Positions 1 through 46,511 of a stretch of DNA of 46,511 nt are shown here, piece by piece. Numbering within the stretch: the first letter of the stretch is position 1; every line of letters starts with the position of its first letter. The notes under the pieces were generated by a model, which was given only the letters and a program-made list of their open reading frames with translations, did not search any database and was not told the origin of the DNA. This DNA comes from Candidatus Gastranaerophilales bacterium (GTDB lineage Bacteria; Cyanobacteriota; Vampirovibrionia; Gastranaerophilales; Gastranaerophilaceae). Where the stretch lies: positions 1 through 46,511 of the forward strand of contig CALVBT010000011.1 in assembly GCA_944325885.1 (NCBI GenBank). The letters run 5' to 3'. The position numbers and the translations under genes are program-made.

Positions 1-175
1 TTTTGTTAAACAAGTCCGGCACAGGCAACAAGTGCATGGGGTCACTTCCGCAAAATGCTAGACTTGGCGTCACTCGCTACCTCTCGCAAATATGCCACTG
101 GCATATTTACTCGGCAGAGTGTGTACACTTCTACAAGCGAAGCCGCCTCAGACATTTTATATAATCAACTGACAA
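1..175 (+). repeat. Left-edge copy of the modular intergenic repeat
   Basis: Positions 1-51 match the repeat family seen at 5958, 27007 and 36463: the AACAAGTCCGGCACAGG block, then AAGTGCATGGGGTCACTT, which can fold as a small hairpin. Positions 52-130 hold a segment unique to this copy, with a perfect 9-bp hairpin AAATATGCC-ACT-GGCATATTT (88-108). The segment TACAAGCGAAGCCGCCTCA that ends other copies follows, then a degenerate core motif (TATAATCAACTGAC) finishing three bases before the stop codon of the hydrogenase gene on the other strand. The copy is cut by the window edge. Confidence 0.75.
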
Positions 176-176
176 T

Positions 177-1628
177 TTATTCTGCCAAATCATTTATACA
201 CTTGCTGGAATCAGCGTATTCGTGAACCTTTTTGGTGGTAATACGCTTGTTGTTCAAACATGCAGAACCTGCAACGCAGCCGCCCTCGCAAGCCATAATC
301 TCAACAAGGTTGCCCTCAGGACACTGGCCTTTTTTAGCCCAGTTTTTGAGGTCACGCACGGATTTTGGATTCAACCCGTTTACACAGGTCGGGAACAATT
401 CCGGAAAATCCTTCAATGCCACTTTGACAGACTCTGCAACTCCGCCTGTAATAGCAAAGTTGCGGCCTTCTTTTGATGCTTCGCTGGCAAATTGATAATC
501 GTCGCAATTTGCAACTTCAATGCCTCTTGCAACAAACAAGGCACCCATCTCCTCAAAGTTCATTACCAAATCTGTGTATTCGTCTTTTTGGGCTTCTTTT
601 CTTTTTGCCACACAAGGCCCGATGAACACTGTTACGGAATCAGGATACTTTTTCTTCACTATCTCTGCCGTATAATGCATCGGAGTTCTTGTTTCAGAGC
701 GGAAAGGTTTCATTTCAGGAATGTGTTTTTCAACAAGCTCGTTGTAAGCTGCACAACAAGATGTTGTCATAAACTCATCGCCTTTTTCCATACGTTCTTT
801 AAAATCTACAGCCTCTGTTCTTGCAGTGGTGTCAGCACCCTGAGCCACTTCAAAAACTTCTGAAAAGCCGCAATCAACAAGAGCCTGTGCAATCTTGTTT
901 ATAGAAACAGGCAGCTGACCGACAACAGCAGGTGCAAGCATTGCAATAACCTTTTTGCCGTCACGCATAGCCTTCAACACGTCTATTATCTGGCTTTTTT
1001 CGTGTACTGCAGCGAACGGACAAGCTCCTACACATGCACCGCAGCTGATACATTTGTCAAAGTCAATAACGGCATGACCCATTTCGTTTTTATGAATTGC
1101 ACCGACAGGGCAGGCGTCTTCGCAAGGGACTTTAAGTTTAACGATTGCGCTGTAAGGACAAACCTGTATACACATACCGCAGTTTTTACATTTGTCGCCG
1201 TCTATAACTGAACGTCCGTCTTTTATTTGAATAGCACCGAATTTGCAGGTAGAAACGCAAGGTCTTGCGACACAGCCCTGACACAATTCAGTAACATAAA
1301 CACGGCTCGGTACACAGCCTTTGCATGCTGCATCCACAACAGTAAGAATTTCGCCTTCAGGTTTTTCTCTTTCCATTGCCTGTTTAGAATATTCATTCAA
1401 AGAGGTCATTTCATCATCAGTTTCGATGCTGCAGCCCAGACCGGCAATTGCTCTTTGACGCAAAATAGCTCTTTCCTTATAAATACAACATCTATAAGGA
1501 GCTTCGCCGTTTTTTGGGCGCATCTGGAAAGGCAATTCTCTAACACTGCCCATTTCCTGATTGATAAAAGCCTTTATTAATCTGACTAATACTTCTCGTT
1601 TTAGGTGGGTTGTATTACTGTTATCCAT
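177..1628 (-). CDS. [FeFe]-hydrogenase, group B-like, with multiple [4Fe-4S] clusters
   Basis: This is a 483-residue iron-only hydrogenase catalytic subunit, expected to exchange protons, electrons and H2 in the cytoplasm. The N-terminal half carries ferredoxin-type cysteine runs: C116/C119/C124/C128, C147/C150/C153/C157 and C193/C196/C199/C203. The C-terminal half carries the three H-cluster signatures: TSCC (289-292), GPC (Cys339) and ACEGGC (Cys447 and Cys451). Both cysteines of TSCC are present, so the proton-transfer cysteine of active enzymes is kept. TSCCAA instead of TSCCP, and GPC instead of MPC, fit the group B type better than the classical group A. It is the last gene of the operon and overlaps the preceding ferredoxin gene by 8 bases. 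No maturation genes (hydE, hydF, hydG) are in the window. Physiological direction cannot be read from sequence. Confidence 0.93.
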   Translation of the reverse strand: MDNSNTTHLKREVLVRLIKAFINQEMGSVRELPFQMRPKNGEAPYRCCIYKERAILRQRAIAGLGCSIETDDEMTSLNEYSKQAMEREKPEGEILTVVDAACKGCVPSRVYVTELCQGCVARPCVSTCKFGAIQIKDGRSVIDGDKCKNCGMCIQVCPYSAIVKLKVPCEDACPVGAIHKNEMGHAVIDFDKCISCGACVGACPFAAVHEKSQIIDVLKAMRDGKKVIAMLAPAVVGQLPVSINKIAQALVDCGFSEVFEVAQGADTTARTEAVDFKERMEKGDEFMTTSCCAAYNELVEKHIPEMKPFRSETRTPMHYTAEIVKKKYPDSVTVFIGPCVAKRKEAQKDEYTDLVMNFEEMGALFVARGIEVANCDDYQFASEASKEGRNFAITGGVAESVKVALKDFPELFPTCVNGLNPKSVRDLKNWAKKGQCPEGNLVEIMACEGGCVAGSACLNNKRITTKKVHEYADSSKCINDLAE

Positions 1629-1884
1629 TTAATTTACTCTCTATTGCTTTCAATACTTTCTCAACTGTAGCCTCAGAGATTATCTCGCCGTCAATTTTGA
1701 CAAAGGGAGCTTTCATGTATGTTGCATTTTTGCACAAATCCAGACAGGTATGAGCTTTTACTTCGACCTTATTTTTGTATTGAGGCGGAATAAAAGATTC
1801 CAGCTCCTGCAGTTTTGATGCGCCCATTACAAAACATGTTGTTCCAAAACATAATTCAACCAATACTTTTGAAGTATTTTCCAT
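1621..1884 (-). CDS. Thioredoxin-like [2Fe-2S] ferredoxin
   Basis: This 87-residue protein has the cysteine arrangement of the thioredoxin-fold ferredoxins related to NuoE and HydC: C-x4-C near residues 12-17 and C-x3-C near 47-51. Such proteins hold one [2Fe-2S] cluster and pass electrons between partners. It lies 17 bases after the phosphatase gene and overlaps the hydrogenase gene, so co-translation is likely. It is the second such ferredoxin in this operon (the other is at 4868-5122). An electron-transfer role for the adjoining hydrogenase is an inference from position. Confidence 0.85.
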   Translation of the reverse strand: MENTSKVLVELCFGTTCFVMGASKLQELESFIPPQYKNKVEVKAHTCLDLCKNATYMKAPFVKIDGEIISEATVEKVLKAIESKLNG

Positions 1885-1901
1885 TTAATTCTCCCTTTAT
1901 A

Positions 1902-3077
1902 TCAGATAAACTTGAGGTTTACCTTTTTAATATAACGTCCTGATAAAATTTTTTCCAGCTGTTTTACAACATTTTTACGAATACCCAATTCCAAAGGCAA
2001 ATCAGGGTCATAATGCGCCTGATTTAAAGTCGAACCTATCATAAACTCTATGACGTCAGAATCGAGCAAAAGTTCAATCAGTCTGCCCGCTGCGTCATCA
2101 GGCCACCTGTCATAGCCCTCGTTTAAGTATTCCAGCACCTTTGTCAGGGTCAAGATACCTTCTGTTATCAAATCAACACCGTCCATGTGAGAACATGCCG
2201 GCAGCGACCCTTTGTTATATTTTTCCGTAGTAATTTCACGGTGCAGCTCTCTTGCCAGAATATTTGCCGTAGTACCGCCCACAATAGCTTTTTTGCCTTT
2301 AAAATCATCAAACATCTTTGCATACTCGCTGTCCCTGTCCTGACGGTATGGCGGGCCTGTAAAGATAAGGAGCTTTCTCGGTTTTCTAAAATACAAAATC
2401 AAAGCGGAAACATCGTCTTTTGCCTTTCTTTCCGGCTCTTTTCTAATAGCTTCTTTAACAATTTCATGCGCAAGGTGGCTGCTTGAGATAGTGGGGTTTC
2501 TTTTCAATTCTTCGGAAACATAATTAATAAGCCCCTCTCTTCGCCAGCCGAGCTTGTATTCATCAGTACCCATGCCTGACTGCGTAACTCCGTCGGAGCA
2601 AAAGACGAGTCTGTCTTCAGGCTCGAGTTTAAAGTTGTAAAGGTGCATGTGCCTGTTTGTAAACTTTTTGGACGTAATCACCCTCGGCGTATGCTCCACG
2701 ACCTCTCCATTTCGGAAATGGATAAAATCAGGGTTGCCCTCTTCCACTATTCTGATGTTTCCGTCGTCCATGCACTCAAAAGCAGAAAAAGTAGCATAGC
2801 TAATTTTGCGCACCTGACACACCGGCAGAGAGTTCATGATTACCTCTGTTGCCTTCAGGATGTCTTTACCTTCTTCTATAAACTTCAGAATCATAGTAGC
2901 AGTCATTGTAGCAAGGATATCAGCCTTAATCCCGCTGCCCAGACCGTCAGACAATACAGCCAGCAGCCTGCCCTCGTCCGTAAATCTTCTGGATTTGAAG
3001 CAGTCGCCAAAGGCATTTTGTCCGTCTTTTTTCTGCTGAAAGCAGTCTATGTCTACAAAAAAAGATTCTTCTGGCAT
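1902..3077 (-). CDS. SpoIIE/PP2C-type serine/threonine phosphatase
   Basis: The first ~230 residues of this 391-residue protein form a PP2C/SpoIIE-like phosphatase domain. The metal-binding aspartate motifs are visible as VLSDGLGSGIKAD (around residue 42), LVFCSDGVTQ (around 158) and KDDVSALILY (around 220). The remaining ~150 residues, beginning near IFTGPPYRQD, match no domain I can name. The gene sits 24 bases after the sensory-type hydrogenase gene. PP2C phosphatases are known neighbours of group C sensory hydrogenases, where they are proposed to turn an H2 signal into protein dephosphorylation; the target is unknown. The start has only weak spacing evidence, but the domain begins within the first 25 residues. 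Confidence 0.88.
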   Translation of the reverse strand: MPEESFFVDIDCFQQKKDGQNAFGDCFKSRRFTDEGRLLAVLSDGLGSGIKADILATMTATMILKFIEEGKDILKATEVIMNSLPVCQVRKISYATFSAFECMDDGNIRIVEEGNPDFIHFRNGEVVEHTPRVITSKKFTNRHMHLYNFKLEPEDRLVFCSDGVTQSGMGTDEYKLGWRREGLINYVSEELKRNPTISSSHLAHEIVKEAIRKEPERKAKDDVSALILYFRKPRKLLIFTGPPYRQDRDSEYAKMFDDFKGKKAIVGGTTANILARELHREITTEKYNKGSLPACSHMDGVDLITEGILTLTKVLEYLNEGYDRWPDDAAGRLIELLLDSDVIEFMIGSTLNQAHYDPDLPLELGIRKNVVKQLEKILSGRYIKKVNLKFI

Positions 3078-3101
3078 TATCTGTTACCGGTTTTCCATTC
3101 T

Positions 3102-4832
3102 TTATTTAAACTCCTGCTCTTCTTCGTCAGGAGTTTCTTCATACCCCTGCGCAATCTGGCTCAGCAACAGCTCTGTGTCTACCATGTGTTCGCCGAGCAA
3201 GCAGGCAATATTCTGTACCGTTGCAATATTTTTTTCTATAACTTCGTGTGCTTTTTGTGCAATTTGTTCACGTTTCATTTCCGTCTGTGTAACATCAGTG
3301 ATAACAGCACCAACGATTTTGTTTCTTTCAATTTCAAAAACAGCTATGTCATACAGATTTTTGTCAACGAGATAGCGTTCTTTGTGAATATCTTTTCCTG
3401 ATTTTAGCGAACGTTTGAACAAATCAGTAAACGGCACGACTCTATCCAGCGCACCGCCTGCCAGTCCTTCCGGTCTGCCTTTAAATATCTCGAGCAAATC
3501 CGGAGCAAACATTCTGACAAAAGCCTCGTTGGTTTCAATGATTCTCAAATCCTGATCTGCCATAACTATAGCAGAAGGCATGGAGCGCAACATTGCACTG
3601 GCTTTTCTGATAGCGAGTTTACGCATATAAGAAACACACATGGAAGGTTCCGCATCACCTGACAACAGAGCCTCTGCCAGCTGTCTGCAGGTGTCATATC
3701 CGCAGCCGCCGCAGTTCAATTCATCTTCTATACCGTGTTTGCCTATACTTGCCATTGCCTCTGCAATCTGCTCCGGCGTATAGTGGCGGTTGTTTTGCGG
3801 TCTTTCTTTATATTCTTTTTCTACAACGACCTCGGGTTCTGACGGGATATCATCTCTCAATTTTACTGTACGAAGAATATCCGTCATAGCCAGCACGCCG
3901 GGTTTTGATGAATCCATACAAGGGCCGTTGGCACAGCCGCCAGGACATGCCAGAGCCTCTAAAAATATCGGTCTGTCTATTTTTGCAGGGTCAAGATTCT
4001 GCAAAGAATCTCTAAATGCAGGGATAGAACTAATACTGACCAGCTGGATATCTTTAGCACAGCCGGAAAGCCTTATTGTTTTGTTCATCCCGCCTTCTAT
4101 CGGATAATAAGCCCCTTCGTAAGCTTTTTTGGGAACAAATTTTACTTCTTCCTCCGCTTCCAAATCAGCCGGCTTTATATTCTCCTGCTCAAACCACTGC
4201 GAAGCCTCATGGAAAGTCAACGACACATCAATGAGTTCCGGATTTCTGTCAGCTTCGTTTTTCTTTGCAATACAAGGCCCGACAAAAACAACACCGATAT
4301 CATCGCCGTAACGTTTTTTCAAAAGCTTTGCATGGGTCATTGCAGGCGAACCCACAGGGGTAATGAATTTTGTATATTCGGGCATATATAGCCTTACATA
4401 ATCCACAATAGCAGGGCATGCGCTCGAGATATGGATTTTGTGTTCTCTTTGGGACAGTATTTTTGTCACCTCAATAGAAACTTCCTGTGCGCCCAGAGCA
4501 GTTTCTGACACGCCCTCAAACCCGAGCCTTTTAAAAGCCGTAATCAGCTGTTCCTGTGTACAATGCCAGAACCCAGCCCAGCTCGGAGCAATAGAAACAA
4601 ACACCCGTTTTTTGGCTGTCAGCACAGCTCTTGCTTTGTTTATATCATTTCTGATTTTTTTAGCTTCCGAAGGACAAACCAGCACGCAATGCCCGCAGGC
4701 TATACATTTTTCCGGTATTACGGAAGCATGCCCGTTTTCTATACGGATAGCCTTCATGCTGCACTGACGTACACATTTGTAGCAGTCCACACACTCATTT
4801 TTGAGTGTATAAATAGGATACTGTGTATTCAT
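3102..4832 (-). CDS. hydS: Sensory-type [FeFe]-hydrogenase (group C) with PAS domain
   Basis: The 576 residues run as follows: two ferredoxin [4Fe-4S] motifs (C14/C17/C20/C24 and C43/C46/C49/C53), an H-cluster domain (about 75-320), an extra cluster motif CGGCGYDTC (374-382, with C399), and a PAS domain (about 412-520) followed by a helical tail ending in an acidic stretch. H-cluster signatures are SSACP (Cys139), GPC (Cys187) and ACPGGC (Cys296, Cys300). Alanine replaces the first cysteine of the usual TSCCP motif, the proton-relay residue of catalytic enzymes. That substitution and the PAS domain are marks of group C putative H2 sensors such as the Thermotoga maritima HydS. The neighbouring phosphatase is the likely output partner. 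Sensing is inferred from family knowledge. Confidence 0.9.
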   Translation of the reverse strand: MNTQYPIYTLKNECVDCYKCVRQCSMKAIRIENGHASVIPEKCIACGHCVLVCPSEAKKIRNDINKARAVLTAKKRVFVSIAPSWAGFWHCTQEQLITAFKRLGFEGVSETALGAQEVSIEVTKILSQREHKIHISSACPAIVDYVRLYMPEYTKFITPVGSPAMTHAKLLKKRYGDDIGVVFVGPCIAKKNEADRNPELIDVSLTFHEASQWFEQENIKPADLEAEEEVKFVPKKAYEGAYYPIEGGMNKTIRLSGCAKDIQLVSISSIPAFRDSLQNLDPAKIDRPIFLEALACPGGCANGPCMDSSKPGVLAMTDILRTVKLRDDIPSEPEVVVEKEYKERPQNNRHYTPEQIAEAMASIGKHGIEDELNCGGCGYDTCRQLAEALLSGDAEPSMCVSYMRKLAIRKASAMLRSMPSAIVMADQDLRIIETNEAFVRMFAPDLLEIFKGRPEGLAGGALDRVVPFTDLFKRSLKSGKDIHKERYLVDKNLYDIAVFEIERNKIVGAVITDVTQTEMKREQIAQKAHEVIEKNIATVQNIACLLGEHMVDTELLLSQIAQGYEETPDEEEQEFK

Positions 4833-4867
4833 TTATAACCCCTTTAATTGTCGATAGATGCAGGATT

Positions 4868-5122
4868 TTATAAATATTTTTTGAGAATAGCTTCCAGTCT
4901 TACCGGAGAAGCAGCCTCGCAGTTTTCGCCGTTGATGATAACATTAGGGCCTACTGCACAATTGTTTTCGCATCTTGAACCTACTACATCAATCTTTGCA
5001 TCAAGACCGTGTTCTTTAACAAAGTTTTCGATAAAATCGAGGTTTGCTGCGTTGCCTCTGGCAAAACATGAGCTGCCCATACACACTTTAATCGTAATAG
5101 TTTTTGTTTTTTCTTTTTCCAT
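4868..5122 (-). CDS. Thioredoxin-like [2Fe-2S] ferredoxin, first gene of the hydrogenase operon
   Basis: An 84-residue protein with C14-x4-C19 and C51-x3-C55, the four-cysteine pattern of thioredoxin-fold [2Fe-2S] ferredoxins, including the type found beside HydS in Thermotoga. It has no signal peptide and should act in the cytoplasm. It opens the five-gene minus-strand operon, 35 bases before the sensory hydrogenase gene, and is the nearest gene to the predicted promoter and Rex operator. It probably shuttles electrons to or from one of the two hydrogenase proteins; which one is not shown by sequence. Confidence 0.85.
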   Translation of the reverse strand: MEKEKTKTITIKVCMGSSCFARGNAANLDFIENFVKEHGLDAKIDVVGSRCENNCAVGPNVIINGENCEAASPVRLEAILKKYL

Positions 5123-5159
5123 TTTCCTACTTAATCCTCATTAGGTTTTTATGCAGTTA

Positions 5160-5177
5160 TCGTGAGAAAATTCACCA
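5160..5177 (-). promoter_or_regulatory. Rex operator before the hydrogenase operon
   Basis: The plus-strand sequence TCGTGAGAAAATTCACCA is a near-palindrome matching the known Rex consensus TTGTGAAnnnnTTCACAA at most informative positions. It begins about 11 bases downstream of the predicted -10 box of the hydrogenase operon, so bound Rex would cover the transcription start. The rex gene itself is divergently transcribed from the same intergenic region, which supports the assignment. Confidence 0.8.
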
Positions 5178-5188
5178 ATACCAACAAT

Positions 5189-5217
5189 ATTTTAAGTTAT
5201 TTATTTTATATAGTCAA
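5189..5217 (-). promoter_or_regulatory. Predicted sigma-70 type promoter of the hydrogenase operon
   Basis: On the minus strand a -35 box TTGACT (5212-5217) and a -10 box TAAAAT (5189-5194) are separated by exactly 17 bases. Transcription would start near 5182, about 60 bases before the first start codon, and run into the Rex operator. The TTGACTATAT string also resembles the edge of the dispersed repeat, but nothing else of the repeat is present here. Confidence 0.7.
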
Positions 5218-5332
5218 CAGAATAGATTATGATATCGGGGTTTTTAATCGTGATTTTTTTCTTGATTTAGTATATAATTTGATTAATATAATTTCTGAAT
5301 TTGTGCAGAGTTTTTAACAGAGGTTAAAATTT

Positions 5333-5953
5333 ATGAGCAAAAATATCCCTGAAAAAGTATCAAACAGACTGACTCTATACCACAGCATTATGGTGGAATA
5401 CATAGAAGAAGGCATAGAAACAATCTCCAGCCCGCAGATTGCACAAAGGCTGGGCATTGACGACTCTCAGGTAAGAAAAGACTTCAAACTCCTGAACAAT
5501 GCAGGAAAATGCAGGGTCGGCTATCTCGTAAAAGACCTCAAAGATTCTATTGAAAAAACTCTCGGGTTTGCAAAAACAAAAGATGCTTTTATTGTGGGTG
5601 CAGGCCACCTAGGGCTTGCTCTGGCAAAATATGACAGTTTTAACAGCTACGGGCTGAATATTCTTGCTCTTTTTGACAATGACCCGCAAAAAGTTGACAT
5701 GCAGGTCAACAACAAACAAATTTTTCATATCTCAAAACTGCCGAACCTTGTGGAAAGGCTGGGCGTTGAAATAGCTATTTTGACCGTACCAAGACAATAT
5801 GCACAGGCTGTTGCTGATTTTTTAATAGACTCAAACATAAAATACATCTGGAACTTTACACCTGCGGTGCTTAAAGTTCCGCCAACAGTAAAGGTCTGGA
5901 ACGAAAATCTGATGGGCAGCTTTTTACAATTTGCCTGCAAGGACATTATTTAA
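5333..5953 (+). CDS. rex: Redox-sensing transcriptional repressor Rex
   Basis: The 206 residues are the usual Rex length. An N-terminal winged-helix DNA-binding domain (to about residue 80) includes SPQIAQRLGIDDSQVRKDF, and a Rossmann domain opens with VGAGHLGLAL, the glycine-rich NAD(H)-binding loop. Rex dimers bind operator DNA when NADH is low and release it when NADH rises, typically derepressing fermentative and hydrogenase genes. Here the gene diverges from a hydrogenase operon that carries a matching operator at 5160-5177. AGAGG precedes the ATG by 9 bases. A possible promoter has TTGATT at 5262-5267 and TATAAT at 5287-5292, with a long 19-base spacer. The stop codon is followed immediately by a dispersed repeat. 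Confidence 0.96.
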   Translation: MSKNIPEKVSNRLTLYHSIMVEYIEEGIETISSPQIAQRLGIDDSQVRKDFKLLNNAGKCRVGYLVKDLKDSIEKTLGFAKTKDAFIVGAGHLGLALAKYDSFNSYGLNILALFDNDPQKVDMQVNNKQIFHISKLPNLVERLGVEIAILTVPRQYAQAVADFLIDSNIKYIWNFTPAVLKVPPTVKVWNENLMGSFLQFACKDII

Positions 5954-6078
5954 TATAGTCAACTGACTCCGACTACTTACAGAACCTGTGCATTTGACAA
6001 GTCCGACCTATTCAACAAGTCCGGCACAGGCAAAAAGTGCATGGGGTCACTTCACAAGCTACAAGCAATGCCGCCTCA
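5954..6078 (+). repeat. Intergenic repeat copy between rex and a tolC-like gene
   Basis: This nearly complete copy (about 125 bp) begins TATAGTCAACTGACTCCG right after the rex stop codon. It contains CCTGTGC (5985-5991) paired with GCACAGG (6024-6030), the doubled ACAAGTCCG block, the small hairpin AAGTG-CATGGGGT-CACTT, and the terminal ACAAGCTACAAG...GCCGCCTCA segment. It fills the space between two convergent genes. No promoter or ORF is apparent. Confidence 0.85.
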
Positions 6079-6084
6079 TACAAT

Positions 6085-7413
6085 TTACAAATTTTCATTA
6101 AAGAGGTTGAAGTCTTCTGCATTGACCTCTCTTAAGAAATCTATCCAGTCCGTATAATAATCTGCCAGAGCAGCGTCATATCCGGCAAGAATCTCCCTGT
6201 ACGATTCTTCCATCACAATGACAGAGGTCAAATCTGCCTTGCCGTCCTGGTAATTTTTCTTTGAAATTTTTATCAGCTCTTCAGAATCTTTCACGAGTTT
6301 ATTTTTATAAAAAATCAAATTTGCCTGAGAGGTCAAAAGCCTTTCATAAGCAGTATTCAAATCCTTAAGAGCCTTGTTTTTTGCGGATTCGTATTTTATT
6401 TGCGCCTGCTCTATCTGTAGTTTTGCATTTTTTATTTCGGGTTTGTAAGAATACAACAAAGGCAAATTCATCAACGATGCGCCTATATATGCGCCCGATT
6501 CATACTTTCCGGAATCCGCATGGGAAGAAGGCAAAAAAGAATACCCGCCCGCAAGCTCCAGATTGGGAACCTTTTGTCTTGATACCACGGTCAAATTTTT
6601 CTGTGCGATATCAATCTCCTGTTTTGCAGCCTTGATATCCAGTCTTTTTTCTAGTGCTTTGGCTGCTATTTTATCAAACTCAGGCAGTTTTGTATTGAAA
6701 TCAGGTGTTTTTAGTGCGATAAAGACAGTTTCCCCGGGGAGCATATCCTCTTTTGTGTCATAAATTACATCGCTGTCTTCTTTTATATTCAAAGCTTTAT
6801 TAAAATCATTTCTGGCTGCCTGCAGCGCACTGCGGGCGATATTTACCTTTGCAGCAAGTTTATTCAGTGCAATTTGCGCCTGCAAAACATCTGTCTGAGA
6901 TGTTTTTCCCGATTCAAAACGCTTTTGTGCAGCATGAGAAAGCTCTTCCAAAACAGTCTGCTGTTCTTTTAGGTCATTCAAGATTGTTTTTGCACAGACC
7001 AAATCCACATAAGTTTCTCTAACATCCATCTCAAGAGTAAACTCTGACATCTTTACTTCGATTTCTTTTTTATAAAGCTCGGATTTTGCCAGTTTTTTTC
7101 TCGGAGAACGTTTGCCCAGCTCGACGACATCTCTCAGTCCTATCTGCTGCGGCTCGCTTCTGCCCGCTGTTCCGAGGTTGTAAAAGAAATTGAATTCCGG
7201 ATTTTGCAGTCTGTTTGCGATTTTTACGCTGTTTTTTGCAAGCTCCACATCTATTCTTTGCGACTGCAAATCAAGATTGTTAGACAAAGAGAGCTGTATT
7301 GCGTCTTCCAGGTCAATTTTCTTTATTTGCGCAGCAAAAGCACCTGCGGCTGTATTTGCCAACAGGAAAATAACTGTCACTGCTCCTACAAAAATTTTCC
7401 GGCTCAAAAACAT
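6085..7413 (-). CDS. TolC-family outer-membrane efflux protein
   Basis: A 442-residue outer-membrane factor with a Sec signal peptide (hydrophobic stretch 8-28, cleavage probably after AFA). Long amphipathic helices with repeated alanine, lysine and glutamine follow the two-repeat pattern of TolC-type trimers, which form the outer-membrane and periplasmic channel of export pumps. Motifs such as DLQSQRIDVELAKNSVKIA and the second-half equivalent RLDIKAAKQEIDIAQKNL mark the two repeats. No pump or adaptor gene is adjacent, so the partner is unknown. The sequence is clearly different from the second TolC-like protein at 14331-15767. Confidence 0.88.
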   Translation of the reverse strand: MFLSRKIFVGAVTVIFLLANTAAGAFAAQIKKIDLEDAIQLSLSNNLDLQSQRIDVELAKNSVKIANRLQNPEFNFFYNLGTAGRSEPQQIGLRDVVELGKRSPRKKLAKSELYKKEIEVKMSEFTLEMDVRETYVDLVCAKTILNDLKEQQTVLEELSHAAQKRFESGKTSQTDVLQAQIALNKLAAKVNIARSALQAARNDFNKALNIKEDSDVIYDTKEDMLPGETVFIALKTPDFNTKLPEFDKIAAKALEKRLDIKAAKQEIDIAQKNLTVVSRQKVPNLELAGGYSFLPSSHADSGKYESGAYIGASLMNLPLLYSYKPEIKNAKLQIEQAQIKYESAKNKALKDLNTAYERLLTSQANLIFYKNKLVKDSEELIKISKKNYQDGKADLTSVIVMEESYREILAGYDAALADYYTDWIDFLREVNAEDFNLFNENL

Positions 7414-7467
7414 TTAAAACCCTTTAAAATCAGAACTCTACAAGAATACTTTAAATCAAGTATTTTA

Positions 7468-7490
7468 CACAGTCAACTGACTCCGCTTCG
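7468..7490 (+). repeat. Minimal core motif of the dispersed repeat
   Basis: CAGTCAACTGACTCCGCTTC stands alone in the divergent region between the tolC-like gene and the secreted protein gene. Only the first ~20 bases of the repeat unit are present. It is in the same orientation as all other copies. Confidence 0.65.
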
Positions 7491-7532
7491 ATATTTTACG
7501 ACTTTTTATGTATTCTTTTTTTTCAAAAAAAG

Positions 7533-7541
7533 TGTTATAAT
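7533..7541 (+). promoter_or_regulatory. Extended -10 promoter element
   Basis: TGTTATAAT combines a TG extension with a perfect TATAAT (7536-7541), 45 bases before the ATG at 7587. The region 17 bases upstream (TTCTTT) is a poor -35 box, as is common for extended -10 promoters. It would transcribe the secreted protein gene and possibly the two genes after it. Confidence 0.5.
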
Positions 7542-7586
7542 CCCTGTAATAAAAATTTCCCCAAGTTGAATTTGAAAGGATAAGGT

Positions 7587-8360
7587 ATGAAAAAAGATTG
7601 GAAAAAGATTAATGCTACTTTGCTGCTGTGCGCATTTATTTCTTTTAACAATTTGAGCTGCACTGCGCTTGCACAAGAACAGGTACAACAACCTGCTGCC
7701 GAGTCACAATCACAAAACACAATATACAAAGGTTCTGTTCAATCCACAATAGAACACTTGCCAAATTACAGAAAAACAGAAATCGATACAGTTAATATAT
7801 CAGCCAACAAAGCAACCATTAACAAAGGTAACGTTATAAAAATCGCTTTTGCACAGCATTTTTCCACAAAAACAGCTAAAAAAGGCGACAGAATAACATT
7901 TGTGCTGAAAGAATCTTTAAAAACCATAGAAAACAGAGTCCTTCTTCCGGAAGGAACAAAAATAATAGGTACAGTAGAAGAAGTTATCCCGTCAAAAATA
8001 TGGAACAGAAACGCACAGGCACTCATCAGTCTGAATGACGTAATACTGCCTGACGGAACAACAGGCACCCTCTCTGCTAAAGTACACGCAAAAAATGCTA
8101 TGCTAAAACGCTCCGGATGGGCTGCAACAGGCAAAGCTGCTTTGTGGACTGTAGGTCTGTTCGGTGTAGGTGCCGGTGTAGGTGCAGCTATCGGTGCTGC
8201 TGCCAGTGCGGTAGGTACGGGCTGTCTGGCTATCGGTATGCCTGTTGGCGGCGGTGTCGGTTTGATTACAGGCTCGCTCACAAAAGGGCTGAACTACAAA
8301 GCAAAACCGGGCAAAACTATCTATATTGAACTTACTGAAGACTTAGACATATCATACTAA
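7587..8360 (+). CDS. Secreted protein of unknown function with glycine-zipper segment
   Basis: I do not recognise this 257-residue protein by family. A signal peptide (positive start, hydrophobic core LLLCAFISFNN, then LSCTALAQ) points to export; the SC could be a lipoprotein-like site but the context is not a clean lipobox. The middle part (about 70-175) looks like a compact beta domain with PEGTKIIGTVEEVIP and LPDGTTGTLSAKVHAK, reminiscent of TrbI/VirB10-like beta domains, but I cannot confirm this. Residues 180-235 are rich in GxxxG and alanine and could form a membrane-inserted hairpin. AAAGGATAAGGT precedes the start. The zinc-ribbon gene follows 15 bases later. Confidence 0.75.
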   Translation: MKKDWKKINATLLLCAFISFNNLSCTALAQEQVQQPAAESQSQNTIYKGSVQSTIEHLPNYRKTEIDTVNISANKATINKGNVIKIAFAQHFSTKTAKKGDRITFVLKESLKTIENRVLLPEGTKIIGTVEEVIPSKIWNRNAQALISLNDVILPDGTTGTLSAKVHAKNAMLKRSGWAATGKAALWTVGLFGVGAGVGAAIGAAASAVGTGCLAIGMPVGGGVGLITGSLTKGLNYKAKPGKTIYIELTEDLDISY

Positions 8361-8375
8361 ATAGGAAAAAGAATA

Positions 8376-8843
8376 ATGACTGACAATTTAAATTTTATCA
8401 AATGCCCTGCTTGCGGCACATTAATGAAAAAAGTATTTTTAGAAAACCAGAACATACTTATAGATATTTGCCTTGACGGCTGCGGCGGTATCTGGCTCGA
8501 CAACAGAGAGCTTGCAAAAGTTGATGAAAAAGATGAAGACATTACACCCTTAAATGAAGCTCTCAATGGTAAAACCTTCATCAATGTAGACACTACGGCA
8601 GAAAGAATCTGCCCTATCTGCAACAAGCCTATGGTCAAAAACCACGTAAGTGCAAAACAGGACATTTGTATTGACGAATGCTATCATTGCGGCGGCAAAT
8701 TCTTTGACAGAAACGAACTTGAGCTTATGAGAAATCAGTATGACTCTGACGAACAAAGACTGGCTGATGTAAAAGAACTTGCAAAGCATTCTGAAAAATT
8801 GGAACAAATTTTTCAGGAGCTGTTAAAAAAAGAAGCCCTGTAA
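8376..8843 (+). CDS. Protein with two TFIIB-type zinc ribbons
   Basis: The 155 residues contain two copies of the bacterial zf-TFIIB motif: CPACGTLMKK...CLDGCGGIWLDNREL near the start and CPICNKPMVK...CYHCGGKFFDRNEL near residues 70-112. Each pairs a CxxC with a second cysteine knuckle, followed by a conserved W/F-x-D-x-x-E-L segment. Such proteins are widespread and largely uncharacterised; zinc binding is well supported, DNA or RNA binding is only suggested. The C-terminal 35 residues are helical and charged. The gene lies 15 bases after the secreted protein gene and 35 bases before the dtxR-like gene, so the three may be co-transcribed. Confidence 0.85.
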   Translation: MTDNLNFIKCPACGTLMKKVFLENQNILIDICLDGCGGIWLDNRELAKVDEKDEDITPLNEALNGKTFINVDTTAERICPICNKPMVKNHVSAKQDICIDECYHCGGKFFDRNELELMRNQYDSDEQRLADVKELAKHSEKLEQIFQELLKKEAL

Positions 8844-8878
8844 TTGTACAGCCTCTAAAAATATGCTAATATAGCTCT

Positions 8879-9307
8879 ATGAAAAAGCTAACGCAAAGTC
8901 AGGAAGATTACTTAGAAACAATCTATGTAGAAACCCAAAAAAACGGTTGTGCTAAAGTTACGGAAATAGCAAAAATTCTTGATGTAAAAAAAGCTTCTGT
9001 CACAGGGGCCTTGAGCAGTCTGAAAGAAAAAGGACTGATAAACTACGCCCCCTACTCTCCGATTACCCTGACAAAAGAGGGCATAAAAACAGCAGAAAAA
9101 ATTCTTCTGCGCCACGAGGTTATGACAAATTTCTTTAAAAACATCCTGCACCTCTCACAGGAAGAAGCTGCCCAAAACGCCTGCAGAATGGAACATATTA
9201 TGAGCGAAGAAATGTTTAAAAGAATCCACACTTTCTCGCATTTCATACAGGATTATTCAAAAGAAAACAAAGATTTTGAAAAAAGAATACAGCTTCTTTA
9301 TAAATAA
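8879..9307 (+). CDS. DtxR/MntR-family metal-dependent transcriptional regulator
   Basis: The 142 residues comprise an N-terminal winged helix (SQEDYLETIY...VTEIAKILDVKKASVTGALSSLKEKGLI) and a dimerisation and metal-binding domain with RHEVMTNFF and NACRMEHIMSEE. The C-x2-E-H set within CRMEH is the primary metal-site signature of the DtxR family, which represses metal uptake or activates efflux when Fe(II) or Mn(II) binds. The C-terminal SH3-like domain of DtxR is absent, as in MntR. No metal transporter gene is close by. The last 10 bases overlap the 3' end of the convergent acyl-CoA synthetase gene. Confidence 0.92.
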   Translation: MKKLTQSQEDYLETIYVETQKNGCAKVTEIAKILDVKKASVTGALSSLKEKGLINYAPYSPITLTKEGIKTAEKILLRHEVMTNFFKNILHLSQEEAAQNACRMEHIMSEEMFKRIHTFSHFIQDYSKENKDFEKRIQLLYK

Positions 9308-11010
9308 CAAACAGCCTCTTTCACTTCATTTCTCTTTATTTTTCTCGTTGTTGTTTTTGGCAGCGGTTCTTTACTTACAAAAATATTCACAGGCCTTTTG
9401 TAAGGAGCAAGCCTCATACAGGACTTTTTCACTTCAGAGCGCACAATTTTGTCCAGCGTATCATCATTATCCGCCTCGTCCAGAAGATTCTGAGCCGGCA
9501 CAATAACAGCCACTATCTCCTCGCTGCCTTCTTTTGCACCCGTTGTGTGAGAAGCACCAAAAACGCATACTTCAGAAAAATTACTGTTCTGCTCCAGCAC
9601 GGCTTCTACTTCTTCAGGGAAAACCTTTTTCCCGCCGGATAAAACAATCATATTTTTTATACGGCCTGTAATATGTATATGCCCGTATTTATCAATATCA
9701 GCAATATCTCCTGTATGCAGCCATCCGTCTTTTGACAAAACCGATGCTGTCAATTCAGGCCTGTTGTAATACCCCTTCATGACAGAAGGCCCCTTTATCA
9801 AAAGCTCGCCCGTTTCTTCATCAATTTTTGCCTGCACGCTTTTTAGCGGACGGCCGACAGAGGCAATATCCTTTGTTCTGTCATAATTTACACTAATAAC
9901 AGGGCTTGTTTCAGTCAGGCCGTAGCCTTGAAAAACTCTTATCCCGATTCTTTCAAAAAACTCTCCGACAGAAACATCCAGCGGCGCACCGCCTGAGATA
10001 CATCCGTAAAAATTCCCGCCGAATTTTTTATGAATCTTTTTAAACATAAATTTTCGAATAGGATAAAAAGGGATATATTTTGAGATAAACAATAAAGAAT
10101 AAAACAAAGAGCTTGCTATCTTGCCCGAGTTTTTGACTTCTGATTCAATACCCGCTTTTAAAAGTTTTAAAAACGCAGGCACAACTATCATAAAGTTAAC
10201 ATTTTTTTCCTGCATGATAGAAAGGATATCTTTGGGTTTCAAAGACTTTGTATAATAAATAGACAACCCCCAGCTCAATATCATAGAAAACCCGACTGTA
10301 AGCTCAAAAAGATGGTTCATAGGCAAAATAGAAAGTATGGTAGAAATATTTTTGCGGCCGAAAAATCTCCTGTACAAATCCGACAAATCATCGAGCTGTG
10401 TAAGCATATTATTAAAAGAAATTTCCACACCCTTTGGTGAGCCTGTTGTCCCCGAGGTATAGATAATTAAAGCCGTAGCCTTATTGCTTCTGTGACGCCA
10501 CTTTGCCTCATAATTGTCCGCCATATCACAAACTGCCATCACATCAGGCTCGCTGCACTCATCCAGACAGACAATATACTTTATGGATTCGACTTCCTTT
10601 TTCAACTCCATAGCTGTTTGGACAAAATCCCTCGAAACAATCATCACAGAAGGCAGGCAATCCGACAAAATAGATTTCAACTCATATTTTGTAAGTTTTA
10701 TATCAAGAGGCACAGTAACAAGCCCCGCAAGAACAGAAGCAAAAACGCCCGCACCGAATTCCGGACGGGATTCTGACAGAATTGCAAGTTTTTCGCCTTT
10801 TAAAAGCTTCCATTCATTAATAAGATGACAGGCTATTTTTCGTGACAGTCGGCCTATACCTTTATAGGTATATTCGTTCCAGCCGTGTGCCGTTTTTATC
10901 CCCAAGGCTGTTCTGTTTTCATAATCTTCTGTTTTGTTTTCCAAAAACAAAAGAATATTTCTCGCAGCTCTCTGCTGCCTTTTTCCCTCAGAAAGTTGTT
11001 TTAAGACCAT
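9298..11010 (-). CDS. Long-chain acyl-CoA synthetase / AMP-dependent ligase
   Basis: A 570-residue member of the adenylate-forming superfamily. The ATP-binding P-loop YTSGTTGSPKGV (around residue 185) is intact, as are GYGLTETSPV, the adenylate aspartate in GWLHTGDIADID, and the C-terminal lysine region near KRPVNIFVSKEPLPKTTTRKIKR. The length and GYGLTETSP motif fit long-chain fatty acyl-CoA or acyl-ACP synthetases, which would activate exogenous or recycled fatty acids for membrane lipids. Substrate cannot be settled from sequence. The gene overlaps dtxR tail-to-tail by 10 bases and stands alone on its strand; a repeat copy lies just upstream of its start. Confidence 0.9.
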   Translation of the reverse strand: MVLKQLSEGKRQQRAARNILLFLENKTEDYENRTALGIKTAHGWNEYTYKGIGRLSRKIACHLINEWKLLKGEKLAILSESRPEFGAGVFASVLAGLVTVPLDIKLTKYELKSILSDCLPSVMIVSRDFVQTAMELKKEVESIKYIVCLDECSEPDVMAVCDMADNYEAKWRHRSNKATALIIYTSGTTGSPKGVEISFNNMLTQLDDLSDLYRRFFGRKNISTILSILPMNHLFELTVGFSMILSWGLSIYYTKSLKPKDILSIMQEKNVNFMIVVPAFLKLLKAGIESEVKNSGKIASSLFYSLLFISKYIPFYPIRKFMFKKIHKKFGGNFYGCISGGAPLDVSVGEFFERIGIRVFQGYGLTETSPVISVNYDRTKDIASVGRPLKSVQAKIDEETGELLIKGPSVMKGYYNRPELTASVLSKDGWLHTGDIADIDKYGHIHITGRIKNMIVLSGGKKVFPEEVEAVLEQNSNFSEVCVFGASHTTGAKEGSEEIVAVIVPAQNLLDEADNDDTLDKIVRSEVKKSCMRLAPYKRPVNIFVSKEPLPKTTTRKIKRNEVKEAVCYL

Positions 11011-11030
11011 TTAATTTTCCCCAGATATTT

Positions 11031-11096
11031 CATATAGTCAACTGACTCCGCCAACTCTTGTTTTTTTCACAAGCTACAAGCGAAGCCGCCGCTGAC
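11031..11096 (+). repeat. Shortened repeat copy between the acyl-CoA synthetase and emrB genes
   Basis: CATATAGTCAACTGACTCCG (core at 11037-11050) is joined almost directly to CACAAGCTACAAGCGAAGCCGCC (11071-11093). The internal AACAAGTCCGG and GGGGTCACTT blocks are missing, which shows that the two ends of the unit are kept while the middle is variable. Confidence 0.75.
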
Positions 11097-11133
11097 AATT
11101 ATAAAAACATTATAAATATATTCAAAAGATTTA

Positions 11134-12705
11134 TCAATTTTTGGCAGTTTTTTGTTTTTTGTATTTAACCTTCTGGAAAAGGAAAATCAATGGCACAAGC
11201 AGCACGAGCATTGCCGCATAAATCTTAAAACAGTCCATATAAGCCATCAAAGTTGACTGCTGTATAAGCTGATTGTATGCGACAACATTAGCCTTTGCAG
11301 AAGAAAGAGCAGCCCCCGACATAGAAGCGATTCCGCCTTGCAGTGCGTTCAATTTTTCCACAAAACCGCTGTGAGAATAGGTCAAATTCCTTATCAAATG
11401 TGTCTGATGCACCTGACTCATGCGTGAAACCATTGTAGAAACAGCTGATGTACCGATAGCACCGCCCACGCTTTTTGCAAGGTTAAACACCCCTGTTGCG
11501 TTTGTCATTTGATTATTTTTTAAAGTAACAAAAGCTATTGTCATAAGAGGAATCATAACAAGCGAAAAAGCAGCCCCGCAAACAACATTAGGCACAATAA
11601 TATTGGACATTGATATTTGAAGATTCAAAGTCCCGAACATTATATTGGACAATGCCAGAACAAGAAGCCCGACCGCAATGACCCATCTTTGGTCTACTCT
11701 GTTTGCAAGAAAAGCGCAAATAACTAGCCCTGTCAAAGACCCGAAACCTCTCGGGCTGATAGCCAGACCGCTCAAAGTAGCCGTATATCCCATCAACTGC
11801 TGCAAAAACAACGGCAAAATAGCCAGCGTTGAATACAGTACAGCACCTATTATAAAATGCAAAAACGTACCTATTGCAAAGTTTTTATCCTTAAACACCT
11901 TTAAATCAACAATAGGCTCTTTTATAATCAATTCTCTGACAACAAAAGCTATAAAAGTAACAGCAACTACCGCAGCAGACCATCTGACCCAGCTTGCGCC
12001 GAGCCAGTCGTTTTTTTGCCCGTTATCAAGTATGATTTGCAAGACAAAAAGCCATACTGTCAAAAGAATAAATCCCCAGTAGTCCACAGACTGGACTTTT
12101 CCTTTTTTTGCATACGGAGGGTCTTGTATAAATTTTTGAATAAGCCATAAAGAAATAAATCCTATAGGCACATTTATCAAAAATATCCAGTGCCAGGAAT
12201 AAGTATCCGTAATCCATCCGCCCAGAGTCGGCCCGATAATAGGGGCAAATATTACCCCGAAGCCGAACACAGACATTGCCACGCCTCTTTCTTCAGGCGG
12301 AAATTCTTCCATCATAACAGCCTGAGAAATCGGCATAATAGCACCGCCGCCTATACCTTGAATAACACGTGCAAAAATAAGCATTGTCATACTGGTAGCC
12401 ATACCGCACAGGGCAGAAGCTGTTGTGAACAAAAAAGTAGACAATAACAAGAAATTTTTACGGCCCATAAGAGTTGAAAACCATGCGGTAGACGGGATGA
12501 TTACCCCGTTTGCAACCAGATAACTGGTCAATACCCATGTGGATTCATCTCTTGTAGCAGAAAATGACCCTGCTATGTGAGGCAAGGCCACGTTTGCGAT
12601 AGAAGAATCCAGTACAACCATAAAGATTGTAAGCATTACTGCTCCGGCACTGAGCCATGGATTCCTCTTTTCTTGTATTTCTTCTATAACACCTTCGTTA
12701 CTCAT
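11134..12705 (-). CDS. emrB: EmrB/QacA-type (DHA2) MFS multidrug transporter
   Basis: The 523-residue protein fits 14 membrane segments of the DHA2 drug:H+ antiporter family. Motif A-like LMGRKNFLL, motif B-like IFARVIQGIGGGAIMP and motif C-like FGVIFAPIIGPTLGGWI are all visible, and the N-terminal VVLDSSIANVALP is the classic EmrB/QacA signature (motif D1). It is in the inner membrane and should work with the adaptor encoded immediately upstream (12743-13759) and an outer-membrane channel. The exported compound is unknown. The order marR-emrA-emrB on one strand, with a divergent tolC-like gene, makes a full tripartite pump locus. Confidence 0.93.
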   Translation of the reverse strand: MSNEGVIEEIQEKRNPWLSAGAVMLTIFMVVLDSSIANVALPHIAGSFSATRDESTWVLTSYLVANGVIIPSTAWFSTLMGRKNFLLLSTFLFTTASALCGMATSMTMLIFARVIQGIGGGAIMPISQAVMMEEFPPEERGVAMSVFGFGVIFAPIIGPTLGGWITDTYSWHWIFLINVPIGFISLWLIQKFIQDPPYAKKGKVQSVDYWGFILLTVWLFVLQIILDNGQKNDWLGASWVRWSAAVVAVTFIAFVVRELIIKEPIVDLKVFKDKNFAIGTFLHFIIGAVLYSTLAILPLFLQQLMGYTATLSGLAISPRGFGSLTGLVICAFLANRVDQRWVIAVGLLVLALSNIMFGTLNLQISMSNIIVPNVVCGAAFSLVMIPLMTIAFVTLKNNQMTNATGVFNLAKSVGGAIGTSAVSTMVSRMSQVHQTHLIRNLTYSHSGFVEKLNALQGGIASMSGAALSSAKANVVAYNQLIQQSTLMAYMDCFKIYAAMLVLLVPLIFLFQKVKYKKQKTAKN

Positions 12706-12742
12706 GTTCGGTTTTTATTTTGAATTTTAAATTTTTTAGTTT

Positions 12743-13759
12743 TTATTTTACGTAGACTTTCGGCACAACGCTCATACCCGGTTCGATACTGTATTGCGGC
12801 TCAATTTTTGAGGTGAATACAATCTTTACAGGTACTCTTTGTACAACTTTTACATAACTGCCCACTGCGTTTTCAGGCGGGAACATACTTGTTTTTGCGC
12901 CTGTGCTGGACTGGATGGAATCTACAACACCATACAATTTTAAGTGCGGATAAGCGTCAACTTTGATTTTAACCTTCTGGCCGACTCTTATTTTATCCAG
13001 CTGAGTTTCTTTAAAGTTTGCTACTACCCATCTTTTGTCAGGTACGATAGAAAACAACGGTGCGCCTGCATTGATATATGCACCTTCTTCAGCAGAACGG
13101 TTAGTAATTTTTCCGTCTTCCGATGCAAAGATTTTTGTATAAGAAAGTTCGAGTTTTGCCTGATTCATAAGAGCTTCGAGTCTTTTTAACTCGGCATCTG
13201 CAACTTTATTTTTTTCTTTAGAAAAAACATTCTGTTGTGCTGTTGCGAGGTTTGCTTTTGCCAAATCATATTTTGATTTTGCTCTGTCATATTCCTGCTG
13301 GGAAACAGCACCCTTTTCGTACAGATTTTTGTATCTGTCAAAATCCTGCTGGGCAACCTTCATGTCTGTTTGTGCAGCGTTTTTGTCAACTACAGCGGAT
13401 TTTTGTCTGTAAAGAGCCATTTCATAAGCAGCTTTTGCCTGTTCGTATTTGACTTTGTAATCTCTGTCATCAATAGTCAAAAGCAGCTGGCCTTTTTTAA
13501 CATGTTCGTTATCATCTATATAAAGTTTTTCAATAATACCTGTAACTTTAGGGCTTACACGGATAATATGACCTTCCACAAAAGCGTCATCAGTTGTTTC
13601 AAAAGTTGAAAAATACAAAAATCCCAAAAGCACCAAAAGTATTATTACTAAAGTCGGAACAAGAAATCTTTTCTTAACAATTTTTTTTGTTTTCTTTTTT
13701 CTTGCAGGTTTTTCTGCAACTTCGGCCATAACCTCTTCTTGTTTATTATTCTCTTCCAT
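12743..13759 (-). CDS. emrA: EmrA/HlyD-type periplasmic adaptor (membrane fusion protein)
   Basis: 338 residues: a lysine-rich cytoplasmic start, one membrane anchor (VPTLVIILLVLLGFLYF, about 32-48), a biotinyl-lipoyl-like half motif (ETTDDAFVEGHIIRVSPKVTG), a long alpha-helical hairpin rich in alanine and lysine (about 95-205), the second lipoyl half (IFASEDGKITNRSAEEGAYI) and a beta-barrel domain with FKETQLDKIRVGQKV. This is the standard EmrA layout that links an inner-membrane MFS pump to a TolC channel. It is 37 bases from emrB and 18 bases after marR, consistent with one transcript. Confidence 0.94.
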   Translation of the reverse strand: MEENNKQEEVMAEVAEKPARKKKTKKIVKKRFLVPTLVIILLVLLGFLYFSTFETTDDAFVEGHIIRVSPKVTGIIEKLYIDDNEHVKKGQLLLTIDDRDYKVKYEQAKAAYEMALYRQKSAVVDKNAAQTDMKVAQQDFDRYKNLYEKGAVSQQEYDRAKSKYDLAKANLATAQQNVFSKEKNKVADAELKRLEALMNQAKLELSYTKIFASEDGKITNRSAEEGAYINAGAPLFSIVPDKRWVVANFKETQLDKIRVGQKVKIKVDAYPHLKLYGVVDSIQSSTGAKTSMFPPENAVGSYVKVVQRVPVKIVFTSKIEPQYSIEPGMSVVPKVYVK

Positions 13760-13777
13760 CTTTACCTCTCGTCTTTA

Positions 13778-14242
13778 TTAAATTTCTAAGTTGTACTCTT
13801 TTGCTATACTATTTCTGACTTTTTTCAAAAGTTTTCCAAGAACTTGCACTTCTTCCTGAGTCAGAGCTTTGCTCTGTATTTTATCAATTCTTTCTTTTAA
13901 AGGTCTTGCGAGTTCTGCTTTTTTAAACCCTTCATCTGTCAGATATACTTTTAAAATTCTTCTGTTATTTTCGTCCTTTTCACGTCTTATAAGGCCCTTT
14001 TTTTCTAAAATATCAATCATTCTTGTTATATTCGGTCTGTCTTTGCCCAGCATATTAGCTATCTGGGTTTGATACAATCCGCCTGTTATCGACAACAAGA
14101 TTAATATTCCAAATTGCTCACGGGTGATATCATCAATTTTGTTAACTTTTAGTACTTTTATACCTGCAGCACGATAGGCAGAAGCCGTCAGTCCGATTTC
14201 CAAGCCTATATCTATATTGTCTTTTATATTTTTATTTTCCAT
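13778..14242 (-). CDS. MarR-family repressor of the adjoining efflux operon
   Basis: The 154 residues are typical MarR length. The winged helix is clear: TQIANMLGKDRPNITRMIDILEKKGLIRREKDENNRRILKVYLT, including the wing with the DENNRR motif, flanked by dimerisation helices. MarR proteins generally repress their own operon and release DNA on binding drugs or phenolic ligands. The gene leads the marR-emrA-emrB operon, and a 13-bp inverted repeat covers its predicted -35 box, so self-regulation and control of the divergent tolC-like gene are likely. Confidence 0.93.
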   Translation of the reverse strand: MENKNIKDNIDIGLEIGLTASAYRAAGIKVLKVNKIDDITREQFGILILLSITGGLYQTQIANMLGKDRPNITRMIDILEKKGLIRREKDENNRRILKVYLTDEGFKKAELARPLKERIDKIQSKALTQEEVQVLGKLLKKVRNSIAKEYNLEI

Positions 14243-14261
14243 TTAAACCCTTAAAATTTTC

Positions 14262-14290
14262 TTTATAAAAAACTGTTATCATAATAACAA
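14262..14290 (-). promoter_or_regulatory. Predicted promoter of the marR-emrAB operon
   Basis: On the minus strand TTGTTA (14285-14290) and TATAAA (14262-14267) are separated by 17 bases, giving a plausible sigma-70 promoter. The -35 box lies inside the large palindrome at 14274-14304. Confidence 0.6.
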
Positions 14291-14304
14291 TTATTATGCT
14301 AACA
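14274..14304. promoter_or_regulatory. Probable MarR operator palindrome
   Basis: Two 13-base arms, GTTATCATAATAA and TTATTATGCTAAC, are separated by CAA and complementary except at one position; the outer T and A extend the arms to 14. The site lies between the marR and tolC-like genes and overlaps the marR -35 box. Length, AT-richness and location fit a MarR-family operator. Confidence 0.75.
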
Positions 14305-14330
14305 TACCCCCAAAAAAAAAACAACAACAA

Positions 14331-15767
14331 ATGAGTAAAAATATCATGCCCTCTAAAAAGCTCAATATAACCGCAATAATTATAACGCTGCTTTTTGCGA
14401 CACAGAACACAGTATTTGCAAACCTGAAAGAACTCAAACACGAAAAACTGCAAAAACAAAACCCGAAACTCTCCTGCTCCTCTGTTTATGACTACCGGCT
14501 CTCTGCAATAAACATAAACTGGTGGGACAATTTTACGGATGAATATTTAAAAGACTATATCTACACAGCCATAGAAAAAAACCACAATCTGAAAAAGGCG
14601 GCACTTCGCACACAGGAATACAGAGAAAATATAAGACTCCAAATGTCACACGAACTGCCCGGCCTTATGCTCTCCCCAACCTTTGGAAGAATAAAAACCT
14701 CGCAAAACCAGATTTTTGACATACAGGCTTCTGAAATACGGACAAATCTTTATGCAATCCCTCTTTTTGCGAGTTATGAGGCAGATATTTTTTTAAAAAA
14801 CCATGACAAAACAAACTCCGCAAAAAAAGAATACGAAGCCCAGGACTACGAAGAAAAAGCCGCTGCAATAGCAATAGCGGTAGATGTAGCCTCTTTGTAC
14901 ACAAACATAATAAAACTGGACAAAATTATAAAAACACAGGAAAAAATTAACAACATAAGAGAAGAAATCTGGAAACTAACAAAAGAACGCCACGCAGCAG
15001 GGCTTGCATCTGTTTATGACGTGACTTATTCTGACAGGCTCCACACACAATCGCAAATAGAACTAAACGACCTAAAAAGGCAGCGCAGCCTGCTTTTGAA
15101 TGAACTTTCCGTATACATTGACAAGGCTCCCTGCGAAAGTGCAAGCCTAAAAAGGGGAAGCTTTGACAAACTGGAGTACAAAGGCAAAATCCCCAAATGC
15201 ATATCATCAGAGGTTGTTTCTCTAAGGCCTGATATCATGAAAGCCGAGGCAAATCTTCAAAAAGCAAAAATAGATGTTCGTATAGCACGGAAAGACTTTT
15301 TGCCCTCAATTATGATTGTCGGCTCTACAGGATACAATTCGCTTTTATTAGAAGATTTATTCAACTGGGAGAATGTTTTCGGGCTTGCTGCAATTTCTGC
15401 TATGCAAAAACTCTTCACCGGCGGGCATCTTACTGCGAATTTGAGAATGAAAAAACTAAAATACGAACAGCTCTTTGAAGAATACAAACAGGCTGACCTG
15501 ACAGCCCTTCAAGAGATTAACGATGCAATGTGTTTGATAAAATATGACACGACAAAAGACAACGACAATTTAAAAAAGGTAAAACTCGAACAAAAAAACT
15601 TCAGCCTCGTGCAGGAACGGCACAGGGAAGGAATCATCTCCTATCTGGAAATGATTCAATTTCAAGAAACGCTTTTGAGCCTGCAGACAGAAAAAGACAA
15701 CTCAAAAGCACAACGGCTTATAGACTATATGACCCTTTACAAAGCAACCGGCACTAAATTTCAATAA
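14331..15767 (+). CDS. TolC/NodT-family outer-membrane factor of the EmrAB pump
   Basis: The 478-residue protein has a signal peptide (ITAIIITLLFATQNTVFA) and two outer-membrane efflux repeats; WWDNFTDEYLKDYIYTAIEKNHNLKKA and SEVVSLRPDIMKAEANLQKAKIDVRIARKDF-like segments are typical of NodT/OprM-like proteins. The usual lipoprotein cysteine is not seen, so it is probably not lipid-anchored. Divergent transcription from the marR-emrAB operon across a shared operator implies it is the channel for that pump. No Shine-Dalgarno sequence is visible before the ATG (the upstream stretch is A/C-rich); an ATG five codons later is an alternative start. Confidence 0.87.
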   Translation: MSKNIMPSKKLNITAIIITLLFATQNTVFANLKELKHEKLQKQNPKLSCSSVYDYRLSAININWWDNFTDEYLKDYIYTAIEKNHNLKKAALRTQEYRENIRLQMSHELPGLMLSPTFGRIKTSQNQIFDIQASEIRTNLYAIPLFASYEADIFLKNHDKTNSAKKEYEAQDYEEKAAAIAIAVDVASLYTNIIKLDKIIKTQEKINNIREEIWKLTKERHAAGLASVYDVTYSDRLHTQSQIELNDLKRQRSLLLNELSVYIDKAPCESASLKRGSFDKLEYKGKIPKCISSEVVSLRPDIMKAEANLQKAKIDVRIARKDFLPSIMIVGSTGYNSLLLEDLFNWENVFGLAAISAMQKLFTGGHLTANLRMKKLKYEQLFEEYKQADLTALQEINDAMCLIKYDTTKDNDNLKKVKLEQKNFSLVQERHREGIISYLEMIQFQETLLSLQTEKDNSKAQRLIDYMTLYKATGTKFQ

Positions 15768-15830
15768 TTTCATAGCTTTTTAACCCCTTGTATGGTAAGA
15801 TTTTCTTGTCAGACAATACGGGTCGGGGTA

Positions 15831-18800
15831 ATGGAAAAAAGTAAAACTTTAATTTTGATAGACGGACATGCACTGGCGTTTCGAAGCTTTTTTGCACTGG
15901 AGCGCACCGGAATGAAAACATCTGACAAAGAACCAACCTGGGCTGTTTTTGGTTTTTTCAAGGCCATTTTTGACCTGCTTAAAAATACAGACATCAGCCC
16001 CGATTGTATTGCAGTGGCTTTTGATGTCAGCCACCACACTTTTAGAACAGAATGCTATCAGGAATACAAAGCCAACAGAGAACAGATGCCAGACACAATG
16101 AAAAGCCAGATGGGGCTGATTATGGAAGGGCTGAACGCTTTTAATATTCCTATTTATACAAAAGAAGGTTTTGAAGCTGACGACGTAATAGGAACCATCG
16201 CAACAAAAGCAAAAGCTCTCGGACACAAAACAATTATCCTAACAGGCGACCAAGATGCATTCCAGCTTATAGACAAAGAGGGAATGATTAGTGTCTTGAT
16301 TCCGTCAAAAGGCGAACTCGTAAACTACGACTGGGCTAGAGTCTACAACAAACTGGGCGTTTATCCTGATCAGGTAATAGACTACAAAGCCCTAAGAGGC
16401 GACACATCCGACAATATTCCGGGGATAAAAGGCATTGGCGAAAAAACTGCCGCAAAACTCTTAGACAGATTCCAAAATCTGGACAATATTCTCTCGCACA
16501 TTGATGATGTGGACGGAAAATCCCTTAAAGAAAAGCTCAAAAACGGTGTTGAAGATGCAAAAATGAGCTATTATCTTGCCACGATAAACTGCGATGTTGA
16601 TATAAATTTTGATTTTGAAAAAACAAAACTCGACATGCCTGACATTGACAGCGTGAGAGATTTTTTAACCCACGTCCAGTTTTTCAGCTTCTTAAAAAAT
16701 CTGCCTGAGATTCTAAAGCCTTTCAGTATCTGTTCTCTTGCGTCAAAGCCTGAAAATATAGATTGTGCTGAGATGAAAAAACAGCAGATGATGGATGAAA
16801 AACTTATAGACTTTATAAGTTTAAAAGACGGAACAGCTGCGCCAAAGCAAAAAGCAGAACCCGTTGAACAAAATGAAGAAACAACACAGCAGCCCGATAC
16901 AGAAAACCCGCCTGCAGCGTCAGGCCAGCAGCAGCTAGGGTTGTTTTCTGCAATACAGCCAAAACAGGCAAACTCCCTGACAAACGAAAGAAAAACAATA
17001 GTAACAAAAGAAAATTTTGAATCGCTTTTAAACACATTAAAAAAGCAGACTCTTTTTTCTCTGGATACGGAAACAACTTCAGTCAATGCGCTGGAAGCGG
17101 ACTTGGTCGGTATATCCATTGCTTACAACGAAGAAATACAGGCCAAAGACAACAGAATCGTTGTGACAGAAAAAGAAGGGCAGACAAAATCCTTTTACAT
17201 TCCCGTCTTTCACAAAGTAGGCGAACAGCTGGAGATGGACTATGTGCTTGAGAACCTGAAACCGCTTCTTGAAGATGAAAAAATCTGCAAAACTTTTCAA
17301 AACGCAAAATACGAAATCAATACACTTTTAAAATACGATATTCACCTAAACGGTGTGGTTTTTGACACAATGCTGGCAAGCTATGTCAATGACCCGTCAA
17401 GAAAACACGGTCTGAAACTCCAGTCAGCAGAAAATCTCAACTACTTTATGACTGAGATAGAAACCCTCATCGGCAAGGGCAAAAACCAGATTACCATGGA
17501 CGATGTATCCATAGAAGAAGCCTCTGACTATGCCTGCGATGATGCTTTTGTCACACTGGAACTTACAAGATTCTGGCAAAACAAACTGGATGAAGACGGA
17601 AAAAAACTTCTCTACGATATAGAAATTCCGGTGAGCCTCGTACTGGCAAAAATGGAAGCTCACGGCGTTGCGCTTGATTTGGATTATTTAAAAGAACTTT
17701 CTAAAGAACTGGACGAAAATCTGAAAGAAATAGAAACCCAAATCTATGCAATAGCAGGAGAAAGCTTTAACCTGAACTCGCCAAAACAGGTTGCACATAT
17801 TCTTTTTGAAAAACTTGGAATTGAACACAAGACAAAAAAACGTGGTGCGCAAAAACAGTCTACTGATGCCAAAGTGCTGGAAGAACTGGCAAAAGACCAC
17901 GAAATTGCTAAATATCTGCTGCAATACAGACACTACTCAAAGATGAAATCTACATACGTAGACGCACTGCCGGATTTAATCAGTCCTTATGACGGAAAAA
18001 TCCACACAAATTACAATCAAACTATCACTGTAACAGGGCGTCTTTCTTCCTCAAATCCGAACCTGCAAAATATTCCTATCAGGACAAAACTCGGCAGCAG
18101 GATAAGAAAAGCCTTTGTTCCCGAAGACAAGCTCACACAGGTGCTTTTGTCAGCAGACTACTCACAAATAGAATTGAGGCTTTTGGCTCACTGCTCAGGG
18201 GATGAAAACCTTATCCACGCTTTCAAATCAGGAGAAGACATACACGCACAAACAGCGGCAAAGGTCTTTGACGTAAGTTTGGACAAAGTTACAAAAGAAA
18301 TGAGAAGCAGAGCAAAAGCCGTAAACTTTGGTATTATTTACGGACAGACCAGATGGGGGCTTGCTTCGGCATTGGGCATATCCAACGAAGAAGCACAGGA
18401 CTTTATAGACAGATACTTTGCGACTTATCCGAAAGTCAAAGAGTATATGGACAACTCTATTCAAGAAGCCTACCGCCACGGCTATTCCGTCACAATGTAC
18501 GGAAGAAAACGCTATCTTTTAGATGAATTAATGAGTTCCAACCACAATATAAAAGAATTTGCCCAGCGTGCCGCAATAAACACTCCGCTGCAGGGTGCGG
18601 CGTCGGATTTGATAAAACTCGCTATGATAGATTTGGACAAAAAACTCGACCAGCACAATCTGAAATCAAAAATGATTATGCAGGTGCATGATGAACTGAT
18701 TTTGGAAACCTATAAAGATGAACTTGATACTGTCCAAACTCTGGTAAAAGAAGCAATGGAACTCAACCAGCCACTCAAGGTTCCTCTGGTTGTGGATATT

Positions 18801-18839
18801 GAGTATGCTTCTTCTTGGATGGAAGACGGAGAAGAATAA
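15831..18839 (+). CDS. polA: DNA polymerase I
   Basis: About 1002 residues from the ATG at 15831, chosen because MEKSKTLILIDGHALAFRSF is the normal PolA start; an in-frame start 39 bases earlier would add unconserved residues. The 5' nuclease domain (1-290) keeps GFEADDVIGT and RGDTSDNIPGIKGIGEKTA. A Q/E/P-rich linker follows (about 335-375). The 3'-5' exonuclease domain keeps FSLDTETTSV (about 408) and YACDDAFVTLEL, but the third catalytic aspartate, expected in KYD, is glutamate (NAKYEINTLL). Polymerase motifs A (DYSQIELRLLAH, about 774), B (RAKAVNFGIIYGQ) and C (QVHDELILE) are intact. It replaces primers and fills repair gaps. A small secreted protein gene overlaps its stop codon. Confidence 0.97.
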   Translation: MEKSKTLILIDGHALAFRSFFALERTGMKTSDKEPTWAVFGFFKAIFDLLKNTDISPDCIAVAFDVSHHTFRTECYQEYKANREQMPDTMKSQMGLIMEGLNAFNIPIYTKEGFEADDVIGTIATKAKALGHKTIILTGDQDAFQLIDKEGMISVLIPSKGELVNYDWARVYNKLGVYPDQVIDYKALRGDTSDNIPGIKGIGEKTAAKLLDRFQNLDNILSHIDDVDGKSLKEKLKNGVEDAKMSYYLATINCDVDINFDFEKTKLDMPDIDSVRDFLTHVQFFSFLKNLPEILKPFSICSLASKPENIDCAEMKKQQMMDEKLIDFISLKDGTAAPKQKAEPVEQNEETTQQPDTENPPAASGQQQLGLFSAIQPKQANSLTNERKTIVTKENFESLLNTLKKQTLFSLDTETTSVNALEADLVGISIAYNEEIQAKDNRIVVTEKEGQTKSFYIPVFHKVGEQLEMDYVLENLKPLLEDEKICKTFQNAKYEINTLLKYDIHLNGVVFDTMLASYVNDPSRKHGLKLQSAENLNYFMTEIETLIGKGKNQITMDDVSIEEASDYACDDAFVTLELTRFWQNKLDEDGKKLLYDIEIPVSLVLAKMEAHGVALDLDYLKELSKELDENLKEIETQIYAIAGESFNLNSPKQVAHILFEKLGIEHKTKKRGAQKQSTDAKVLEELAKDHEIAKYLLQYRHYSKMKSTYVDALPDLISPYDGKIHTNYNQTITVTGRLSSSNPNLQNIPIRTKLGSRIRKAFVPEDKLTQVLLSADYSQIELRLLAHCSGDENLIHAFKSGEDIHAQTAAKVFDVSLDKVTKEMRSRAKAVNFGIIYGQTRWGLASALGISNEEAQDFIDRYFATYPKVKEYMDNSIQEAYRHGYSVTMYGRKRYLLDELMSSNHNIKEFAQRAAINTPLQGAASDLIKLAMIDLDKKLDQHNLKSKMIMQVHDELILETYKDELDTVQTLVKEAMELNQPLKVPLVVDIEYASSWMEDGEE

Positions 18840-19255
18840 TGAAAAAGATAATTTTTATAATACTTGTTTTCTGTTGTTTCAACATCGGGCAGGCTGCCCT
18901 GTGCGAAGATATTCTGGAAGCCACCTATGCCCAGAATGCTGCAGAATACACAAACTACAAAAACTGTATCAGACTGTACAAACTTCCTTACGAAAAATTG
19001 TACTATCTGGCACTATCGAGCATTCCGGCTAACAAATTTGAAGTCGTTGAAATGCAGTCACGAAACGGCTACATAATTTTTCAAACCGACAACAGAGAGT
19101 TTTTGCTCAGCATTTTTAAAAAAGATAAAAACTACACCTTTATCCGTCTGACTCCCTGTGACAACAACTACTATTTTTCTCCGTCTATTGTGACAAAAAT
19201 ATTTAATTACATAGACGTTCATTTTAACGAAGAAGTAAAACAGTTAAAAATGTAA
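18839..19255 (+). CDS. Small secreted protein of unknown function
   Basis: The 138 residues begin MKKIIFIILVFCCFNIGQAALC, a clear signal peptide. The mature part has a conserved-looking fold of mixed helix and strand (YKLPYEKLYYLALSSI; NGYIIFQTDNREFLLSIFKKDK) but no motif I can assign. The ATG overlaps the polA stop codon (TAATG), which fixes the start and implies translational coupling. The gene ends exactly where the convergent DUF3137 gene ends, with no spacer. Confidence 0.8.
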   Translation: MKKIIFIILVFCCFNIGQAALCEDILEATYAQNAAEYTNYKNCIRLYKLPYEKLYYLALSSIPANKFEVVEMQSRNGYIIFQTDNREFLLSIFKKDKNYTFIRLTPCDNNYYFSPSIVTKIFNYIDVHFNEEVKQLKM

Positions 19256-20284
19256 TTACATTCCGATTTTTTGATCAGCTTTGAGCGACTGTATCATTTC
19301 AAAAACTGATATCATCTGGAAAAATGTATCTTCATACAGTTTTTTGTCGTTCATATTTTTCCACGGATCCACAATTTCAAACAAATCCTGATTAGTTGAA
19401 ACAAACAAAATCAAAAAACCATCATCAAAAACGCAATAAGAATTCGGATTGCCATACAATCTTGTTGTCATTTCATCAGCTATTGGCTTTGAAAGTCCCT
19501 GTCTTTTTTGCTCCAATTTTTCCCGCATCTGCCTTTGACGTGCGTCAAGAACCTCCTGTTTTTCTCTTTTATTAAAAGCGTTTTCAAGATTTTTCAGTCT
19601 TTCCATAAAAGCCGTGGTCAACAGGAACCTTGCCTCTACCTGATCTGTAGAATATACATTGTATTCTTTTTCAAACTCAACATCCTCGAGGTTTACCTTT
19701 TCCATACCGTTAACAGCTTCACTATATCTGTTAGAGCGCACAACAGTAGTCCCCTGAAATTTCTTCGGATATTTTACTTTGATTATCAAACCTTTAAAAT
19801 CCGTAAAAGAACTTTTTCCGGAAGAATGTATCAATTCACATTCCTGAAGATACACATCCAGCCCCTTATATGTTCCTGCTATTGTGTCATCGTTGCTTTT
19901 TTGTGCTGCTTTAGGGAATATCTTATACTTTTTTATTTCACGTAAAGAAACAAAATCCTGCTTTACCAGAGAAAAGTTGCCAAAAACTTTTAAAAGACTT
20001 GGCAAAAACTGTTTTTTTACAGAATTCTTAAACTTATTCAGCATAAGATTATGTAATAAAGCAAAAAGAAAGATTAGAAATATTAATAAAAAGAAAACTT
20101 TCATCCCAAAAGGACGAAGAGGCAAAATCAGCATAATCACACTTAAAACTACTGCACCGGCAATAAAATTTATCTTAAAGCGTTGAAAAGTCCTTGCTCT
20201 TTGCGCTTCTAGAGGAGCCAGATACGGGGCTATTCTTTTTGTGAACAACACATCAAATTTCTTTTTATATTCATTATAATCCAT
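19256..20284 (-). CDS. DUF3137-family membrane protein
   Basis: The 342-residue protein has two adjacent membrane helices near residues 37-85 (INFIAGAVVLSVIMLIL and VFFLLIFLIFLFALLHN) and a soluble part with the DUF3137 hallmark: FEKEYNVYSTDQVEARFLLTTAFMERL around residues 205-230, preceded by DFKGLIIKVKYPKKFQGTTVV. The function of DUF3137 is not known. Residues 235-265 form a charged, probably coiled helix rich in R, K, E and Q. No operon partner is evident: its 3' end abuts the preceding convergent gene and its 5' side opens into 63 AT-rich bases. Confidence 0.88.
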   Translation of the reverse strand: MDYNEYKKKFDVLFTKRIAPYLAPLEAQRARTFQRFKINFIAGAVVLSVIMLILPLRPFGMKVFFLLIFLIFLFALLHNLMLNKFKNSVKKQFLPSLLKVFGNFSLVKQDFVSLREIKKYKIFPKAAQKSNDDTIAGTYKGLDVYLQECELIHSSGKSSFTDFKGLIIKVKYPKKFQGTTVVRSNRYSEAVNGMEKVNLEDVEFEKEYNVYSTDQVEARFLLTTAFMERLKNLENAFNKREKQEVLDARQRQMREKLEQKRQGLSKPIADEMTTRLYGNPNSYCVFDDGFLILFVSTNQDLFEIVDPWKNMNDKKLYEDTFFQMISVFEMIQSLKADQKIGM

Positions 20285-20347
20285 ATATACACAACCTTTA
20301 TGAATAATAAATTAAACCTAATATAGCAAATTTAATAAAATATATAA

Positions 20348-20626
20348 TCACTTAATCAAAGTATTTGAAGACAAATCCTCTATCAACGCTACTTTCTGCG
20401 GTCTTGTGAGATGTTTTATTCTGTATTCTTCTTTCATTGCCTCGGATTTTGTTTCGAATTCTTTTAGATAAACCATTTTCAAAGGCTTATGCACCCTTGT
20501 ATATTTTGCAGCCAGACCTTCTTTGTGCTTTTCAAATCGCTTTTTAGGGTCATCTGTATAACCGCAATACAAGGTATTGTCCTCGGTCAAAATTATATAT
20601 GTATAAAACTTTTTATCAGCTTGCAT
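20348..20626 (-). CDS. GIY-YIG domain protein (UPF0213-like)
   Basis: The 92 residues form a single GIY-YIG nuclease fold: YTYIILTEDNTLYCGYTDDPKKRFEKHKEG gives the YIL...YCGYT core with the conserved R, followed by AKYTRVHKPLKMVYLKEF and the EAMKEEYRIKHLTRPQKVALI helix containing the conserved glutamate. Such short bacterial proteins are common and their cellular task is unclear. The start overlaps the end of the dus gene by 11 bases, so the two are translated from one transcript. Confidence 0.9.
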   Translation of the reverse strand: MQADKKFYTYIILTEDNTLYCGYTDDPKKRFEKHKEGLAAKYTRVHKPLKMVYLKEFETKSEAMKEEYRIKHLTRPQKVALIEDLSSNTLIK

Positions 20627-21614
20627 ATCTTTCTGTTTCTTTTTCCTGTAATTCGGATAAAAGTTTCATTATTTTTTCATAGCTTTCTTCCGTAACAAGA
20701 GCGGCTCTGTACTGTGCTGCATCTCTCACACCCCTGATATAGTAGGGATAAAACTTTCTGACAAACTGCAGGGCAACTTTTTCGCCTCTCAGTGTTATTT
20801 CTTCATTTATATGCTCTTTGAGCCACTCGATTTTTTGCACGGTGTCAGGCTCTTTTATGATTTCTCCGGTTTTAAAATAATGTTCGATACGATAAATCAA
20901 ATCCGGCTGCCCCAAAACACCACGCCCTACAGCGACGCCGTCTGTGTTGGAAATCTCCATACACTCTTTTGCACTTTGCGGACTCACAACATCCCCGTTT
21001 GCAAACACAGGAACTTTTATTTCTTTTTTCACGTCGCAAATAGACGCCCAGTCAGCTTTTCCGGAATACATTTGAGAACGGGTGCGGCAATGTATGGTCA
21101 TAAAGTCGGCACCTGCCTCTTCCATTTTTTTTGCATATTCCATAAAGTTTTGTTCCTGCACGGTATATCCGAGCCTGAACTTTACGCTCACAGGCAAATC
21201 AACCGCATCTTTTACGGCTTTTACTATATCACATGCCAGCTCAGGAGTCCTCATCAAAGCAGAACCGTCCCCGCCGCACACTACTTTTTTTACGGGGCAG
21301 CCCATATTTATATCAATAATATTTGCACCGCCTCTTTGTTCCAGCATTTTTGCGGCTTTTGCTATCATCCACGGCTTGTGGCCGGAAAGCTGAAAAGCAA
21401 GAGGATACTCGTTTTTTTCATAAGCAAGAATCTTTGTATGGTCAATATTTTGCATCAAGGATTCCGAGCTTATCATCTCTGTAGTCAAAAGACAGGTCTT
21501 TGAAAATTTTCTTATCAACTGCCTTAAGGGCAAGTCAGTAATGCCGGCCATTGGAGCCAGCGAAACACAGCTGTCAAATTCTACATTACCAATCCTTGTT
21601 TTTATATTTTTCAT
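20616..21614 (-). CDS. dusB: tRNA-dihydrouridine synthase (DusB-like)
   Basis: A 332-residue FMN enzyme that reduces uridine to dihydrouridine in the tRNA D-loop. LAPMAGITDLPLRQL (FMN and substrate loop), NMGCPVKKVVCGGDGSALM (with the catalytic cysteine in KKVVCGGD), VKFRLGY and the phosphate-binding VFANGDVVSP and GVAVGRGVLGQP segments are all present, and the C-terminal helical tRNA-binding domain follows. The DusB subfamily is the best fit but subfamily choice is tentative. The ATG lies at the edge of a degenerate repeat copy, and the nearest purine-rich ribosome site (GGAG) is unusually far, about 13 bases. Confidence 0.93.
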   Translation of the reverse strand: MKNIKTRIGNVEFDSCVSLAPMAGITDLPLRQLIRKFSKTCLLTTEMISSESLMQNIDHTKILAYEKNEYPLAFQLSGHKPWMIAKAAKMLEQRGGANIIDINMGCPVKKVVCGGDGSALMRTPELACDIVKAVKDAVDLPVSVKFRLGYTVQEQNFMEYAKKMEEAGADFMTIHCRTRSQMYSGKADWASICDVKKEIKVPVFANGDVVSPQSAKECMEISNTDGVAVGRGVLGQPDLIYRIEHYFKTGEIIKEPDTVQKIEWLKEHINEEITLRGEKVALQFVRKFYPYYIRGVRDAAQYRAALVTEESYEKIMKLLSELQEKETERYAS

Positions 21615-21650
21615 ACAGTCAACTAGCTCCGGCTCGCAAATAGTCGGCTT
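21612..21650 (+). repeat. Degenerate repeat copy between dusB and the TPR gene
   Basis: CATACAGTCAACTAGCTCCG (21612-21631) matches the repeat core with three changes. It starts on the complement of the dusB start codon and ends close to the stop codon of the TPR gene. Confidence 0.55.
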
Positions 21651-21653
21651 GTT

Positions 21654-23861
21654 TTATTTTTTTGCTGCTGGTTTTGGCTCATAAGCTTTTAAGTCCTGTA
21701 TCCTTTTTGCAGAATATCTTGTATAGTCATTTGTTTCGCCTATTTTTTTAGTTTCAGCAAGATATTTTTTATGGTAAATCAGAGCATTTGCATACTGCGC
21801 AAGATAATCATAATCCACGGCAATGGAATAGTATGCAATAATCATTTGCGAATTGTACTGCAAGGCTTTTTTATAATCGTTTATTGCAGGCTGGTATTTT
21901 TTCTGCGCATCATAGACCATTGCTCTGTAATAATATGCATTGGAGTCTTTCGGGTCTTGAGATATTACTCCGTTCAGGATATTAAGTGCCTGTGCATACT
22001 GTTTTTTGTCGAACAGGTCAATAGCCTTGTCCATTTTTACGGTGTTTTCCTGCTCTATGACATAAGTTAAAAGGTCTTTTGCATTTTTGTTATTTGACTC
22101 AAGAGCCAGTGACTTTTTGGCATAAGTTTTTGCCTGAGCAAAATCCCCTGCGTTTGAATAAGCCAAAGCAGCATAATATGCTGTATCAGCATTGTTTGCA
22201 TCGAGTTTCAGAGATTTTACATAATACTCTGCGGCCTTTGCATTGTTGCCAAGAGCCTGATAACTTGCCCCTGTACCAAACAGAGATTCTGCCGTTGCAG
22301 GTACAATTTTGTTATACAGGTTAATGGCTTCTTGATATTTTTTCTGGTTAAACAGTTTTGTTGCATCGGAATAAAGCAAAGAAGCAGTTTCAGAATCTAT
22401 TGCAGAGAGCTGTTTTTTGATAGTTGTATTTTCCGGAAACAACCCCTTTGCTTCCGTCAAAAGGGTTCTTGCCTTGTCATAATTGCCCTGCTGTTTGTAA
22501 GCCTGAGCAAGATTCATATAAGTATCTTCGTTTTTCGGATTCAATTTCAGAGACTGATTGTAATAAGTAACAGCTTCTGAGAGTTTGTTTGCCTTGTGCA
22601 GTTCAAAAGCATATCTGTAAAGCAAAGCAGCGTTGTTAGGCTCTTTTTGAACCTGCTGATATATGTAAGAAAGTTTTTCATCCGGTGTCATACTTGTTTC
22701 ATACACATCAAAAAGCTCATCTCGAATCTCCTGATTGTTCGGGTCAAGATTCAAAGCCAGTTTGTAATTTTCAATAGCTGCGGTTTTGTTGCCCATAGCC
22801 TTGTAGCATTGAGCTTTGTACAAATATGCAAGTTTAAAATTAGGATTTACATCCAGTATTGTGTCATAAGCCTCGATAGCTGTTTCGTAATCTTTTTTTG
22901 CCTGAAACAAAGTACCCATATTCAAACGTGTGGTAACGTTAGAGGGGTTTAGTTCTTCTGCTTTTTTGTACTGGGCTAAAGCAGCCTCAAAATTGTTGCG
23001 TTTTTGATAAACTGCGCCGAGATTTGCATGAGCCTCTGCGTCATTAGGGTTCTGGCTTACTTTTTGTTTCCAGATATTTTCCAAAGAGAGCAAAACATCC
23101 TGATTGTTGCTTGATTTTGAAAGCGAAAGATTGTACTGCTCTGCAGCGAGGTCAAGTTTGCCAAGACGCTCATAAGCACCTGCGAGTTTTAGGTGCAGTT
23201 CTGAATTTTTCGGATTCAAAACAAGAGCCTGGTCAAGATAAGATACAGCCTGATTGTTCAGGTTCAAAATATAATAAATAGCACCGAGATTGGCTAAAGA
23301 ATCAGCCCTGTAAGTCGTATCCGTCTGCGACTGCTGAAACTCCGTCACTGCTGCAGCAAACTCACCCTGCGCACGGAGAGATTTGCCCATCATATAATGC
23401 CCTTTTGGTGTCTGGTCAGCTTTTATTGCATACAATACATTGTCCAGACTTTCTTCAATATTGTTCAAATCCGTAATATACTGCGCATCTACCGGCTCAT
23501 CGTTATAATATTTCATATAAAAAACAGCGGAACGCAGGTCATTAGCTGCCTTGTTATAGTCAAAAGCCTTGTTATTATTGTATTGCGCTCTGGCAAGATA
23601 TGCATTCACCAGCTGTATACGTGAGGATTTGTCCGAGGGATTTTCTCTCAAGGCTTTTCTGAACTCTGTTATTGCCTCAGAATACTGGTTCTTCTTCAAA
23701 AACTCCTGTCCGTTATTGTAATAAACAGACCCCTGAGAGGAATAGTCTTCTTGTGTAGTATAGTTTGAAAAGCCCACGTCCGAAACATTGTCATCTGCGA
23801 AAGCAGTCAAATTCATTAAAGCCAATAAAAAAATTATGCCCAAAATTCTTTTTTTATACAT
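21654..23861 (-). CDS. Large secreted tetratricopeptide-repeat protein
   Basis: The 735-residue protein has a signal peptide (ILGIIFLLALMNLTAFA) and then TPR units over most of its length. Many units follow the 34-residue W/Y-LG-Y-A-F-A-P pattern, for example YNNGQEFLKKNQYSEAITEFRKALRENPSD-like and YQKRNNFEAALAQYKKAEELNPSN-like segments, at least fourteen by eye. TPR solenoids bind partner proteins; export suggests a role in the periplasm or cell envelope. It is transcribed divergently from rpsE. GGGGGGAAGGG just before the ATG is a strong ribosome site. No operon partner is evident. Confidence 0.88.
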   Translation of the reverse strand: MYKKRILGIIFLLALMNLTAFADDNVSDVGFSNYTTQEDYSSQGSVYYNNGQEFLKKNQYSEAITEFRKALRENPSDKSSRIQLVNAYLARAQYNNNKAFDYNKAANDLRSAVFYMKYYNDEPVDAQYITDLNNIEESLDNVLYAIKADQTPKGHYMMGKSLRAQGEFAAAVTEFQQSQTDTTYRADSLANLGAIYYILNLNNQAVSYLDQALVLNPKNSELHLKLAGAYERLGKLDLAAEQYNLSLSKSSNNQDVLLSLENIWKQKVSQNPNDAEAHANLGAVYQKRNNFEAALAQYKKAEELNPSNVTTRLNMGTLFQAKKDYETAIEAYDTILDVNPNFKLAYLYKAQCYKAMGNKTAAIENYKLALNLDPNNQEIRDELFDVYETSMTPDEKLSYIYQQVQKEPNNAALLYRYAFELHKANKLSEAVTYYNQSLKLNPKNEDTYMNLAQAYKQQGNYDKARTLLTEAKGLFPENTTIKKQLSAIDSETASLLYSDATKLFNQKKYQEAINLYNKIVPATAESLFGTGASYQALGNNAKAAEYYVKSLKLDANNADTAYYAALAYSNAGDFAQAKTYAKKSLALESNNKNAKDLLTYVIEQENTVKMDKAIDLFDKKQYAQALNILNGVISQDPKDSNAYYYRAMVYDAQKKYQPAINDYKKALQYNSQMIIAYYSIAVDYDYLAQYANALIYHKKYLAETKKIGETNDYTRYSAKRIQDLKAYEPKPAAKK

Positions 23862-24143
23862 AGCTGAAGCCCTTCCCCCCTGTTATCTTCTAACAACGGA
23901 TATTTAATATAAATTAACTATACAACAATACACCGAAATTTAAAATAAATATATATAGTAATGTTAATAAAAAATCCATTACCCGCTTGCGCAAAAATAT
24001 TTTCCGTGTATGATAAAAAAGTCAGAAAAGTTACCCAACAATTTAATACACACCCGGCTGATATTTTTCGGCTTCTTTTTTGTTGTATAAATTGTTTTAT
24101 ATTTAAAAAAAGTTAACTAACTACACTAAGGAAAGGTAATACA
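23862..24143. promoter_or_regulatory. Divergent promoter region, TPR gene / rpsE
   Basis: This 282-base AT-rich gap separates divergent genes. A TGTTA-TCTTC-TAACA hairpin lies near 23881. Promoter-like TTGTTGTATA strings followed by TATATT-type boxes are found on both strands (minus near 23900-23930; plus near 24081-24110), but none has perfect boxes, so exact starts are uncertain. AAGGAAAGG (24128-24136) is the rpsE ribosome site. No trace of rplR or other spc-operon genes is present. Confidence 0.45.
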
Positions 24144-24797
24144 GTGGAAGAAAAAGAAATTCAAGAAGTTGAAGCAGTAGAAACAGCAGAACAAACAGCT
24201 GAAACTGCAGAAGCAACTGAAACAACTGAAGAAAAAGCACCGGCTCCGGCTAAAAAAGGCAGAGGTGCGCAAAAAGGTAAAAAAAGAAAAATCGAAACAG
24301 TAGAAAATGCTCCGCAATCTGAATGGAAAGAAAGAGTAGTACAAATCAGACGTGTTACTAAAGTTGTTAAGGGCGGTAAAAAATTGAGCTTTAGAGCTAT
24401 TGTTATCGTCGGCAACTCAAAAGGTCAGGTTGGTGTAGGCTGTGCAAAAGCTTCTGAAGTTATTATCGCTATTCAAAAAGCTATTGCAGAAGGCAGAAAA
24501 AACCTCATCACAGTACCTATCTTCAAAACAACTATTCCTCACCCGATTGTCGGCCGTTCCGGCGCAGGCGCAGTTATGCTGAAACCTGCTTCTCAAGGTA
24601 CCGGTGTTATCGCAGGCGGTGCTGTTCGTGCAGTATTGGAACTCGCCGGTGTTGAAAACATTTTGAGCAAATCTCTGGGTTCAAAATCTCCGCTCAACGC
24701 AGCAAACGCTACTATGGACGCTTTGAAAAACCTGAGAACATTCAACGATGTTGCTAAAAAACGCGGCTTGACTCTCAATCAGATGCTCAATGCTTAG
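24144..24797 (+). CDS. rpsE: 30S ribosomal protein S5 with long N-terminal extension
   Basis: 217 residues against about 165 in E. coli. The S5 core begins near residue 58 ([23 protein letters not shown]) and is complete, with [18 protein letters not shown] and [19 protein letters not shown]. The extra N-terminal ~55 residues are acidic and threonine-rich, then proline/lysine-rich ([18 protein letters not shown]). The start is GTG at 24144, placed by AAGGAAAGG. S5 takes part in decoding fidelity and mRNA entry. It is the first gene of the cluster here; rplR, which normally precedes it, is missing. Confidence 0.96.
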
Positions 24798-24843
24798 TCA
24801 GCCTGCAATCGTAAACATTAATTAAAGTAAAGGAATAATAACA

Positions 24844-25035
24844 ATGGCTAAAGATAAATTTGAAAAAGTTTCGATTAAACTTACAAGAAGCTTAATCGGC
24901 TCTACAAAAGACCAGATAAAAGTTGTTAAAGCTCTGGGCTTGAAAAAAACAAACGATGTTGTTGAACATTATGCCAGCCCTACTATCATGGGTATGGTTA
25001 ATAAAGTTCCTCACCTTGTAACAGTTGTAAAATAA
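24844..25035 (+). CDS. rpmD: 50S ribosomal protein L30
   Basis: The 63-residue protein is full length for bacterial L30, with VSIKLTRSLIGSTKDQIKVVKALGLKKTNDVV and the closing MVNKVPHLVTV matching the family. It lies between rpsE and rplO, the usual order. AAAGGAATAATAACA precedes the ATG. Confidence 0.96.
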   Translation: MAKDKFEKVSIKLTRSLIGSTKDQIKVVKALGLKKTNDVVEHYASPTIMGMVNKVPHLVTVVK

Positions 25036-25056
25036 TTTTAGAAAAGGACATATAAA

Positions 25057-25509
25057 ATGGCAGAAAGAATAACATTAGAAGATTTAAGACCTGCTGAAGG
25101 TGCTACTCACCGCTCTAAAAGAGTAGGCAGAGGCAGAGCTACAGGTGTTGGTAAAACTTCAGGCAGAGGCCACAACGGTGAAGGCCAACGTTCCGGCTCA
25201 AGCTCAAAAAGAGGTTTTGAAGGCGGTCAGATGCCCTCTTACAGACAGATGCCGAAATTGAAAGGCTTTACAAACTTTGCTGCACTCAACACTGCAGAAA
25301 TTAACGTAAAAGACCTTGAAAAACTCGACGCTTCCGAAATTGATTTGACATGGTTAATCCAAAACGGAAAAGCTCATCCGAAATCAGAAGTTTTAAGAGT
25401 TCTCGGCAACGGCGAAATTTCTAAAGCCGTTACGGTAAAAGCCAGATACTTCACTCCTTCCGCTAAAGAAAAAATCGAAAAAGCAGGCGGCAAGGCCGAA
25501 TTGGTATAA
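25057..25509 (+). CDS. rplO: 50S ribosomal protein L15
   Basis: The 150-residue protein has the glycine/arginine-rich N-terminal extension of L15 (RVGRGRATGVGKTSGRGHNGEGQRSG) that threads into the large subunit core, and the C-terminal globular part ending KARYFTPSAKEKIEKAGGKAELV. An AAAGGA ribosome site precedes the ATG. A long perfect hairpin lies between its stop codon and secY. Confidence 0.97.
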   Translation: MAERITLEDLRPAEGATHRSKRVGRGRATGVGKTSGRGHNGEGQRSGSSSKRGFEGGQMPSYRQMPKLKGFTNFAALNTAEINVKDLEKLDASEIDLTWLIQNGKAHPKSEVLRVLGNGEISKAVTVKARYFTPSAKEKIEKAGGKAELV

Positions 25510-25520
25510 ATGTGTAACAA

Positions 25521-25556
25521 AAATATATGTGCCGGCACCAGTCGGCACATATATTT
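25521..25556 (+). other. Perfect 14-bp hairpin between rplO and secY
   Basis: AAATATATGTGCCG and CGGCACATATATTT are perfectly complementary around an 8-base loop. The T-rich end of the stem is followed by AAAAC, not a T-run, so it is a weak terminator at best. It may be an attenuator, an mRNA processing site or a 3' end stabiliser that separates ribosomal protein and secY expression. Confidence 0.6.
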
Positions 25557-25586
25557 AAAACACAATAAAATTGGAGAGAAATTATA

Positions 25587-26930
25587 ATGCAAAATGCAAG
25601 AATGAAACCACCGACTATGGATGACGTGGTATCAATGTTTCAGGCTTCGGGTTTAAAGGCAAAATTACTTTTCACTTTTGCAATGATTGTTGTATTTAGA
25701 TTAGGTGTTGCGCTTCCTTTATACGGAATTAACAACGAAGTTTTTTCAAAAATAGCTCAGGGGAATAATATTATAGGTTTTATAGACCTGTTTTCCGGCG
25801 GTGCGCTGGCTAATGTGTCTATTCTCGCTCTTGGTATCGGACCTTACATCACAGCGTCCATCATCATGCAGCTTTTGACAGTTATTATCCCGCATCTTGA
25901 ACAGCTTCAAAAAGAAGAAGGCGAAGCAGGAAGAAGAAAAATTTCACAATACACAAGATATTTTACAGTGTTTATTTCCTTCTTTCAGGCAAGCATATTC
26001 CTTTTATATCTGCTGCATCAGGCACCGGCTACTATCATGCCGGGAATTTCGCACGCAGCATTTTTCATAGGCTCATGCATTATCCTTACGGCAGGTTCCG
26101 TATTTGTAATGTGGCTGGCTGAATTGATGACAGAAAGAGGTATCGGAAACGGCGGCTCTTTGCTCATCTTTGTCGGTATTATTTCAAGAATACCTTATTA
26201 CTGCGAAAAAACAGGACAGCTCGTTGCAAATGATTCTTCATTGCAGCTCGGTTTGCTTTTACTTCTCGCTATTTTCTTTGCAACAATGGTTCTAATCGTT
26301 GTTATGCAAGAAGCAGTAAGAAAAGTTCTTATCGTAAACCCGAAAAGACAGGTAGGCAACAAGATTTATGGCGGCATAAACACCTATATCCCGTTCAAGA
26401 TGAATCCGGGCGGCGTTATGCCTATCATCTTTGCTATCGCAATCCTGCTGTTCCCGACGACTGTTATCAGCCTGATAGGACAAACTAACCTTCCCGCAGG
26501 AACACTAAAAGACACTATCACATGGCTTTCTACAGTACTTAGCCCGTCAGGATGGGTTCATTATGTATTGTATTTTATACTGATTGTACTGCTCACATTC
26601 TTTTATGCATCGATTATGCCTAATATGCAGCCAAAAGAAATCGCAAACAATCTGAAAAAATACGGCTCCTCCATCCCCGGAATAAAACCCGGCAAACCTA
26701 CAGCAGAAGCTCTGGACAAAATTATTTCCAGATTAACACTTCTCGGTGCGCTCTGTCTGGGTATTGTTGCTCTTATTCCGTCAGGTGCTTCGTACATTAC
26801 AAACATCACGACCCTGCAGGGTATCGGTGCAACATCATTAATCATCATGGTGGGTGTTGCTCTCGATTTTATCAACCAGATAAAAACACAGCTCCTTGCA
26901 AGAAACTACGAAAGCTTCTTGAAAGAGTAA
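25587..26930 (+). CDS. secY: Preprotein translocase subunit SecY
   Basis: The 447-residue inner-membrane protein has ten predicted membrane spans. Family motifs are intact: FRLGVALPLYGIN, LALGIGPYITASIIMQLL (lateral gate region), the cytoplasmic loop EEGEAGRRKISQYTRY, and VNPKRQVGNKIYGG. SecY forms the protein-conducting channel. Its place after rplO is standard, but adk and map, which normally follow, are absent and a terminator comes next. Confidence 0.97.
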   Translation: MQNARMKPPTMDDVVSMFQASGLKAKLLFTFAMIVVFRLGVALPLYGINNEVFSKIAQGNNIIGFIDLFSGGALANVSILALGIGPYITASIIMQLLTVIIPHLEQLQKEEGEAGRRKISQYTRYFTVFISFFQASIFLLYLLHQAPATIMPGISHAAFFIGSCIILTAGSVFVMWLAELMTERGIGNGGSLLIFVGIISRIPYYCEKTGQLVANDSSLQLGLLLLLAIFFATMVLIVVMQEAVRKVLIVNPKRQVGNKIYGGINTYIPFKMNPGGVMPIIFAIAILLFPTTVISLIGQTNLPAGTLKDTITWLSTVLSPSGWVHYVLYFILIVLLTFFYASIMPNMQPKEIANNLKKYGSSIPGIKPGKPTAEALDKIISRLTLLGALCLGIVALIPSGASYITNITTLQGIGATSLIIMVGVALDFINQIKTQLLARNYESFLKE

Positions 26931-26955
26931 GCAAAATACAGAAATATTCTTTTAG

Positions 26956-26995
26956 AGCCGTGCTTTAGTTGTTTTCAAAAAAAGCACGGCTTTAA
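26956..26995 (+). terminator. Rho-independent terminator after secY
   Basis: AGCCGTGCTTT and AAAGCACGGCT form an 11-bp stem with a 13-base loop, followed by TTTAATATTT. It should end the rpsE-rpmD-rplO-secY transcript, so the infA part of the cluster needs its own promoter. Confidence 0.8.
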
Positions 26996-26998
26996 TAT

Positions 26999-27200
26999 TT
27001 CATATAGTCAACTGACTCCGACCACTTATTGAACCTGTGCATTTGACAAGTCCATTTTGTTCAATAAGTCCGGCACAGGCAACAAGCGGAATCAGACGGG
27101 GCCTTGCCCCATGCGTAGTCCCACGTTCAGGGGGACGAAGCGTCTGATTTCAAGACAGTCCAAGGGGTCATTTTACAAGCTACAAGCGATACAGCCTCAG
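26999..27200 (+). repeat. Repeat copy with inserted 60-nt module, downstream of secY
   Basis: The copy starts CATATAGTCAACTGACTCCG. Complementary blocks then appear in interleaved order: CTTATTGAA (27025-27033), CCTGTGC (27034-27040), TTCAATAAG (27060-27068), GCACAGG (27073-27079). A 60-nt foldable module sits at 27090-27149, followed by GGGGTCATTTTACAAGCTACAAGCG and a CAGCCTCA end. An open frame runs through the second half of the repeat into the next gene. Confidence 0.85.
27090..27149 (+). ncRNA. Candidate structured RNA module, copy 1
   Basis: The closing stem is AATCAGAC / GTCTGATT, extendable by one pair. Inside are a hairpin GGGGC-CTT-GCCCC and a second hairpin with stem GTCCC (27118-27122) / GGGAC (27132-27136) and loop ACGTTCAG. 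The copy at 36173-36232 has the same length, closing stem, first hairpin and loop, but a wholly different second stem that still pairs. I do not recognise an RNA family. Whether it is transcribed is unknown. Confidence 0.55.
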
Positions 27201-27221
27201 GCACTATCTAAAACAAAAACA

Positions 27222-28967
27222 ATGATTGTCCACCCTATAACAACGAATTTTAATATACAAAAAAACTCCTCAATAGCACAAATCGCTCCTTCGAGATATT
27301 GTGCCTTCAAGTCTGTTCAAACATCAACCACAGGCGATTCTATAAAACTCTCCTCTTATCAACACAAATACGATATTGATTCCGCTTACAAAGATATTCA
27401 ACAAAAGCTCGAGGTAGTTTCCGGCAAAGACATTGAAAATTTAATAACAAAAATCAACAAAAATTTTCCCGACCTCAATAATGACGAAATCCTGACTATT
27501 ATGGACACACTGTCTGACTATAGCAGCTACGGGTCGATGAATAATATTGCAAAAAATTTGTACAACAACGATTTTTTAGGTGTCTACGACTTTGCACAGG
27601 AACTCAGCTACAAAACAATACGAATCAACACAAACACACCGAATGAACAAAATACCAACAACAGAACTCTAAAAATCCCCTCAAAACACCCTACACAGAC
27701 AATAACACAGGTACCAAAAGGTCTGGGTGTGCCGCTCGGGACGATTCTGGATTATTTGACCTTCGGCAAATATATAATGGATTTTAAAAGCAGAAAACTC
27801 GCACTTATTTTAGATGAAAACTCTATAAAACTGCTTCAAAATACAAAAAAAGCTTCGCCTGATTATTTCAAAACAGAATTCCTGAACAATGACACTTTTG
27901 TGCCTGTTTACATTGATAATTTTGAAAACTCCTACAATTTCTTAAATCAAGGAAAAACTTTTGAACAAGCAGCAATCTCTTTTATAAAAAAATATAAAAA
28001 CCTGAAAAGCAAAAACCCGAACCTGCCTCAGGAAAAAATTATTGATATAATTTTGAATTACAAAAACCTAAAAAATATTAAAGAACTGGGATTTTCTCCT
28101 CTAAGAATAAAGCCGCAAAAGCAGGAACCCCCAACGCCGGAAACAATCGCAAACAAACTTAACCCGCTCTTACCGGACAGAGAAACTTTTGAAAAAACCA
28201 TTAACAGCATAGCCAAAGACTCTAACCTTGAACAGGAGAAAACAAAGCAGCTTATATTCGGGTATCTCGATAAAAACCTTGCAATATATTCGCCTCACAC
28301 TTTGAGCAAAAAACTTATCGAACTGCATAAAAAAATTGTAAAATCAGCCGAAGAAAAAGGCTATCCCTCAAAAAACATTTACTATACGGTTCTTCATCCG
28401 AACAAGAGTTTCGGGCTTATTGCATACCAGTTTCAAAAAGCCAACAAAATTCCGGACGACAATATCATTTACTGGATAGGCTCCTGTCATCAGCCGAACA
28501 TAAACTTTGACCCGCCGGAAAAATCCACTATAGTAATCCTCGATGACTGTTTTATTTCCGGAAATACTGTAATGTATGAGATGCTAAACTATCAGCAGGA
28601 GGCTTTTTTCCTTAATGCAAACAAAAAAGATACAAACCTGATTTTTGCCTCTGTATTAGGGACAAATACAGCAAAAACAAGACTCGAAAACAATATAAAA
28701 CATGCAAAAAGAGAACAATTTGATACTGTAATAAACATTGACACAAAAAATACAAACTGGTCTGACAATATAAAAAAGCAAAGCGGTCTTTTTGATTTTT
28801 TGAAAATACTAAGAAAAGACACCCATCTTCTTGCGACAACAGCAGTTGTATTTCCGTATATGGGCAGCGATACAAACGCCCCGGGGCTGCGTAATTTTTT
28901 TAAACTCTTTGTCCCGAACCCGAACTACCTGCACAAGGAAGTATCAAAAGATGACTTTTTCGCATAA
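27222..28967 (+). CDS. Protein with phosphoribosyltransferase-like motif inserted in the ribosomal cluster
   Basis: From the ATG at 27222 the product has about 581 residues. The frame is open back to an ATG at 27057, but those 55 codons come from the dispersed repeat and are not counted; neither start has a clear ribosome site. Most of the protein is lysine/asparagine-rich and helical without a recognisable domain. Near residues 435-450 STIVILDDCFISGNTV closely matches the PRPP-binding loop of type I phosphoribosyltransferases (hydrophobic strand, DD, then T/S-G-x-T), preceded by a plausible core strand region. Substrate and activity are unknown. It lies between secY and infA, flanked by a repeat and by terminator-like hairpins, and reads like an insertion. 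Confidence 0.7.
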   Translation: MIVHPITTNFNIQKNSSIAQIAPSRYCAFKSVQTSTTGDSIKLSSYQHKYDIDSAYKDIQQKLEVVSGKDIENLITKINKNFPDLNNDEILTIMDTLSDYSSYGSMNNIAKNLYNNDFLGVYDFAQELSYKTIRINTNTPNEQNTNNRTLKIPSKHPTQTITQVPKGLGVPLGTILDYLTFGKYIMDFKSRKLALILDENSIKLLQNTKKASPDYFKTEFLNNDTFVPVYIDNFENSYNFLNQGKTFEQAAISFIKKYKNLKSKNPNLPQEKIIDIILNYKNLKNIKELGFSPLRIKPQKQEPPTPETIANKLNPLLPDRETFEKTINSIAKDSNLEQEKTKQLIFGYLDKNLAIYSPHTLSKKLIELHKKIVKSAEEKGYPSKNIYYTVLHPNKSFGLIAYQFQKANKIPDDNIIYWIGSCHQPNINFDPPEKSTIVILDDCFISGNTVMYEMLNYQQEAFFLNANKKDTNLIFASVLGTNTAKTRLENNIKHAKREQFDTVINIDTKNTNWSDNIKKQSGLFDFLKILRKDTHLLATTAVVFPYMGSDTNAPGLRNFFKLFVPNPNYLHKEVSKDDFFA

Positions 28968-28971
28968 AAAA

Positions 28972-28998
28972 AATGTTTGCAAAATCGTTGCAAACATT
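28972..28998. terminator. Terminator-like hairpin after the inserted gene
   Basis: AATGTTTGCAA and TTGCAAACATT form a perfect 11-bp stem with a 5-base loop, starting four bases after the stop codon. On the plus strand no T-run follows; the run of A before it makes a proper T-tail on the minus strand, so it is stronger as a leftward terminator. Confidence 0.5.
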
Positions 28999-29574
28999 AA
29001 ATAAACACGAGGATATTAAGAGAGAGAGAGAGTATATGGATAAAACTTTTGTCGTTTGAGTCTTTTTTAATTGATAAGTCAAACCAAATAATTTAAATAC
29101 CTTATTCTTTTTTCTTCCTTTAAATTTTTGATTTCCCTTACTCTTATATAAAGTATTTTTGTTTTTAAAAATTGCCTTATTAAAAAAAACTTTTTCTATT
29201 TTTTGTAATATTTGTTTACAATTGTGCAAAAAAGTATAACTTATGCGTGCAGCAAGGATTTTTGTTTTTATAACAATTAAACAATTAAAACATTAACATA
29301 ACTTTACATGAATCTTGAAAAAGCTTGTAACAACGGGCTATGAAACAATAGCAATTTTATTAAATATACCGCTATTTTAAATAAACAATCATTTCACATT
29401 TTCTAAAAAATTGCCCCAAATTTAATAAAATCAATAGAAAAAGCTTGCTAAGGATTTTTTAGCATGTACGATTAAAAAGGTGGGGCGTATTGTGTCAAAA
29501 GCACCTCGTTTTAATAAAAGAATTATAACGTATCCCCCCGCCGAAACACAATACTAACAACAAAAAGAGGTAAA
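28999..29574 (+). promoter_or_regulatory. AT-rich 5' region of the infA operon with possible structured leader
   Basis: This 576-base gap has no convincing gene. It contains a GA dinucleotide tract (29020-29034), long T-rich stretches, a TGCTAA-x6-TTAGCA hairpin near 29446-29465, and then GTATTGTGT (29487-29495) complementary to ACACAATAC (29546-29554), closing a loop that holds a C-rich run. The second arm ends 20 bases before the infA ATG, and AAAGAGG is the ribosome site. Because secY ends with a terminator, the infA operon promoter must lie here, but I cannot point to one pair of boxes. Confidence 0.4.
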
Positions 29575-29790
29575 ATGTCAAAAGACGTAATAGAATTTGA
29601 AGGAAAAATACTGGAATCTCTGCCTAACGCAATGTTCAGAGTAGAGCTTGAAAACGGACACGAAATTCTGGCTCATATTTCAGGAAAAATAAGAAAGAAT
29701 TTTATCAAAATTCTTCCGGGTGACAAAGTAAAAGTGGAAATGACACCTTACGACCTTTCCAGAGGAAGAATCACCTACAGACTCAAATAA
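29575..29790 (+). CDS. infA: Translation initiation factor IF-1
   Basis: The 71 residues form the complete OB-fold factor, with [51 protein letters not shown] and [11 protein letters not shown] at the end. IF-1 binds the ribosomal A site during initiation. AAAAGAGG precedes the ATG. It opens the second half of the ribosomal cluster. A short GC hairpin (AAAGC-TCCG-GCTTT, 29794-29807) followed by TT lies just after the stop and may be a weak attenuator. Confidence 0.97.
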
Positions 29791-29874
29791 TAAAGCTCCG
29801 GCTTTTTATATATAAATTGTTCCGCCTCTCGGGACATACGCGGCAAAAATCAAACACTAGATAAGGAAAAAACA

Positions 29875-29988
29875 ATGAAAGTAAGAGCATCAGTTAAAAA
29901 AATGTGCAAAGACTGTAAATTCATCAGAAGAAGAGGAAGAATCACAGTTATTTGCAAAAACCCAAAACACAAACAAAGACAAGGCTAG
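29875..29988 (+). CDS. rpmJ: 50S ribosomal protein L36
   Basis: A 37-residue protein: [20 protein letters not shown] followed by [17 protein letters not shown]. The zinc-binding set C11, C14, C27 and H32 is complete (C+ type L36). TAAGGAAAAAACA precedes the ATG. The stop TAG (29986-29988) is immediately followed by CGGATTTC, the start of the first GC-rich spacer element. Confidence 0.96.
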
Positions 29989-30106
29989 CGGATTTCTGGA
30001 CGGGCGCCGTGCGAGCAAAGCGAACCCAGCCCGGAGTGCGAAGCACGAAGTGAACGATTGCGCAGCAAAGTGAACGGCAGTGCTGAGCGAGAAAGAAATC
30101 CAAGAG
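29987..30106 (+). other. Stop-codon-abutting GC-rich spacer element 1 (rpmJ-rpsM)
   Basis: The spacer begins AGCGGATTTC within the rpmJ stop codon and ends GAAATCCAAGA. GGATTTC (29990-29996) and GAAATCC (30095-30101) pair perfectly and would close the element. Inside are GGGC...GCCC, GTGC-GAA-GCAC and TTGC-GCA-GCAA hairpins. The GC content is far above the neighbouring intergenic DNA. It shares its start and end with elements after rpsM and rpsK. Family unknown. Confidence 0.6.
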
Positions 30107-30192
30107 AATAGATTTTGTGCAGCAAAAACTCCACAGGAGCAAAAGGCTTACAAAATATAAAAACAATCACTAAGTAAACATAAGGAGAAACA

Positions 30193-30558
30193 ATGGCAAG
30201 ATTGGCAGGGGTTGATTTACCCCGTAACAAAAGAATGATAATCGCTCTAACCTATATCTACGGTATAGGCCCTACTCGTTCTGCTAAAATCTTAGAAGCC
30301 TGCGGAATTTCACAGGATTTGAGAACAGACGACCTCACAGATGACGATATCAAAAAATTAAGAAACGAACTCACAAATTACCACATCGAAGGTGACTTGA
30401 GAAGAGAAGAATCTCTTAACATCAAGAGATTGTCAGAAATCAACTCTTACAGAGGAATGCGTCACAGAAGAAAACTCCCTGCAAGAGGACAAAGAACAAA
30501 AACTAACGCAAGAACAAGACGCGGTAAAAAAACAGGCCCGGTAAGTAAGAAAAAATAG
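30193..30558 (+). CDS. rpsM: 30S ribosomal protein S13
   Basis: The complete 121-residue S13 has [34 protein letters not shown], a helix-two-turn-helix RNA-binding part, and the conserved [25 protein letters not shown](R)GK tail. It contacts the 16S head and the P-site tRNA. TAAGGAGAAACA is a strong ribosome site. The stop TAG is followed at once by CGGATTTG, the second spacer element. Confidence 0.97.
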
Positions 30559-30749
30559 CGGATTTGCGGACGGACGAAACGACAGAATGGAGTAAGTCCG
30601 GAAAGCGAAGCTCGAAGCGAAAGAAGGTAAAACCAAAAGAGCGACAGAGCTGAGCGCAAAGCAAATTCAAGACAGCGGATTACGTGAGGACACGAGGCTG
30701 TCCTTGTGAGTCAGAAACACACTTTTGACGAACTAAAGTAATCCAAAAC
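30557..30749 (+). other. Stop-codon-abutting GC-rich spacer element 2 (rpsM-rpsK), double
   Basis: Two closing pairs are visible. GGATTTG (30560-30566) pairs with CAAATTC (30662-30668) through one G-U pair; GGATTA (30677-30682) pairs with TAATCC (30739-30744). The first part contains AGC-GAA-GCT type hairpins, the second AGGAC-...-GTCCT. AGCGGATT occurs at the start of both parts and ATCCAAAA or ATTCAAGA at the ends. It appears to be a tandem pair of the same element as in the rpmJ and rpsK spacers. Confidence 0.6.
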
Positions 30750-30791
30750 CGGATTAAGTTATAACAAGAGAAATAATTAAAGGATATAAAA

Positions 30792-31178
30792 ATGGCAAGA
30801 CCAATAAAAACAAAAAAGAAAGAAAAAAAGAATGTATTGCAGGGTGTTGTTCACATCCAGTCAACATTTAACAATACAATCGTAACTTCTTGCGATACTC
30901 AGGGTAATGCTATTGCATGGGCATCAGCAGGCGGCTGCGGCTTCAAAGGTGCAAGAAAAGGCACTCCGTTTGCAGCACAATCTGCAGCAGCTCAGGTAGC
31001 TAAAAAATCAGTTGACCAAGGAATGAAAAAAGTAGAAGTATACATCAAAGGACCTGGTTCAGGCCGTGAAACAGCTATCAGAGCTATTCAGGCAGCAGGC
31101 CTTGAAATTACATTAATCAAGGACGTAACACCTATCCCTCACAACGGATGCCGTCCGCCTAAGAAGAGAAGGGTATAG
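30792..31178 (+). CDS. rpsK: 30S ribosomal protein S11
   Basis: The complete 128-residue S11 has [46 protein letters not shown]-type core sequence and the conserved C-terminal [18 protein letters not shown]. It sits on the small-subunit platform. AAAGGATATAAAA precedes the ATG. The stop TAG is followed directly by CGGATTTT, the third spacer element. Confidence 0.97.
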
Positions 31179-31326
31179 CGGATTTTGAACGGCTGTGGAG
31201 CCGGCCCCGCCCCCGCAATGGAAGGGGAAGCGAACAGCCATGCGAACAAGGTTCGTGAAGTGAAAATTTTTAGAATAAAAATTTGAAACGGAATTCAAAA
31301 CCTTGTGAGCGTCAATAATCCAAGAC
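31177..31326 (+). other. Stop-codon-abutting GC-rich spacer element 3 (rpsK-rpsD)
   Basis: GGATT (31180-31184) and AATCC (31317-31321) close the element, which starts AGCGGATT and ends AATCCAAGA. Inside are CGGCTGT...ACAGCC, a C-run against AGGGG, CGAAC-AAG-GTTCG, AAGGTT...AACCTT, and AAATTTTTA-GAA-TAAAAATTT. Together these give a heavily foldable 145-nt spacer. Its interior sequence is not similar to elements 1 and 2, but its ends are. Confidence 0.6.
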
Positions 31327-31379
31327 AAAAACTCTTTTTAACAAGTAAAGTAAAATTAAGAAAGACAAAGGAGTCAAAA

Positions 31380-31979
31380 TTGGCTAAATATACAGGACCT
31401 TCAAATAAATTATTCCGTAACTTCGGTGTAACGGATTTATCTAACAGAAAGTTGGTTTCTTCTTTAAGACAGACTGCTTCAGGTCAGCATGGTGCTGCTA
31501 GAAAAAAACTTTCTGACTATGCAATTCACTTAAACGAAAAACAAAAAATCAGACTTACATACCTCGTAAGCGAAAAACAGTTTGCAAAATACTACAACAA
31601 AGCTGCTAGAACAAAAGGCGTTACAGGTACAGTTCTTTTACAGTTCTTAGAAAGAAGACTGGACAACACATTGTTCAGAGCAGGTTTTGCAACAACAAGA
31701 AAACAGGCAAGACAAATCGTAAACCACGGTCACGTGCTTGTTAACGGCAAAAAAGTTGATATTCCATCATACCTAGTTAAAGCAGGCGACGAAATCACTA
31801 TCAAATCAAAAAGTGCTGATTTCGTAAAATCCGTTATGGAACCGCTGGATGTAGCAGCTCCTCAATGGATGACAGTTGACGCTAATGCTCAAAAAATTGT
31901 ATTCGACAGAATTCCTGAAAGAGAAGAACTCGACCCAGAATTCAAAGAACAACTCGTTATTGAGTACTACTCAAAATAA
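31380..31979 (+). CDS. rpsD: 30S ribosomal protein S4, TTG start
   Basis: The start is TTG at 31380 ([17 protein letters not shown]), placed seven bases after AAAGGAG; this gives 199 residues, the normal S4 length. An upstream in-frame GTG at 31305 would add 25 residues unlike S4. The core S4 domain is intact: [43 protein letters not shown]4 starts 30S assembly and in other bacteria represses its own operon. It lies between rpsK and rpoA, as in Proteobacteria. Confidence 0.96.
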
Positions 31980-31987
31980 TCCCATAA

Positions 31988-32000
31988 AGGGCAGACGCCC
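31988..32000 (+). other. Short hairpin between rpsD and rpoA
   Basis: GGGC-AGAC-GCCC, followed by TGAGGCAAGGCG, lies 10 bases after the rpsD stop. No T-run follows. It may stabilise or process the message. Confidence 0.35.
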
Positions 32001-32071
32001 TGAGGCAAGGCGAGTATTAATCGCACAAACCACATTAGATTCCGAATAACTTACAATTAGGAGAAAAACAG

Positions 32072-33058
32072 ATGGAATTAAAAATTAAAAACGTAACAAC
32101 AACAACCGGTTCTGACGGGTCACAATACGGTAAATTCGTAATCGAACCGTTAGAAAGAGGATTTGGTAACACAATCGGAAACGCTTTAAGACGTGTATTG
32201 TTGTCTTCTTTGGAAGGTGCAGCAGTTACTGCAGTAAGAATCGAAGGTATCACACACGAATATACAGCTATCCCGGGTATTGTTGAAGACGTTATTGATA
32301 TAATGTTGAATCTTAAAGGTATGGTTGTAAAAACAGATTCTAAAGAACCACAACAGTTAAGATTAGACATAGACAAACCGGGTCCGGTTCTTGCTTCTGA
32401 CATTCAGCTCCCTGCAGGTGTAAAAATTGTTAACCCTGACTGGTTGATTTGTACAGTAGCAGAAGGCGGCTCTATCCACGCAGATATCGTTGTTGAAACA
32501 GGCAAAGGATACATTGCTCACGATGTATTGAAAAACAACAACGGTGCTATGCCTATTGATATGCTCCCGATTGATGCAACATTTATGCCTATCAAACGTG
32601 TAAGCTACAATGTAGAAAACACTCGTGTAGGCGATGTTACAGACTTCGACAAATTGAACCTCGAAATCTGGTCAAACGGCTCTATCGATGTAAACGTTGC
32701 ACTTTCACAGGCAGCAAACATCTTGATTGAACACTTTATGCAAATTGCAGCTATTACAGGCACACCTGTTATCACTGTACCTCAGGCTGCAGCTGTTATT
32801 GAGGAAGAAGAAGTTGCTGATGCAAATACTCCTTCTATTTCAATCGAAGATTTGGAACTGTCTGTAAGAGCTTACAACTGCTTGAAAAGAGCAAGCATCA
32901 ACAATATGGCAGAACTGCTCAAAAAATCAGAACACGATTTGTTGAACATCAAAAACTTCGGCAAAAAATCTTCTGATGAAGTTATCGAAAAATTGCACCA
33001 GTTTGGTTTAGACCTTATGCCTAATCCGGAAGGTGTAGACATGGACGAACTCGTGTAG
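32072..33058 (+). CDS. rpoA: RNA polymerase alpha subunit
   Basis: The 328 residues comprise the N-terminal assembly domain (YGKFVIEPLERGFGNTIGNALRRVLLSSLEG, PIDATFMPIKRVSYNVENTRVG), a linker rich in E, A and V (about 240-255) and the C-terminal domain (ISIEDLELSVRAYNCLKRASINNMAELLKKSEHDLLNIKNFGKKS-type), which binds UP elements and activators. AATTAGGAGAAAAACAG is a strong ribosome site. It is followed by rplQ after 48 bases. Confidence 0.98.
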   Translation: MELKIKNVTTTTGSDGSQYGKFVIEPLERGFGNTIGNALRRVLLSSLEGAAVTAVRIEGITHEYTAIPGIVEDVIDIMLNLKGMVVKTDSKEPQQLRLDIDKPGPVLASDIQLPAGVKIVNPDWLICTVAEGGSIHADIVVETGKGYIAHDVLKNNNGAMPIDMLPIDATFMPIKRVSYNVENTRVGDVTDFDKLNLEIWSNGSIDVNVALSQAANILIEHFMQIAAITGTPVITVPQAAAVIEEEEVADANTPSISIEDLELSVRAYNCLKRASINNMAELLKKSEHDLLNIKNFGKKSSDEVIEKLHQFGLDLMPNPEGVDMDELV

Positions 33059-33106
33059 TGAGTCTTAAAAAAGAAAGTACATTATAATAAATAAGGACAT
33101 AAAAAA

Positions 33107-33544
33107 ATGAGACACCAGTCTAAAAAACATCACTTAGGAAAAGCACAAGACCAGAGAAATGCCTTGTTGCGTTCTTTAGCGACTGAACTTATTTTGCACG
33201 GTGAAATAAAAACTACTATGGCTAGAGCAAAAGCTCTCAAACCTTATGCAGAAAACATCATCACACTTGCAAAACAAGGCACTCTTCACTCCAGAAGATT
33301 GGCTGCAAAATTCATTTTTGACAAAGAAACCGGCAAATTCATGAATTTTGAAACAGGCGAAGTTCTGGAAGGCGTAGAAAAAGCAGATAAAGAAAAGAAA
33401 GCCGTTGCACAAACTATCTTGAGAAAACTCTTCTCAGAAACAGGCAAAAAATATGCCAACAGAAACGGCGGTTACACAAGAATCTACAGAATGCCACCAA
33501 GACGCGGCGATGCTGCTGAAATGGCGCTGATTCAGTTGGTGTAA
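33107..33544 (+). CDS. rplQ: 50S ribosomal protein L17
   Basis: A 145-residue L17 with MRHQSKKHHLGKAQDQRNALLRSLATELILHGEIKTTMARAKALK and the C-terminal NGGYTRIYRMPPRRGDAAEMALIQLV. Relative to the ~120-residue form there is a central insertion around residues 70-95 (GKFMNFETGEVLEGVEKADKEK). It follows rpoA as usual. Confidence 0.97.
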   Translation: MRHQSKKHHLGKAQDQRNALLRSLATELILHGEIKTTMARAKALKPYAENIITLAKQGTLHSRRLAAKFIFDKETGKFMNFETGEVLEGVEKADKEKKAVAQTILRKLFSETGKKYANRNGGYTRIYRMPPRRGDAAEMALIQLV

Positions 33545-33565
33545 CAAAACCTCTGCGGAGTTAAA

Positions 33566-34369
33566 ATGCCGAAGTATTCAATGGTAATAGAATATATCGG
33601 AACCAACTACGCAGGCTCTCAGATACAGCCGAACCAAACGACTGTCCAATCTGAAATTGAAAAAGCACTTTGTACATTGATAGGGGAAAGCGGTTTGCCT
33701 CAGAGCAAACCCGCAAAACTCCCCAGATTAATAAAAACAATATTCTCAGGAAGAACAGATGCAGGCGTACACGCTCTGGGGCAGGTTGTCCATTTTGAAA
33801 GTGAAAAACCGATTGTTGCTTCAAAGTTTTTAAACTCGATGAACGGACTTTTGCCTGATGATATTAGTGTAAAATCGGTCAGCGAAGTTGACGAACACTT
33901 TCACGCACAGCTGAGTGCAAGATACCGTGTTTATCAATATCGTATAGCCAACCGCAGCCAGCGTTCTGTCTGGGACGGTCATTCTCTTCTGGTTCGAGAA
34001 CCATTAGACCTTGAGAGGATGAACAAGGGTCTTTCTTATTTAATCGGAGAACACGATTTTACTTCGTTTAAGTCAGCAAAGACCGAAAACCCCGCAAAAG
34101 ATTGTATTGTCTACAAGGCTCATTGCACAAAATCAGGTGACTTTATCATTATCGAAATTGCAGCAAACAGATTCTTGTACAATATGGTCAGGACGATTGT
34201 CGGAACCTTGTTGTTGATAGAACACAATAAATTAGAACCCGAATTTATGAAAGAAGTTCTTGAGGCAAAGGACAGAACAAAAGCGGGTCCCACGATTAGC
34301 CCTGACGGGCTTTGCCTTATGGAAGTGGGCTACAGTGATTTTTTTGAACAACAAAAAAATCCGCACTAA
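33566..34369 (+). CDS. truA: tRNA pseudouridine synthase A
   Basis: The 267-residue enzyme makes pseudouridine at tRNA positions 38-40. The catalytic aspartate lies in SGRTDAGVHALGQVVHF (around residue 66). YRVYQYRIANRSQRSVWDGHSLLV and ANRFLYNMVRTIVGTLL are further family motifs. It sits between rplQ and rplM, a neighbour order seen in Cyanobacteria and Firmicutes. It is probably co-transcribed, being 21 bases after rplQ. Confidence 0.96.
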   Translation: MPKYSMVIEYIGTNYAGSQIQPNQTTVQSEIEKALCTLIGESGLPQSKPAKLPRLIKTIFSGRTDAGVHALGQVVHFESEKPIVASKFLNSMNGLLPDDISVKSVSEVDEHFHAQLSARYRVYQYRIANRSQRSVWDGHSLLVREPLDLERMNKGLSYLIGEHDFTSFKSAKTENPAKDCIVYKAHCTKSGDFIIIEIAANRFLYNMVRTIVGTLLLIEHNKLEPEFMKEVLEAKDRTKAGPTISPDGLCLMEVGYSDFFEQQKNPH

Positions 34370-34410
34370 TCAGACAAGTAACCATATTAAATAAAAAGGA
34401 AAACTGAAAG

Positions 34411-34848
34411 ATGAAAACATATTCAGCAAAACCTCTTGAAGTTGAAAGAAAATGGTACATAATCGATGCCGAAGGTAAAACTCTGGGCAGATTGGCTACT
34501 GTTTGCGCAAACTTGTTAAGAGGAAAATTAAAACCTGAATACACACCTCACGTTGACACAGGTGACTTTGTTATCGTCATCAACGCTGACAAAATTCAGG
34601 TTACAGGCAACAAAGAAACAGACAAAATCTACTACCACCACACAATGTATCCGGGCGGATTGAAATCAATTTCTTTCAAAGATTTGATGAAAAAAGACCC
34701 TACAAAAGCTATCGAAAAAGCTGTTAAGGGTATGCTTCCGCACAATACTTTAGGTGCGCAGCAGTTTACAAAATTGAAAGTTTACGCAGGTGCTGAACAT
34801 CCGCACGAAGCTCAAAAACCTGTAGTTTACGAAATGGAGGTTAAATAA
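34411..34848 (+). CDS. rplM: 50S ribosomal protein L13
   Basis: A full-length 145-residue L13 with [49 protein letters not shown] and [13 protein letters not shown]. It is an early assembly protein of the large subunit. AAAAGGAAAACTGAAAG precedes the ATG. Its stop codon overlaps the rpsI start codon (TAATG), so translation is coupled. Confidence 0.97.
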
Positions 34849-35246
34849 TGGCTGATAACAAAGTAATTATGGCAACAGGCAGAAGAAAGACCTCTATTGC
34901 AGTTGTAAAACTGGTAAAAGGCAAAGGCAGAGTTTTTGTTAACGGTAAAACACTCGATGCTTATCTCGGCAACAGACCTGCTATGAAAATTATGATTTTC
35001 AAACCATTAGCTTTGACAGAAAACATGGAAAACTTTGATGTTAGAGTAAAAGCTGTTGGCGGCGGTATCTGCTCACAGGCAGGTGCTATCAGACACGGTA
35101 TCTCCAGAGCATTGCTCGAATACAATCCTGAATACAGAAGCGTATTGAAAGCAGAAGGTCTGTTAACAAGAGATGCTCGTGTTAAAGAACGTAAAAAATA
35201 CGGTAGAAAAAGAGCAAGAAAAAGATTCCAGTTCTCAAAACGTTAA
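34848..35246 (+). CDS. rpsI: 30S ribosomal protein S9
   Basis: A 132-residue S9 with ATGRRKTSIAVVKLVKGKGRVFVNGKTLDAYLG, GGGICSQAGAIRHGISRALLEYNPEYR and the conserved RKKYGRKRARKRFQFSKR tail, whose last residue contacts P-site tRNA. GGAGG lies inside the rplM 3' end. It ends the ribosomal cluster; a terminator follows. Confidence 0.97.
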   Translation: MADNKVIMATGRRKTSIAVVKLVKGKGRVFVNGKTLDAYLGNRPAMKIMIFKPLALTENMENFDVRVKAVGGGICSQAGAIRHGISRALLEYNPEYRSVLKAEGLLTRDARVKERKKYGRKRARKRFQFSKR

Positions 35247-35274
35247 GAATCACTTTTTCTTATTCAACATATCA

Positions 35275-35310
35275 AAAGGGTCGTACAAATGTTACGGCCC
35301 TTTTATTTTT
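35275..35310 (+). terminator. Rho-independent terminator after rpsI
   Basis: AAAGGGTCGTA pairs with TACGGCCCTTT (one G-U pair) around a 7-base loop and is followed by TATTTTTA. It should close the infA-rpsI transcript. Confidence 0.85.
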
Positions 35311-35416
35311 ATATTAATATTAATATTTATTATAAAAGTAGCAAAAAAAATTTTTTACGAATTTTATTCCAGAGTAACACAATAAAACCGAGGAATAACA
35401 AACTTTAGGAGAAAAA

Positions 35417-36091
35417 ATGATTAAACAAATAGGCGGATATGCAGTACCTTTTGTAAGGACAATAAACGGAAGAAAATTCAGAGTAACACCAGTGATAGAA
35501 GAACTTTCTTCTGATATTGAGCCAAAAACAAGAGAACGCATAAAAAACGTTTTGCAAAAAATCCAGCACGATTCTTTTGTTATAAAAGGGGTTTATGAAA
35601 AGAAAATGCAAAACGGCGACGTTGCCATTATGATAAACAGGGACCCGTACAATGTTTTTAAAAGAACGGGTAGCATAGACAAACTTATGCTGTTTAAAAA
35701 AGACGGAACAATAAAAGTAAAAGACTCAAGCAAAATGCCTCAAAGGCTTCCGGAAGGCGAAGTAAACGTATACAGCGCAACAAAAAGAATACTCCAAGAC
35801 GGTATGGCAGTATTTAAAGAAAGCATCACAAAGGTGTTTTCTACCCCTGACAACAAGCTGAGAAATCTGGAACAAAACATCTACACTCCAAATACTCTCT
35901 ACCGCTATCAGATAGGGGATGATTCTTTTATCAGCAGGACATTTTCCGAAGGATACGGGCATCTGGGCGACCCGACGATAGCTTCACGTGTGAAAAAGCT
36001 CGTGTTTAAAGATTCTCAAGGCAGATGGAAGACCGAATACTCTCAGGTGCAAAACGGAAACTTTTTAACACAATACGACAATTTTATATAG
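35417..36091 (+). CDS. Protein of unknown function ending inside a dispersed repeat
   Basis: I do not recognise this 224-residue protein. It has no signal peptide or membrane span, is basic, and mixes strands and helices (YAVPFVRTINGRKFRVTPVIEEL; KMQNGDVAIMINRDPYNVF; NTLYRYQIGDDSFISRTF). TTTAGGAGAAAAA is a strong ribosome site, so it is probably expressed. The TAG stop codon (36089-36091) is part of the repeat's ATATAGTCAACTGAC start, so the repeat may have trimmed or defined its C terminus. Confidence 0.7.
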   Translation: MIKQIGGYAVPFVRTINGRKFRVTPVIEELSSDIEPKTRERIKNVLQKIQHDSFVIKGVYEKKMQNGDVAIMINRDPYNVFKRTGSIDKLMLFKKDGTIKVKDSSKMPQRLPEGEVNVYSATKRILQDGMAVFKESITKVFSTPDNKLRNLEQNIYTPNTLYRYQIGDDSFISRTFSEGYGHLGDPTIASRVKKLVFKDSQGRWKTEYSQVQNGNFLTQYDNFI

Positions 36092-36257
36092 TCAACTGAC
36101 TCAGGCTGCTTGTAGAACCTGCGCAATCGGCAAGTCCGTTTTGTTCAACAAGTCCGGCACTTGCAACAGCGAAATCAGACGGGGCCTTGCCCCTTGTGAA
36201 CGGAAACGTTCAGTTTTCGTGAACGTCTGATTTCAAGACAGCTCAAGGGGTCACTTT
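36086..36257 (+). repeat. Repeat copy with 60-nt module, first of a double array
   Basis: Core GTCAACTGACTC at 36091-36102, then a CTTGTAGAA / TTCAACAAG pair with one mismatch and a degenerate CCTGCGC block. The 60-nt module follows at 36173-36232, then CAAGGGGTCACTTTCG. A 190-bp foldback module joins directly at its end. Confidence 0.8.
36173..36232 (+). ncRNA. Candidate structured RNA module, copy 2
   Basis: Same length and plan as 27090-27149: AATCAGAC / GTCTGATT closing stem, GGGGC-CTT-GCCCC hairpin, and a second hairpin with ACGGAAA (36200-36206) / TTTTCGT (36214-36220). The stem differs at all five shared pair positions from copy 1, yet pairs, and the ACGTTCAG loop region is unchanged. 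Known family not recognised. Confidence 0.55.
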
Positions 36258-36455
36258 CGATAGCTTTTTCTTAATTTGCATAAAAAATATGTTTACAAAA
36301 AATCCTATACGGAGCTTTTTAGAACAACTTATCGAAAAAACATCTAAGGCGAATGTGTTTGAGGCTGTTTTACAGCCGAGTTATGAGCCTTTGGTTTTCG
36401 ATTAGTTGTTTTTAAAGTGCAGTATCGAGATTTTGAGTAAACATATTTTTTTATT
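36258..36455 (+). repeat. 190-bp foldback module, copy 1
   Basis: The module lies between two repeat units. AAAAAATATGTTTAC (36282-36296) and GTAAACATATTTTTT (36437-36451) form a perfect terminal inverted repeat. Inside, AACAACTTATCGAAAA pairs with TTTTCGATTAGTTGTT (one mismatch), AAGGC with GCCTT, and GGCTGT-TT-ACAGCC is an apical hairpin. A near-identical copy lies at 42095-42292. It has the size and foldback shape of a MITE or a structured RNA gene; no transposase is present. Confidence 0.75.
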
Positions 36456-36624
36456 TAATATTGTCAACTAACTCCGACCACTTATTGAACCTGTGCATTT
36501 AACAAGTCCATTTTATTCAACAAGTCCGGCACAGGCAACAAGTGCATGGGGTCACTTCCGCATCACCCTTGCAAGCACGCACAAGACAATCCAGTCAACT
36601 GACTCCGATTATACAAACAAGACT
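36456..36624 (+). repeat. Repeat copy, second of the double array, plus extra core motif
   Basis: GTCAACTAACTCCG (36463-36476), then CTTATTGAA, CCTGTGC (36490-36496), TTCAACAAG, GCACAGG (36529-36535), AAGTG-x8-CACTT and CCGCATCACCCTTGCAAGCACGC. A further core motif GTCAACTGACTCCG follows at 36594-36607. The CACCCTTGCAAGCACGCACAAGACAATCC ending is shared only with the copy at 42391-42431. Confidence 0.85.
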
Positions 36625-36659
36625 AAATATATTGACCATCTGGTCAATATATTTTTTTT
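36625..36659 (+). terminator. Strong terminator-like palindrome at the end of the repeat array
   Basis: AAATATATTGACC pairs perfectly over 13 bp with GGTCAATATATTT around the loop ATCT and is followed by a T-run to 36659. It would end rightward transcription through the repeat array. Its centre, TTGACCATCTGGTCAA, also resembles a TetR-type operator, and it lies 110 bases before the next gene, so a regulatory role is possible. Confidence 0.65.
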
Positions 36660-36769
36660 GAAGCTTTAACCCCGTGATTGATGTTTTTACCATGCCGAAT
36701 TTGTATTATTTATATGTAAACAATGAGTATCACATAAGTTGAGTAACCCGTGGGGAGTATTGGGAAATA

Positions 36770-37978
36770 ATGAGAAGTATCGTAAAATTCGGCACAAAAT
36801 TATCAATTGCAGCACTGACTGTTCTGCTCGGCATCTCAGCAGCAGGAGCAAACACTCTATCAGAAGTACAGATAAACGCTGACGACAACGGCTACAACAT
36901 TGTGCTGAAAACTGATGAAGCAGCGCAGATAAAAAAGACAGTGTCATCAGGCGACAAAATGACGCTGGAATTAAAAGACGTAGAAGCTTCTCCCGAACTC
37001 AACACAGTATACAATAATGTTGCAAACATTGATAACGTAACTATTTTGCCTTCATCAAAAAGTGATATAAAAATTGTGTTCAAAGGGCAGGATATATCAA
37101 ACAGCAAAATTTACTTTGAAGAAGCAAAAACAACATTCAGCCTTCCTGCTGCAGCACAAAAAAATGAATCAATCCAGCTGAACGGCCCTGTTTCGAGCTA
37201 CACACCCGTGTACAATCCGCAGGCACTTGCCCAGCAAGAAGAAATGGACGAAGACCAGACAGCAAACCCCGAACTGAACGAAGTTTTGACAAAAATGCAC
37301 ATTACAAAAGGAATGCTAGTAACAGCAAAAACCTATGCAAAAAAAGCAATCCGCAAGGTGCAGACAGGAGATATAAATTTAATTACACTGCTCGGGTTTA
37401 TCTTTATTATTGCAGCGTTTATGCTCAAACCACAGAAGAAAAAACCTGCGCAGAATCCTCAAAGACATCAAACTCTTACAGGCATACTTTCCAACAAATC
37501 ACCTCAAATGCAAAGAGAAATTGCTCTCAACAGAAGTATGGCTGACAATATGAATTTGAACAGAAATTCTTCACTGAACACAAACCCGCTAAAAGCAGGC
37601 TACGGGATGAAAGCTTATCAACAAAGCCAGAAAAACCCCTACACAACAGCTGCTTCGTCTAACGGAATCTCAGGCATTGCAAGAAGAAAACCGCTCAGCA
37701 CAAGCTCTGCGCCGATAAAAAAACAACCGGTATCCAAAGTTCCTGTTGCAACAAAAATGACAACACCGCTCAAAGCGCAAATGCCAAAACAACAATTAGC
37801 ACAAAATACTTTAAACAGAACTATCCAACAAAAATCAATGGAGCCGTCAGATTTGGACAGCATGAAATTTTTGGAATCAATAACAAAAATCTATGAAAAA
37901 AACGGCAGGTCTGATTTGGCAAAAGGATTGAAAGACAACTTAAGAAAAGCAAAAATGTCTTATCCTGAAGCTGTTTAA
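36770..37978 (+). CDS. Secreted/membrane-anchored protein with AMIN-like domain
   Basis: 402 residues. A signal peptide or N-terminal anchor (LSIAALTVLLGISAAGANT) is followed by a beta-rich region (about 30-125: SEVQINADDNGYNIVLKTD...KMTLELKDVEAS...SDIKIVFKGQ) resembling the AMIN domain that targets envelope proteins to peptidoglycan; this is a pattern match only. A membrane helix follows near 203-220 (LITLLGFIFIIAAFML). The rest is a long disordered cytoplasmic tail rich in N, Q, S, K and P, ending in a short helix (LDSMKFLESITKIYEKNGRSDLAKGLKDNLRKAK). Function unknown. A clear terminator follows. Confidence 0.75.
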   Translation: MRSIVKFGTKLSIAALTVLLGISAAGANTLSEVQINADDNGYNIVLKTDEAAQIKKTVSSGDKMTLELKDVEASPELNTVYNNVANIDNVTILPSSKSDIKIVFKGQDISNSKIYFEEAKTTFSLPAAAQKNESIQLNGPVSSYTPVYNPQALAQQEEMDEDQTANPELNEVLTKMHITKGMLVTAKTYAKKAIRKVQTGDINLITLLGFIFIIAAFMLKPQKKKPAQNPQRHQTLTGILSNKSPQMQREIALNRSMADNMNLNRNSSLNTNPLKAGYGMKAYQQSQKNPYTTAASSNGISGIARRKPLSTSSAPIKKQPVSKVPVATKMTTPLKAQMPKQQLAQNTLNRTIQQKSMEPSDLDSMKFLESITKIYEKNGRSDLAKGLKDNLRKAKMSYPEAV

Positions 37979-38041
37979 AAAAACAAGAAAACACAATAAG
38001 AAGAGAGAGAGAAAAATAATAGACGATACTCAACAATATAC

Positions 38042-38068
38042 GAGGCAAGTTTTTGCCTCTTTTTTTTT
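38042..38068 (+). terminator. Rho-independent terminator
   Basis: GAGGCAA pairs with TTGCCTC around a short loop and is followed by nine T. It ends transcription of the AMIN-like protein gene. Confidence 0.85.
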
Positions 38069-38182
38069 CATAATTAAGCTTTTATGCCAACTAATCCCCC
38101 AACAGACCTATATTTTGCCTCTTATATATTTTTATAAAATCATTTATGTTTTAATAGAAAATAATACCAAGAGGAAACTATA

Positions 38183-39388
38183 TTGAGCGAAATAGGGAAC
38201 AAACAGTATCTGTGCATATTTGGCGGCGGAGCGATTAGAGGGCTGGCATATCTCGGGGCTTTGCAGGCAATGAAAGAACTGAATGTACAGATAAAAGCCT
38301 TTGCAGGGTCTTCCGTAGGTGCTGTTTTTGCGGCCTTTGCTTCTCTTGAGTATGATTATGACGAATTTAAAGAACTCTTTAACGAGGTCAACTTTGACCT
38401 GTTTCGAGATGTACAGCTCAACCTTGCAAAAAACTTTGCTATCAGCAAGGGAGAACACTTCCTCAACTGGATACGTGCTGGTGTAGAAAAAAAATATTAC
38501 GGACAGGATTACCAGAAGGGAAAAAATCCGCCCGTAACTTTTAAAGATATTGACCGTGATTTTTATGTAATCACAACAAACATCAACGGCTGCAATCCTT
38601 TTATTTTTTCCAAATACACAACACCTGATTTTGAAGTAGCACAGGCTGTCAGAATCTCCACAGCCATGCCGGGGCTTTTAGAGCCGTTTGAGTACAACAA
38701 CAACGTGCTTATAGACGGTGATATGATGAAAAGCTGGCCGATGTGGCGGGTGAATGAGCTTTTGTGTCCAAAAGACTGCAGGATAATAGAATACAGACTA
38801 GAGGGCGGAAAATTCTGGCCCAATGTCCAAAACTCCGTAGAATACCTCAATGCGGTTTTTGCTACAATGTCCAACTTTGCAACGGAATACATAATGCAAA
38901 CCTACCAGCCCAAGGACAAATTTGATTACATAAAAATAGACACAGACCATATCCTGCCCGTGCAGTTTACGCTGCCGCAGCCGGAAAGAGAAAAGCTCAT
39001 CCAGCTCGGATATGACACGACAATGGAATATTTTAAAAAGACGCTTGTGCAAAAAAAGAAAAATATTCTGCCCTACTACACTGTCATACTCGACCATTTG
39101 ATAAAAATAAAAAACGCTATACGCACTAACAAAATCCTGAGAGCAAAATCCCGGCTGTGCGACCTGTTTATTTATCTGTGCGAGGCAAAGCGTGTCATTG
39201 ACACAACTATATATGACAGCACGCTGGAGTTTAAGGATTACTTTTTCTCAAACCTGAAAGAGAGCTTTTTCTTAAAAAATACAGAACTCAAAAACCTGAG
39301 GCACGTAGAATTTTATCTTAACAAGCTTTATGATGACGTGCTGGAAAGATGCATTGAGCTGGAAAATTACCTGAAAGAATTTGGTTAA
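38183..39388 (+). CDS. Patatin-like phospholipase, TTG start
   Basis: The 401-residue protein carries the patatin catalytic set: oxyanion-hole glycines in FGGGAIRGLAYLGAL (around residue 14-28), the nucleophile serine in GSSVGAVFA (around 42-50) and the aspartate of the dyad in IDGDMMKSWP (around 180). The family hydrolyses acyl chains from phospholipids. There is no signal peptide, so it is cytosolic or peripheral. The C-terminal ~150 residues are helical and of unknown role. The start is TTG, seven bases after AGAGGAAAC; no better ATG lies nearby. Confidence 0.9.
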   Translation: MSEIGNKQYLCIFGGGAIRGLAYLGALQAMKELNVQIKAFAGSSVGAVFAAFASLEYDYDEFKELFNEVNFDLFRDVQLNLAKNFAISKGEHFLNWIRAGVEKKYYGQDYQKGKNPPVTFKDIDRDFYVITTNINGCNPFIFSKYTTPDFEVAQAVRISTAMPGLLEPFEYNNNVLIDGDMMKSWPMWRVNELLCPKDCRIIEYRLEGGKFWPNVQNSVEYLNAVFATMSNFATEYIMQTYQPKDKFDYIKIDTDHILPVQFTLPQPEREKLIQLGYDTTMEYFKKTLVQKKKNILPYYTVILDHLIKIKNAIRTNKILRAKSRLCDLFIYLCEAKRVIDTTIYDSTLEFKDYFFSNLKESFFLKNTELKNLRHVEFYLNKLYDDVLERCIELENYLKEFG

Positions 39389-39400
39389 ATAAACACAAGC

Positions 39401-39425
39401 CGGGCATACCTTTTGGGTATGCCCG
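39401..39425. terminator. Hairpin between convergent genes
   Basis: CGGGCATACC-TTTT-GGGTATGCCCG is a perfect GC-rich stem between the patatin and SPFH genes. No T-run follows on either strand, so efficiency is uncertain, but the convergent position suits a bidirectional stop or 3' end stabiliser. Confidence 0.55.
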
Positions 39426-39450
39426 ACATCGCTTAATATAATGAACGCTA

Positions 39451-40464
39451 CTACTGAACTTTTGTTCCGTCCAGCATCTGTTTTATCCCGTCAACAGAAC
39501 TCAAAATCCCTGTAGCCTCATAAGGCATATAAACAACCTTGTTGTTTTCGCCCTCGACCATTTCTTTTAAAGTATCAAGGTATCTAACAGCAATAAGATA
39601 CTTGTCCGGCTGACCGTGGTTTTGAATAGCTTCTATTGTTTTGTTGATTGCAGTTGCTTCTGCTTCTGCCTGTTTTACACGTGCAGCTGCCAGACCTTCT
39701 GCGACGAGTCTTGCGGCTTCTTTTTCACCTTCTGCTTTTAAAATAGCGGCCTGTTTTTCACCCTCTGCCATATTGATAGCCGATGCCTTTTCACCTTCTG
39801 CCTTAAGAATAGCAGCCTGTTTCAGACCTTCTGCCTCATAAATAGCAGCACGTTTTTCTCTTTCCGCTTTGACCTGTTTTTCCATAGAAGCCTGAACATC
39901 AGCAGGCGGTGTGATTTCCTGAAGCTCGATTCTGTTAACCTTCACACCCCATTTGTTAGAAGCCTCGTCCAGTGTTTCTCTCAACTTTGCGTTGATAGTA
40001 TCACGTGAAGAAAGCGTTTCATCCAGCACCATATCACCGATTACATTTCTCATTGTTGTGAGTGTCAATTTTTCAATCGCCTCGGGCAGGTTCTGTATAC
40101 GATACACTGCGCTTTTTGCATCCATAATCTGGAAATAAATAAGTGCGTTAATAGAAATAGAAACATTGTCCTTTGTGATTACGTTTTGTCTCGGGATATC
40201 CATTACGGATTCTCTAAGGTCAATGGCTGTTCTTTCGCTGTAATAAGAATACATTCTGCCATCCGGCCCTTTTTGAGAGTATTTCCACTGAATTTTTCTC
40301 GGGTATTCAAAAAACGGAATAATAATATGAAACCCTGCGTACAAAACTTTTTCAAAAGCACCGAGTCTTTCAATAATCATAGCTTCTTCCTGCTGGATGA
40401 TTTTGATACCCGCAGCAAAATAAGCTATTACAAGAACCAGTATAACCAGTAATAAAATGCCCAT
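39451..40464 (-). CDS. SPFH/stomatin-family membrane protein
   Basis: 337 residues: N-terminal membrane segment (LLLVILVLVIAYFAAGI), SPFH domain (IIQQEEAMIIERLGAFEKVLYAGFHIIIPFFE to about 190, with the RVELQEITPPADVQASM-type motif typical of slipin/QmcA proteins), then an alanine/glutamate coiled coil with near-perfect repeats (AEGEKQAAILKAEGEK) and a conserved C-terminal helix. Such proteins form large ring assemblies in the membrane and often cooperate with NfeD. It is the last of three genes nfeD-SPFH-SPFH on this strand. GAGAAAAGGAG precedes the ATG. Confidence 0.93.
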   Translation of the reverse strand: MGILLLVILVLVIAYFAAGIKIIQQEEAMIIERLGAFEKVLYAGFHIIIPFFEYPRKIQWKYSQKGPDGRMYSYYSERTAIDLRESVMDIPRQNVITKDNVSISINALIYFQIMDAKSAVYRIQNLPEAIEKLTLTTMRNVIGDMVLDETLSSRDTINAKLRETLDEASNKWGVKVNRIELQEITPPADVQASMEKQVKAEREKRAAIYEAEGLKQAAILKAEGEKASAINMAEGEKQAAILKAEGEKEAARLVAEGLAAARVKQAEAEATAINKTIEAIQNHGQPDKYLIAVRYLDTLKEMVEGENNKVVYMPYEATGILSSVDGIKQMLDGTKVQ

Positions 40465-40489
40465 TTTTGTTTTCTCCTTTTCTCTTTTT

Positions 40490-40502
40490 CATATAGTCAA
40501 AT
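40490..40502 (+). repeat. Remnant of the dispersed repeat core
   Basis: CATATAGTCAAA matches only the first 11 bases of the repeat unit and lies between the two SPFH genes, just after the stop codon of the short one. It may be chance, but position and flanking match other copies. Confidence 0.35.
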
Positions 40503-40504
40503 TC

Positions 40505-41077
40505 TTAATAAATATGCCTTATTCCGTTAGTTTCTGTTATCTGTTTTAGGTTAAACTCCAATATCTTAACACCCCAGTTTGTGCTAAAGTCATTGGCAAT
40601 CCCCAGAATATTTTCCGTACTAGTTTTCAAATATTCCGTAGAATTTGCACCATCGGGTGCATCAATTAGTCTTTTTTGCAAAATACCGGAAAAAAGCTGG
40701 TTCAGCGTATCAAAAAGATAAGCGGATTCATAAACAGCTTTGTACGGGTCGGTAATTTGATAAACGATTTGCGCTTTGAGTTTCAACTGGGCTTTGTCCT
40801 TGCCGAAAAATATTCTGTCGTCTTTTGGAAAATCCATATAATCCGGCTCAAGGCTTATTTTTCCGTTATTCAAGATTTTTTTGTAGTTTTCAGGCGACTG
40901 CAGGCCGTGCAGTTTTTCAAAAAACGGAATCATCAAATGAGTCCCCTCGCCCACTACTCTATTGAACTCGCCAAAACGCTCAATAACAGCTTCTTCGTTT
41001 TTTTCTACAAAAACAAGACTCTTATACCCAATCGCCGCAAAAGCGAGTATGCATATAACTATCAAAACAACAATCAT
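40505..41077 (-). CDS. Short SPFH-domain protein lacking the coiled coil
   Basis: A 190-residue protein with a membrane anchor (VVLIVICILAFAAIGYKSLVF) and an SPFH domain (VEKNEEAVIERFGEFNRVVGEGTHLMIPFFEK ... VKILEFNLKQITE). It stops where the coiled coil of the neighbour would begin, so the oligomerisation part is missing. Either it is a C-terminally truncated paralogue or a natural short partner. It lies 40 bases upstream of the full-length SPFH gene and 8 bases after the nfeD-like gene, so it is probably co-expressed. Confidence 0.85.
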   Translation of the reverse strand: MIVVLIVICILAFAAIGYKSLVFVEKNEEAVIERFGEFNRVVGEGTHLMIPFFEKLHGLQSPENYKKILNNGKISLEPDYMDFPKDDRIFFGKDKAQLKLKAQIVYQITDPYKAVYESAYLFDTLNQLFSGILQKRLIDAPDGANSTEYLKTSTENILGIANDFSTNWGVKILEFNLKQITETNGIRHIY

Positions 41078-41085
41078 AAAAAACT

Positions 41086-41517
41086 CTATTCCACAGGTAC
41101 AACAAACATAACTATACTGTCATTTTTAATAATTTTGACCTGCTGCCCCTTTTCTATAACCTCTCCGTTGAGTGATTTTGCCTGCCATTCTTCGCCAAAA
41201 ACAGCGATTCTTCCGTTGTTTGCATCAACAGTTTCTATAACATTTGCTGTTTTGCCGATATACATTTCCACTGTTTCAGGATTGTCCGATTTTCTTTTCT
41301 TTATCAAAAGCGGTCTGAGCCATATCAAAAAAATTGCACTGAAAATCGCAAAAGTTATCACCTGATAAATAGCAGCCAGCCCCATAGCAGCAGCAACTGC
41401 AGCGACAAAACATGCAAAACCCAGATTCAAAAAAAACATTGCCGGTGTAAACATCTCTATCACACAAAATATAACACCCGCACTGCACCATACCTGCCAC
41501 AAATGTAATACTGCCAT
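41086..41517 (-). CDS. NfeD-family membrane protein
   Basis: The 143-residue product starts at the ATG at 41517 (MAVLHLWQVW), preceded by AGGAGG at proper spacing; a longer frame upstream lacks a ribosome site. Several membrane segments (about 10-70) are followed by an OB-fold domain (MYIGKTANVIETVDANNGRIAVFGEEWQAKSL...GQQVKIIKNDSIVMFVVPV), the NfeD C-terminal type. NfeD proteins pair with SPFH/stomatin partners, which here are the next two genes. It leads the three-gene operon. Confidence 0.9.
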   Translation of the reverse strand: MAVLHLWQVWCSAGVIFCVIEMFTPAMFFLNLGFACFVAAVAAAMGLAAIYQVITFAIFSAIFLIWLRPLLIKKRKSDNPETVEMYIGKTANVIETVDANNGRIAVFGEEWQAKSLNGEVIEKGQQVKIIKNDSIVMFVVPVE

Positions 41518-41620
41518 ATTAGAATGCCTCCTTGTTTGTTCTATTATATAGATTTTTTTGAGGCTATGCAAGCAAAGGGCTGTTAAAATCAGCCCTATTG
41601 CTCTAATTTAATATGTGCTT

Positions 41621-41899
41621 TTAATAACCGCCCTCGACAATACAATAATGACCGTCTTCAAGGTCATACTTGTCATGCACTCTGCACACATTGCAAAGGC
41701 AGCCCTTATCCTCGTCTATACAACGGCTCTTTGTATAAGCGCAAAACAAATTCTCCAGTCCTTCGACATTTTCTATCCCTTTAAACATATCCATCATATT
41801 GTGAGGCATTTCTTTTACTTTGCAAGAAGTCGTATAAGACGGGCATTTCAAGCAATTGCACATCTCAAGATTTTCTTTTGTTTTATCCACTGCTGTCAT
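41621..41899 (-). CDS. Cysteine-rich DUF2769-like protein
   Basis: The start is the ATG at 41899 (MTAVDKTKENLEMC), preceded by AAAGGAG; 92 residues. Cysteines occur in clustered pairs: CNCLKCPSYTTSC near the start, then FCAYTKSRC and CLCNVCRVHDKY, a pattern of the DUF2769 group and likely to bind zinc or an iron-sulfur cluster. Function is unknown. It is small, soluble and stands alone; the nearest genes on its strand are the nfeD operon downstream. Confidence 0.8.
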   Translation of the reverse strand: MTAVDKTKENLEMCNCLKCPSYTTSCKVKEMPHNMMDMFKGIENVEGLENLFCAYTKSRCIDEDKGCLCNVCRVHDKYDLEDGHYCIVEGGY

Positions 41900-41992
41900 A
41901 GAATATCTCCTTTGATTATTAATCACTATTATTCTATACGCAATTTAGACAAAACAAATTGCCCTGAACAACTAACCCCCAAAGATATATTT

Positions 41993-42094
41993 TATATAGT
42001 CAACTGACTCCGATTACTTTATCGACAGGTGCAAGAACAAAGTCCGATTGTATAAACAAGTCCGGCACCTTTAAAAGTCCAGGGGGTCACTTCC
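41993..42094 (+). repeat. Repeat copy, second subtype, first of a double array
   Basis: Core GTCAACTGACTCCG at 41999-42012. This subtype has AGGTGC (42027-42032) pairing with GCACCT (42065-42070), where other copies have CCTGTGC with GCACAGG, and TTTAT with ATAAA in place of CTTATTGAA with TTCAATAAG. It ends AGGGGGTCACTTCCG and runs straight into the second foldback module. Confidence 0.85.
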
Positions 42095-42292
42095 GATAGC
42101 TTTTTCTTAACTTGTATAAAAAATATGTTTACAGAAAAATCCTATACGAAGCTTTTTAGAACAACTTATCGAAAAAAACATCTAAGGCGAATGTGTTTGA
42201 GGCTGTTTCACAGCCGAGTTATGAGCCTTTGGTTTTCGATTAGTTGTTTTTAAAGTGCAGTATCGAGATTTTGAGTAAACATATTTTTTTTA
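42095..42292 (+). repeat. 190-bp foldback module, copy 2
   Basis: About 97% identical by eye to 36258-36455, with terminal inverted repeats at 42118-42132 and 42275-42289. Differences are substitutions in loops and two single-base length changes in A-runs. As in copy 1 it is sandwiched between two repeat units. No open reading frame is shared by the two copies. Confidence 0.75.
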
Positions 42293-42446
42293 TTTTATAT
42301 AGTCAACTGACTCCGACTGCTTTATCGACAGGTGCTAGCATAAAGTCCGATTGTATAAACAAGTCCGGCACCTTTAAAAGTTCAGGGGGTCACTTCCGCA
42401 GCACCCTTGCAAGCACGCACAAGACAATCCGGTCAACTGACTCCGC
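42293..42446 (+). repeat. Repeat copy, second subtype, second of a double array
   Basis: Core at 42302-42315, then TTTAT/ATAAA, AGGTGC/GCACCT, AGGGGGTCACTTCCGC, and the ending CACCCTTGCAAGCACGCACAAGACAATCC seen also at 36561-36590. A last core motif at 42432-42445 stops four bases before the stop codon of the next (minus-strand) gene. Confidence 0.85.
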
Positions 42447-42449
42447 TAC

Positions 42450-42965
42450 TTACTGGACAGCAGAAGGCTCCTGCACATCAGCGGCCTGACCTGTTGTTGC
42501 ACCGGCATCTGCGGGAGATTGCCCCTCTTCCTGTGCTGCGTTAGGGTCTACAACTGTAACGCCCATTGCTGACAAAGCCTGTCTGGCTTTTGGCGCAAGT
42601 GCTGTATCGGGGAAATTTTCAAGAATTGTTTGATAACAGTCAATAGCTTCCTGTTTATATTCTCTGGCCTTATACAAATTTGCGGCCTTATAATACAAAG
42701 GTGCAAGCGACAAATCAGGCGCAATCAGCATCTGGTTATCGAGTTTTATTTTAATCTCTATCATCGACGCATTGTCTGCAGGCGAAAACAGCGAATTTGC
42801 ATAAACCTTTCTTGTCAATTTATCAATAGTATCAGACATTGTGGTCATATCTTCCTGTGTTATAGACCCTGCTGATTTTTTAGACTTTTTGGCAGCAAGA
42901 GAGTCCTTTGATGCCATTGAAAAAACTATCATCCCTATCAACAATAAAATTAATGTCTTTTTCAT
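42450..42965 (-). CDS. Exported TPR-like protein
   Basis: A 171-residue protein with a signal peptide (LILLLIGMIVFSMASKDSLA) and a single tetratricopeptide-like unit (LAPLYYKAANLYKAREYKQEAIDCYQTILENFPDTALAPKARQAL) similar to the C-terminal part of YbgF/CpoB-type proteins. The last 40 residues are low-complexity A/Q/E/G. Function not assignable; probably periplasmic. It diverges from the GH3 family gene. Confidence 0.8.
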   Translation of the reverse strand: MKKTLILLLIGMIVFSMASKDSLAAKKSKKSAGSITQEDMTTMSDTIDKLTRKVYANSLFSPADNASMIEIKIKLDNQMLIAPDLSLAPLYYKAANLYKAREYKQEAIDCYQTILENFPDTALAPKARQALSAMGVTVVDPNAAQEEGQSPADAGATTGQAADVQEPSAVQ

Positions 42966-43106
42966 TATCTATTCGCTACGCCTCTGTCTGGATTACGCTT
43001 TTAAAGTATAATACTCCACCCTGAAAATATCATATAATAAATAATTATTTTTTGCACTAAACCGTATGTAGGAATTTTTTATATTAATTTAAGCTAAAAT
43101 AAAGTT

Positions 43107-44105
43107 ATGCAAAATCTGACTCTTGAACAAAAAATTTATCAAATGTTTATTCTGGGCTATGAGGGAGAAAATCCGCTCGCCTGCCCCGAGTTCATACACG
43201 CACTAAAATCCGGACTCGGAGGTGTGATATTTTTTACACAAAATATTTACGACAAAGAACACTTTAAAGACGCTGTTTCAACAATAAAACAAAATGCCCT
43301 GATTCCGCCGTTTTTGAGCATTGATCAGGAGGGCGGCAGAGTCGAAAGAACGCTCAATCTCTATGGCGGCTCCCACTATCTGAGCGCAAGAGCTGCAGCA
43401 AATAAAGGGCCGGAAACCGTAAAACAGCAAACAGACTGGATTAGTCAGGAGTTAAAATATCTGGGACTTAATATGAACTTTGCTCCTGTTCTGGATGTGG
43501 ACACAAATCCCGCCAACCCGATTATCGGCGACAGGTCTTTTTCCTCAGACCCTGACAAGGTCACGGAATACGGGAAAATTGTCACAGATACTTACAAGCA
43601 AAACCACATTATCCCTGTAGGGAAACACTTCCCCGGCCACGGCGATACAAAAACAGACTCTCATCTTGAAATGCCCGAGGTGGATTTGAGTTTTGAAGAA
43701 CTCGAAAACATTCACATAAAACCCTTTAAAGCTTTGATTAATGACCTTCCGGCGATAATGGCTGCGCATGTGCATTACACAGCTTTTGACAGAGAAAAAA
43801 TCCCTGCATCGGTTTCTCAAAATGTAATAGAAAACTATCTTAGAAAAACACTCGGATTCAAGGGCCTTGTTATCTCAGATGACATGGTTATGGGCGGGAT
43901 AAAAAAATTCACCCCATTTGAAGCCTGCAAAAAAGCAATAAATGCCGGTGTAAACATGTTTATTTTCCGCACCTGCAACGAAATGACCATCTCTCTTATT
44001 GAACAGCTCGCTACTGCTGTCAAAAACAAAGATATTGACCAAAAAAAAATTGACACCAGCATAAATTACATATCCAATCTCAAACAAAATGTTGCTAAAC
44101 CTTAA
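43107..44105 (+). CDS. nagZ: Glycoside hydrolase family 3, beta-N-acetylglucosaminidase type
   Basis: A 332-residue GH3 enzyme. IDQEGGRVER, NFAPVLDVDTNPANPIIGDRSFSSDP, KHFPGHGDTKTDSH (the NagZ acid/base histidine loop) and the nucleophile aspartate in GLVISDDMVMGGI are all present. NagZ-type enzymes release N-acetylglucosamine from peptidoglycan fragments during cell-wall recycling. No signal peptide is visible, so it is probably cytoplasmic. The ribosome site is weak (AATAAAGTT before the ATG). Confidence 0.93.
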   Translation: MQNLTLEQKIYQMFILGYEGENPLACPEFIHALKSGLGGVIFFTQNIYDKEHFKDAVSTIKQNALIPPFLSIDQEGGRVERTLNLYGGSHYLSARAAANKGPETVKQQTDWISQELKYLGLNMNFAPVLDVDTNPANPIIGDRSFSSDPDKVTEYGKIVTDTYKQNHIIPVGKHFPGHGDTKTDSHLEMPEVDLSFEELENIHIKPFKALINDLPAIMAAHVHYTAFDREKIPASVSQNVIENYLRKTLGFKGLVISDDMVMGGIKKFTPFEACKKAINAGVNMFIFRTCNEMTISLIEQLATAVKNKDIDQKKIDTSINYISNLKQNVAKP

Positions 44106-44191
44106 CGAAAACCTGCGCACCCTCTTGATATCTAAGCATGTTTTAATTAAGATAAATTTATTGTCACTAAAAGTGTAATTATCGCAAAGTT

Positions 44192-44197
44192 TATAAT
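44192..44197 (+). promoter_or_regulatory. Likely -10 box of rplS
   Basis: A perfect TATAAT lies 22 bases before the rplS ATG. No good -35 box is found at 16-18 bases, the nearest TTGTCA being 25 bases away. The very short leader leaves room only for the ribosome site AAAGGAATAAAGCA, which makes this call uncertain. Confidence 0.35.
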
Positions 44198-44218
44198 TAG
44201 AAATAAAGGAATAAAGCA

Positions 44219-44575
44219 ATGAATCCGATAGTTGAAGCATTAGGAAAAAAACACATTGAAAATAACAATCTTCCTGAATTGAATCCGGGAGATACAGTTA
44301 AAGTTTTTGTTAGAATCATCGAAGGCAACAAAGAAAGAACTCAGGCTTTCGAAGGTATCATCATTAAAAAGAGAGGCTCAGGCGTTGGCAAAACCATCAC
44401 CGTAAGAAAAACTTTCCAGGGTGTTGGTGTTGAAAGAGTATTCCCTGTTTACTCTCCTCGTTTGGAAAAAATTCAAGTTGTTAGACGCGGTGACGTTAGA
44501 AGAGCTAAATTGTACTACCTCAGAGAACGTTCCGGCAAAGCTACCAGAATTAAAGAAAAAATCGAAAAAAGATAA
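44219..44575 (+). CDS. rplS: 50S ribosomal protein L19
   Basis: The 118-residue L19 is complete: [45 protein letters not shown] and [46 protein letters not shown]. It lies at the 30S-50S interface. rimM and trmD, its usual companions, are not here. A strong terminator follows. Confidence 0.97.
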
Positions 44576-44594
44576 TTTTTTAAAAACAACAAAC

Positions 44595-44629
44595 AAAAAG
44601 ACTGCCAATTTTTACGGCAGTCTTTTTTT
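44595..44629 (+). terminator. Rho-independent terminator after rplS
   Basis: AAAAAGACTGCC and GGCAGTCTTTTT pair over 12 bp around a 9-base loop and end in a T-run. Confidence 0.9.
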
Positions 44630-44747
44630 ATATATTAGACATTATTAGCCCTATACAATACCATCAAAATTAAGTTTACATTCCTTTACGATTGATAATA
44701 TTTATTATGTAAGATTGTTGTTTTTTATTGTTTTTTTATATGTTCAA

Positions 44748-44783
44748 TTTCTTTTCTTTTTTTGCGACGAAAAAGAAAAGAAA
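44748..44783. repeat. Perfect 14-bp inverted repeat
   Basis: TTTCTTTTCTTTTT and AAAAAGAAAAGAAA flank TTGCGACG. It is AT-only in the arms and lies in the non-coding stretch between rplS and the rRNA genes. No clear role. Confidence 0.6.
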
Positions 44784-44817
44784 CGAACCAAAGAAAAGAA
44801 AAAGGACGCTGATTAAA

Positions 44818-44899
44818 ACAGACTCTAATATATTTATCTCCAAAATTTTCTAAACGCTTACGCTAACGAAAATTTTGTTCGTAAATACAAAGAGTCTGT
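44818..44899. other. Nested hairpin, possible terminator or small RNA
   Basis: ACAGACTC (44818-44825) pairs with GAGTCTGT (44892-44899), and inside it CAAAATTTTC (44841-44850) pairs with GAAAATTTTG (44868-44877) around a loop holding CGCTTACGCTAACG. The two stems are coaxial with unpaired bulges between them. Confidence 0.5.
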
Positions 44900-44953
44900 A
44901 ACCATAGTCACAACGGCAGAGCCGTAAAACACTTTCGTGTGCAGCTTCGCTGC

Positions 44954-45170
44954 ATACAGATAATTGTTAAAAAAAGACCTTTGCATAGTGAATTACAGAA
45001 TGTTGCATATACAACTGCAAACGAGGTATTGTCCGAGGCACGGGGAAATTACTTGAACCACAGATAATATTTGTACTTTAGCAATTTTGACGTGCCGAGT
45101 TGCCGAGACAGGTATATGCTACTTTCTGTATGAACGAAGCAGCAGGTCTGATTTTAATAATTATCTGTAT
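44954..45170. ncRNA. Candidate long-hairpin RNA beside the rRNA operon
   Basis: A 217-base stretch closed by ATACAGATAATT (44954-44965) and AATTATCTGTAT (45159-45170). Nested pairs follow in order: AGACC / GGTCT, TACAG / CTGTA, and GGCACG (45037-45042) / CGTGCC (45091-45096), with a GTTG-CATATA-CAAC side hairpin. Length and rod shape recall 6S RNA, but I do not see its diagnostic sequence, so no name is given. Strand is unknown. No ORF is present. Confidence 0.45.
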
Positions 45171-45288
45171 TAAAATTACCACATCAAAACAAAAGATAAA
45201 AAACTTACATAATAAATATTATCAAACCAACGCAACAAAAAAGAGTTTCTGAAATTACTTCAAAAACTCTTCTTTGCTAAAATTAGAA

Positions 45289-45403
45289 TCTGGCAACTAG
45301 CTATCTTCCCAGGCGGTCATCCGCCAAGTAGTTTCGCCGCAAGCTGTCTTTACGACCGTGTTCGGGATGGGAACGGGTGGGATCCAGCCGCTTGGTCACC
45401 AGA
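45289..45403 (-). rRNA. rrf: 5S ribosomal RNA
   Basis: Read on the minus strand: TCTGGTGACCAAGCGGCTGG, then the conserved CCCACCCGTTCCCATCCCGAACACGG and a 3' end AGTTGCCAGA that pairs with the 5' end. Length about 115 nt. Ends were placed by the terminal helix. It is the last gene of the rRNA operon on this strand. Confidence 0.93.
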
Positions 45404-45411
45404 AAATCGAT

Positions 45412-45463
45412 TTTGATTGGCTTTTGATGAAAAACATCACCAATCAAACCGGTCATCTGACCG
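45412..45463 (-). other. Processing hairpins in the 23S-5S spacer
   Basis: TTTGATTGG...CCAATCAAA (45412-45420 / 45440-45448), with an inner TGATG/CATCA, and CGGTCA-TC-TGACCG (45450-45463) form two hairpins just upstream of mature 5S rRNA. They are likely RNase cleavage or transcript-folding sites. Confidence 0.5.
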
Positions 45464-45521
45464 TACACTAAAAGCTACATAGTAATTATAAGCAAAACGC
45501 AATCATAATTCCTATTATAGG

Positions 45522-46511
<990 letters not shown>

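Follow-up and report, generated by a model that had tools for sequence, protein, structure and literature searches.

A 60-nt unit that occurs twice in a 46,511-nt contig of a Candidatus Gastranaerophilales bacterium is, with a probability of roughly 75%, a branched palindromic module with two arms, which a mobile, non-coding and non-autonomous intergenic repeat carries in some of its copies as a third arm. This repeat would be moved in trans and recognised by its fold. The whole 46,511-nt stretch that was analysed is called the window here. The repeat family is dispersed in one genus of the Gastranaerophilales, it is modular, and it has both insertion polymorphism and a compensated fold.

Two modules in the window

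The initial annotation reported two distant copies of equal length, with a common stem, hairpin and loop but with different letters in a second hairpin, and took this for a selected RNA fold. Both copies are where it placed them, and both are 60 nt long:

27090 to 27149, + strand: Y-shaped 60-nt module, arm class A (GTCCC..GGGAC), from sequence and fold
36173 to 36232, + strand: Y-shaped 60-nt module, arm class B (CGGAA..TTTCG), from sequence and fold

The outer stem AATCAGAC/GTCTGATT and the hairpin GGGGC-CTT-GCCCC are indeed identical in the two. The five compensated pairs are also there: pairs 29-47 to 33-43 read GTCCC/GGGAC in one copy and CGGAA/TTTCG in the other, one of them as G-U. Compared with shuffled sequences, the two folds are stable, with z values of -3.9 and -4.9, and the anchored module pattern has 0 chance matches in dinucleotide shuffles.

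Other parts of the claim need qualifying. The loop ACGTTCAG is common to both window copies, and its identity extends to the window's species, where one module copy has ACGTCCAG, but no further: relatives have ACGTTGAG, AACCACGC or ACGTTAC. Module length in relatives ranges from 33 to 84 nt. The copies are also not just two, as the window's genome (G000; 2.17 Mb in 19 contigs) has 17 anchored modules. These fall into two near-invariant arm classes, so the two sequences compared stand for two classes. The classes differ in one contiguous block and there are no intermediates. To a large extent, the five-pair change reflects the replacement of one arm by another.

Fold and covariation

A set of 11 sixty-mers shows no variation in arm 1 or the outer stem; in arm 2, two-sided changes affect seven pairs, for 30 compensated cells against 12 in shuffles. 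Inside the G000 arm class there is a single compensated pair, GTCTC/GAGAC, in the copy at locus L003. In 25 distinct sequences from six genomes, arm 2 pairs in 89% of cells (61% when shuffled) and there are 62 compensated cells against 21 +/- 3, where cells count sequences and not independent events, and carry no phylogenetic correction.

The genus as a whole has about 80 modules in seven genomes. Most of the 42 distinct ones fold into the same Y shape, and most copies have a two-arm junction of 42-66 nt within the module stem. Pair 5 of the outer stem is mismatched in 8 of these 42, so the structural constraint is not absolute. Pairing in the module is strongly conserved while its sequence changes.

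Compensated changes can also arise in another way. In hairpin-templated repair, a mutation in one half of a palindrome is transferred in a single step to the other half. It is possible, although we lean against it, that the changes seen here come from such repair or from the exchange of arms, and not from selection for the fold. The two arm classes of G000, with their contiguous-block difference and lack of intermediates, speak for this. So does the recurrence of module arms in differing combinations among species; arm 2 of the G007 type, for example, is found within the AAATCGGCAG palindrome of G000. Against it stand the many different arm-2 stems, single-pair compensations like GTCTC/GAGAC, and the Y shape retained in most of the 42 variants. 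All three are explained more simply if versions that do not pair are lost.

The larger repeat

The larger repeat, in which both window modules sit, is intergenic and dispersed and measures 125-390 nt; G000 has about 97 of its 5' ends. Typical copies start with ATTTCATATAGTCAACTGACTCCG and finish with GCGAAGCCGCCTCAGACA. The core has two helices. P1 (TGACTCC/GGGGTCA) is nearly invariant, and P2 (CCTGTGC/GCACAGG) has compensated changes at pairs 29-79, 30-78 and 33-75. For P2 this amounts to 26 compensated cells against 5.5 shuffled, or 27 against 9.9 with copies from a second genus added. An alternative core helix, CTTRTTGAAC/GTTCAAYAAG, was rejected since it does not rise above shuffles.

Optional inserts occupy fixed points of the core, and that of the 60-nt module is between the 3' strand of P2 and the 3' strand of P1. 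The core is found alone, or with the module, a ~107-nt GGATTTTC..GAAAATCC insert, an CCAGGTAGGG insert or 3' inserts. The window contains these copies and remnants:

26997 to 27203, + strand: full larger repeat with module, ends ATTTCATATAGTCAACTGACTCCG / GCCTCAGGCA, between secY and the PRTase-CE gene; core-model match at 27007-27098, 76 bits
36081 to 36257, + strand: larger repeat with module; its 5' end gives the TAG stop of ORF 35417-36091, its 3' end is atypical
5948 to 6082, + strand: larger repeat without module, between rex and the OEP gene
36453 to 36588, + strand: larger repeat without module; another 5' end at 36594 (partial tandem)
41989 to 42093, + strand: diverged larger repeat, P2 CAGGTGC/GCACCTT, 3' end atypical
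42292 to 42426, + strand: diverged larger repeat; another 5' end at 42432
11027 to 11097, + strand: internally deleted larger repeat, both ends present
1 to 154, + strand: 3' part of a larger repeat, cut by the contig end
7462 to 7485, + strand: solitary 5' end of the larger repeat (remnant)

A covariance model built on the 96-nt core finds 53 copies in G000 and 53 in G001. Over the genomes of the genus, counts of the larger-repeat 5' end run from 0 to 156. In other genera of the family that were sampled, the model matches only 6 copies in G107 and one weak case in G104. Viral contigs gave one 18-base pattern match only, with the rest of the core absent.

The window also has a second duplicated non-coding unit of ~200 nt, at 36244-36452 and 42080-42290. 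Its copies are 92-99% identical, adjoin larger repeats and have inverted ends, AAAATATGTTTAC / GTAAACATATTTT. This is possibly a separate MITE.

Mobility

Insertion polymorphism shows that the larger repeat moves. At three orthologous positions one species has a copy where others have none. At the junction of rex and the OEP gene, the window has a ~135-nt copy (5948 to 6082), and the two genes nearly abut in G009, G006, G016 and G017. Upstream of rpsE, the repeat is present in locus L113 and absent in L111. On contig C34 of G016 there is a ~170-nt copy that G006 lacks, between flanks that are 96-97% identical; this interval is also short in G002 and G018.

The consensus ends ATTTCATATAGTCAACTGACTCCG and GCCGCCTCAGACA are, by inspection, not inverted repeats. 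Over 52 copies there is no clear target duplication above that of shuffled pairs, and one filled/empty site permits a reading with a 5-nt AAATA duplication. Given this lack of terminal inverted repeats and of a general target duplication, the ends of the larger repeat are uncertain by a few nt. In G000, no larger-repeat copy was seen with an ORF between matching ends. An autonomous copy was considered and rejected, and the orphan 3' ends are deletion remnants.

Modules outside the larger repeat

The module is not confined to the larger repeat, and in relatives it is also found on its own. G021 has 12 modules but only one detectable larger-repeat 5' end, and many of its modules stand head-to-tail in units of about 95 nt with the spacer TTTCAAGACAGCG. 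At loci L273, L279, L283 and L284 the sequence that follows the module on its 3' side is a different one, close to GGCGGCAACTGCGACACTAGATTAGAT in all four, so that these modules belong to a second dispersed repeat type.

Modules are also found at the 3' ends of genes, in G000 (C3:61692-61860, locus L003) and in locus L276. In both the in-frame reading is AKSDG..., followed by a stop. That two species share this frame suggests a C-terminal tail which the proteins tolerate. The gene that the module ends is an ABC-transporter gene in the first case (L003 1501-1560, or C3:61800-61859) and a response-regulator/HD-like gene in the second (L276 1501-1584).

It could be that the branched module is itself mobile. 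An enzyme of novel specificity would then recognise its shape, and the module would enter several unrelated repeat families as well as gene ends, with arms freely exchanged while the Y fold is kept. We consider this unlikely, and no empty site showed the module moving independently. A module that is an optional arm of the larger mobile repeat is the preferred reading.

Gene context and orientation

Gene-context counts rest on a simple ORF caller. Where both neighbours were called, 34 copies lie at convergent and 14 at divergent sites, figures that have no genome-wide baseline. At co-directional sites, 19 copies are sense and 21 antisense. If there is a co-directional upstream gene, its stop codon is within -1 to 12 nt of GTCAAC in 25 of 55 copies.

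These data bear on whether the module is a structured RNA element in mRNAs, such as a 3' UTR stabiliser, a processing site or a protein-binding site. Strong covariation that includes G-U pairs would fit this, as would the many copies that begin at or just past a stop codon. A sense mRNA element is made less likely, however, by the random orientation towards co-directional genes, the many copies that are antisense or between convergent genes, and the differences in presence between species. G-T pairs in the core are also no more common than A-C mismatches, at 15 against 38 with one constant pair excluded, a comparison that does not single out one strand. The covariance-model check against Rfam that had been proposed gave no score above a gathering threshold. 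An RNA element is improbable. Of the selected RNA fold in the initial annotation, conservation of the fold beyond sequence stands. A single functional RNA is not supported; the module is a part that a mobile mosaic repeat may carry or lack.

Orientation of the larger repeat in G000 follows GC skew 78:19. All copies examined on contigs C3, C7, C11 and C14 have the same orientation (17:0, 7:0, 10:0 and 6:0). This GC-skew or replichore bias is strong in G000 and was not reproduced in relatives, so that it does not establish single-strand targeting.

Directly after the repeat copy that follows secY, at 27222-28967, the window has a gene with a PRTase-CE domain (PF24390, of a conflict-system type). 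This gene splits secY from the remaining ribosomal operon. Relatives, among them locus L112, lack the gene at this position, and there sequence that matches the window from 28959 onward comes directly after secY. For the SecY of the window, the named records that match best are mostly from Candidatus Gastranaerophilales.

Candidates for the mobilising enzyme

Y1 transposases of the RAYT kind are present in 8 of 23 genomes of the genus. In one of these, G013, two copies of the larger repeat flank the RAYT gene, whose product matches NF047646. This could mean that the larger repeat is the REP, or target, of these enzymes. Yet a separate REP hairpin of the GTAG type, TTGGGCA..TGCCCAA, lies upstream of the RAYT genes in G001, G013 and G017, other RAYT loci are not flanked by the larger repeat, and no RAYT was detected in the copy-rich genomes G000 and G011. 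It is very unlikely that the RAYTs are the enzymes involved. No transposase was linked to the repeat family, with RAYT as the one candidate tested.

RAYTs accompanied by such a hairpin, which reads GTAGGTTGGGCATACTTGCCCAAC or nearly so, are at L213 1437-2013, L211 around 1429 and L212 around 2317. RAYT plus own REP in Gastranaerophilales is a REPtron-like arrangement.

Proposed mechanism

The copies of the larger repeat would be moved in trans by an enzyme. What this enzyme recognises is most likely a folded single strand, probably of DNA, as in IS200/IS605-like and REP systems. If the enzyme recognises the fold, drift in the letters and swaps of whole arms between copies would leave the shape intact. 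Most surviving insertions would be those placed shortly after the 3' end of a gene, where harm is least.

Of the possible reasons for the fold, we give most weight to recognition of single-stranded DNA, then to arm exchange or hairpin repair, and least to RNA function.

Comparison with known repeats

No description of such repeats in Gastranaerophilales or Melainabacteria was found in the open-access literature, and the repeat family is apparently undescribed. It adds lineage-limited structured mobile repeats to the non-photosynthetic sister group of the cyanobacteria, where a 2-Mb genome can have as many as about 150 copies. Its stems covary and its arms can be exchanged, and it is also a natural data set, in which selection for a fold can be set against arm exchange and hairpin repair. 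Covariation by itself is no proof of a functional RNA.

Integron attC sites were dropped as a candidate: by eye there is no RYYYAAC/GTTRRRY pair, and the copies lie among core genes.

Classical MITEs and the Correia/NIME mosaic repeats are, like the family described here, short, non-coding, mosaic and mobile, as judged by insertion polymorphism. MITEs differ in their ends: neither terminal inverted repeats nor a general target duplication was found here. Elements of the IS200/IS605 type are moved by Y1 enzymes that act on folded single-stranded DNA ends, with a lagging-strand bias; here a strand bias is seen in G000 only, in which no Y1 RAYT was detected.

CGTC-tagged repeats are simple hairpins with loops of 4-5 nt and a terminal CGTC tag (PMC3733652). 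Together with the Rickettsia palindromic elements they share with our family a stem of 8-9 bp, A-T first pairs, the letters CGTC and a presence inside genes (PMC3733652). In our repeats, CGTC lies within the stem however, and the 'loop' consists of two hairpins.

REP and REPIN sequences with their RAYTs (PMC2817692, PMC3733652) are likewise palindromic, intergenic and high in copy number, and RAYTs do occur in the genus. The repeat described here is far longer, though, is branched and lacks the terminal GTAG tag, and the RAYTs of the genus use a different REP.

The BOX elements of pneumococci are built as boxA-(boxB)n-boxC, and their transposase is not certain (PMC3049150). They too are dispersed, strongly folded, non-autonomous and modular, with variable or tandem inner units (PMC3049150). 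BOX is over-represented between convergent genes (PMC3049150), to which the 34 against 14 sites counted here can be compared, again without a genome-wide baseline. The differences are that BOX belongs to another phylum, and that the module here is branched with two arms and is found outside the larger repeat too. By analogy, and with no claim of homology, the family may best be seen as a modular, structure-forming interspersed repeat, of which BOX is the closest known kind.

Follow-up and report, generated by a model that had tools for sequence, protein, structure and literature searches.

A candidate Gastranaerophilales-specific family of non-coding hairpin elements with a conserved folded core and locus-specific, self-matching arms

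Results

Foldback modules in the window

The window, by which we mean the whole 46,511-nucleotide stretch of Gastranaerophilales DNA that was analyzed, contains ordinary neighboring genes (patatin, SPFH/NfeD, DUF2769, GH3 and rplS), with rRNA at its end. It also encodes, at 27057–28967, a 636-aa protein with a PRTase-CE domain, a predicted conflict-system domain, for which PADLOC gave no match. At the curated score Rfam found only rRNA in the window, with eukaryotic miRNA models matching weakly and far below threshold, and the tRNA/tmRNA search returned nothing. The features of interest are the following.

36081–36257, + strand: dispersed-repeat unit to the left of copy 1, broken up by an additional small hairpin (about 36173–36236)
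36282–36451, + strand: foldback copy 1 (F1 family), tip to tip; inverted arms 36282–36304/36429–36451; fold z −6.9; match to model R1 at 36292–36440, E 3e-30
36349–36388, + strand: apical domain of copy 1; near-invariant columns in 21 copies; homologous domain in the F2 and F3 families
36453–36592, + strand: right dispersed-repeat unit of copy 1; repeat match
41988–42095, + strand: left dispersed-repeat unit of copy 2; repeat match
about 42115 (also given from 42118) to 42292, + strand: foldback copy 2 (F1 family); 97% identity to copy 1; R1 match at 42129–42278
42291–42431, + strand: right dispersed-repeat unit of copy 2; repeat match
44954–45170, + strand: F3 hairpin copy; arms 44954–44980/45144–45170; R1 match at 44966–45157, E 6e-4; apex TTGTCCGAGGCACG..CGTGCCGAGTTGCCGAG

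The two foldback copies (36258–36455 and approximately 42094–42292) align at 97% identity, as the original prediction had it (about 97%), and differ by a few substitutions and two 1-nt indels. Both carry the perfect terminal inverted repeats that had been described, with 15-nt tips AAAAAATATGTTTAC (36282–36296; 42118–42132) and GTAAACATATTTTTT, and the described GGCTGT/ACAGCC apex lies at 36363–36368/36372–36377 of copy 1, where the conserved internal loops GCGAATGTGTTTGA / GAGTTATGAGC flank GGCTGT-TTT-ACAGCC within the apical domain. The RNA minimum free energy of −62 kcal/mol compares with −34.6 ± 4.0 for dinucleotide shuffles (z −6.9), which means that the foldback folds far beyond chance. 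Two details needed correction: the element measures about 170–175 bp from tip to tip rather than 190 bp, and the inner stem has several mismatches, which recur in other copies, rather than one. The 38-codon frame (MFTKNPIRSF...PLVFD) is intact in copy 1 and broken by the 1-nt indels in copy 2, as had been noted, and for this reason we reject a coding peptide; the modules are non-coding. Their predicted character as foldback, repeated, non-coding, structure-like and formerly mobile sequences stands. An AT-rich, terminator-like palindrome (AAATATATTGACC-atct-GGTCAATATATTTTTTTT) was also seen at 36621–36657.

Each copy is indeed flanked on both sides, as reported, by units of a dispersed repeat (GTCAACTGACTCCG...GGGGTCACTTCCG), which has about 42 matches in the genome. 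The genome-wide copy search suggested with the original prediction found a third copy of 96% identity (locus L009, at C3:218915) and approximately 20 more, diverged copies in the 2.17-Mb genome, mostly at 67–85% DNA identity. Just 3 of the approximately 20 genome copies have the dispersed-repeat setting; these are the three near-identical ones, and they have a common flank (ATAGCTTTTTCTTAA...; ATAGCTTTTTCTTAATTTGTAT), which indicates that they multiplied together with the dispersed repeat. The proposal of a MITE aimed at this repeat is therefore rejected, and the three near-identical copies would additionally have spread as its passengers. A small hairpin AAATCAGACG...CGTCTGATTT (about 36173–36236) inside the left unit is present in copy 1 and at L009, absent from copy 2 and from locus L026, and has a possible AGC duplication at its junction.

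Distribution of the family

Our survey is based on searches and on the stretches around matches. Copy number in genome G009 is similar, and a few copies occur in other species of the genus. Matches to the model were found in 57 of the 192 genomes of the order Gastranaerophilales (14 of 45 genera), and with a single exception these genomes belong to one family, while a 194-genome sample of the phylum gave 27 positives, every one inside that same family, and no relatives outside it. Two further hairpin families, F2 and F3, have the same apical domain as F1, with F2 matching the F1 model at 78 bits (E 1e-14) and F3 matching it weakly (E 2e-4 to 4e-3). The best explanation is that F1, F2 and F3 form a Gastranaerophilales-specific superfamily, in which F1 is a non-autonomous, non-coding hairpin element. 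A literature search found no description of this family.

Many copies start 5–40 bp past a stop codon, and they occupy convergent, co-directional and occasionally divergent gaps, such as groES-groEL and the gap between genes for an flhA-type (FHIPEP) protein and a fliI-type ATPase. Relative to the genes, counted in co-directional gaps only, 7 copies have the same orientation and 7 the opposite one. Copies are often at contig ends, so the element probably breaks assemblies.

Conserved core and strand asymmetry

The conserved part of the element is a 148-nt imperfect-hairpin core and not the tips. In the alignment of 21 copies there are 24 consensus pairs, 9 of them with changes on both sides, and 97.4% of cells pair; none of 500 shuffles came up to these values, and slid controls gave at most 2. 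Most constant are the internal loops UGUGUCUGA/GAGUUG and GAAAC/GUUGA, both GA-rich. In every one of 32 distinct copies the motif strand gives the more stable fold, with a mean of −68.6 kcal/mol as against −55.1 kcal/mol for the complement. Since the copies are related, this does not amount to 32 independent tests. The motif strand also carries 4.7 G.U per copy as compared to 1.3 on the complement across the same 32 copies. The arms alone gave 27 G.T vs. 12 A.C (p 0.024, with some of the arms related too).

Covarying stems on one strand are what a structured RNA should have, although template switching can mimic such covariation. The copies might thus be structured small RNA genes or RNA processing elements, for example an RNase III or protein-binding hairpin in 3' UTRs and operon gaps, and the covariation, the strand-specific stability with its G.U excess, the GA-rich conserved internal loops and the location within the operons groES-groEL and flhA-fliI all agree with this. 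However, the even orientation relative to co-directional neighbors (7 same, 7 opposite) makes read-through RNA an unlikely cause of the strand asymmetry, the copies are patchy in related species and without an Rfam match, and the arms vary so freely that no fixed promoter can lie in them. We consider an RNA function improbable. For the core, the structured RNA originally suggested gains support through covariation and strand asymmetry, but read-through RNA does not explain it, and no promoter was identified. The simplest inference is that a single-stranded DNA form lies behind the strand asymmetry, with an RNA having its own promoter as the alternative.

Locus-specific, self-matching arms

Further out than about 11 nt from the core, 19 types of arm can be distinguished among 32 copies, e.g., CCTGTGAATAAAATAGG..CCTATTTTATTCACAGG at L076 and ACATTTTTTACAG..CTGTAAAAAATGT at L075. 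The mean pairing score of an arm is 15.8 with its own partner vs. 7.1 with foreign ones (0 of 10000 permutations reach the mean), and the own partner is the best match in 17 of the 19 types. The core-adjacent parts of the arms (TTGAAAATC / GATTTGAAA) recur at unrelated loci and hence belong to the element. In one shell of the G000 type (L147), a mismatch has been repaired to match the other arm (TTTTTCAACCT vs. TTTTGAAACCT elsewhere). No fixed terminal inverted repeats are common to the copies, conservation being central, and with 19 arm types that pair within their own copy the copies do not share a transposase site at their tips. A classical MITE with fixed tips is not supported by this result, since the tips are the least conserved part.

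An ordinary DDE-transposase MITE with diverged terminal inverted repeats, or the cargo of a larger element, T0 (26-bp ends TATTGATAATATGTATTATGTAAAAA in G009), is a further reading to consider. Several copies in G009 and G000 do lie inside T0 composites with sharp shared ends of 22–26 bp, and A+T-rich inverted repeats and small size are in keeping with a MITE. Many copies are solitary, however, without T0 ends and without a constant tip or flank motif, and conservation peaks in the middle of the element and is lowest at its tips, where an end-binding transposase needs the reverse. Inspection of the copies showed no constant flank motif, and among the loci inspected we saw no autonomous or transposase-bearing version. 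We therefore give a conventional MITE or T0 cargo little credence.

The window also contains a composite at 44692–45225, adjacent to the 5S/23S rRNA genes, in which 22-bp inverted ends TTGATAATATTTATTATGTAAG/CTTACATAATAAATATTATCAA enclose the F3 hairpin; composites in G009 have very similar ends. A further hairpin family, H2 (GAGGYATAAGR..TTCTTCGTTCCG / CACTCCGAAG..CYTTAYRCCTC), occurs at L154 (G009:C13), L022, L144 and L145, and its distal arms vary too, with matching changes on the opposite side.

Same sites across species and nesting

In the flhA-fliI gap the element is present in G015 and G011 and inverted in G001 and G007, with AAAGGATATT replaced by AAAGGGGGTTTT in both arms; only the 5' half is found in G000, a deletion remnant in G009, and a short gap with no hairpin in 17 other species. 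Separate insertions into this same gap are also conceivable. At groES-groEL the element is present in G001, several other species have short gaps, and G009 has a deletion, with what is left of the element, its left arm and some of the core, joined via TTTAAA to the right flank. A different repeat family (GAATAAGGTGTGTGAAACTCGAAGGGGTTCGAG...) repeatedly fills the groES-groEL gap in about ten species (L191–L209). Around L093, gene order differs in close relatives.

The search for an empty site, also suggested at the outset, yielded one ambiguous locus. The foldback is missing at L026, where the sequence matches the left flank of L009 as far as AAAAAATAT and then continues immediately with TGTCAACTGA. 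This could be an empty site holding a single arm, in keeping with inverted flank copying, or the product of a deletion between AATAT repeats, so that the insertion ends are not fixed by it. We do not count L026 or either G009 locus as a clean empty site, since they are or may be short-repeat deletions (TTTAAA at groES-groEL, AATAT at L026).

The apices of F1 hold other modules in G007, G011, G015, G004 and others, and one G000 shell type is found with three interiors. Such nesting supports a preference for hairpin apices and could also reflect tolerance of insertion there. Locus-specific, self-matching arms could arise if the core inserts at the apex or loop of pre-existing palindromes such as terminators, the arms being the target's old hairpin and repeated rounds leading to nesting. 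The occupied F1 apices, the shell with three interiors and the many copies 5–40 bp after a stop codon speak for this, as does the finding that targets of the Yersinia repeat YPAL span or adjoin dyad symmetry (PMC2229807). On the other hand, most element-free relatives have no matching hairpin at flhA-fliI or groES-groEL (these species being 10–20% diverged), the arms are AT-rich and mostly not terminator-like, and their core-adjacent parts, shared by unrelated loci, are the element's own. Insertion into existing hairpins is thus unlikely, if still a serious candidate, and in its pure form, with pre-existing terminators only, we reject it on the evidence of the element-free relatives at these two loci.

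Search for a mover

Y1/RAYT transposase genes (PF01797) are present in 8 of the 23 genomes of the genus, and none was detected in the element-carrying G000, G007, G011, G015 and G018. The genes inspected carry other REP-like repeats, and the element is not nearby; a link to RAYT/REP is rejected because no Y1 gene was detected in G000 and the RAYT loci inspected have different repeats. At L220, L221, L222 and L223, solo RAYT-like genes (PF01797) stand amid REP-like hairpins (GTTGGG..CCCAAC), and at L222 the dispersed repeat of the window follows the RAYT-like gene. Wherever the tips of the common G000 type reappear in the loci inspected, they belong to another non-autonomous module.

Discussion

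The reading that we tentatively prefer, at somewhat below even confidence, is a non-autonomous hairpin element that is recognized as a folded single strand and whose arms are homogenized by template switching. A putative trans-acting factor would recognize the folded core of one strand, ssDNA being likelier than RNA, and insert it at new intergenic sites without relying on constant ends. Once the hairpin is in place, template switching during its replication would copy one arm onto the other, so that the two drift in sequence yet stay matched, and would occasionally invert the middle. Homogenized inverted arms, compensatory changes of several bases and inverted spacers are all known to result from template switching (PMC8604942, PMC8794818). 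We infer its action here from the outcome, as the arm changes and flips at flhA-fliI and the repaired mismatch at L147 fit these known products.

Bacteria commonly carry small palindromic repeats, and the element belongs to this broad kind as a lineage-specific variant. YPAL/RU-2 of Yersinia is about 168 bp long, with internal inverted repeats, no TA ends, an intergenic location and insertion associated with dyad symmetry (PMC2229807). The element is like it in size, in inverted repeats that are internal rather than terminal and in intergenic location, and may be so in the lack of TA ends and in the association of insertion with dyad symmetry, whereas the Gastranaerophilales arms are specific to their locus and drift without losing their match, the phylum is another, and a duplication of the target could not be shown. 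ERIC, Correia/NEMIS and RUP are similar in being 100–200 bp, non-coding, stem-loop, intergenic and found in both orientations; in most of them the terminal repeats are fixed, with TA and a duplication of the target (PMC2229807), in contrast to the tips described here, which are not conserved. REP/BIME units with RAYT, an IS200-like Y1 transposase, share the imperfect hairpin, the conserved mismatches and the strand-specific folded form. REPs are shorter, with a GTAG foot, and differ further in that no RAYT was detected in G000, and the RAYTs inspected in other genomes have different repeats. The arm homogenization, multi-base compensatory change and spacer inversion resemble template-switch evolution of hairpins (PMC8794818, PMC8604942), described there as a mutational process on single hairpins and here apparently acting on a dispersed mobile family.

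A bolder and rather doubtful view is that of a selfish hairpin class that moves as a folded single strand via its central core and lacks defined ends. Its outer arms would be gained anew at each locus, through insertion at hairpin apices or inverted flank copying, so that nested “Russian-doll” palindromes shape the intergenic regions of a bacterial family.

With the usual handle of fixed ends absent and the folded core constant, the family lends itself to testing single-strand hairpin mobility, and also the role of template switching in keeping palindromes matched. For the Gastranaerophilales, which are gut bacteria, the hairpin element is a lineage-wide feature.
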